From contig JAUWBH010000049.1 of NCBI GenBank assembly GCA_030605085.1, forward strand, positions 1 to 33,126: a stretch of DNA of 33,126 bases. Direction: 5' to 3'. The position numbers and the translations under genes are program-made. Source of the DNA: Promethearchaeota archaeon. Its GTDB lineage: Archaea > Asgardarchaeota > Lokiarchaeia > Sigynarchaeales > SOKP01. This document shows, in pieces, positions 1-33,126 of the stretch (positions within the stretch are counted from its first letter, which is position 1; each line of letters opens with the position of its first letter). The notes under the pieces were generated by a model. The model was not told where the DNA came from, did no database searches, and was given only the letters and a program-made list of their open reading frames with translations.

Positions 1-1250
1 TCTGGATCCCATCTTGGATAGTCTCCAATATGTTCAATTTCCCAATTCTTATCTGCTAATTTGAATAAAGCTTCAATTTTTTCGTAAATATCTTTCTTTG
101 AAACTTCGTGAAAGCTTCTCTGACTTGTGATGATGTTGATAAAATCGTCGTTTGTTTTTATCGAAGCCAAATTACTCGATGTATATACTAAATTTGAAAT
201 TTCTGGATGCATTGAGACGGGCCCATTAGGAATCGCATATAACAAGTGAAGCAGTTTATTCTTAACCTTTTCTGGTAATATTCTTGTATCTGCAAAATTC
301 TTGATTTCTTCTAATAAGATTTTTACATTTGGTTCAATTTCAGAAATTTTTAACATTATTTCTGATATAATTTCGTTTATAAAATTCTTTATTTCAACAA
401 GTTGGTCTTTATTTACGTAAAAAATCGATTGTGCTTCCCTTGGTATGGCATTGGATCTATTGCCACCTATAATTGAATTTATTTCAATTGAAAATTTATT
501 GTTTACAGTCCATAAAATTTTAGAAAGAACTTTTATCGCATTTGCTCGATCTTTATGAATGTCAACGCCTGAATGTCCCCCCATTAAGCCCTTTATAGAT
601 AATTTAACGGGTATACCTTTATTTTTGGATTCATTAACATTGTCATACTTAATCTTAATATTTGCTCTCGTAACTATTCCACCAGCACATCCTATTGTTA
701 TAGCATTATCTTCTTCTGAATCTAAATTTACAAGATATTCGCCGTCAATTAAATCTTTTCCAATTTTAAATACACCACTCAGACCCTGTTCTTCGTTAAC
801 AGTGAACAATAATTCTAGAGCACCAAACTTTAACTCTCCTAAATGACTTTTTTTCATAAGAGTTAATAGATAACATATCCCAACCCCATTGTCTGCTCCA
901 AGCGTAGTTCCTTTTGCAGTTAACCATTTGTTCTTATTATATTCAATAATTCTTAATTCCAAAGGATCTTTTGAAAAGTCGTGCTTTACTTCTTGATTTT
1001 TTTCGCAAACCATATCTAAATGACATTGTAAAATAATAGCAGGTTTATTTGTTTTTGTTACTGCTGGAATTTTTACGAAAAGATTCCCTATCTTATCAAC
1101 AACCGTTTTAAATCCAAGTTGCTCAGCTTCCTTCATAATATAATTTCTGATTAATTCTTCCTTCCCAGAGCAACGGGGAATTTTGGTAATTTTCTCAAAG
1201 TATTCCCAAAATTCTGATGGATTCCCTAAATTTTTTAACGTTTGAACCAT
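1..1250 (-). CDS. pepD: aminoacyl-histidine dipeptidase PepD (M20 family), C-terminus cut by window edge
   Basis: Reading leftward from ATG at 1250 gives about 416 residues with no stop before the window edge; the last part of the usual ~480-residue protein lies outside. The start reads NPSEFWEYFEKI...IPRCSG, typical of PepD. Visible M20 metal-site motifs are QCHLDMV, TLGADNGVG, NEEQGLSG and LDSEEDN, followed by GCAGG and the lid domain with MGGHSG and GGNRSNAI. The family is a cytosolic zinc exopeptidase that hydrolyses Xaa-His and other dipeptides. A truncated, divergently oriented second copy lies at 3205-3777. The match to the family is strong along the whole visible length. Confidence 0.93.
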   Translation of the reverse strand, partial: MVQTLKNLGNPSEFWEYFEKITKIPRCSGKEELIRNYIMKEAEQLGFKTVVDKIGNLFVKIPAVTKTNKPAIILQCHLDMVCEKNQEVKHDFSKDPLELRIIEYNKNKWLTAKGTTLGADNGVGICYLLTLMKKSHLGELKFGALELLFTVNEEQGLSGVFKIGKDLIDGEYLVNLDSEEDNAITIGCAGGIVTRANIKIKYDNVNESKNKGIPVKLSIKGLMGGHSGVDIHKDRANAIKVLSKILWTVNNKFSIEINSIIGGNRSNAIPREAQSIFYVNKDQLVEIKNFINEIISEIMLKISEIEPNVKILLEEIKNFADTRILPEKVKNKLLHLLYAIPNGPVSMHPEISNLVYTSSNLASIKTNDDFINIITSQRSFHEVSKKDIYEKIEALFKLADKNWEIEHIGDYPRWDP

Positions 1251-1590
1251 ATTTAACCATTCCAATTAAAATATAAATATGAATTATTTCTATTATTTAT
1301 AAGATAGCATTAAATTCCTTATATAGTTTTAAACGAGAAAGAAACAAATGAGTTGGAAAGATCTTTATGCATTGAGATAGGCCCGTTTAATGTTAGTTTC
1401 CCCAATTCTGATAAAGGAAAAAAAAATCTCAAGAGAGATCATATAGTTTTTAATATATAATCAAGATATTTCCCGAAAAAAAATAACTTGTATTATTATG
1501 TAGTTATTTATCTACAAACTAAAAATTTTTTACAGTGTAAAACATATATATATTAATAGTCTTATTCTTCTTGCATTTAATATTAATATT
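1251..1590. other. intergenic stretch with chimeric gene-start remnant
   Basis: No intact gene. At 1348-1380 an ATG is followed by codons for MSWKDLYALR and a stop. Its first seven residues equal the start of the GATase-like protein at 6533, and TGGAAAGATCTTTA is shared exactly. Directly after it, the bases from about 1367 resemble pepD bases near 208 (TGCATTGAGA then GGCCC). This looks like a junction of two duplicated fragments. The rest is AT-rich and holds the promoter of the next gene. Confidence 0.4.
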
Positions 1591-1597
1591 GGAGTGA
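1544..1597 (+). promoter_or_regulatory. TATA box and Shine-Dalgarno site of the Panacea/RelE-like pair
   Basis: ATATATATA at 1544-1552 lies about 53 bases before the ATG, which allows transcription to start near 1578. GGAGTGATG at 1591-1599 is a good archaeal ribosome binding site, 7 bases before ATG 1605, and fixes that start. Only the first gene of the pair has such signals. Confidence 0.55.
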
Positions 1598-1604
1598 TGA
1601 AAAG

Positions 1605-2246
1605 ATGGAAATGAGAATAAATTATGAAGACTTAATTTTAAATTTATATCTAATTAGCCGAATAAAACGAAGGGGTAATCTATTCATAGCTAAAATGCTT
1701 TACTTATACGAGGAAGAATTATTTAAGAAAAATATGATTGGTGCAAGATATAAAATGTATAAAGATCATTATGGACCATATAATAAAACAATCAAAGATA
1801 ACATGGAAGCACTTTCAAAAAATGATTTTTTAAAAATGGTACCTATTTATTTGTCAAAATATGATGGAATTTTTAATTTGTATAAAAAGAATAAAAATAC
1901 CTTACAATTTTTAAAAGATATTGAAGAATTAATACAAAAATATTCTATATTCTTTAATCTTTTTGATAAGATCATTGATGAATTTGGAAATTATTCTGCT
2001 AAGCAATTAAAAGACTATGTATATTCATTAGAAAATACAGGAATTCAAAGTAAAAAAATCAAAGAATATAATTTATATGATTTAGTTTTGGATCCATTAA
2101 TGATCAAAAATCCTCGTGTCTTTGAATTAGAAGAAGATTGGTACGATACTGTAGAAGTGTTATTAAATCCAAATATTCTTTCAGGGTTAAAGAAAGGAAT
2201 AAACGACGCTCAAAAAGGATTGTTCACTACTTTAAAAATAACTTAA
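1605..2246 (+). CDS. Panacea (SocA/DUF4065)-like antitoxin candidate
   Basis: 213 residues. Residues ~28-78 carry the pattern of the Panacea domain: AKMLYLYEEELFKK, then GARYKMYKDHYGPYN and ALSKNDFL, equivalent to the family pattern of KLLYLad...l.G..y....YGP.......AL...G. The C-terminal half is helical and charged and not recognised. Panacea proteins are known as antitoxins paired with many unrelated toxins, or as proteolytic adaptors (SocA). The gene has its own promoter and ribosome site, and a RelE/ParE-like gene follows after 14 bases, as expected for antitoxin first, toxin second. The domain call is by motif only; antitoxin function is inferred from family and context. Confidence 0.68.
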   Translation: MEMRINYEDLILNLYLISRIKRRGNLFIAKMLYLYEEELFKKNMIGARYKMYKDHYGPYNKTIKDNMEALSKNDFLKMVPIYLSKYDGIFNLYKKNKNTLQFLKDIEELIQKYSIFFNLFDKIIDEFGNYSAKQLKDYVYSLENTGIQSKKIKEYNLYDLVLDPLMIKNPRVFELEEDWYDTVEVLLNPNILSGLKKGINDAQKGLFTTLKIT

Positions 2247-2260
2247 TCTAATTTATTATA

Positions 2261-2656
2261 ATGAAACCTCCAATTCCCGTTGTTTATACAAAGAATTTTA
2301 TTGACCGTCTAAATATGTTCTCGCAAATGGAACGCAAAGCAATTAAATATAATTTAGAGCATCAAAATGAAGACGATATCGCAAGAGTCCCTTATTATAA
2401 AGGATCAAAAGAAGTAGGAGAAGTAATCTTAAAATATTTCAAGAAATTTAAGATTGGTAGGAAAGATTATCGAATAATGATAGAATATTGTGCAGATTGT
2501 TATCCTGAAAAAGAAATGAGAGAATATCATAAATGCTCTATTTGTGATGGAAATGATTTAAATCGCATAATAGTGTTTCATATTTATTTAAGACCAAAAG
2601 CTTATAGACACTATAAATTTACTCTCCCTGAGTTTGATTTTAATTCAGAAACTTAA
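2261..2656 (+). CDS. RelE/ParE-like toxin candidate with inserted zinc knuckle
   Basis: 131 residues. The order of elements fits the RelE/ParE fold: an N-terminal strand (PVVYTKNFIDRL), a helical hairpin with RKAIKYNLEH, then the strand DYRIMIEY (69-76), the strand RIIVFHIY (102-109) and a basic C-terminus, RPKAYRHYKF. Between the two core strands, where the family has a short turn, sit four cysteines in two CxxC pairs (Cys77, Cys80, Cys92, Cys95), likely a zinc site. No ribosome site is obvious; the start is 14 bases after the upstream stop, suggesting coupled translation. If active it would be a ribosome-dependent or free mRNA endonuclease, or a gyrase poison like ParE; the sequence does not decide. 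Candidate catalytic residues are Arg71, Arg111 and Arg116. Confidence 0.62.
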   Translation: MKPPIPVVYTKNFIDRLNMFSQMERKAIKYNLEHQNEDDIARVPYYKGSKEVGEVILKYFKKFKIGRKDYRIMIEYCADCYPEKEMREYHKCSICDGNDLNRIIVFHIYLRPKAYRHYKFTLPEFDFNSET

Positions 2657-3204
2657 TGTTTACTCTATTTATAGGAAATGTATACATTGTATAAATTTTG
2701 CAAAGTAACGCGTCGTACAGCGAATAGGCAATATGTTCGATCCTATGGTAGCACATGATCCAACCTTGAAAATGATCAAGATTTTTAAATAACAAGGACT
2801 AAAATATCGTAAAAAAACTTTTTCTTTTTATTGCAAGGAATAGATTAACGGTTAATTAAAATAACAAAAAAAAGGAATATTAAAAAAAAATATAGATTAA
2901 AATTTATCTACTTTTCCTATAATAGTAGTTGACGCGCTAAAAGAAATTACGAGCATTACTGGAGCCAAAAAAGTTTTAAAGAAGAGATCGCCAAGCTATA
3001 CGCTTCAAGATTTCCATCAGTGGTTCGCTATTTAAAACTCGAAGGATATCTCATATATCTAAGTGAAGACGAATTATCGGCAATTGACAAATAACTAAAT
3101 CTTTCTACGAACTCATTTATTAACTACTCTGATTAAAAATATAAGGAATTTAGTGTTATTTTATAAATAATATTAATATTTATATTTTCATAGAGTCGAT
3201 ATAT
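2657..3204. other. intergenic stretch with gene remnants
   Basis: No intact gene. An ATG at 2679 opens a 26-codon reading frame (MYTLYKFCKVTRRTANR...) ending at a TGA near 2757; its composition is less AT-rich than its surroundings. A second coding-like remnant is listed at 2928-3094. The rest is A/T-rich. The TATA-like ATATATTT before 3205 belongs to the pepD copy. Confidence 0.4.
2928..3094 (+). pseudogene. frameshifted remnant of an unrecognised helical protein
   Basis: From 2928 one frame reads VDALKEITSITGAKKVLKK. From 2981 another frame reads EEIAKLYASRFPSVVRYLK, followed by LEGYLIYLSEDELSAIDK and stop at 3094. Together these look like one helical, possibly helix-turn-helix, segment broken by a frameshift. 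There is no start codon or ribosome site. The family is not recognised. Confidence 0.35.
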
Positions 3205-3777
3205 TTGACAGTCTTATTAAGAGATTTAGGAACGCCATCAGAATTTTGGGAGTATTTCGAACAAATATCCAAAATACCTCGTTGCTCTGGAAACGAGAAA
3301 TTAATAAGAAACTATGTAAAACAAGTGGCTGAAAATTTTGGGTTTGAAACTAAAATTGATAAGGCTAGGAATCTTATTGTAATAATTCCCCCGAAAATAA
3401 AAAAAATGGATTATACTAAAGTAGTTTTACAATGCCATTTGGATATGGTCTGCGAAAAAAACGAGGGAATAACCCACGATTTTTCAAAAGATCCACTAAA
3501 ATTAAAAATAGTTGAAATTGATAAAGAAAAATGGCTTACAGCTGAAAGAACTACTTTAGGAGCAGATAATGGCGTAGGAATTGCTTACTTATTGACACTT
3601 ATAAAAAAAATTTATCTCGGAGAGTTCGATTTTGGCTCGCTAATGTTAGACTTACTTTTTACAGTTAATGAAGAGAGAGGCCTCACAGGCGCTCTTCTGA
3701 TTGATAAAAATTTAATTAATGGAAATTACCTTATTAATCTTGATTCTGAAGAAGATAACAAGTTTAAAATCACCTAA
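3205..3777 (+). pseudogene. N-terminal fragment of a second PepD dipeptidase
   Basis: 190 codons from a TTG, aligned end to end with the N-terminal 190 residues of the PepD at 1-1250. Shared motifs are GTPSEFWEYFEQISKIPRCSG, HLDMVCEKN, TTLGADNGVGIAYLLTL, FTVNEERGLTG and LDSEEDN. The reading frame stops at 3775, just where the intact protein continues with GCAGG, so the lid domain and the last metal ligand are missing. The copy points away from the first, giving a divergent pair around the Panacea/RelE genes. The N-terminal half alone should not be an active peptidase. Divergence between the two copies is clear, so the duplication is not recent. Confidence 0.8.
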
Positions 3778-4048
3778 AGAATTTATTGAACTAATTACTA
3801 TTTTAAACTTTTTTCTAGGGTTGGGTTTTATTATTTATGGTATTTACCAAACTTGGCTAGTTATCTACCATACTCCTTTATTTAAAAACGGAGCTGAAGT
3901 TATCGTTATAATACGGTTAGTTATTCTCCTTATAAGCTCAATACTTTTTATCGTAGCAGGCGTAATTGAAATCTTGAGTTGTATATTATTATTAAAGAAG
4001 CCAAAAATAATAAATTTCAGGGGTACTAGATTCTTTTACAGGTTCTGA
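3761..4048 (+). CDS. small two-helix membrane protein fragment
   Basis: The frame overlaps the end of the truncated pepD copy and has no convincing start of its own; an upstream ATG at 3719 would begin inside pepD out of frame. It encodes two hydrophobic stretches, LITILNFFLGLGFIIYGIY and VIIRLVILLISSILFIVAGV (with a continuing hydrophobic run), separated by a short polar loop. It then ends in a basic tail. It is probably the remaining part of a membrane protein whose 5' end was lost when the pepD fragment was joined to it. The family is not recognised. Confidence 0.4.
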   Translation, partial: SLKSPKEFIELITILNFFLGLGFIIYGIYQTWLVIYHTPLFKNGAEVIVIIRLVILLISSILFIVAGVIEILSCILLLKKPKIINFRGTRFFYRF

Positions 4049-4225
4049 TTCTTCCCGTGTGAATTTGTACAGCTCATCATTAAAAGCAAATATAATTTTG
4101 TTGCCGTCTTTTAATTTAAGTATTTGAATTAATTTGATTTCTACGCTATCTTTTAAAATTGAGCAAAAATCCTTTAAATCTTCATCAATTTTATCAACAA
4201 AGATATAATAGATACTATTAAAAAT
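3992..4225 (-). pseudogene. open frame remnant on the reverse strand, unknown protein
   Basis: The reverse strand is open for about 77 codons without an ATG start. It has a coding-like composition: YYIFVDKIDEDLKDFCSILK, then IKLIQILKLKDGNKIIFAF and an acidic end, EESEPVKESSTPE. It overlaps the 3' end of the forward membrane fragment. The mix of a hydrophobic core and charged turns suggests a real domain that has lost its start. No family is recognised. Confidence 0.3.
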
Positions 4226-4656
4226 TTAGTGGGTACCCCCACTCGGGAAAAAACTCAGAAAATATATTTTATTATCCGAGACTTTGATTTGGATACGGAA
4301 AATTATAGGAAATGGATTGGGAGAAGAGTATCAACTTTAAAGTATCTAAAGATTACATTTCATTAAAAACCAGAAAACCAATTGCCCCCATAGTGATATA
4401 AACATCAAATTGTATTATATCAACAACACTATAAGAAGAGGTATTAAAAAAAAGAATAATTCAGAACAGAATGAAAGAAAAGGATTTTATGAAAAACATA
4501 TCAATTATTATTTAAATTTTGACAAAAACAATTATATTACATCATTATCGTTGTTGAAGAGATTTCCAAACGAGACTTTCTTCAAAAAAAAGAATATTAA
4601 TAAGCACAAGAAGATACATTATTTTAGATTTATTTCAAAATTCTTATTGCCATTAA
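4226..4656. other. degenerate AT-rich stretch before the GIY-YIG gene
   Basis: A forward open frame of 86 codons starts at a TTG (4410) but is dominated by Lys, Asn and Tyr codons and shows no motif. In the frame of the downstream nuclease, short coding-like pieces (STRRYIILDLFQNSYCH) are broken by stops, including TAA at 4654. This looks like the eroded 5' part of the next gene rather than a separate gene. Confidence 0.35.
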
Positions 4657-4932
4657 AGAGGTTACTATAGAGTATTTACTATAGAGGGAGCTGTTTTATC
4701 ATACAAAAAAATAGCGGAGAAATGCATTACTTTTAAAGATTTTGAAATAGAAGAAAAAATTGCCTTAGATAATTTTTAAGAGTATTATAAATCAAATTAT
4801 GATAATTTTTATTCAAAAAATTTTAAGTCTATAATAGATATATCAGAAGGAAGGTTAGAATCACTTGCAGATTATATAAATAGAAGAAACACAATTGTTA
4901 ATAGAGACACAATTCCTTACATTGTTTATGGC
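4657..4932 (+). pseudogene. interrupted N-terminal part of the GIY-YIG protein
   Basis: In frame with the gene at 4933. This piece reads GAVLSYKKIAEKCITFKDF, then EIEEKIALDNF, a TAA stop at 4777-4779, then EYYKSNYDNFY and on through INRRNTIVNRDTIPYIVYGLF into the nuclease domain. The part before the stop looks like a helix-turn-helix. Because the GIY half of the nuclease motif (VYG) lies before any usable start codon, the stop and the missing ATG suggest a damaged gene. Confidence 0.45.
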
Positions 4933-6351
4933 TTGTTCAATAAAAGAAAAGGTTTTGTTCGAGTAGGTTATTCTGGAAACGATCCAGTTGTAAGATTAAC
5001 ATATTACATCAAAAGATCATTAGCACTAAATACACCTCTTAACAAATTAACTAATTGTCATTTGGATATAAGGGCATTAGGTGACAAAGTTAAAATCCCC
5101 GAAGTTTTTGAGTTTCAAGTTTGGTATGTTGTAGAAGACGAGGCTTATGCCATAACTCTTGAGAGGTTTTTAACTATTTATTATAACAGAGCTAATAACA
5201 GCGTTGGTTACGATTTGAGTATTAATAATTATTATAATCCAATAGTAGGCGACTTAGTTCCCACTATGGAAGGTGAATTACATGGCACTTTAAATCCCGT
5301 TTGGTTAGATATACCTTCTTCGAAACTTGCTGACGCTGTAAAAAAAGATCCTACTATGGATTCTATTGAAATAAGATTCAATGCCTCTAGTGGTACTATT
5401 AGAGGTAGATTTATAACATATGGTTTTGCTATAAAAGGAATAAAAGGTTTAACGGGTGCCAGAGCATATTTCTTAAAACCCTTGATTGAAGAGGCTGTAA
5501 AAAAAGATTTGACTATTCACCAATGTATACAAATGTGTCTTGATAAAGGTGTTACATTTTTTAAAGATTTTAGTTATAAGGAAGATATGTTCAATGAATT
5601 TTGTGAATATATTTGGCACGATGAATTTGAAAGTTATGGTCTTTATAATGATATCATTAAGAGTGTTACCTATCCAAGAGTTAGAAAATTAATTATAACA
5701 AAAGAAACATTAAAAATAATGAAGAATCCCCTCATTAATTCGCTCAAAAAAGCCATAAGAGCGCTAGCCAAAAGGGGTGTTAAAATACGGAGAGTAACCG
5801 AGCTTAGCGATATTTTAAAATGGACAATTGGTGAGAGATACTCTCAGAGACAAGAAAAAGTCTTAAAACCAATGTTTGTGAAGTATTTAAAACAAATATC
5901 CCCCGTATTATCTTTGAAGGATATATTGATAAAATTTAATATTCCCCCGACTTCCGATAATTTAGAAGTAATACGTCATAAAATCTCTTCATTATTTCAG
6001 AAAGGTGTTAGGGCACTAAGAAAGGATCTCTGGCAAAATGAGCCAATTTTTAAGTTATTTGGGTCTAAAGCTGATAAATTAATTAATTACATTACGAAAT
6101 CCATGCACATATTACGAGGTTTATTTGAACTCCTTAGAATTAATTCATCTTTTACAAGTCCTTCATTATCAAATGTCTTAGGTTTACACATTAAAGCAAT
6201 TCATTATCAAATTGATACAAATTTAATACCCCTTGGATTGGTTGAATTCAAAGGGTGGCGTACTGCAAAAGGGCGAGGTAACGAATACAAATATAAAGAG
6301 TATGAATTCACAGATTTAGGTAAGAGATTATTAGAAAAACTTTTTTTTTGA
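4933..6351 (+). CDS. GIY-YIG family nuclease-like protein with C-terminal winged helix, probably damaged
   Basis: 472 codons from a TTG. GIY-YIG elements are IVYGLF just upstream of this TTG, RVGYSGNDPVVRLTYY (YIG-like strand and catalytic Arg), and an acidic helix, EDEAYAITLERFLTIYYNR, that would supply the metal-binding Glu. The middle is long and helical. The end (FELLRINSSFTSPSLSNVLG..., later FTDLGKRLLEKLF) looks like a winged helix-turn-helix, so a DNA-binding endonuclease is plausible. The open frame continues upstream to 4780 without ATG or GTG, and a stop sits at 4777; the TTG start would delete the GIY motif. Either an unusual start lies between 4780 and 4920 or the gene is a pseudogene. 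Confidence 0.55.
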   Translation: MFNKRKGFVRVGYSGNDPVVRLTYYIKRSLALNTPLNKLTNCHLDIRALGDKVKIPEVFEFQVWYVVEDEAYAITLERFLTIYYNRANNSVGYDLSINNYYNPIVGDLVPTMEGELHGTLNPVWLDIPSSKLADAVKKDPTMDSIEIRFNASSGTIRGRFITYGFAIKGIKGLTGARAYFLKPLIEEAVKKDLTIHQCIQMCLDKGVTFFKDFSYKEDMFNEFCEYIWHDEFESYGLYNDIIKSVTYPRVRKLIITKETLKIMKNPLINSLKKAIRALAKRGVKIRRVTELSDILKWTIGERYSQRQEKVLKPMFVKYLKQISPVLSLKDILIKFNIPPTSDNLEVIRHKISSLFQKGVRALRKDLWQNEPIFKLFGSKADKLINYITKSMHILRGLFELLRINSSFTSPSLSNVLGLHIKAIHYQIDTNLIPLGLVEFKGWRTAKGRGNEYKYKEYEFTDLGKRLLEKLFF

Positions 6352-6532
6352 ATTAATCTTTCTTACCAAATCCTCCCTTATTTTAAAAATTCCCGAAATT
6401 TCAGAGGGTTATATAAATTTTTTAACTAAAAGACTGTTTCCTATCAAAATATAAATACAATCAGTTTTTTATTTATTAATAGATAACAGTTGTTTCTTTA
6501 CAATAATATTATATAATGGATTGATATAAGAA

Positions 6533-7690
6533 TTGTCGTGGAAAGATCTTTACTCAGAAGTTAAAAAGCGTAAAATGGAAGCATTAAACAAGAAAAATGT
6601 CGTGAAATTTGTTGAAGAACATGGTAGGATCTTAGCTGTTGAGGGTCAATTCGAAAAGGTTGAAAAAATAATTAAACACATGTATGTTTCAGAATATAAG
6701 ATAATCGAATACCAAAAAGAAAAGAAAGATAAAAATATTATTGAGCTTTTACAATTAGATTTAAACAGATACGATGTTATTTTAATTGGTTGTCCCGGGA
6801 GAAGAATCCCAAACACGGCGTACTCTAAAATATTAGATTATGTGTCTAACGGAGGCTGGCTCCTTACTACAGATTGGGCTCTCTCGTTTATTATAGAGAA
6901 TATTTTTCCCGGATATATAAGATGGAATAGGAATAAAACTCGTGGGCATAAGGAAATTGTTACTTGCCAGATTTTAGAACCGAACCACCCCTTTTTAGAT
7001 GGCGTGTTAAGTGAAATTCAGCAAAATAAGTGGTCAAATCAATCGATGAAAGCTACAAAAAAATCTGAATTTCGTTGGTGGTTGGAAATAGAGTCTTATC
7101 CTATTAAAATATTAAACTATGACGCCGTTAAAGTGTTAATAGAATCTCAAGAAATTAAGAACAGATATGGTGAAGCCCCTGTATTATTATCCTTTGATTA
7201 TGGAAATAGGGGGGGCCGAATAATTCACATGATTTCTCATACTCACCTTCAAAAGGGGGGAACTAAAGGAAAATATGTCTCCGCATTGATCTTAACCAAT
7301 ATTGTAGACGAAAAAGTATCCCAAAAAATGGGTATCTCCAGACCTTCCCAGGGATATGTTTCCGATTGGGAAGCACCATATGCTCAACAGCAATCTTCTC
7401 AACCACCGTTGGAAGATCAATGGGTTGCCCTCCCCGAACAGAATAATTATGTAACTCCAACCACTGCAGGGCGCGATTTCGGACAAACTAGAATATCTCA
7501 AATTGTAGAAGCTAACGATAATAATTTTTCATTTGCTAGTAAGTGCGCCTATTGTGGGAATGGATTCGCTGATTTTATGGGTAAAATTTATGTATGTAAG
7601 GAATGCAAAGCTCCTTACCACGAAAATTGCCTTAATTTTCAAATTAACGAGGGAGTTTGTAAGAACTGTGATAGAATTTTATTATGGTAG
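6533..7690 (+). CDS. GATase/Rossmann-like domain protein with C-terminal C4HC3 RING/PHD-like finger
   Basis: 385 residues from TTG 6533. That start is supported by the ATG-initiated MSWKDLY fragment at 1348. Residues ~30-260 look like a class I glutamine-amidotransferase-like or ThuA-like fold: GRILAVEG strand, YDVILIGCPGR (possible nucleophile Cys87), a helix, then GGWLLTTDWAL, and later GGRIIHMISHTH. A low-complexity Gln/Pro/Ser linker spans ~280-320. The C-terminus carries Cys338, Cys341, Cys355, Cys358, His363, Cys366, Cys376 and Cys379, a C4HC3 order with CKECKAPYHENC at its centre, as in prokaryotic RING-like and PHD fingers. The catalytic role is unknown. The finger could bind another protein or a ubiquitin-like partner, but nothing here proves that. 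Confidence 0.65.
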   Translation: MSWKDLYSEVKKRKMEALNKKNVVKFVEEHGRILAVEGQFEKVEKIIKHMYVSEYKIIEYQKEKKDKNIIELLQLDLNRYDVILIGCPGRRIPNTAYSKILDYVSNGGWLLTTDWALSFIIENIFPGYIRWNRNKTRGHKEIVTCQILEPNHPFLDGVLSEIQQNKWSNQSMKATKKSEFRWWLEIESYPIKILNYDAVKVLIESQEIKNRYGEAPVLLSFDYGNRGGRIIHMISHTHLQKGGTKGKYVSALILTNIVDEKVSQKMGISRPSQGYVSDWEAPYAQQQSSQPPLEDQWVALPEQNNYVTPTTAGRDFGQTRISQIVEANDNNFSFASKCAYCGNGFADFMGKIYVCKECKAPYHENCLNFQINEGVCKNCDRILLW

Positions 7691-7757
7691 TCTGATATTT
7701 TAAGATAAAATTTAATAATATTCTCGCTCCCAATCTTTTTTCGGATTCTTGTTATGA
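7691..7757. other. short spacer after the zinc-finger gene
   Basis: AT-rich spacer ending in a TGA at 7755-7757, which closes the frame upstream of the M20 peptidase tail. No promoter or start codon for the tail was found. Confidence 0.4.
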
Positions 7758-8081
7758 TTAAAAAATTTTAGAGGTAAAGCCAATAGTAAAACATTAGATG
7801 TAAGAATCACCTATATTCACAATTATCCTCCTTTTAAAAATGATCAGAACTCACCAGCTAATATGAGACTTAAGAAAGTCATGGAATTGGTTCAGGGCAT
7901 TCCTGATGACAAAATTGCTATTATCGGCGCCTCAGGCTCAACTGACATGGGTTTCTTGACTAAATATGATGTAATTATCCATGGAAATAGCAACCTTGGC
8001 TCTAATTCTCATGGGGTTAATGAAACAATTAAATTGAAAGATGTGAAAACATATGTGAAAGAGCTGATCGTTTTCCTATGA
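7758..8081 (+). pseudogene. C-terminal fragment of an M20 (ArgE/DapE-type) peptidase
   Basis: Open frame of about 107 codons. It begins LDVRITYIHNYPPF (end of the dimerisation domain) and continues with GASGSTDMGFLTKYDVIIHG, then NSHGVNETIKLKDVKTYVKEL to the stop at 8081. This is the normal end of ArgE/DapE/ACY1-type deacylases, including the GxTD and the His-x-x-NE motifs. The whole catalytic N-terminal half is missing, and a TGA precedes the frame. It is a different M20 subfamily from the PepD genes at the left edge. ATG 7863 could start a 72-residue product but is unlikely to be functional. Confidence 0.65.
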
Positions 8082-8228
8082 GCAGATTTTTAATTAAATC
8101 GTTTAGTATTATAAATTAAATTTCATTATTGAAAGGGTTTAAATTCAAAAACTTCATTTAATTTTCTTATGAAATTAATATCAAACTATTTAATTATCAG
8201 AATTAATCTTATAAAGAGGTAGATAATA

Positions 8229-8519
8229 ATGGTAGAAAAATTAAAAATTGGATACCGAATCGTCGGTACAATAAAACGGGTAAAAGGACATTGCAACGCA
8301 GGTCATAAAAAAGGAGACCAGCTAGAACTAAGCGGACACAACACTGGAGGATTATGCGGGTTTTTTTATCACGACATTTTCCCTTACATTATTATGCTCC
8401 AATTTGGGGGATCGTTCCCATCCGAATGGGGTGGAGATCCGGATGTTGTCGAGCTGGAATGTATGGATAAATTTAACGCAGTTAGAATAGAACTAAGAAG
8501 GATAAAGGATAAAGAATAA
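8229..8519 (+). CDS. TIGR04076 family protein
   Basis: 96 residues. It matches the uncharacterised TIGR04076 pattern: IGYRIVGTIKRVKGHCNAGH, then KKGDQLELSG, LCGFFYHDIFPYIIMLQFGG, PSEWGGDPDVVELECMD and a final IELRRI. The family is short, widespread in archaea and bacteria and often found beside redox enzymes; its function is unknown. Cys22 and His26 and the Cys in the LCGFF segment are the conserved polar positions. AGAGGTAG at 8214-8221 is a good ribosome site before ATG 8229. It stands alone here, with a ferredoxin gene converging on it. Confidence 0.85.
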   Translation: MVEKLKIGYRIVGTIKRVKGHCNAGHKKGDQLELSGHNTGGLCGFFYHDIFPYIIMLQFGGSFPSEWGGDPDVVELECMDKFNAVRIELRRIKDKE

Positions 8520-8684
8520 GGATCTACTCAATAAATTAAACTCCTAAATTTAATAATTATCTATTTTTTTTAAAGAGCTTAATAAAAATTAATGAATTAT
8601 TTTAGAGAAATAAAAATTAGTTTCAAAAAGTATATAAAAATTAAAAAAAAAGCTAAATTTATAAAATCTAAGAGGAAATTAAGT

Positions 8685-8915
8685 TTAATCTTCAGTTATT
8701 GTGATAGCTTCCTCGGGGCATTGAGTTTCGCAAGCTCTACAGCCTACGCAGTCATCTCTCATATCGTCTATTATTTTTACTTTACCACCTTCGGGTTCTC
8801 CAAAGCACTCGCTTGGGCACACCTCGTAGCAAGTTCCGCATCTTGTACACATACTCGGTCGCTCGAGCTGATGTTCTGTACATGCGTCTTGGTCAATCTC
8901 GATTCCAAATGCCAT
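8685..8915 (-). CDS. 2[4Fe-4S] ferredoxin
   Basis: 76 residues. Cysteine spacing gives two clusters: Cys23, Cys26, Cys29, Cys33 (MCTRCGTCYEVCP) and Cys56, Cys59, Cys62, Cys66 (DDCVGCRACETQCP). Additional Cys12 and Cys37 are present. The remainder is acidic, typical of a soluble low-potential electron carrier. The start ATG at 8915 is preceded on its strand by GGAGTT. It converges on the TIGR04076 gene. Partner enzymes are not visible nearby. Confidence 0.93.
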   Translation of the reverse strand: MAFGIEIDQDACTEHQLERPSMCTRCGTCYEVCPSECFGEPEGGKVKIIDDMRDDCVGCRACETQCPEEAITITED

Positions 8916-9250
8916 TTTTTCTAACTCCTTTATTTTCTTATTCTTGATTTTTTTTTTAATATTATTTTCTAAAATTTATGTTTTGTTAATTTTCTAAATA
9001 TTGTAAAAAATATAAGTTTCATTTTTAACTATTATAAATCTAAAATGAGTATGTTAGCTTAGATTATAATCTCAAATTTTATTAAATAGTATTATTTAGA
9101 TTAGACATTAAAGAATTAATGTCTATACAGAAGATATAATTTTTGTTGAGAGAATGGATTTTATGAGAAGAAGAAATCTTATTTGGTCCAAGTTAATATT
9201 CTTTTTACTTATCTTTTAAAATAAAAAAAAATAAAAAAATTTAAAATTAT
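8916..9250. other. intergenic region between ferredoxin and membrane protein
   Basis: No gene seen. It contains the ferredoxin promoter and ribosome site next to 8915 and a perfect hairpin at 9102-9125. The remainder is A/T-rich without coding character. Confidence 0.5.
9102..9125. repeat. perfect 10-base inverted repeat (hairpin or operator)
   Basis: TAGACATTAA and TTAATGTCTA flank the loop AGAA. It lies downstream of the membrane protein gene and upstream of the ferredoxin gene, both on the reverse strand. It could terminate the former transcript or serve as a protein-binding site for the latter. There is no U-tract on the reverse strand directly after it, so a classical terminator is not certain. 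Confidence 0.5.
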
Positions 9251-9322
9251 TTAATCGCTTTCTGCGGCCTCTTCTGCTGCGAGCTCCTCTTCCAATTTTT
9301 CGATTAAAACATGAAATTTATT
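9251..9322 (-). pseudogene. in-frame acidic tail after the TAG of the membrane protein
   Basis: Twenty-three sense codons plus TAA, exactly in frame with the preceding gene: NKFHVLIEKLEEELAAEEAAESD. The third positions and GC-richer Ala/Glu codons look unlike the surrounding intergenic DNA, which supports a coding past. It is annotated separately because it lies beyond the first stop. Confidence 0.4.
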
Positions 9323-9625
9323 CTAAACTTCGAGTGGAACAGGCGCAGGAGTTGTAAGCATGCTATATCCGATCCAGATGGCAATTATAGAAATTAAGAT
9401 TATGAGAAGCCAGATTGGAGCTACAACGAACAGCCTCCAATCAAAAATATCAAATCCCAGTAACCCTGTCAAGAACGCAATTTGAAATCCGCTCTCATCG
9501 GAGCCTCCAAGTCTTGACTGCATAAACAAGTCTACAACAGAACCTAAAGTATAAACAACAGCAATAAAGACGCCGACAATCATAATACAGAGTCCAATTA
9601 TTTTATCTTTAGCTATGATCAACAC
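9323..9625 (-). CDS. small two-helix membrane protein, in-frame TAG before an acidic tail
   Basis: 100 residues to the first stop. Two hydrophobic segments are visible: IIGLCIMIVGVFIAVVYTLG (~8-29) and VVAPIWLLIILISIIAIWIG (~66-86), followed by YSMLTTPAPVPLEV. The stop is TAG (9325-9323). The same frame continues 24 more codons to a TAA at 9251-9253 with strongly coding-like content, LIEKLEEELAAEEAAESD. Either the ancestral protein had this acidic C-terminal tail and a point change created the TAG, or the TAG is read through. The family is not recognised. The upstream region carries a strong palindromic pair at 9715-9771 shared with the divergent kinase gene. Confidence 0.6.
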   Translation of the reverse strand: MLIIAKDKIIGLCIMIVGVFIAVVYTLGSVVDLFMQSRLGGSDESGFQIAFLTGLLGFDIFDWRLFVVAPIWLLIILISIIAIWIGYSMLTTPAPVPLEV

Positions 9626-9714
9626 CTTCCAAAATTTGGTTTAAAAATTTTACTTATTTTGTTATTGTTTTATCATTTTTTATATTGAGCATAAGGATAT
9701 GCTTAATATATGTT

Positions 9715-9771
9715 ATAAAACTGATCAATCAAATAAAAACCATTCGATTGGTGTTAACTGATCAGTTTTAT
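9715..9771. promoter_or_regulatory. paired palindromic operator between divergent genes
   Basis: ATAAAACTGATCA at 9715-9727 and its exact reverse complement TGATCAGTTTTAT at 9759-9771 form a 13-base inverted repeat. The right arm lies within the perfect 12-base palindrome AACTGATCAGTT (9756-9767); the left arm has the first nine bases of the same site. The two sites are about 38 bases apart. They lie between the divergent membrane protein gene (start 9625) and kinase gene (start 9851), as expected for a shared operator of a dimeric regulator. Confidence 0.55.
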
Positions 9772-9850
9772 TAAACTATTATTATGATTAATTATTAGAT
9801 AATTTAGAAGTGATATAGATCTAATTATTGTTTAGATTTAGTGTGGTCAA

Positions 9851-10810
9851 ATGTCTGGAGAAATTAATTATGTCTTAATTATTGATTCAAGTAACATGGA
9901 TCTTAATATCTATTCCGAGAGACTTCCAAAACTGGGAGAAACTGTATCAGGGGGCACATTCAAGCAATTTTTAGGGGGAAAGGGGGCCAATCAAGCAGTT
10001 GCGTCTGTAAGATCAGGATCAAAAACCATTTTCATAGGGAAAATTGGGAGGGATGCTTTTGGGGATCAAATAGTTTCTCAGTTAACAAAAGAAGGCATTG
10101 ATATTAGTTATATTGTCCGAGATTTGCAAGAAGCTAGTGGAGTTGCCTGTATCTTGATCGATAAAAATGGGGAAAATATGATTAGCGTGGCTCCTGGAGC
10201 TAATCTCAGGTTAACCCCTTCGGAAATTAGAAGTAAATCTGAAATTATTAAAAAAGCTAAATCATTAGTTGTGCAAATGGAGATTTCAATAGAAACAATT
10301 AAAGAAATATTTGATATAGCTTCCCAAGGGAATGTAATTAAAATTTTAAATCCAGCACCATTAAAGCCTATCCCCCTTGATGTTTTAAAAAATATAGATT
10401 TTATTATTCCTAATGAGGGGGAATTATTTCGATTACATTCTTTATTAAAATTCAAAGAGCTAACGGGAGAAAAAAAGGATAAAATTATACAAGCTTCAAG
10501 AGATATCGCCAATTTAGGTATAAAGTATGTAATTACAACTTTAGGAAGTAAGGGCTCTTTAATATATAATGGAGAAAATGACGATGTTTCAGAGGTTCTT
10601 GCGTTTAATGTGAACGCAATAGATACTGTAGGAGCTGGAGACTGTTTCAATGGGGTTTTAGCAAGTTATTTAAGTAAAAGTAAAGATATTGATGATGCCG
10701 TTAAATACGCCACAGCCGCCGCCTCTATTGCAGTAACTAGAAAAGGCGCTCAAGAATCGATGCCCTACGAAAAAGAGATTGAGGAGAGATACAACAATTT
10801 AAGTATTTAA
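9851..10810 (+). CDS. rbsK: ribokinase / PfkB family sugar kinase
   Basis: 319 residues, normal ribokinase length. Motifs in order: SSNMDL near the N-terminus, the first PfkB signature FLGGKGANQAVA (~40-51), GKIGRDAFG, NPAP (167-170), PNEGEL (187-192), the second signature DTVGAGDCFNG (258-268) with catalytic Asp264, and TRKGAQESMP near the end as in RbsK. The enzyme would phosphorylate ribose or another sugar or nucleoside with ATP. The next gene encodes a sugar-isomerase-like cupin 87 bases downstream. The exact substrate cannot be read from the sequence. Weak ribosome site; ATG 9851 fits the family start. Confidence 0.9.
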   Translation: MSGEINYVLIIDSSNMDLNIYSERLPKLGETVSGGTFKQFLGGKGANQAVASVRSGSKTIFIGKIGRDAFGDQIVSQLTKEGIDISYIVRDLQEASGVACILIDKNGENMISVAPGANLRLTPSEIRSKSEIIKKAKSLVVQMEISIETIKEIFDIASQGNVIKILNPAPLKPIPLDVLKNIDFIIPNEGELFRLHSLLKFKELTGEKKDKIIQASRDIANLGIKYVITTLGSKGSLIYNGENDDVSEVLAFNVNAIDTVGAGDCFNGVLASYLSKSKDIDDAVKYATAAASIAVTRKGAQESMPYEKEIEERYNNLSI

Positions 10811-10897
10811 TTGAATAAATTGCGATTCTTTTTAAAAACATTTTCAAATTATTATATTTTTGAATAATATAATATTATACTTTAAGATATTATCATT

Positions 10898-11569
10898 ATG
10901 AACGAGAAAATCCAACCCAAAAGAGGAACAGTATTGCGGAAAAACACCACTCAAGACTTGATCGTATCGTTAAATCGAGCGGTTCTCGATAACATTTTTA
11001 TTATTAACGGGTCTTCGTTCATTACTGAACACATTACTATTTCAGATATCATTATAAAACCAAACGATTTTTATATGATTATCAACAACGGGAAAAATGA
11101 AATTACCATAGAGTATAGTCAAGACATTTCAAATCATAAAATTATTTACGATCCCTATAAATTTGAAAACTCAAAAAAAGTCAATCTTGAGCCCGATGTA
11201 TTTATTAAAAAATATAATGTGCCCGATGGTTATATTGATACATTACCTAAATGGTACAGCTTCAAATTTACTTATCCCGATTATAATTTGATATTTATCA
11301 GACCGGAATTAGGAATTTCAATTCAAAATCATAAATATAGGAACGAATTTTGGAACATTTTGGAAGGTAAACCCATTATAATTAATGGAAACAATGTTCA
11401 TTATTTTGTTAAAAAAGGCACTAAGTTCCAAAACTTGATTAATATGTACCATTCAATTATTAACCCACATAAAGATCAAGATAAATTTATAGTTTTAAAA
11501 GAACGATGGAATGGTAAATTTGATGAAAATGATATAGAACGAGTATTCAATCCAAATAATTATGTATAA
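10898..11569 (+). CDS. mannose-6-phosphate isomerase type II-like cupin protein
   Basis: 223 residues. The C-terminal half resembles the cupin isomerase domain of AlgA/ManC-type enzymes: RPELGISIQNHKYRNEFWNI (135-154), equivalent to the family's PG..SLQ.H..R.E.W, then HSIINP and finally ERWNGKFDENDIERVFNP, equivalent to E.Q.G.Y..EDDI.R..D. Candidate metal ligands are His145, Glu150 and His185. The N-terminal ~120 residues are not the nucleotidyltransferase domain of bifunctional ManC and are not recognised. It lies in the same direction as the ribokinase, suggesting linked sugar metabolism. Whether it is catalytic is uncertain. Confidence 0.7.
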   Translation: MNEKIQPKRGTVLRKNTTQDLIVSLNRAVLDNIFIINGSSFITEHITISDIIIKPNDFYMIINNGKNEITIEYSQDISNHKIIYDPYKFENSKKVNLEPDVFIKKYNVPDGYIDTLPKWYSFKFTYPDYNLIFIRPELGISIQNHKYRNEFWNILEGKPIIINGNNVHYFVKKGTKFQNLINMYHSIINPHKDQDKFIVLKERWNGKFDENDIERVFNPNNYV

Positions 11570-11778
11570 AATAATGTTCAAACTATTCTGCAAGGGTTAA
11601 AATTCTCATTATTCTCTAAATCCTATTTAAGTTTTATGTTTTTTATATTTCTAATTGGTTGTAAATACGAAAAAACAGAAAAAATAAATTAAATAAATGA
11701 CTTAATTGACTAATGTAATAAATTCTGTCAAAAAATACACGATAAAAAAATAATCAGAACAAATAAATTGGTGTAAAA
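11570..11778 (+). promoter_or_regulatory. probable promoter region of the ribosomal protein cluster
   Basis: AT-rich spacer of about 210 bases before the first ribosomal gene. AAATAAATTAAATAAA around 11683-11698 is a plausible TATA region. GGTG at 11771-11774 is the ribosome site, just before ATG 11779. No remnant of uL2, which normally precedes uS19, was found here. Confidence 0.4.
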
Positions 11779-12285
11779 ATGGCTCCTAACGAAGAAATTG
11801 AAGAAGGAGAACAAGAAGATACTAAAGTAGAAGAAGATACTAAAGTAGAATCAGAAGAGTTAGATACAAAGGCCGAACTTGATCGATTACGGTTTCACTA
11901 CAGGAGATATACATTAGACGAGTTAAAAAAAATGAATATGGATCAATTTATTCAATTATTACCTGCCAGACCTAGACGCAGTTTGAAGAGAGGATTGCCA
12001 CCAAGACAGAGGAAACTTTTAGAACGGTTGAGAAGGGCATATCGAGCTAAAAAAAGAGGAAAGGATTTACTAACTCGCACTCACGTAAGGGACATGATTA
12101 TCTTTCCAGAAATGGTTGGGTTGAAAATTGGAATATATAACGGAATGAAATTTGAGACTGTAGAAATTCTACCCGATATGATTGGACATTATTTAGGTGA
12201 GTTTTCCTTGACTCGAAAAAGAATTTCGCATGGAAGTCCGGGAATAGGAGCTACAAGAAGTTCAAAATTTGTACCATTGAAATAA
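11779..12285 (+). CDS. rps19: 30S ribosomal protein uS19
   Basis: 168 residues. The archaeal uS19 core starts near residue 35 ([14 protein letters not shown]) and carries [28 protein letters not shown] and the ending [25 protein letters not shown]. It binds 16S rRNA in the head of the small subunit. The first ~34 residues are an acidic extension made by a perfect 18-base tandem duplication (11815-11850). It is the first gene of the cluster here; the usual upstream uL3, uL4, uL23 and uL2 are absent. uL22 follows after 28 bases. Confidence 0.96.
11815..11850 (+). repeat. 18-base perfect tandem repeat inside uS19
   Basis: GAAGATACTAAAGTAGAA occurs twice back to back, encoding EDTKVE twice; a third degenerate copy may follow (ELDTKAE). 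It lengthens the acidic N-terminal tail of uS19 without touching the conserved core. Replication slippage is the likely origin. Confidence 0.8.
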
Positions 12286-12313
12286 TTTATAAAATAAACC
12301 GAGATGAAAATAA

Positions 12314-12793
12314 ATGCCTAATTGGAAGTATTCATTCGTTGAAGAACGATACGACATTGAGAGAATTGCGATGGCCTCTGGTAGAGATTTAAGGATAAAG
12401 CCAAAGCATGCCAGAGAAATATGCGCTGTACTGAAAGGTATGAAAGTAGATCAAGCAAAAATCTTCTTAGAGAACGTAATTAACATAAAACAATCTGTTC
12501 CTTTTAGGCGCCATAAAAAAAAACAAGCTCATAAAAAAGATTTAAAACAATTTAAATGGTATGCTGGTCGGTACCCGCAAAAGACTGCCGCAAGAATTTA
12601 CGAAATTCTTACTGCTGGAGAATCAAACGCCGAATACAAAGGCTTAGATATCGATTTATGTAGAATTATTCATGCAGCAGCGCAAAGGGGGAGAATAATT
12701 AAGAGATACATTGAGCGAGCACATGGTCGCGCAACAGCAAGAAATAAGCATTTAACTCATGTTGAAATCGTTTTATATGAGGTTCCTGGATGA
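12314..12793 (+). CDS. rpl22: 50S ribosomal protein uL22
   Basis: 159 residues, normal archaeal length. Recognised by RIKPKHAREICAVLKGMKV at the start of the domain, RYPQKTAARIYEIL, and the C-terminal hairpin region RIIKRYIERAHGRATARNKH with LTHVEIVL. It lines the peptide exit tunnel of the large subunit. ATG 12314 follows uS19 by 28 bases with GAGATGA upstream as the ribosome site. Part of the forward cluster ending at uL5. Confidence 0.96.
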   Translation: MPNWKYSFVEERYDIERIAMASGRDLRIKPKHAREICAVLKGMKVDQAKIFLENVINIKQSVPFRRHKKKQAHKKDLKQFKWYAGRYPQKTAARIYEILTAGESNAEYKGLDIDLCRIIHAAAQRGRIIKRYIERAHGRATARNKHLTHVEIVLYEVPG

Positions 12794-12852
12794 ATTATTA
12801 TTAAAAAGAATAAAATATATTAATGAAAAGGATGGATTAGAAAAAATGAAAG

Positions 12853-13650
12853 GTGATATGTTTACCACTCTCTAAGCACTTCATTGATCAAGGTATAAAG
12901 CTCATGCAAATAAACGAATATCTTAGATCTGAATTGGTTCGAGCGGGATTTGCAGGAATTGACCTACAGAATACTCCTCTCGGAACTAGAATCACGCTAA
13001 GGACATCTAGACCGGGTTTAGTTATTGGTAAGGGTGGTAAACGAATTCAAGAAATAACAGATGTGTTGAGGGATAGATTTGGATTAGAAATGCCTCAAAT
13101 CGAAGTGGAAGAGGTAGAACAACCAGACCTTGATGCACAAATAATGTCTGAAAGACTAGCCTATTCTCTTGATCGTGGTAGACACTATAGAAGGGCTGGT
13201 TATTATATATTACGGAAAATAATAGAAGCGGGTGCGAGAGGCTGTGAAATAATCATATCTGGTAAAGTCACCTCTCAGCGAGCAAGAACCCAAATTTTCC
13301 GCGCTGGAACTATGAAAAAGAGTGGATTACCCGCCCAAGAAGCAGTAGATAAAGGTGTTTCTCAGTGCATTCAAAAATCCGGAGTTCTTGGAATTGTTGT
13401 GAAAATTATGCGCGCAGGTTATAAGATGGGAGATGGAGTAAAGATTAAAGATGAAATTTTAGAACAAGTTCAAAAACAAAAAGAAGCAGAATTAGCTAAA
13501 CTAAAACCAAAAAAGTTATCAGAAGAAGATGTTGAGGAGGAAGAAATAATCGGACCAGTACCTGAGGAGCTTGATGAATTACTTGACGAAGTTGACGAAG
13601 ATGATATTAAAGAAATTCCAATAGAGCCTAATACAGAAGGAGATGAATAA
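12853..13650 (+). CDS. rps3: 30S ribosomal protein uS3
   Basis: 265 residues from a GTG start. The conserved N-terminal motif LSKHFIDQGIK requires a start upstream of the internal ATG at 12904; GTG 12853 is the only start codon in frame nearby, and an out-of-frame ATG at 12846 is a decoy. The KH domain has GLVIGKGGKRI (GKGG at 59-62); the C-terminal domain has ARGCEIIISGKV and AGTMKKSGLPAQEAVDKG. The last ~45 residues form an acidic archaeal tail. It binds mRNA at the entry channel. Confidence 0.95.
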   Translation: MICLPLSKHFIDQGIKLMQINEYLRSELVRAGFAGIDLQNTPLGTRITLRTSRPGLVIGKGGKRIQEITDVLRDRFGLEMPQIEVEEVEQPDLDAQIMSERLAYSLDRGRHYRRAGYYILRKIIEAGARGCEIIISGKVTSQRARTQIFRAGTMKKSGLPAQEAVDKGVSQCIQKSGVLGIVVKIMRAGYKMGDGVKIKDEILEQVQKQKEAELAKLKPKKLSEEDVEEEEIIGPVPEELDELLDEVDEDDIKEIPIEPNTEGDE

Positions 13651-13696
13651 ATTCAATAAATATCGGAAATTTTTAAAAATTAAAAATTGATGAAAT

Positions 13697-13924
13697 ATGA
13701 AGATTTTAAACGCCGCAAAAATCCGAGCAATGACGGAAAGGGAAAGACAAAGAAAATTAGTCGATTTAAGAGAGGAATTAATGTTACTCTATTCAATGCA
13801 AACTGGTGGGGGTTTATCTGACAATCCTGGAAAGCCGAAAATGTTAAGAAAGCAAATAGCAAGAATTCTTACAATTATGAACGAAGAAAAATGGGAAACC
13901 GAAGAATGGGTTGAGGAAGAATGA
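13697..13924 (+). CDS. rpl29: 50S ribosomal protein uL29
   Basis: 75 residues forming a helical hairpin: LNAAKIRAMTERERQRKLVDL, EELMLLYSMQTGGGLSDNPG and RKQIARILTIMNE, followed by an acidic end. It binds near the exit tunnel and helps dock SRP. Its stop overlaps the start of the RNase P gene by four bases (ATGA), so translation is coupled. In many archaea the initiation factor eIF1/SUI1 gene lies between these two; it is absent here. Confidence 0.94.
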   Translation: MKILNAAKIRAMTERERQRKLVDLREELMLLYSMQTGGGLSDNPGKPKMLRKQIARILTIMNEEKWETEEWVEEE

Positions 13925-14238
13925 AAATTAATCCAAAATATATAATTTATCACGATTTAATTGGATTATACGCCTACGCAAAACATATGTCAAAACTTTC
14001 AGACAGCAAGTTCTCGGATATAGGTATAGTTATTGATGAATCAAGAAACATGCTTATCACTGAAAAAAATAAAACAATAAAGAAATATATTAAAAAAGAT
14101 CACATCTTTAGGTTTAAACTTCCAAATGAAATGGAAAATGAGGAAAAATACATGTTGGAAGTTAGGGGATCCAAAATTGTGGGTCGTCCTGATATTAGGT
14201 TAAGAAATTTAAAGAGAAAAAGATGGTTTAAAAAATAA
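13921..14238 (+). CDS. rnp1: RNase P protein component 1 (Rpp29/Pop4)
   Basis: 105 residues. Rpp29 features are YIIYHDLIGLYAYAKHMSKL, DIGIVIDESRNMLITE (Sm-like barrel strands) and GSKIVGRPDIRLRN near the end, equivalent to the family's G..L.GRPe.Rl. It is a subunit of the tRNA 5'-processing ribonucleoprotein. Its position between uL29 and uS17 is the standard archaeal one. ATG overlaps the uL29 stop. Confidence 0.93.
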   Translation: MKINPKYIIYHDLIGLYAYAKHMSKLSDSKFSDIGIVIDESRNMLITEKNKTIKKYIKKDHIFRFKLPNEMENEEKYMLEVRGSKIVGRPDIRLRNLKRKRWFKK

Positions 14239-14254
14239 TATGAATTGATTTAAA

Positions 14255-14608
14255 ATGAGTAGTCGAAATATAGGAATTCCGGGTGTAAAACCCCCCAAAG
14301 GAAAGGAATGTAGCGACAAATTTTGTCCGTTTCATGGAACAACAAGAATAAGAGGAAAAATTACTCAAGGAGTTGTAGTAAGCAAAAAATTGAGGAATTC
14401 CGTCATTATAAGAAGAGATTATGTACAATTTATTAAAAAATTTCAAAGATATGAACGACGAAATACTCGGATTTCGGTTCATTTACCCGAATGTTTATGG
14501 TACGAGATTGAAGTGGGAGATTTGGTCAGAGTAGGTGAATCTCGAAAAATATCAAAAACAAAGTCCTTTATAGTGTTAGACAAAATTGAAGCCAAAGGAG
14601 TGAGCTAA
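14255..14608 (+). CDS. rps17: 30S ribosomal protein uS17
   Basis: 117 residues. The archaeal N-terminal motif reads PPKGKECSDKFCPFHGTTRI, with a Cys pair that may bind zinc. It is followed by the OB-fold RGKITQGVVVSKKLRNSVII, RRDYVQFIKKFQRYERR and the ISVHLPECLWYEIEVGDLVR region. A 16S rRNA-binding protein of the small subunit body. It follows rnp1 by 16 bases and is separated from uL14 by a single base. Confidence 0.95.
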   Translation: MSSRNIGIPGVKPPKGKECSDKFCPFHGTTRIRGKITQGVVVSKKLRNSVIIRRDYVQFIKKFQRYERRNTRISVHLPECLWYEIEVGDLVRVGESRKISKTKSFIVLDKIEAKGVS

Positions 14609-14609
14609 A

Positions 14610-15035
14610 ATGGGAACAAGACGTAAAACTGTACGAAAAAGGATGTCAAAACCTCGAACTAGTTATGGTTTATGCAATGGTTCAAAAATTCTAATTACAG
14701 ATAATTCTGGAGCGAAAATTGCACAAATTATTAATGTGGATCGCAGTAAAACTCGCTTAAGAAGATTGCCAAAAGCAACAGTTGGGAGCGTTTGTACGGT
14801 CACGATCAAAAAGGGGAAACCTGAGCTTCGTGGCAATATTTTAAAAGCAGTCATTGTTCGGCAAAAAATGATATACAGGAGAGTAGATGGAACAAGATTG
14901 GCCTTCGAAGATAACGCTGGAGTAATTATCTCAAAAGAAGGAGATCCAAAAGGCACTGAAATTAGAGGTCCTATTGCTCGTGAAGCTGCAGAATTGTTCC
15001 CTCGGCTTGCGTCAATTTCGTCATTGATTGTATAA
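14610..15035 (+). CDS. rpl14: 50S ribosomal protein uL14
   Basis: 141 residues. Diagnostic stretches are CNGSKILITDNSGAKIAQII, ATVGSVCTVTIKKGKPELRG, KAVIVRQKMIYRRVDGTRLAF, EDNAGVIISKEGDPKGTEIRG and PIAREAAELFPRLASIS. It contacts 16S rRNA at an intersubunit bridge. A ribosome site (GGAGTGA) lies at the end of the uS17 gene just before ATG 14610. Confidence 0.97.
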   Translation: MGTRRKTVRKRMSKPRTSYGLCNGSKILITDNSGAKIAQIINVDRSKTRLRRLPKATVGSVCTVTIKKGKPELRGNILKAVIVRQKMIYRRVDGTRLAFEDNAGVIISKEGDPKGTEIRGPIAREAAELFPRLASISSLIV

Positions 15036-15069
15036 TATAATAAAATAAAATAAATATGGATAAAGAAGC

Positions 15070-15507
15070 ATGAAAGTTAAGTCTAAACAACCAAGAAAGC
15101 AAAGAAAAGCTCTTTACAAATATAAAAATCATCAGAGATCTAAGCTATTGTCGTGTAGATTAGCCGACTTTCTTCAAGAAGATTATGGAATCAAGAGATT
15201 GCCTCTTCGCGTAGGGGATAGCGTCTCTGTGTGTTCTGGAGAGTTCAGAGACTTCGAAGGAGAAATTTTGGAAATAACAAAAGATTTGAGAGTAAAAGTG
15301 AAAGAATGCGTCTTTGAGAAAGCCGATGGTACCCAATTTCATCCTACGATTCATGTTTCTAATTTGATAATAACTAAGTTTAGGAAAGAGGGGAAACGCA
15401 TGGATGCATGGCGCGCAAGCATGATTGAAAAGAAATCTGGGTTTACATTTATAGGAGGCGAGCTAGTAGCTCCTAAAAAATATAAAGAGGAAATGGAGGA
15501 GGATTAA
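15070..15507 (+). CDS. rpl24: 50S ribosomal protein uL24
   Basis: 145 residues. The start is SKQPRKQRKALYKYKNHQRS, followed by LPLRVGDSVSVCSGEFRDFEG (KOW motif) and the conserved THVSNLIITKF-like segment, here IHVSNLIITKF. The end is charged. An assembly initiator of the large subunit. Its stop TAA is followed immediately by the ATG of eS4, with no spacer. The eS4 ribosome site (GGAGGA) lies inside the end of this gene. Confidence 0.95.
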   Translation: MKVKSKQPRKQRKALYKYKNHQRSKLLSCRLADFLQEDYGIKRLPLRVGDSVSVCSGEFRDFEGEILEITKDLRVKVKECVFEKADGTQFHPTIHVSNLIITKFRKEGKRMDAWRASMIEKKSGFTFIGGELVAPKKYKEEMEED

Positions 15508-16257
15508 ATGACTCGACACGGAAATGTAAAAACACTTAAACGATTGAACACGCCAAAAATTTTACAAATAAAAAGAAAGCACGGGAAATTTTTCGTAAAA
15601 CCTTCACCTGGTCCTCATCCAAGTAGATTTTGCTTGCCACTCTTACATATAGTAAGAGACTTGCTAAAATTTGCCGATAATCACAGAGAGGCAAAAAAGC
15701 TCATAGGTCTGGGCCAATTTAAGGTTGATGGAAAAATTGTTAGAGATAAAAACCTTCCCGTTGGTTTAATGGATGTGTTAAGCATTGAAAAGATAAACAA
15801 ACATTATCGAATACTTCCAGATTCTCATCATGGTTTGATTTTACACGAAATCCCTGAAAAAGAAAGTACATTTAAATTATGTAGAATTAATCAGAAAACC
15901 ACCGTCAAAGGTGGTCATATTCAGCTTAATTTACACGACGGAAGAAATGTTTTAATAAAAGTCCAAGACCCAAGAAATCCAAAAGAAGATGTTTATAAAC
16001 ATATGAGCGTTTTAAAAATTAGCGTTCCTGAACAGGAAATTCTTAAGTACCTTCAATTTAAAGTAGGGTCTCTAGCAATAATATTGTCCGGTAAAAATAT
16101 CGGGCAAGTAGGAACCATTAAAACTATATCAAAACGATTTGGTCCAAAGGCAAGTACCGTATCAATTGAGCATAATGGCGAACATACGGAGACGCTGTAC
16201 GATTATACATTTGTCATAGGAGAAGATCAATACGAAATTAATTTACCCATACCATAA
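15508..16257 (+). CDS. rps4e: 30S ribosomal protein eS4
   Basis: 249 residues. An archaeal/eukaryotic-only family. Features are KRLNTPKILQIKRKHGKFFV, PGPHPSRFCLPLLHIVRDLL, the S4-like RNA-binding region IGLGQFKVDGKIVRDKNLP, GLMDVLSIEKINKHYRILPD and a KOW segment GKNIGQVGTIKTISKRFG. It has normal length and position after uL24. Spacer to uL5 is 37 bases. Confidence 0.96.
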   Translation: MTRHGNVKTLKRLNTPKILQIKRKHGKFFVKPSPGPHPSRFCLPLLHIVRDLLKFADNHREAKKLIGLGQFKVDGKIVRDKNLPVGLMDVLSIEKINKHYRILPDSHHGLILHEIPEKESTFKLCRINQKTTVKGGHIQLNLHDGRNVLIKVQDPRNPKEDVYKHMSVLKISVPEQEILKYLQFKVGSLAIILSGKNIGQVGTIKTISKRFGPKASTVSIEHNGEHTETLYDYTFVIGEDQYEINLPIP

Positions 16258-16294
16258 ATAATTAAAAATTACAAAATAATGAATGAGATTTTAG

Positions 16295-16876
16295 ATGTCA
16301 GCCAAAACTAAAAAAATCCAAAAACCTGAATTTGATAAAACATGGAGCAACCCTATGAAAAAACCATATTTAGAAAAAATAATTCTGAATATTGGTGTGG
16401 GTGCGGGCGGAGAAGAATTAGAGCGAGCTATGACAATATTAGAACAAATAACAGGAAGGAAAGCTATAAAGACGCTCTCAAAAGTTAACATAAAGGAATT
16501 CAATTTGCGAAAAGGGCGCCCTATTGGAACAAAAGTTACAGTTCGAAGAAAGGAAGCTGAAAAATTATTAAAAAGGTTATTTATCGTTAATAATAATAAA
16601 ATCCTCAGAAAAAGTTTTGATAACTTTGGAAACTTTGGTTTTGGCATAAAGGAACATATTTCCATCCCTGGAATTGAGTATGATGGTAACATCGGTATTT
16701 GGGGCTTAGATGTGTGTGGTAGGCTTATACGCCCAGGAATGAGAGTAAAATATCGCCGGGCTAAACGCTCAAAAATTTCAAAAAATCATTATGTTTCTCG
16801 TTCAGAAGCTCAATATTATTTAAAAAGGAATTTTAACGTAGAAATAGTTAAAGTTTTAGACTTAGATTTTATATAA
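16295..16876 (+). CDS. rpl5: 50S ribosomal protein uL5
   Basis: 193 residues. Family stretches are PYLEKIILNIGVGAGGEELE, LEQITGRKAIKTLSKVNIKEF, LRKGRPIGTKVTVRRKEAEKL, NFGFGIKEHISIPGIEYD and GLDVCGRLIRPGMRVKYRR. It binds 5S rRNA and contacts the P-site tRNA. Normally uS14 and uS8 follow directly; here about 790 bases of mostly reverse-strand or empty sequence intervene, and a hairpin sits just after the stop. Confidence 0.96.
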   Translation: MSAKTKKIQKPEFDKTWSNPMKKPYLEKIILNIGVGAGGEELERAMTILEQITGRKAIKTLSKVNIKEFNLRKGRPIGTKVTVRRKEAEKLLKRLFIVNNNKILRKSFDNFGNFGFGIKEHISIPGIEYDGNIGIWGLDVCGRLIRPGMRVKYRRAKRSKISKNHYVSRSEAQYYLKRNFNVEIVKVLDLDFI

Positions 16877-16896
16877 AATGAAAAAATGGAACAATT

Positions 16897-16915
16897 AGAA
16901 AACTTAACGTTTTCT
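16897..16915. terminator. hairpin between converging uL5 and reverse-strand uS14
   Basis: AGAAAAC and GTTTTCT form a perfect 7-base stem around the loop TTAAC, 20 bases after the uL5 stop, followed by T/A-rich sequence. It could end transcripts from both sides, since uL5 and the inverted uS14 converge on it. This would split the ribosomal cluster into two transcription units. Confidence 0.4.
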
Positions 16916-16965
16916 TTAATTAAATAAAAGAAATTAAAATCTTTTTAAATTAGTTTATCATATCT

Positions 16966-17028
16966 TTAAAGTATTACACTTTCGACAATTTTAGGGTTCC
17001 TTTTCTCATATTTTTTTCCTTGAGGCAT
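16966..17028 (-). other. 20-codon reverse-strand ORF resembling a uS14 N-terminus
   Basis: ATG CCT CAA at 17028 starts MPQGKKYEKRNPKIVESVIL and stop. The first codons resemble the probable uS14 start 220 bases further right, which reads (I)[14 protein letters not shown]-type sequence is not present upstream, and no function is claimed. It may be a fragment of a second uS14 copy or chance. Confidence 0.25.
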
Positions 17029-17103
17029 ATTTTTACTCTTAGAGACAAGATACGGAACGATGCTTCTTATTACTCAAATCGTTTAAATCCAATATTTATA
17101 ATC

Positions 17104-17122
17104 TTTAGAGGAGATCTCTAAA
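17104..17122. repeat. hairpin inserted near the uS14 C-terminus
   Basis: TTTAGAG and CTCTAAA pair perfectly around GAGAT. The TAG that ends the short uS14 frame (17118-17120) lies in one arm. Removing about 30 bases here would join the uS14 core to its normal last residues GFKRFE in frame, so the hairpin looks like an insertion into the gene. Confidence 0.5.
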
Positions 17123-17273
17123 TAACTTTACCTATCTCGTAGAAGCACCTACGGCATATATTTAAACCATACCTTCTAATAATTGCTCTATGGGTATGAC
17201 ATCTTCTGCACTCCCGTTGACCCCTTCCATAGTTCTTTGATTGAGGTATTGTACGGCACCTTATGATTTTCAA
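17118..17273 (-). CDS. rps14: 30S ribosomal protein uS14, inverted within the operon and probably damaged
   Basis: The reverse strand encodes [38 protein letters not shown] and a TAG. This is the zinc-binding uS14 core with two CxxC pairs (Cys22, Cys25, Cys40, Cys43 from a TTG start at 17273), the gene missing between uL5 and uS8 on the forward strand. Two oddities. The natural start appears to be an ATA at 17249, which has AAGGTG correctly placed upstream; no ATG exists in frame. The frame also continues past the TAG to a TAA at 17070 and ends GFKRFE, the usual uS14 C-terminus, so about 30 bases containing a perfect hairpin seem inserted. It may be a decaying copy or use unusual start and decoding. 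Confidence 0.7.
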
Positions 17274-17663
17274 TAATTATATAATTTATTATAACTTTTT
17301 CAATCTATAATACTTAATGTAAAGTTATAATCGGAGATTTCATATTAATTTTATCAATTAAAATAAGAATTATGGGAATTATAAAAATAATTTTCAAATT
17401 TTTTGCTTTTGTTTTGCATTACTATTCTAATTGATAAAATTAAAATTTAATCCATAACTAGTTAGAACAATATGGAGTAAAGAACAGATAAAGTAATAAT
17501 TTTATCACTTGAGTATAGAATTTTCAAAAAGTCATAAAATATTATTTCTTAATTTTTTATAAATTACTAAAAAATTACCAATATGATAGATAAAACCATC
17601 GGTATTAAAAGCACAAACGATTTGAATAATAAAAATGCATGAAAAAAAGAAAGTGTTGGATAT
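17274..17663. other. non-coding stretch before uS8 with large inverted repeat
   Basis: No gene seen. It holds the ribosome site of the inverted uS14 at its left end, the 21-base inverted repeat at 17345-17443, and the promoter region of uS8 on the right. Composition is very A/T-rich. Confidence 0.45.
17345..17443. repeat. 21-base inverted repeat with 57-base spacer
   Basis: TTAATTTTATCAATTAAAATA at 17345-17365 matches the reverse complement of 17423-17443 at 20 of 21 positions. It lies between the inverted uS14 and forward uS8. It could mark the edge of the inverted segment, form a long hairpin in either transcript, or be a mobile-element trace; no transposase or matching outer repeat was found. 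Confidence 0.55.
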
Positions 17664-18050
17664 ATGGGGAGAAATACTCTAGCAGACGCTTGCAATGTGA
17701 TTAAAAATGCTGAATTTGCCAGACGAAAAGAAGTCATCATTAGTCCGGCATCCAGATTACTTCAAAGGATATTAAGAATCTTTCAGAAATATGCCTATAT
17801 AGGCGAATTTGAGTTATATGACGATGGTCGTCAAGGGAAATTCAAAATTGCCCTACTTGGAAAAATTAACGAATGTAAAGCTTTAATGCGTCTAAATTAT
17901 AAAGTTAACCAATTTGAGGGATTAGAAAGAAAATTATTACCTGCTCCTGGATTGGGAATAATTATATTGACCACGAATCAAGGGATTATGACTATGAAGG
18001 AGGCAGAAGATAAAAGTATTGGTGGCATGACTCTATGTTATATTTATTGA
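17664..18050 (+). CDS. rps8: 30S ribosomal protein uS8
   Basis: 128 residues. Features are NTLADACNVIKNAEFARRKE, the mid-domain GEFELYDDGRQGKFKIALLG and the C-terminal PAPGLGIIILTTNQGIMTMKEA with SIGGMTLCYIY. It binds the central domain of 16S rRNA and often regulates the spc operon. It restarts the forward cluster after the uS14 gap and probably has its own promoter. Confidence 0.95.
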   Translation: MGRNTLADACNVIKNAEFARRKEVIISPASRLLQRILRIFQKYAYIGEFELYDDGRQGKFKIALLGKINECKALMRLNYKVNQFEGLERKLLPAPGLGIIILTTNQGIMTMKEAEDKSIGGMTLCYIY

Positions 18051-18080
18051 TTTTAAATGATTATGAGGTAAAGAAAAAAA

Positions 18081-18662
18081 ATGGTAAAAGTAGCATTTTT
18101 TAGAGATTCGCTGGAAATTCCTGAGAATGTCGATGTAAAAATTGAAGGTAATAATTTAATCACCATTAAAGGGCCAGAAGGTGGCCCAATAACTAAAGAT
18201 TTCTCTCACACACGAGGAATTAAAATCTCAATTGAAGGGAAAAAAATCTATTTTTCTATTAATTTTCCTAAAAGCAACACTCTCGCATTAGTAAAAACGA
18301 TTATCAATCTTATTAAAAATTTAATTATTGGAGTTCAAACAAATTACAAATATGTCTGTAAAGTATGTTATAGTCATTTTCCTTGCTCTGTTAGGGTAAA
18401 TACTAAAAATAAAGAACTCTTGGTTGAAAATTTCTTAGGAAAAAGAGCTCCTCGAAGAACCAAATATCTAGATAATGTTAAAGTTGAAATCAAAGGAGAG
18501 GACGTTTATTTAATTGGTCCCGATAAAGAAAGTTTAGGTCAGACCGCTGCCAATTTAAAAAATTGTTGCAGAATTCGTAAAAAAGATCCGCGCGTCTTTC
18601 AAGATGGCGTATATTTATATAAAAAGCAAATAGGCGACAATGTAGTTTGGCAAATAAAATAA
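18081..18662 (+). CDS. rpl6: 50S ribosomal protein uL6
   Basis: 193 residues. Two repeated uL6 domains are visible: IPENVDVKIEGNNLITIKGPEG in the first, and YKYVCKVCYSHFPCSVRV, LGKRAPRRTKYL, KVEIKGEDVYLIGPDKESLG with the closing KDPRVFQDGVYLYKKQ in the second. It binds 23S rRNA near the sarcin-ricin loop. GAGGTAA upstream is the ribosome site; uS8 ends 30 bases before. Confidence 0.95.
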   Translation: MVKVAFFRDSLEIPENVDVKIEGNNLITIKGPEGGPITKDFSHTRGIKISIEGKKIYFSINFPKSNTLALVKTIINLIKNLIIGVQTNYKYVCKVCYSHFPCSVRVNTKNKELLVENFLGKRAPRRTKYLDNVKVEIKGEDVYLIGPDKESLGQTAANLKNCCRIRKKDPRVFQDGVYLYKKQIGDNVVWQIK

Positions 18663-18686
18663 AATAAATAAAAAAAGGTCGGAATT

Positions 18687-19199
18687 ATGCAAAGAAATAG
18701 AAAAAATTTATTAGAACTTCGGAAAAACCTTGAAAGGAAAAGACCTTCTTTTAGAAGGGTTGAAAGTTGGCGTTATGTTAGAGTAAAGGATTCGTGGAGA
18801 AAAGCAAGAGGAATAGACTCAAAAACTCGCCAAAAGAAGAAATCGGGTGTCAAATCTCCATCAGTTGGTTACCGAGGGCCTAAAAGTGTCCGAGGTTTAC
18901 ATCCTAGTGGATACACTGAGGTTAGAGTAGTGACTATAGATGATTTAGAAAGACTAAATCCGAGAAAACACGCTATAAAAATCTCTAGCACGTTAGGATC
19001 ACAGAAACGATTAGCTTTAATCGATTACGCACAGAATAGAAATTTTCGCATTCTTAATTTGGATATTTCAGCAAAAGAAATGGAAGAATTTGAAACTATG
19101 TTAAAATCTCCTATTGATGAATTGGAAGAAGATGAGTATCTCGACGAGGAAGATCTTGAAGATGCAATTGACATGGATGATTATGATGATGAGGAATAA
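18687..19199 (+). CDS. rpl32e: 50S ribosomal protein eL32
   Basis: 170 residues. Archaeal/eukaryotic-only family with FRRVESWRYVRVKDSWRKARG, KSPSVGYRGPKSVRGLHPSGY and the ILNLDI end of the core. The last ~35 residues are almost all Asp and Glu (ELEEDEYLDEEDLEDAIDMD region), an unusual acidic tail beyond the usual family end. Part of the standard order uL6-eL32-eL19. Confidence 0.95.
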   Translation: MQRNRKNLLELRKNLERKRPSFRRVESWRYVRVKDSWRKARGIDSKTRQKKKSGVKSPSVGYRGPKSVRGLHPSGYTEVRVVTIDDLERLNPRKHAIKISSTLGSQKRLALIDYAQNRNFRILNLDISAKEMEEFETMLKSPIDELEEDEYLDEEDLEDAIDMDDYDDEE

Positions 19200-19220
19200 A
19201 ATTGAAATAAGGGTGATAAA

Positions 19221-19676
19221 ATGAACTTAAAAGCTCAAAGAAGAATGGCAGCAGAAATATTAAAATGTGGAGTTAATCGGGTCTATTTAGATCCATATTT
19301 GACCGATGAAATCAAAATGTCTATCACTAGGGAAGATATAAGAAATTTAATTAAAGAAGGAATTATTCAAAAAAGATATAAAAAAGGGATTTCTAAACAC
19401 AGAAAAAATATTCGACATGAAAGGAAGAAAAAAGGTTTAAGTAGAGGTTTAGGGAAAAGAAAAGGAACTAAGAAAGCGAGAACTCCTAAGAAAAGGGCGT
19501 GGATTAAAAGAATTCGACCACAAAGAAAAGAACTAAAGAAGCTAAGAGATCGAAAATTAATAACCATATCTACATATCGTAAACTTTATAAGAACGCTAA
19601 AGGGGGCATGTTTAATTCAGTTACTCAGTTAAATCGATACCTTAAAGATAAAGAGTTATTAAAAAGAGGGAGATAA
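19221..19676 (+). CDS. rpl19e: 50S ribosomal protein eL19
   Basis: 151 residues, normal archaeal length. Features are LKAQRRMAAEILKCGVNRVYL, EDIRNLIKEGIIQKRYKKG, SRGLGKRKGTKKARTPKKRAW and LRDRKLITISTYRKLYKNAKG with FNSVTQLNRYL. Very basic. It forms intersubunit contacts. GGGTGATAAA precedes the ATG; spacing to eL32 is 21 bases and to uL18 six. Confidence 0.96.
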   Translation: MNLKAQRRMAAEILKCGVNRVYLDPYLTDEIKMSITREDIRNLIKEGIIQKRYKKGISKHRKNIRHERKKKGLSRGLGKRKGTKKARTPKKRAWIKRIRPQRKELKKLRDRKLITISTYRKLYKNAKGGMFNSVTQLNRYLKDKELLKRGR

Positions 19677-19682
19677 ATAGAT

Positions 19683-20276
19683 ATGGCACGAGGTCCACGA
19701 TATAAAAAGGCATTTAGAAGAAGAATTGATGGAAAAACTAACTACCATAGAAGATTAAAATTATTAAAATCGAGAAAATTGAGAATTGTTATTAGAGCCT
19801 CAAATAATCACATGAGAGTTCAAGTTATTGAATCTAAAAAAGGCGGAGACAAAGTTTTATTATCAGCTTTTTCAAAAGAATTAACTAAAAAGTTTGGATG
19901 GAATGCTAATACTGGAAATATTCCAGCAGCATATCTCACCGGCTACCTTGCAGGACTAAGAGCAAAAAAATTAGATATTCAAGAAGCGATATTAGATTTA
20001 GGAATTATATCTCACAAAAATCGCGTACTTGCTGCTTTTAAAGGTATTTTAGATTCAAGCGGCATTGATATTTCCTATAGCGAAGAATTTTTTCCCGAGG
20101 GCCTAGAGGAAAGAATAAAAGGTACGCACATTGAAAATTATGCTAAATTATTAAAACAAGAAGATCCAGAAAAGTACGATCGTTTCTTTTCTGGATATTT
20201 AAACAAAAATAAGATTGATCCCTTAAATATCAGTAAAATCATTTCAAGTACATTAGAGAAAATAAATAACGCTTAA
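19683..20276 (+). CDS. rpl18: 50S ribosomal protein uL18
   Basis: 197 residues. The archaeal start is RGPRYKKAFRRRIDGKTNYHR, RLKLLKSRKLRIVIRASNNHM, followed by NTGNIPAAYLTGYLAGLRAK, ILDLGIISHKNRVLAAFKGIL and the C-terminal region ERIKGTHIENYAKLL. A 5S rRNA-binding protein. It lies six bases after eL19, so translation is likely coupled. Confidence 0.96.
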   Translation: MARGPRYKKAFRRRIDGKTNYHRRLKLLKSRKLRIVIRASNNHMRVQVIESKKGGDKVLLSAFSKELTKKFGWNANTGNIPAAYLTGYLAGLRAKKLDIQEAILDLGIISHKNRVLAAFKGILDSSGIDISYSEEFFPEGLEERIKGTHIENYAKLLKQEDPEKYDRFFSGYLNKNKIDPLNISKIISSTLEKINNA

Positions 20277-20291
20277 TTTAGCGGGTCGAAG

Positions 20292-20912
20292 ATGTTAATG
20301 AGTCGAAATAAAAGAATTGAAAAAGAATGGATTCCAAAAACTAAGATTGGGGAGTTAGTTAAAGAAGGGCTAATTAGTCTTGAAAAAATATATCAAAACA
20401 ACTTAATCGTAAAAGAAAAAGAAATTATTGATATACTCCTCCCAATGCTCAAAGAAGATGTTATTACAATCAGCATGGTTCAGCAAATGACCGCTTCTGG
20501 ACAACGTTCTAGATTCAAAGCTGTTGTTATTGTAGGTACTGATGGTTATTTAGGTGTAGGCTCTTCTAAGAGTAGAGAAGTGGGTCCAGCAATTAGGAAA
20601 GCAATAGATAAAGCGAAACTTTCAGTTGTTCCAATTATAAGGGGATGTGGAAGTAAAGAATGCGGATGTCATGGAACCCATAGTATCCCTTTCAAAGTTG
20701 ACGGAAAATGTGGGAGTATTAGGATTAAACTTATTCCCGCTCCTGCAGGAGTTGGATTAGCATGTGCAGATAAGGTTAAACAAGTTTTAAGACTATGCGG
20801 CGTTGAAGATATTTGGAGTAAAACATTTGGAGATACAAGAACGAGCGAAAATCTCGTTAAAGCAACTTTCGATTGTCTTAAAAACGCTCATAAATTTAAT
20901 TTTAATATATAA
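20292..20912 (+). CDS. rps5: 30S ribosomal protein uS5
   Basis: 206 residues. Features are EWIPKTKIGELVKEGLISLE, MVQQMTASGQRSRFKAVVIV, GVGSSKSREVGPAIRKAIDKA, RGCGSKECGCHGTHSIPFKV and the core IRIKLIPAPAGVGLACAD with GVEDIWSKTFGDTRTSENLV. It acts in decoding fidelity at the mRNA entry site. A second in-frame ATG six bases downstream could also be the start. Confidence 0.96.
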   Translation: MLMSRNKRIEKEWIPKTKIGELVKEGLISLEKIYQNNLIVKEKEIIDILLPMLKEDVITISMVQQMTASGQRSRFKAVVIVGTDGYLGVGSSKSREVGPAIRKAIDKAKLSVVPIIRGCGSKECGCHGTHSIPFKVDGKCGSIRIKLIPAPAGVGLACADKVKQVLRLCGVEDIWSKTFGDTRTSENLVKATFDCLKNAHKFNFNI

Positions 20913-20930
20913 ATCCTCAGTGGTGTATAA

Positions 20931-21458
20931 ATGGTTATGGCACAGAAAAAAACAAAGTCAAAAGAAGATGTTGAATTTACTCCGAAACTCTATTTCGCAG
21001 TCCGAATTAGGGGGGCTCCTGGGATGAGAAGAAAAATATTGGATACTCTAAAAATGCTAAGAATGCATAAGGTTAATCACGGCGTTCTTATATGGGGGCA
21101 TAAGAGTTATGTGGGAATGTTAAATAAATGCAAAGACTATATTTCCTATGGTGAAATAGATGGAAAAACCTTAGTCAGATTAATGAGAGTTAGAGGAAGA
21201 GTAGAAGGAAACAAACCTCTCACTGACGAGCATATTAAAAATTTAACTAAATTTAAAGGAATTCCAGATTTTGCTAAAGCATTATTAAATGGAAAAATAC
21301 AGTATCGAGAGAGAGATGTATATAAAATAAAACCTGTGTTTCGACTCCATCCACCAAGGAAGGGACACCGGGGTTCTATTAAAAAACATTTTCCCGAGGG
21401 GGGATCTTTAGGTTACGTTGGAGAATATATTAATGCAATAATCCACAAGATGGTTTAG
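20931..21458 (+). CDS. rpl30: 50S ribosomal protein uL30
   Basis: 175 residues from ATG 20931 (a second ATG lies two codons on). The core is LYFAVRIRGAPGMRRKILDTL, KMLRMHKVNHGVLIWGH and the archaeal domain with GKTLVRLMRVRGRVEG, FRLHPPRKGHRGSIKKHFPEG and LGYVGEYINAIIHKMV. It terminates with TAG, showing that TAG is a normal stop in this genome. It is slightly longer at the N-terminus than usual. Confidence 0.95.
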   Translation: MVMAQKKTKSKEDVEFTPKLYFAVRIRGAPGMRRKILDTLKMLRMHKVNHGVLIWGHKSYVGMLNKCKDYISYGEIDGKTLVRLMRVRGRVEGNKPLTDEHIKNLTKFKGIPDFAKALLNGKIQYRERDVYKIKPVFRLHPPRKGHRGSIKKHFPEGGSLGYVGEYINAIIHKMV

Positions 21459-21477
21459 GTGGAAGGTGAAAAGAAAA

Positions 21478-21957
21478 ATGAGAAAATTTCCTAAAAAAAT
21501 CCGAAAAATGAGAGGAACGCGCACGTGTGGGTATGGAAGAGTAGGGCAACATAGAAAAATGGGTCAAAGGGCTGGAAGAGGTAAAACTACTCAGTGGAAA
21601 AAATCAAAAAGATCTTTGTATTTGAAACAAAAAGAACTCGGATTTCCCGACCCAGATTGGATAATAGGGAAAAAAGGGTTTAAAAGACCTCAAGATATGG
21701 TTCGTCTTTCTCAAGTAAACACTTTAAATGTTAAGGATTTGGATTATAAAATTGAAAATTTTGTTCAAGATAAAGTTGCCAATAAATCTGGCAATACTTA
21801 TACTATTAATCTAAACGAGATTAATGTACAAAAATTACTTGGCCGTGGGGAAATTAACAAGACGATTAATGTTTCAGTTAATAAAGCCTCTGAAAGGGCC
21901 ATTGAAAAAATTGAATCTGCTGGTGGAAAAGTAACGCTTGTTTCACATCCAAAATAA
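21478..21957 (+). CDS. rpl15: 50S ribosomal protein uL15
   Basis: 159 residues from ATG 21478. A GTG at 21466 is in frame, but it overlaps GGTG that serves as the ribosome site, and the family starts like MRKFPKKIRKMRGTRTCGYG. Other features are GRVGQHRKMGQRAGRGKTTQW, the middle FPDPDWIIGKKGFKRPQDM, and the C-terminal LGRGEINKTINVSVNKASERA. It is the last gene of the cluster; secY, which usually follows, is not in the window. Confidence 0.95.
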   Translation: MRKFPKKIRKMRGTRTCGYGRVGQHRKMGQRAGRGKTTQWKKSKRSLYLKQKELGFPDPDWIIGKKGFKRPQDMVRLSQVNTLNVKDLDYKIENFVQDKVANKSGNTYTINLNEINVQKLLGRGEINKTINVSVNKASERAIEKIESAGGKVTLVSHPK

Positions 21958-21966
21958 TTAATTCTT

Positions 21967-22062
21967 TTAATTTTTAACAATTGTAAATGTAATCTTTTTA
22001 ACAATTGCTTCCTTTACATCACCAAATTGCGCGCAACTCGCTCCATCCGCTAAGTTGGACAT
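21967..22062 (-). CDS. 31-codon reverse-strand small ORF, unknown
   Basis: ATG 22062 opens MSNLADGASCAQFGDVKEAI followed by VKKITFTIVKN and stop. Its N-terminal half uses GC-richer codons than the surrounding DNA, suggesting coding or formerly coding sequence. No family was recognised, and the ribosome site is poor. It may be the 5' fragment of a lost gene; it converges on uL15. Confidence 0.25.
   Translation of the reverse strand: MSNLADGASCAQFGDVKEAIVKKITFTIVKN
21971..22007 (+). repeat. 13-base direct repeat after uL15
   Basis: TTTTTAACAATTG occurs at 21971-21983 and again at 21995-22007, a 24-base period, just after the last ribosomal gene. It lies within the end of the small reverse-strand ORF. 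Function unknown; the T-runs could help end the ribosomal transcript. Confidence 0.5.
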
Positions 22063-22127
22063 TCAAAATTTTATTAATTAAAATCGTGTTTTAAGAAATA
22101 TTTAAATACTTTAATCCATAAGGAAAT

Positions 22128-22265
22128 ATGAGCAAAAAATGATTTGCTCACAAAGCTGAGGCTCACCTCAAGCAAAACCCTTGAAATAGGATCTGCTTGC
22201 CGTGTTGCCAACATCAGCGACAGGAGCACACGCGCAATAGAAGTTAGAAGAGATACATCTATTTA
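22128..22265 (+). ncRNA. GC-richer segment with consecutive hairpins, possible structured RNA
   Basis: A TATA-like TTTAAATA (22101-22108) lies about 25 bases before a stretch that is clearly GC-richer than its surroundings. It can form GAGCAAA/TTTGCTC (22130-22149), TGAGG/CCTCA (22157-22170), AGCA/TGCT with inner CCT/AGG (22171-22197) and TGTT/AACA (22203-22213). No tRNA, SRP or RNase P signature is present, and it is not tRNA-Sec. Alternatively it is a small leaderless gene: ATG 22128 with one A removed from the A-run would read MSKNDLLTKLRLTSS and on to a TAA near 22265, so a frameshifted gene is possible. Confidence 0.35.
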
Positions 22266-22470
22266 AGTTATTACATGGTTTCGCGTTATCATCAAAACAT
22301 GGAACACATTGGGACAGTAGAAAAATTACGCAGTGGCAGATCTGGGATGGGCAAGTTTGTCCAAGTTTTCAATATCTGTAATCTTTTTAACTTCTTATTA
22401 GTATTATTAGTGTATAAAGAAATTTTTTTGTTTATCTTTATTACACATACAACAATAAACTGTGATTAAA
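22266..22470 (+). promoter_or_regulatory. spacer with TATA box of the selenoprotein-like gene
   Basis: TATAAA at 22413-22418 lies about 55 bases before ATG 22471, so transcription could begin near 22443 and leave a short leader. GTGAT at 22462-22466, four bases before the ATG, is a weak ribosome site. An open frame from ATG 22275 runs through this spacer, but its second half is non-coding in character. Confidence 0.45.
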
Positions 22471-22584
22471 ATGGAAAGTAAAACCATCCTTATATTGGCA
22501 ATTCTTATTTCCGTAGTGGTATTAATTTCCGTATTAATTCTCGTTTTAACATTTAATCCTGTTAGTGGAGGATGACCTGGTTAA
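22471..22584 (+). CDS. single-pass membrane microprotein with candidate C-terminal selenocysteine (SelK/SelS-like plan)
   Basis: ATG 22471 encodes MESKTILILAILISVVVLIS, then VLILVLTFNPVSGG, a TGA at 22573-22575, then Pro-Gly and TAA at 22582-22584. Read conventionally it is 34 residues; with TGA as Sec it is 37 residues with Sec35. Residues ~5-27 form one membrane helix with a short polar lumenal or cytosolic tail. Gly-Gly-Sec close to the C-terminus after a single membrane helix is the plan of eukaryotic SelK and SelS. Thirty-one bases after the TAA lies a eukaryote-type SECIS candidate (22616-22651) and then a terminator-like hairpin. selB lies at 23838-25256 on the other strand. Family identity to SelK/SelS is not claimed; only the architecture matches. 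Confidence 0.6.
22573..22575 (+). other. candidate selenocysteine UGA codon
   Basis: TGA preceded by GGA GGA (Gly-Gly) and followed by CCT GGT TAA (Pro-Gly-stop). A true stop only two codons later and a SECIS-like fold downstream are what a C-terminal Sec position predicts. If no recoding occurs, this is simply the stop codon. Confidence 0.55.
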
Positions 22585-22615
22585 ACACGAAAATTACTAC
22601 AAATTTTTACTTCAA

Positions 22616-22651
22616 ATGACTGAATTTTAAAAATTGTAGAAAATTCGGGAT
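22616..22651 (+). promoter_or_regulatory. eukaryote-like SECIS element candidate in the 3' UTR
   Basis: ATGAC at 22616-22620 and GGAT at 22648-22651 can form the SECIS quartet: C20-G48, A19/G49, G18/A50 and U17/U51 (last two digits of position). Above it, TGAATTTT (22621-22628) pairs with AAAATTCG (22640-22647) with one G-U pair. The 11-base apical loop (22629-22639) begins with AAAAA, the position of the conserved unpaired adenines. Lokiarchaeal selenoprotein genes are known to carry eukaryote-like SECIS elements. Weak points: helix II is short (8-9 pairs), helix I below is poor, and an alternative 12-pair hairpin (22597-22609 with 22628-22639) competes for the loop. Confidence 0.55.
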
Positions 22652-22652
22652 G

Positions 22653-22671
22653 AAAGAGTGGCCCTCTTTTT
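22653..22671 (+). terminator. hairpin with T-run after the SECIS candidate
   Basis: AAAGAG (22653-22658), loop TGGCC and CTCTTT (22664-22669), followed by TT. It lies immediately after the SECIS candidate and before the end of the converging reverse-strand phosphatase remnant, so it probably ends the microprotein transcript. Confidence 0.5.
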
Positions 22672-22679
22672 AAAGCATA

Positions 22680-22970
22680 TTAGTTATTTATATATTCGAT
22701 GTTAAAAATTGAATCAACACCTTTACTATGATTAATATTTATTTTTGAAACCTTCCCATAACTTATTTGAATTATAAAAGAATTTTTTAAGGGGATTTTA
22801 AGTATATAGGATAAGATAGAGCGAATTATACCTGAGTGAGTAATAATTGCCACTTTTTCATGATCTTTTTTGATGATTTCTTCAAAAATCTCGTTTGATC
22901 TATTAAATAAATCAAGATAAGATTCACCATGGTCAAATACACTATATTGGTAAAATAAAATTATTTTATA
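22680..22970 (-). pseudogene. C-terminal half of a histidine phosphatase (phosphoglycerate mutase family)
   Basis: The reverse strand is open for about 100 codons to TAA 22680-22682. It reads FDHGESYLDLFNRSNEIFEE, then KKDHEKVAIITHSGIIRSIL, SYILKIPLKNSFIIQISYGK and VSKINI. GESxxD and THSGIIR are the second half of the CobC/PhoE-type histidine phosphatase domain, including the second catalytic His. The N-terminal half with the RHG motif is missing, and a TAG lies just upstream, within the truncated Roadblock copy. It is a remnant joined to that copy. Confidence 0.65.
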
Positions 22971-22971
22971 C

Positions 22972-23250
22972 TTATTTAGGAGCTATTTCCTTGAGAATTG
23001 GTTCCATTATCTTGAATGCTTTTTTTAGCTTATGAATGTAATAACCAAGCTTAAAGGCCTTCTTGCAGTTAGTAAAAAGCATAAAATTGTTATCAGCCTC
23101 ACCCACTAAAATGATTGTATAGCCTTTAATACCCCTTATTACAATTTCTTTTAATTCGCCCTGATTTAGACCTTTGCTAATTTTATCGCCTAGGGAAATT
23201 AAAGTGGCTGGTGAAGCAGAATAGATGTCGCCTAAAAATTTTTTAGGCAA
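22972..23250 (-). pseudogene. truncated second copy of the Roadblock/LC7 gene
   Basis: 83 codons nearly identical to the C-terminal 83 residues of the gene at 23367-23792 (eight differences), from YSASPATLISLGDKISKG to KLKKAFKIMEPILKEIAPK. The apparent start, TTG 23250 with PKKFLGD, comes from a 19-base palindrome at the junction and is not part of the family. The first ~58 residues, including the first helix and strands of the Roadblock fold, are absent, so the product is unlikely to fold normally. It probably arose by a recent tandem duplication with 5' loss. Confidence 0.75.
23230..23248. repeat. 19-base perfect palindrome at the duplication junction
   Basis: GCCTAAAAA and TTTTTAGGC flank a central T. 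It lies exactly where similarity between the two Roadblock copies ends, so a hairpin at this point may have triggered the duplication break or been created by it. It could also act as a terminator for the intact gene upstream on the reverse strand. Confidence 0.6.
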
Positions 23251-23366
23251 ATTATAATCTTTTTTTAATTCGGTCTGTTAATAACTATAAATACAAAATC
23301 ATTATATTTTTTTTAACTAAAATAAAAAATTCGAGATTGGAATTCTCCAATTATAGAAAACATATT

Positions 23367-23792
23367 CTATTTAATCTGTATTTGTTTCAATATTGGTTCC
23401 ATTATCTTGAATGCTTTTTTTAGCTTATGAATGTAATAACCAAGCTTAAAGGCTTTCTTACTGTTAGTAAAAAGCATAAAATCATTATCTACATCGCCCA
23501 CTAAAATGATTGTATAGCCTTTAGTACCCCTTATTACAATTTCTTTTAATTCGCCCTGATTTAGACCCTTGCTAATTTTATCGCCTAAGGAAATTAATGT
23601 AGCGGGCGACGCACTATACAGATCGGAGATAATATCAGATGTTTCAGAGCTCGCAATCCTTAATCCCGTTTTGGTAACGATCGCAGTTCCCTCTAAATCG
23701 GTAGAGCTCTCAAGAAATTCTAAACTACGCATCAAATCGCTCAAAATCTCTTGATCTATTTCAAGCTCTGGTTTTTGAAACCCTTCACTCAC
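23367..23792 (-). CDS. Roadblock/LC7 domain protein
   Basis: 141 residues from GTG 23792, with AGGTG-type ribosome site on its strand at 23799-23806. Fold elements are a leading helix (IDQEILSDLMRSLEFLES), the strand STDLEGTAIVTKTGLRIAS, a helix with PATLISLGDKISKGLNQGEL, KEIVIRGTKGYTIILVG, then DFMLFTNSKKAFKLGYYIHK and a final helix. Roadblock proteins (MglB, dynein light chain, Ragulator types) dimerise and regulate small GTPases; Asgard archaea have many. It lies 45 bases downstream of selB on the same strand, suggesting co-transcription, though no functional link to selenocysteine is known. A truncated copy follows. Confidence 0.85.
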   Translation of the reverse strand: MSEGFQKPELEIDQEILSDLMRSLEFLESSTDLEGTAIVTKTGLRIASSETSDIISDLYSASPATLISLGDKISKGLNQGELKEIVIRGTKGYTIILVGDVDNDFMLFTNSKKAFKLGYYIHKLKKAFKIMEPILKQIQIK

Positions 23793-23837
23793 TTTTATAA
23801 CCTCACTTACTCAATAATATAATAATTTTTGAAAAAT

Positions 23838-25256
23838 TTAAATCTTTTTTAGTTTGAAGTTTCTTAACTCTTTTAACATAACTCGATCGCCTTTGCTCAC
23901 TTTTATGTCTTTATTTTCAATTCCAACAATTACAGCCGATTTCGTTCCGAATGTCCCTAATATTTTCGTGAAAGGAGGCTCTAATGCTTTTCCTACAATT
24001 TTTTTTGCTCCTATTGCACTTTGAGCTAAGCCAGTACACACGATCCCTTGAGAATGATTTGGGTTTTGAATGTGGCCTTTTTTAATTTTAAATTTATAAA
24101 ATAAGGGAGCTTCTCTATGGATCTTTAATAATTCTGCCGATCCTAATATCCTTAGTGTTGTGGGTGGTAAATCTAATCGGCTTATGAGCATGATAGTTTT
24201 CTCTTTTCTTATCAATGCCTTTTCATTTAACCATAAAATTGCCTTAAAACCTATATCTTTACTAGTTGCGATAGTTTCAACCCTTTTTCCTTCGATTTCA
24301 TAAAAAGGATATATTTTTCCAACAATAGTTAGCATTCCTATGGTAACATGTACTTGAGTACCAAAATGTGTTTCTGGTTTAAACAGTTTATTATTATTCA
24401 CTTTTACCTCAAGAATATCGCATTTTTCGAATGTTTTTGGATTATTAGTAGCGTAACAACCTCGATAAATTCTACTAATATCTAAATTTTTTACATTAAT
24501 ACCTACTCTATCTCCTGCTTTTGCGGTTTTTACGTTTTGATAGAAGATCTGAATATTTTTTATTCTCCCAGAAGTATTTGTGGGTAGTACAATTAATTCT
24601 TGATTTAAATTTATTGCTCCTTTTAATAATGTACCAGTTATAATCGCACCCATGCCTTTAATTGAAAAATAATGATCAATAGGAATTACTACATTGCCTT
24701 CCGTATCCCTTTTAATATCTAAAGTGTTAATCATCTCTAAGATTCCTTTTCTAAGTTCTTCAAAACCTAACTTATTTTCTGCCGAAACTGCATAGATTGG
24801 GACATTCGCTCCAAAAGATGTCGATTCGAAAAATTTTCTAGTTTTAATAATCTCATCGTCAATTTTTCCATTAAAAAGATCTATTTTATTTAAGATTACA
24901 ATGATATTTTTAATGTTAAGTGCGTCAATCATAATTAAATGCTCCCCTGTTTGAATTTGCGGTCCTTTGTTTATGTCAATTATTAATAACGCGCTATCAA
25001 TGATTTCTACCAAAGAGGCGCTGATTTTAATTAAATCAGCATGTCCAGGGCCATCTACTAGAGTAATCAAAAACTTATCGAGCGTGAAACTTGTAAAACC
25101 TAAATCTATAGTAATACCCCTCTCTTTACTTTGCGGATGGGCGTCAATTCCTGCGGTTGATATGATTTCGCTTAGAACTGAGGCAACCGCTGTTTTACCG
25201 GAATCTATGTGTCCAAATAAACCAATATGAACTGGTATTTTCTCTTCGACTTCCAT
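23838..25256 (-). CDS. selB: selenocysteine-specific elongation factor SelB (archaeal/eukaryotic type)
   Basis: 472 residues, the archaeal SelB length. GTPase motifs: G1 GHIDSGKT (15-22), switch I HPQSKERGITIDLGF with the SelB/eEFSec-specific pattern STAGIDAHPQSKERG, G3 DGPGH (68-72), G4 NKID (123-126), G5 SAE (158-160). Domains II and III follow (DHYFSIKGMGAIITGTLLKG is characteristic), and a C-terminal domain IV ends with GTFGTKSAVIVGIENKDIKV. It delivers Sec-tRNA to UGA codons with a SECIS. ATG 25256 has no clear ribosome site, so the message may be leaderless. Its presence shows that this genome encodes selenoproteins, which supports the microprotein at 22471. Confidence 0.94.
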   Translation of the reverse strand: MEVEEKIPVHIGLFGHIDSGKTAVASVLSEIISTAGIDAHPQSKERGITIDLGFTSFTLDKFLITLVDGPGHADLIKISASLVEIIDSALLIIDINKGPQIQTGEHLIMIDALNIKNIIVILNKIDLFNGKIDDEIIKTRKFFESTSFGANVPIYAVSAENKLGFEELRKGILEMINTLDIKRDTEGNVVIPIDHYFSIKGMGAIITGTLLKGAINLNQELIVLPTNTSGRIKNIQIFYQNVKTAKAGDRVGINVKNLDISRIYRGCYATNNPKTFEKCDILEVKVNNNKLFKPETHFGTQVHVTIGMLTIVGKIYPFYEIEGKRVETIATSKDIGFKAILWLNEKALIRKEKTIMLISRLDLPPTTLRILGSAELLKIHREAPLFYKFKIKKGHIQNPNHSQGIVCTGLAQSAIGAKKIVGKALEPPFTKILGTFGTKSAVIVGIENKDIKVSKGDRVMLKELRNFKLKKI

Positions 25257-25444
25257 TGCTAAAATTTTTAAAAAAACAAGTTGAATAGACTATATTAATT
25301 CATATAATATTCCTTAAAAATTAAAAAATTTTAATTTAAAATAAAAATTTAAAATTGGGCTCCAATATATATATAAAATAAATACTTTTATTTTAATCAT
25401 AAATATTATAATGATCAGCTTAAATCAAACTGAATGTGAAAACT
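25257..25444. promoter_or_regulatory. divergent promoter region of selB and the zinc-ribbon gene
   Basis: AT-rich, no gene. ATATATATATAAAATAA near 25365-25381 is the TATA region of the forward gene. ATTATATG on the reverse strand near 25303-25310 could serve selB, placing its start close to the ATG. No operator-like palindrome was noticed. Confidence 0.4.
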
Positions 25445-26392
25445 ATGCCGAGATTTTGTATTTACTGTGGGAAGCAAATAAAAGAAAATGACAGATTTTG
25501 TATTTATTGCGGCAAACCCCTCCTTTCTGATCTTCCTAAAACCAGTAAAAAACCTAAAGAAAAAGTACTTGACAAATTTAAAGAGATTACACCGAAATTA
25601 GATAAAAAGCAGAAAAAAGAATTGGAAAAAGAGGAGGAGGATAAAATTTTAGAAGATATTAAGGAAGTGGGCGGAGAAGAAGGGGAGGTAGAGAAGGAAG
25701 TAGAAGAAACAAAGAAAGAGAAAAAGAAAGAAAAGAAGGAAAAAGAAAAGAAAGAAAAAATAGAAGTTAAACCTCTCCCCGAAGATGTAAAACAGCAAAT
25801 TGAATTCTTTCTTGAACTAACAGATGTAAGATTAAAAAAGAAATCTTTAGCTGATAAGTTGACTGATTTTCAGAAATTAATAAATAACGAAAAGTACGAC
25901 ACAGATTTCGAATTTAGCGAAAAAATTAACATTCAATTAAAAGCTGTTAAAACTCTTATAGAAGAAGTTAAAAAAAAAGAAAATGAGATTAAACAGAAAA
26001 TGGATTCTCCTTTTATAGTTGAAAGGCTTAATCGAGGCATCGCAACCAAGAGATCTCAACTTAAAAATCTAACCAGAGAACATAGACTTAAAAAAGTAAA
26101 AGATAAAGACATATTCAACAAATTAAAGGAACGCTATAAAAAGGAATTGAAGGATTTAGAAACTGAAAGAGAAGAGTTGGTTGCAGGAATGAAATTATGG
26201 ATAGAAGAAATGAAAATGGAAGAACTTGAAGTATCAACTGAGCAAAAACTAAATAAAGGTCAGTTTTCAGCCAAGGAAATTTCTGAAAAAGAATTTAAAG
26301 AAAAGGACGATGTTTTTGAGAGGAGGTTAAATAAAATTAGTAGCATGTTAAAAACATTAGAAAACCTTACTAAAAAAAAAATTAAAGATTAA
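25445..26392 (+). CDS. zinc-ribbon protein with long charged coiled coil
   Basis: 315 residues from ATG 25445 (a GTG at 25436 is also in frame). The N-terminus has two CxxC pairs (CIYCGKQ and CIYCGKP), a zinc ribbon. Residues ~30-110 are a low-complexity Lys/Glu region. The remainder is predicted helical and coiled coil, with an internal core, MDSPFIVERLNRGIATKRSQ, that looks structured. Zinc ribbon plus coiled coil is common in Asgard genomes, but the function is unknown. A CdvB/ESCRT relation was considered and is not supported by any motif seen. Confidence 0.65.
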   Translation: MPRFCIYCGKQIKENDRFCIYCGKPLLSDLPKTSKKPKEKVLDKFKEITPKLDKKQKKELEKEEEDKILEDIKEVGGEEGEVEKEVEETKKEKKKEKKEKEKKEKIEVKPLPEDVKQQIEFFLELTDVRLKKKSLADKLTDFQKLINNEKYDTDFEFSEKINIQLKAVKTLIEEVKKKENEIKQKMDSPFIVERLNRGIATKRSQLKNLTREHRLKKVKDKDIFNKLKERYKKELKDLETEREELVAGMKLWIEEMKMEELEVSTEQKLNKGQFSAKEISEKEFKEKDDVFERRLNKISSMLKTLENLTKKKIKD

Positions 26393-26427
26393 TTTTATTT
26401 GTATTATAATATTTAAAGAATTGAAAA

Positions 26428-26553
26428 ATGAGAAAAAAATTAATTGGTTTCATAATTCTGTTAATTGCGTTATCTTTTCTTACTTTAGGGATTATTGAAG
26501 GTCAGTTTCTTTTATTTAACATATTCTACGAAGAAATGGTCGAGATTCCGTAG
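26428..26553 (+). CDS. 41-residue single-pass membrane protein
   Basis: ATG 26428 encodes MRKKLIGFIILLIALSFLTL followed by GIIEGQFLLFNIFYEEMVEIP and TAG. A basic N-terminus and one hydrophobic helix make it a signal-anchor-like peptide with a short acidic end. It lies 35 bases after the zinc-ribbon gene and ends 3 bases before the converging gene. Composition is coding-like, but no homologue is recognised. Confidence 0.4.
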   Translation: MRKKLIGFIILLIALSFLTLGIIEGQFLLFNIFYEEMVEIP

Positions 26554-26556
26554 TAA

Positions 26557-26856
26557 TTAATCCCATTGACCCTTTCTTGACGCAGGATTGTCCTCCAGAA
26601 ATCCTTTCCTCATGTATATTTTTTCTTGGGACTTGCGTATTTTATTTGCCTCACTATAGTGTTTTTTGCACAAGTATATTTTATGGAGTTTATTTTCATC
26701 TACTTTAAATCCCGCTTTTTCAAGATATTTACCCCATTTATTTTCAGATAAGGATCTTATAGCTGATTCGTAGCAATCATTTATAGAACATTGTTTGCTC
26801 TTACCTGCGGTTTTACCAAGATCTTTTTTATCTCTAAGCTCTTTCGGAAATTTCAC
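26557..26856 (-). CDS. small basic zinc-binding archaeal protein
   Basis: 99 residues. Putative ligands are in CSINDCYESAIRSLSENKWG (Cys pair) and IYLCKKHYSEANK (Cys and His), a CxxxxC...CxxH pattern seen in small archaeal proteins of unknown function. Very basic (many Lys and Arg), so nucleic acid binding is plausible. ATG 26856 has no strong ribosome site and may be leaderless. It is divergent from the Nudix genes by about 90 bases. Confidence 0.6.
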   Translation of the reverse strand: MKFPKELRDKKDLGKTAGKSKQCSINDCYESAIRSLSENKWGKYLEKAGFKVDENKLHKIYLCKKHYSEANKIRKSQEKIYMRKGFLEDNPASRKGQWD

Positions 26857-26943
26857 TCTTAAACAACCAACTAAAAACTTTATTAGGAAATAATATTTAT
26901 GAATTTAAATAATCGATATCTTAAAATTTTTGTTATATCTATA

Positions 26944-27657
26944 ATGGGTTCTTTAAATTTATTATTTGACGAAAATTTAATAAAAGAAAAATTATTCCCA
27001 TTCGATTCCCCATCACGAATTTCTATAAAAGACGATTTTTTTACCCCTTCAGCAGTGCTTTTTGCTATTATGTCTTATAAAGATAAGCCATATGAATTAG
27101 TAATTATTCATCGAGCTAATAAAGGTTTAAAACATAGGGGAGAAATGTCATTTCCGGGAGGTAAATTTGATACCAAACTCGATAAATCTTTGGAAGATAC
27201 TGCACTTAGAGAAACTGAAGAAGAAATTGGTGTTACAAAAGATAAAGTAAAAATTTTGGGCTGTCTTCATGATTTCCCTACAATGTCACAATACATAATT
27301 ACTCCTTTTATTGGTATTATTAATAAAGACCAAGAATTGATTAAAGAGGAAAGAGAAGTTCAAGCAATTATAAAAGTTCCTATTAATTTTTTCGTAAGTA
27401 GAAAAAACTTTAGAGAACAAACCTTCGATTTAAAAGGGAAGAAATTACCTGTGTTTTATTTTAATTATTATGATAACATAACCAATAAAAATTATACCAT
27501 TTGGGGAGCAACTGCTTATATGATTGTAAGCTTTATTGAATTACTATATGATTTAAAAATATCAAAACTTGGAATAAGACGGTTTAATGTTAATGAAATT
27601 AAAGATTTGAAAGATTTTTTATTATATAGAAATCAAATTACTGAAAATTTAAAATAA
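26944..27657 (+). CDS. Nudix hydrolase, CoA pyrophosphatase (NUDT7/NudL) type, copy 1
   Basis: 237 residues from ATG 26944; an earlier ATG at 26899 adds 15 residues without a match in the second copy. The CoA-type pattern is VIIHRANKGLKHRGEMSFPG followed by GKFDTKLDKSLEDTALRETEEEIG, that is a GE.SFPGG motif plus the Nudix box with REtxEExG. The family cleaves CoA and acyl-CoA to 4'-phosphopantetheine and 3',5'-ADP with Mg2+. A paralogue follows directly. Acyl-CoA genes downstream fit a role in CoA turnover, but the substrate is inferred. Confidence 0.85.
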   Translation: MGSLNLLFDENLIKEKLFPFDSPSRISIKDDFFTPSAVLFAIMSYKDKPYELVIIHRANKGLKHRGEMSFPGGKFDTKLDKSLEDTALRETEEEIGVTKDKVKILGCLHDFPTMSQYIITPFIGIINKDQELIKEEREVQAIIKVPINFFVSRKNFREQTFDLKGKKLPVFYFNYYDNITNKNYTIWGATAYMIVSFIELLYDLKISKLGIRRFNVNEIKDLKDFLLYRNQITENLK

Positions 27658-27666
27658 ATTGAAATT

Positions 27667-28344
27667 GTGGAAACTGTGAACTTAATTTTCAACGAGAATT
27701 TAATAAAAAGTAAATTAAAAGAACTTAATTCTCCAAATAGACTCTCCATGCGAGAAGAGCATTTTGTAAATTCGGCTGTAATCTTTTTAATCATCCCCTA
27801 TGAGGATAGACCTTACGATCTGGTCTTAATCCGTCGAACAAAGAGAATAAATGATAAACATGCTGAAGAAATGTCTTTTCCTGGTGGAAAATTTGACCCT
27901 GAATTAGATAAAACATATATAGATACTGCTTTTAGAGAAACAGAAGAAGAATTAGGTATTACAAGAACTAATATCAATTTATTAGGGTGCCTTGACGATC
28001 ATTTAACGCCAAAAGGTTTTATAATAACTCCGATTGTTAGTTATATTGATCAAAATCAAAAAATGGTCAAGCAAGATGAAGAAGTGAAAGAAATTGTAAA
28101 AATCCCGATAAAATTCTTCTTTAATAAAAAAAATTATCGAGAAAGAACATATTTCATTAAAAAAGACTTAGTCGGTGTAGGAAAATTCAATTATCGGGCA
28201 CCTAATGAGAAAAAATATGTGATTTTTGGAGCAACATCTCATATAATAGTGAATTTTGTCGATACGATTTATAATACAGGATTAATGACGCCCGGATGCA
28301 GAAGAATTAATTGTAATGATATTAGAGATAAAATTGTTAAGTAA
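27667..28344 (+). CDS. Nudix hydrolase, CoA pyrophosphatase type, copy 2
   Basis: 225 residues from GTG 27667. It aligns with the upstream gene along its length: LIFNENLIKSKLKELNSPNR, VLIRRTKRINDKHAEEMSFP, GGKFDPELDKTYIDTAFRET with EEELGI, and a shared ending with GATSHIIVNFVDTIYN. The Nudix box is intact. The pair arose by tandem duplication and has diverged clearly, so both are probably kept for different substrates. The gap between them is only 9 bases. Confidence 0.85.
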   Translation: METVNLIFNENLIKSKLKELNSPNRLSMREEHFVNSAVIFLIIPYEDRPYDLVLIRRTKRINDKHAEEMSFPGGKFDPELDKTYIDTAFRETEEELGITRTNINLLGCLDDHLTPKGFIITPIVSYIDQNQKMVKQDEEVKEIVKIPIKFFFNKKNYRERTYFIKKDLVGVGKFNYRAPNEKKYVIFGATSHIIVNFVDTIYNTGLMTPGCRRINCNDIRDKIVK

Positions 28345-28577
28345 TTTTCTTGAGCAGACATGATAAATAATTATAGATTTTGAGGAGAGGACTAATTTAA
28401 TTTGCATTTAAATACAGATTAGCATTTTTAGTTAATTTAATGGTAAGTATTAGCTACTAGCGGGATTGATTTTTCGTTAAATTTATTTAATTTGAAATAA
28501 ACTTTTGTATATATTTCTATTTGATAAATATTTATCAATTTTTTTATCTAAAATATTTACTTTATTAAAATTGAAAA
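28345..28577 (+). promoter_or_regulatory. promoter region of the crotonase gene
   Basis: AT-rich, no gene. GTATATATT at 28507-28515 is a TATA candidate. It is followed by a perfect 18-base palindrome (28521-28538) and a T-run. ATG 28578 has no clear ribosome site. Confidence 0.4.
28521..28538. promoter_or_regulatory. perfect 18-base palindrome, operator candidate
   Basis: TTGATAAATATTTATCAA lies just downstream of a TATA candidate and 40 bases before the crotonase start, where a bound dimer would block transcription. The T-run after it also allows a terminator role for the Nudix genes. A related exact site was not found before the acyl-CoA dehydrogenase. Confidence 0.45.
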
Positions 28578-29432
28578 ATGAACCTTAAAAATTTAGAAAC
28601 CATTAATTTTGAATTACGAGATGATGGAGTAGGGATAATTACTTTAAATCGACCAGAACGCCTTAATGCCATGTCTTTTCAATTAACTGAAGATTTTCAC
28701 TCAATTCTTGATTACCTCATGGTTCAAATAGATTGCCGTGTTGTAATATTAAGAGGCGCCGGGAGAGGATTCTGTTCTGGATTAGATTTGAAGGAAATAA
28801 ACCTTTTATGGCAGAAAAAAAAGCCGGAACACTATAAAAAGTTTTATTATGCAAACATGCCTGAACTTGTAAAGAATGGAATCTATTTGCAATGGCGAAT
28901 AAGTCAAATTTTTGTCAAAATGCGTAAAATAAGTCAACCAATCATTGCTATAGTCCAAGGACCTGCTACTGGAGGAGGTTTTGCTCTTGCACTGGCATCC
29001 GATATCCGAATTGCTGGTGAAAGTGCTAAATTTAGCAATGCATTCATTAATATAGGACTGTCTGGAAGTGATGTTACATGCAGTTATCACCTCCCACGGC
29101 TTATCGGCATGTCCCGTGCTGCTGAAATCATGATGACGGGAAGATTTTTTGACGCTAAAGAAGCAGAACGAATTGGACTTGTTTATAAAATAGTCAAAGA
29201 TGAAAAACTATTAGATGCAGGAATGGAAATAGCGGAAACGTTACTGTCGAAATCTCCCTTAGGGTTGCGCATGACCAAACAAGCGCTGAACATGTCGCTC
29301 GACAGTCCAAGCTTGGCAACGATTAGTGAACTTGAAAATCGGGCTCAAGCTTTTTGTATTGTATCTAAGGATATGTTGGAGGGTTTGGATGCATTTAGAG
29401 AAAAAAGGAAACCAAACTTTCCATTGAAGTAA
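28578..29432 (+). CDS. enoyl-CoA hydratase/isomerase (crotonase) family protein
   Basis: 284 residues. Crotonase features are LNRPERLNAMSFQL, the first oxyanion loop RGAGRGFCSGLDLKEIN, and the second, QGPATGGGFALALASDIRIA, then AKFSNAFINIGLSGSDVTCSY and LPRLIGMSRAAEIMMTGRFF. The two catalytic glutamates of classical hydratases (in GGG.EL and PE.) appear replaced by Ala and Phe. The Asp in GSDVT sits where dienoyl-CoA isomerase has a catalytic Asp. It may therefore be an isomerase or another crotonase reaction rather than a hydratase. It converges on the acyl-CoA dehydrogenase. Confidence 0.85.
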   Translation: MNLKNLETINFELRDDGVGIITLNRPERLNAMSFQLTEDFHSILDYLMVQIDCRVVILRGAGRGFCSGLDLKEINLLWQKKKPEHYKKFYYANMPELVKNGIYLQWRISQIFVKMRKISQPIIAIVQGPATGGGFALALASDIRIAGESAKFSNAFINIGLSGSDVTCSYHLPRLIGMSRAAEIMMTGRFFDAKEAERIGLVYKIVKDEKLLDAGMEIAETLLSKSPLGLRMTKQALNMSLDSPSLATISELENRAQAFCIVSKDMLEGLDAFREKRKPNFPLK

Positions 29433-29501
29433 AGTATTGATAAATTCAGTGTTGGTTAAAAAGCAAAAAATATTGAAAAATTTTTTTTCATTAATATAAT
29501 A

Positions 29502-29519
29502 TTTCTCTCATCAGAGAAA
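29502..29519. terminator. hairpin between converging crotonase and acyl-CoA dehydrogenase
   Basis: TTTCTCT (29502-29508) and AGAGAAA (29513-29519) around CATC, with A-rich sequence after and a T-rich run before. This arrangement would give a U-tract on either strand, suitable for a bidirectional terminator between the two convergent genes. Confidence 0.5.
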
Positions 29520-29625
29520 AAATCACAAGGGGGTGATCTGATAAATACAAGATTTTGTCGGCTAACCAACTAAAAAAATAAAAGAAAAAAGATAAATAAT
29601 TAAATACTGAATAAATGAAAAAAAA

Positions 29626-30909
29626 TTAGAGCATCTTAAATAATTGCCTTAAAGCATTTGACATTATATAACCTTGAATTTGCCTTGTTCCAGCACCAAT
29701 CTCTTGGATTCGGGAAATTCCTAATAGATCGTGCATTAATGTATTATCACAAACTCCTGCTCCGCCCATCAAATTTGCGCAACCATAACATACGCGCTCA
29801 GTTAATTTCGCACCTTGATATTTTAATTGAGAGGCCGTAGCGACAAGTTGAAAGTTGAATTTTTTAGGTAGACTCCCGAATTGTTCGATTTTTTTATCAA
29901 TAAGTTGAGCTATATGTAAGTATGCTAAGGTCAAGTTCTTTGTTTTAGCCCATAAATCAGCTAGGGTAAAACCTACTCCTTGAAATTTCAAAATTTCTTG
30001 ATTAAATTGTTTTCTCATATTAACATAAATTGTGGCGTGAGCAATCGCATTCCAAGCTTCTGCGAGATATAACCCTACATTAGCCAACCTTTCTAAATTT
30101 AACCCTTCAAAAAGATGTTCTCTGCCGAGTCCGGGCGCCCCTAAAACATATTCCTTAGGAACTTTTAAGTTAGTAAATGTTTCTTTACCGATGAACATTC
30201 TTGGTGTCCAAGGGATAATTACTCTTTCAGCATTCCACCCATCCCAAGAAGTATCTACTAAGAATTGGCCCATGGTATTTCCATTATCTTTTTCTGAACA
30301 AGCATAAATAACTGCCCAATCGGCTTTAGGACCATTTGTTTGATATATTTTTTCTCCATTAAGCGTGAAGCTTCCATCCGCTTGCTCATCGCAAGTAGTA
30401 AGCATATGAACCGCATCTGACCCTCTTTCTGGTTCCGTAATACACATACAACCTATTTTTTGCCCCATTACCAATTCTCTAAGTGCTTTTAAACGAACAT
30501 CCACCCCTTCATTATGGTGTAGTATTGCATTGACGGCAAGTACTGTTGCGCCAATACTCATAGCCAATTGTGAGTCAAAAGAATCCGTAGCTAACATTCG
30601 CATAAACTCAGTTGTCATTCCATACAGTTCAAAATTAAGGTCAAGTTCCTTAAAATCATGCATGCGTGTAATTAACCCTGCTTTACCAATTTCAGGAAAC
30701 CACTCAAAAAAATCTTCATTGTGGGTAATATTACGTTTCTTCTCCATACTAAGGAAAAATTTTTGAGCTTCTTTCATAAAATTAAAATGTTTTGGCTTTA
30801 AGATTGAAACTAAGTTATTATTCAAGAATTTATATCTATTTCTTAAACTCAATTTCTCTATTATATCATCATTTATACATTGTACGTCTCCTTTTGACAT
30901 AAACCTCAT
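29626..30909 (-). CDS. acyl-CoA dehydrogenase
   Basis: 427 residues. Family stretches are KIGCMCITEPERGSDAVHML (FAD and substrate site), GEKIYQTNGPKADWAVIYA, VPKEYVLGAPGLGREHLFEG and CYGCANLMGGAGVC near the flavin-binding end. The usual base in IYEGT is here IGAGT, with Ala in place of Glu. NLERLANVGLYLAEAW carries a Glu in the position used as base by isovaleryl- and long-chain dehydrogenases. It would oxidise a saturated acyl-CoA to the enoyl-CoA that the neighbouring crotonase could use. The N-terminus before ~60 is unusual. The electron acceptor is not visible. Confidence 0.9.
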   Translation of the reverse strand: MRFMSKGDVQCINDDIIEKLSLRNRYKFLNNNLVSILKPKHFNFMKEAQKFFLSMEKKRNITHNEDFFEWFPEIGKAGLITRMHDFKELDLNFELYGMTTEFMRMLATDSFDSQLAMSIGATVLAVNAILHHNEGVDVRLKALRELVMGQKIGCMCITEPERGSDAVHMLTTCDEQADGSFTLNGEKIYQTNGPKADWAVIYACSEKDNGNTMGQFLVDTSWDGWNAERVIIPWTPRMFIGKETFTNLKVPKEYVLGAPGLGREHLFEGLNLERLANVGLYLAEAWNAIAHATIYVNMRKQFNQEILKFQGVGFTLADLWAKTKNLTLAYLHIAQLIDKKIEQFGSLPKKFNFQLVATASQLKYQGAKLTERVCYGCANLMGGAGVCDNTLMHDLLGISRIQEIGAGTRQIQGYIMSNALRQLFKML

Positions 30910-31022
30910 CTCTTATTATTTTATTTAAAAAATAGAATATTAATCAGATTTATTAAAATAATCTAAATTATAATCATCTAAATCTAAATTATCTTTATAA
31001 TTTTCTGTGTTTAGAAAATTAA
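30910..31022. other. promoter region of the acyl-CoA dehydrogenase gene
   Basis: AT-rich spacer upstream of the reverse-strand gene. It contains a near-tandem run of ATCTAAATTATAATC-like units (30960-31000), possibly a binding region. No gene. Confidence 0.35.
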
Positions 31023-31247
31023 GAATGTATCCTTATAAAAACCGGTTCAACGATAGCAACGCATGAAGGAACTGTTTCTAATTTTAGATCTGGAAATGTA
31101 AAAATTGGAAGAAATGTAATAATTGAATCTGGAGCAAAAATATTGCCAGGAGTCGAAATTGGAAAGAACTCAAAAATCTTTCCCTACGCTTTTGTTGATC
31201 GAGATGTTCCTCCAAACTCTGAGTTTAAAAATTTCATTTTAGTATAA
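31023..31247 (+). pseudogene. C-terminal fragment of a hexapeptide-repeat (left-handed beta helix) protein
   Basis: 75 codons without a proper start: TGSTIATHEGTVSNFRSGNV, KIGRNVIIESGAKILPGVEI, GKNSKIFPYAFVDRDVPPNS and stop. The hexapeptide pattern (small residue, then [LIV]-G-x-x-x) and the final VPPNS turn are typical of the end of nucleotide-sugar acetyltransferases and related enzymes. The N-terminal part is missing and a stop precedes the frame. Confidence 0.6.
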
Positions 31248-31370
31248 GGATACAGACTATTAAAATGAATAAAATATATTCAAATTATTTCAAATAATAT
31301 TATCAACAAAAAAATATGACTTTTTATATTTTTTTATTAAAATTTATACAAAATCACATTATAATCTAAG
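31248..31370 (+). promoter_or_regulatory. spacer before the 71-residue gene
   Basis: AT-rich. TTTATATTTTT at 31322-31332 is a TATA candidate about 40 bases before ATG 31371, which suggests a very short leader. Confidence 0.3.
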
Positions 31371-31586
31371 ATGACAGAAGCAAAAAAGTTAGAAGTTTCG
31401 ACAAGTAGACGAGAAGAGCGATACGAGTCTAATTTTATGGATATGTTTGGTGCGCAAGATTCTATGACGAAAATGGAAGAAGAATACGCGTCTTCTTTAT
31501 CGCAATACATGGAAAAAGGATATGCTTATATTTTAAGTCCTTTCTTGATTAACGGATTAATCCGTGCGTTTAGAGCTTGTTTTTAA
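31371..31586 (+). CDS. small helical protein of unknown function, possibly truncated
   Basis: 71 residues. A charged N-terminal helix (MTEAKKLEVSTSRREERYES) is followed by NFMDMFGAQDSMTKMEEEYA, SSLSQYMEKGYAYILSPFLI and NGLIRAFRACF. Composition is coding-like, and a TATA candidate lies at the right distance. The abrupt end after AFRACF may mean that the original protein was longer. No family recognised. Confidence 0.4.
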   Translation: MTEAKKLEVSTSRREERYESNFMDMFGAQDSMTKMEEEYASSLSQYMEKGYAYILSPFLINGLIRAFRACF

Positions 31587-31737
31587 TGTCGAAATATACT
31601 AGCGTGTTAGTTATTGGTAAGTAGATCCAGTGCTTTTAGTTTTATTTGTAAATTATTTTTTTTGATTGATTAGACTTTTATTTTGAATAAATATGGGAAC
31701 TTTAAAATAATTGTTGAGAATAATAGTTTAGATTACT
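31587..31737. other. spacer before the secretion ATPase
   Basis: AT-rich, nothing recognised except a possible TATA region (AATAAATATGGG near 31686) about 50 bases before ATG 31738. Confidence 0.35.
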
Positions 31738-33126
31738 ATGAATTTAAAAAATTCAGCAGAAATTATTAAGAGAGAAAATTATGATGGTAAATTAGACTCG
31801 ATTTTAGTCTTACAATGTACAAAATGTCAGGAAAACGAGAATAAATTTAATGACAACAAAGAATGCAACGATTGTGTGATAGAGAATCTATATTTTAATA
31901 AAGATAAAAAATTTGAATACATTAGAATTGGATCAAAAAAGTTATATTTCGATACAGCGTCGTTGTTTTTAGGTTATTTTAAAAAATTGAAAACGATCAA
32001 AAGGAATTATCGAAAGATTGAAGAAATAAAAGAAAAGTGTAAATTCCAAGGATTAAAATGTAAAATTTTTACAGATTTTTTACACGCCTTTAAAATAGAA
32101 GACGAAGCTTTTATTAATCCTGTATTAATATATGAGAACTTTTTGGAAAAATTAGATAATATTCGCAAAAAAAAGACATTGGATTCGGTTTGCGAAAAAT
32201 GTTTAAGTTCTATTGAAAGACAAATAGACATGAACATGAAGATTTTAGAGAGCCTCGAAATTATAGACGAATATTTGCATTTTATGAAACAAAGTAGTTT
32301 GTTTAGCGAAAAGTTTAGTTTTTACGATTACTTGTTTAATAAAGAATCTCAAATCGTAGACAAACCTAAAAAAAAGGGGATACATGATGGTGCCAAAAAG
32401 GTAATTGAGGTTTATAATATTGGAGATAATGAACTCTTCCAGATTTTAATTTCCAATATTAAGGATGAATTTGAAAGGATTTACGAAGTAAGATTATCTT
32501 TTGATTCTATCGCAGATAAAGATTATTTTAAGAAAATAACAGACGCTATATTCAAGGATTTATCCTCTTTAGACTTAGTACAGAAGACATCAATTGAGGA
32601 TTTAATAAAACTATATAGACAACAATCTATAAGAGCAATATCTTCGTCTTTCGATATGCCTAAAAAAGATATAGATAAAATAACATTTTATACCGCTCTA
32701 AGAGCTATTAATCTAGATAAAATATTTCCATTATTAATTGATGACAATATCGAAGAAATTTTCTTGGATTCCCCTGAAGATAAAATTTACTTAAATCATC
32801 AAAAACACGGGCGATGTCGGACGGAAATTTATTTAACTTTAAGAGAAATTCAACGAATGAAAACACTATTACGCCTTTATAGTAGCCAAAGACTCGATTA
32901 TACAAATCCTAGTATTAAATATGTTATGAAAAACAAGTATTTTTTTTGTAGATTTGCTATTGATGCTGAACCAGTTCATATAGACAATTTTGCTTTGGAT
33001 ATCAGAAAACTAAATAAGAATATTTTAACAATTCAGGATTTATTAAAAAATGGAACTCTTGACCCTTTAATGGCTGCATTTTTATACTTTAACATTTTAC
33101 GAAGAACTAACATAACCGCTACGGGA
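31738..33126 (+). CDS. type II/IV secretion or archaeal pilus ATPase (GspE/ArlI-like), C-terminus outside window
   Basis: 463 codons from ATG 31738 to the window edge with no stop. Residues ~322-463 match the N2 domain of archaeal secretion ATPases: FPLLIDDNIEEIFLDSPEDK, IYLNHQKHGRCRTEIYLTLR, LDYTNPSIKYVMKNKYFFCR, FALDIRKLNKNILTIQDLLK and NGTLDPLMAAFLYFNILRRT. They end at NITATG, where the Walker A glycine loop should begin. Before this lies an unusually long N-terminal region with CTKC and CNDC (Cys27, Cys30, Cys43, Cys46; zinc site) and further cysteines at 101, 108, 152 and 155. It would power assembly of a pilus-like filament or protein export; partner membrane genes should follow to the right. 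Confidence 0.8.
   Translation, partial: MNLKNSAEIIKRENYDGKLDSILVLQCTKCQENENKFNDNKECNDCVIENLYFNKDKKFEYIRIGSKKLYFDTASLFLGYFKKLKTIKRNYRKIEEIKEKCKFQGLKCKIFTDFLHAFKIEDEAFINPVLIYENFLEKLDNIRKKKTLDSVCEKCLSSIERQIDMNMKILESLEIIDEYLHFMKQSSLFSEKFSFYDYLFNKESQIVDKPKKKGIHDGAKKVIEVYNIGDNELFQILISNIKDEFERIYEVRLSFDSIADKDYFKKITDAIFKDLSSLDLVQKTSIEDLIKLYRQQSIRAISSSFDMPKKDIDKITFYTALRAINLDKIFPLLIDDNIEEIFLDSPEDKIYLNHQKHGRCRTEIYLTLREIQRMKTLLRLYSSQRLDYTNPSIKYVMKNKYFFCRFAIDAEPVHIDNFALDIRKLNKNILTIQDLLKNGTLDPLMAAFLYFNILRRTNITATG

Follow-up and report, generated by a model that had tools for sequence, protein, structure and literature searches.

A candidate minimal membrane selenoprotein gene with a eukaryote-like SECIS element near selB in a Lokiarchaeia-like archaeon

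The membrane selenoproteins SelK and SelS share an end motif in which Gly-Gly stands before selenocysteine (Sec). The first description of the Lokiarchaeal SECIS is reportedly that of Mariotti et al. 2016.

A survey of Asgard genomes (PMC11227280), in which homologues of known selenoproteins were searched for, names seven families: SelD, FrhA/VhuU, HdrA, FrhD/VhuD, a Prx-like protein, an AhpF N-terminal homologue and a DsbA-like protein. By this homology search no eukaryote-specific selenoprotein family was found in more than 400 Asgard genomes. Its type I model has the core (AU)GA_[G/A]A, a stem of 7–15 bp with no more than two mismatches and an apical loop of 8–20 nt; loops starting with unpaired AAAAA are reported for Lokiarchaeia, the energy limit is -5 kcal/mol, and in Lokiarchaeal selenoprotein genes the AUGA is often overlapped by the stop codon (PMC11227280). 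In the part of PMC10650576 available to us, SelK and SelS are described as having no significant sequence similarity and as forming one family by plan, that is a membrane helix at the N-terminus, a segment rich in glycine that also has proline and basic residues, and Sec as the second or third residue from the C-terminal end. Among archaeal proteins, the accessible text of PMC11291895 describes VhuU, a Sec-containing subunit of the NiFeSe hydrogenase of Asgard archaea with approximately 50 residues.

The locus described here lies in a window, i.e. the whole stretch of DNA that was analysed, of 33,126 bp and 31% GC. From its sequence we consider it likely that the frame at 22471–22584 is a genuine gene for a minimal membrane selenoprotein in a Lokiarchaeia-like archaeon, with the element at 22616–22650 as its type I SECIS, and that it represents a family absent from the survey (PMC11227280). 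The features of the locus are collected in Table 1.

Table 1. Features of the candidate selenoprotein locus, with positions in the window
Feature	Positions	Strand	Details	Basis
TATA-box-like TATAAA	22413–22418	+	about 55 nt 5' of the ATG	sequence reading
Shine-Dalgarno-like GTGAT	22462–22466	+	4 nt 5' of the ATG	
Candidate selenoprotein ORF	22471–22584	+	37 codons if the UGA encodes Sec; ATG 22471–22473, TAA 22582–22584	reading frames, codon use, hydropathy, AlphaFold
Putative Sec codon UGA	22573–22575	+	followed by CCT GGT TAA	recoding suggested by SECIS and selB
Competing hairpin CUACAA...UUGUAG	22597–22639	+	3' arm is the SECIS apical loop	minimum-energy structure
Whole SECIS	22607–22661	+	includes possible lower stem 22607–22612/22656–22661	minimum-energy fold
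SECIS core	22616–22650	+	AUGA 22616–22619, stem 22620–22628/22640–22648, loop 22629–22639, GA 22649–22650	
3' hairpin, terminator-like	22652–22670	+	seven pairs, U run inside the stem; overlaps the lower SECIS stem at its 3' arm	
selB (archaeal selenocysteine elongation factor, aSelB/EFSec)	23838–25256	-	convergent with the candidate	TIGR00475

The reading frame and its signals

The candidate frame encodes 34 residues up to the UGA, MESKTILILAILISVVVLISVLILVLTFNPVSGG, and beyond it Pro, Gly and the UAA. With the UGA translated, Sec would be residue 35, third from the end in the tail NPVSGGUPG; the peptide contains no cysteine. The parts of the gene as read in an earlier note on this DNA, namely a TATA box at 22413, an ATG at 22471, one membrane helix and the ending Gly-Gly-UGA-Pro-Gly-stop, are all in place, the TATAAA being presumably an archaeal promoter element. 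The Shine-Dalgarno-like GTGAT includes an in-frame GTG at 22462, an alternative start that would give 40 codons (three additional residues). Matches of at least five bases to GGAGGTGATC precede 6 of 26 further genes in the window and occur in 4.2% of intergenic 18-mers taken at random. Upstream, the candidate frame holds an in-frame stop codon (22456–22458), and upstream of the start no coding remnant was found in frame before that stop. The two remaining forward frames 5' of the SECIS offer no ATG-initiated frame that contains a UGA and ends soon afterwards at a stop.

The predicted membrane helix is single, very hydrophobic and covers approximately residues 6–28. The best 19-residue hydropathy of the peptide, 3.52 from residue 6, was reached by none of the simulated ORFs of 30–45 codons, whether of window composition (0/1629) or of intergenic composition (0/1231; both sets, 0/2860). 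AlphaFold, given the single sequence, predicts a helix at residues 2–28 with a mean pLDDT of 85.8, followed by a loose tail at about 58. Codon-position bias gave a p of 0.003 in the candidate frame as against 0.53 and 0.57 in the 102-nt flanks, and the synonymous and full codon scores were equalled by 2.0% and 4.4%, respectively, of 2000 random frames. Next to the window's own genes the full codon score is low, 5.6% of gene pieces scoring as low, which may be expected when a membrane peptide is set chiefly against ribosomal proteins. Ribosomal genes dominate the codon table. Judged without reference to the RNA structure, the candidate frame looks like a gene.

The peptide was screened against Pfam-A and NCBIfam, with 0 families each at E <= 1, a comparison of little power at 37 residues, and against solved structures, with 0 matches at E <= 10. 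A protein database search with the 40-residue form returned no candidate. Although that database includes the SelB of the window, the search did not retrieve even the 34-residue ORF itself, so that its silence says little. Literature searches listed no Asgard SelK/SelS-like selenoprotein, most matches being judged by title and abstract.

The SECIS element, selB and the neighbourhood

A eukaryote-type SECIS with an ATGA/GA core, helix and A-rich loop had been proposed 3' of the gene; its sequence and potential pairing are in place, and agree in core, stem, loop, loop adenines and energy with the Asgard type I model, with no mismatch. The upper stem consists of nine pairs (C-G, U-G, G-C, A-U, A-U and four U-A; 0 mismatches), and the 11-nt apical loop, AAAAATTGTAG in DNA and AAAAAUUGUAG as RNA, starts with AAAAA. 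The core folds at -6.1 kcal/mol and, with the lower stem, at -9.2 kcal/mol, the latter being the minimum-energy fold of 22600–22665. Rfam revealed no SECIS: the whole window gave 2 matches and sub-stretches 5 and 2, all below the gathering score.

The AUGA begins after 31 nt from the stop codon of the candidate ORF, and the distance from UGA to SECIS is 40 nt. The latter falls below the range of 70–1500 nt given for archaea in the portion of PMC9499178 at hand. The overlap of stop codon and AUGA in Lokiarchaeal genes would imply short gaps wherever Sec lies near the end. As far as the available text of PMC9622424 goes, a strict distance limit was not found in work on Methanococcus, while the part of PMC9723677 open to us gives a selenoprotein-to-SECIS distance of 30–500 bases, as compared with the 31 nt from the stop codon here. 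One Lokiarchaeal SECIS is reported to be non-functional in Methanococcus maripaludis (PMC11881835).

The rarity of such an element was assessed with four mismatch-free rules, from strictest to loosest: a stem of at least nine pairs with a loop of 8–14 nt that starts with AAAA; a stem of at least eight; a stem of at least seven with AAA; and a stem of at least seven with a loop of 8–20 nt and AA. Under all of them the candidate SECIS is the only match on either strand of the window. In windows simulated from Markov models, the numbers of matches per 1000 windows, strictest to loosest, were 0, 2, 17 and 93 with the composition of the window and 2, 5, 36 and 116 with that of its intergenic DNA, and these are to be read with the proviso that the strictest rules were fixed after the candidate had been seen and only the loosest follows the published ranges. 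All four rules gave 0 matches over 460,496 bp of natural DNA, an AT-rich control drawn from one bacterial genome (39 loci, L001–L008 being left out) with 34% GC against 31% in the window.

With mismatches the picture changes. Two mismatches and no adenine requirement yield 94 matches in the window; when AA is required, the window has 5 (one mismatch) and 19 (two mismatches), and the 460-kb control 23 and 116. A suitable upstream ORF accompanies 1 of the 23 and 3 of the 116 control matches, and in the window one other match, with two mismatches, at 24054. The published model with its permitted mismatches is thus non-discriminating. A suitable ORF, defined as an ATG frame of at least 34 codons with a well-placed UGA, a sense codon and then a stop, was present at 3941 and 2654 per 200,000 simulated positions (2.0% and 1.3%). 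Multiplying the loosest mismatch-free rate by the ORF rate, the two being taken as independent, gives approximately 0.002 expected per window. Chance is a poor explanation for a helix-encoding ORF, a UGA and a SECIS occurring together near selB.

The position of selB beside the candidate, also claimed earlier, was confirmed: the gene lies 1.2 kb away on the same contig, and its product matches TIGR00475 with an E-value of 2.3e-71 and 241.2 bits, the cut-off being 242.25. Besides the window's own protein, 119 SelB relatives are among the matches listed, with 69–78% identity, and their named sources are Promethearchaeota, Lokiarchaeota, Lokiarchaeia, Thorarchaeota, Hodarchaeota and plain archaeon. 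The window is accordingly ascribed to a Lokiarchaeia-like Asgard archaeon, and its host is predicted to decode Sec by its own selB. No tRNA, and hence no tRNA-Sec, was found in the window. When genome contigs were searched with SelB, the one locus obtained was part of a GTPase with 25% identity, from a Campylobacterales MAG. Among viral contigs SelB alone matched 4 stretches and a 28-row SelB alignment 220, none of them a relative; phage records gave no match. An Asgard locus was reached in none of these scans.

The window also carries a ribosomal-protein cluster, its genes being named by eye except for one of the L15/L18e type (PF00828). At 3205–3777 (+) an ORF resembles, again by eye, a shortened gene for a PepD/M20-type peptidase, and is overlapped by a hydrophobic ORF (3719–4048). 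A G+C-richer, non-coding stretch of about 256 nt (22120–22375, +), flanked by the L15/L18e-type gene on one side and the candidate on the other, folds better than its shuffles (z -2.98; equalled by 1 of 200). It has no match in Rfam and is possibly an undescribed structured RNA. The C-terminal part of a histidine phosphatase (22686–22958, -; PF00300 positions 114–186 of 194), alpha-ribazole-phosphatase-like and apparently truncated, lies between the candidate and selB. Beside it a 258-nt direct repeat (22973–23230 and 23368–23625; 88% identical) reflects the partial duplication, in tandem, of a roadblock/LC7 gene, the duplicate lying at 22972–23250.

Competing folds and alternative readings

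The hairpin that competes for the SECIS loop, to which the earlier note had drawn attention, is real, and for the naked RNA it is the structure predicted to have the lowest energy. Over 22585–22672 it reaches -16.6 kcal/mol versus -12.5 for the SECIS, 4.1 better, in an energy model that scores neither the kink-turn quartet nor a bound protein. The probability of the SECIS stem is at most 0.036 (down to 0) for transcripts that begin no later than 22597, and 0.57–0.999 for those that begin at 22600 or further 3'. The first arm of the competing hairpin would probably be left uncovered by a ribosome positioned at the UGA. Given an arm free of the ribosome, and a kink-turn and protein that the model does not score, the competing hairpin constitutes a real difficulty, or else a switch. 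As to the second hairpin, taken earlier for a terminator-like structure, the hairpin itself is real; it is absent from the predicted terminators, the rule for which requires a T run after the stem.

It is against this background that an ordinary membrane peptide must be weighed, one of 34 residues ending at the UGA, the SECIS-like hairpin being a chance product of AT-rich DNA and the RNA folding as competing hairpin plus terminator. In this organism UGA ordinarily signals a stop, matches to loose SECIS rules are frequent, the gap between UGA and SECIS is short, and besides the minimum-energy position of the competing hairpin the whole stretch folds with a z of -2.54 (2 of 200 shuffles as good). 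Nevertheless we regard this explanation as unlikely, in view of the 0.09–0.12 mismatch-free matches expected per 33-kb window under the loosest rule (<=0.002 under the strictest), their absence from 460 kb of real DNA, and the location of the SECIS 31 nt past a frame that contains a UGA and, close behind it, a second stop, in an organism that appears to decode Sec. Were the hairpin due to chance only, the analysis would still yield measured false-positive rates of SECIS rules in AT-rich DNA.

Under the preferred reading, that of a selenoprotein gene with its own SECIS, a kink-turn binding factor would hold the SECIS in place and SelB would bring Sec-tRNA to the UGA 40 nt 5' of it, the ribosome then terminating at the UAA two codons past the UGA. 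To our knowledge SBP2 has not been reported in Asgard archaea. The helix would reside in the cell membrane and the short, flexible tail would carry one selenol near the surface. Since the peptide has no cysteine, this selenol would need a partner; by analogy to the SelK/SelS plan one may guess at its pairing with another protein, or with a second molecule of the same peptide as a diselenide, or at a one-residue reduction of peroxides or thiols. If this reading is true, small Asgard selenoproteins have been missed by gene callers and homology searches, and the locus would provide a concrete candidate for how eukaryotic membrane selenoproteins began.

A bolder version, which we think rather improbable, has the locus specify an Asgard membrane selenoprotein on the SelK/SelS plan (helix plus Sec tail, eukaryote-like SECIS), the plan itself predating eukaryotes; the competing hairpin could then switch the UGA between stop (34 residues) and Sec (37 residues).

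The SECIS might also be real and the gene a relic or fragment of a longer selenoprotein in a rearranged locus, as the truncated His_Phos_1 domain and the partial roadblock duplicate just downstream could indicate. This is very unlikely, for the frame has a start codon, is preceded by Shine-Dalgarno-like and TATA-like sequences and encodes a complete hydrophobic helix, and no coding remnant was found in frame before the upstream stop.

Common descent with, or ancestry of, eukaryotic SelK/SelS, as distinct from a similar plan, is very unlikely: the single N-terminal helix, the Sec third from the C-terminus and the eukaryote-like SECIS would fit it, as would the fact that SelK and SelS are themselves joined by plan and not by sequence (PMC10650576, in the part available), but there is no profile match, the nine-residue tail has no basic residues, short helical peptides easily converge, and the homology search of Asgard genomes returned no eukaryote-specific family (PMC11227280).

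Comparison with known selenoproteins

The earlier proposal of an archaeal selenoprotein on the SelK/SelS plan stands as regards the single helix, a UGA placed three codons short of the end, the SECIS and selB; the Gly/Pro/basic tail did not bear it out. Kinship to SelK/SelS, suggested at the same time, is unsupported beyond resemblance, there being no Pfam, NCBIfam or structure match and no basic residue in the tail. Set beside the plan of that family, the helix and the place of Sec were found in the candidate, whereas the Gly/Pro/basic segment and a profile match were not; with neither a basic Gly-rich tail nor a family model match, the candidate is not filed under SelK/SelS, and would at best act like these proteins by plan only.

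Like eukaryotic SelK and SelS (SELENOK/SELENOS), the candidate has one N-terminal helix, Sec near the C-terminus (third from it, where theirs is second or third) and Gly-Gly before Sec. Unlike them it comprises only 37 residues, has a nine-residue tail with three glycines, two prolines and no basic residue, and possesses neither a cysteine partner nor a sequence match. The gene falls outside all seven families listed for Asgard archaea (PMC11227280). Its SECIS resembles the type I eSECIS-like elements of the same survey in lying just 3' of the stop codon and in core, stem, loop and energy, and differs from them in the strong competing hairpin and the short UGA distance. Whereas the selenoproteins described in the accessible text of PMC11291895 have CXXU or UXXC, the candidate is a membrane helix without Cys; like VhuU, as portrayed in that text, it would be a very small archaeal selenoprotein with its Sec near the end.
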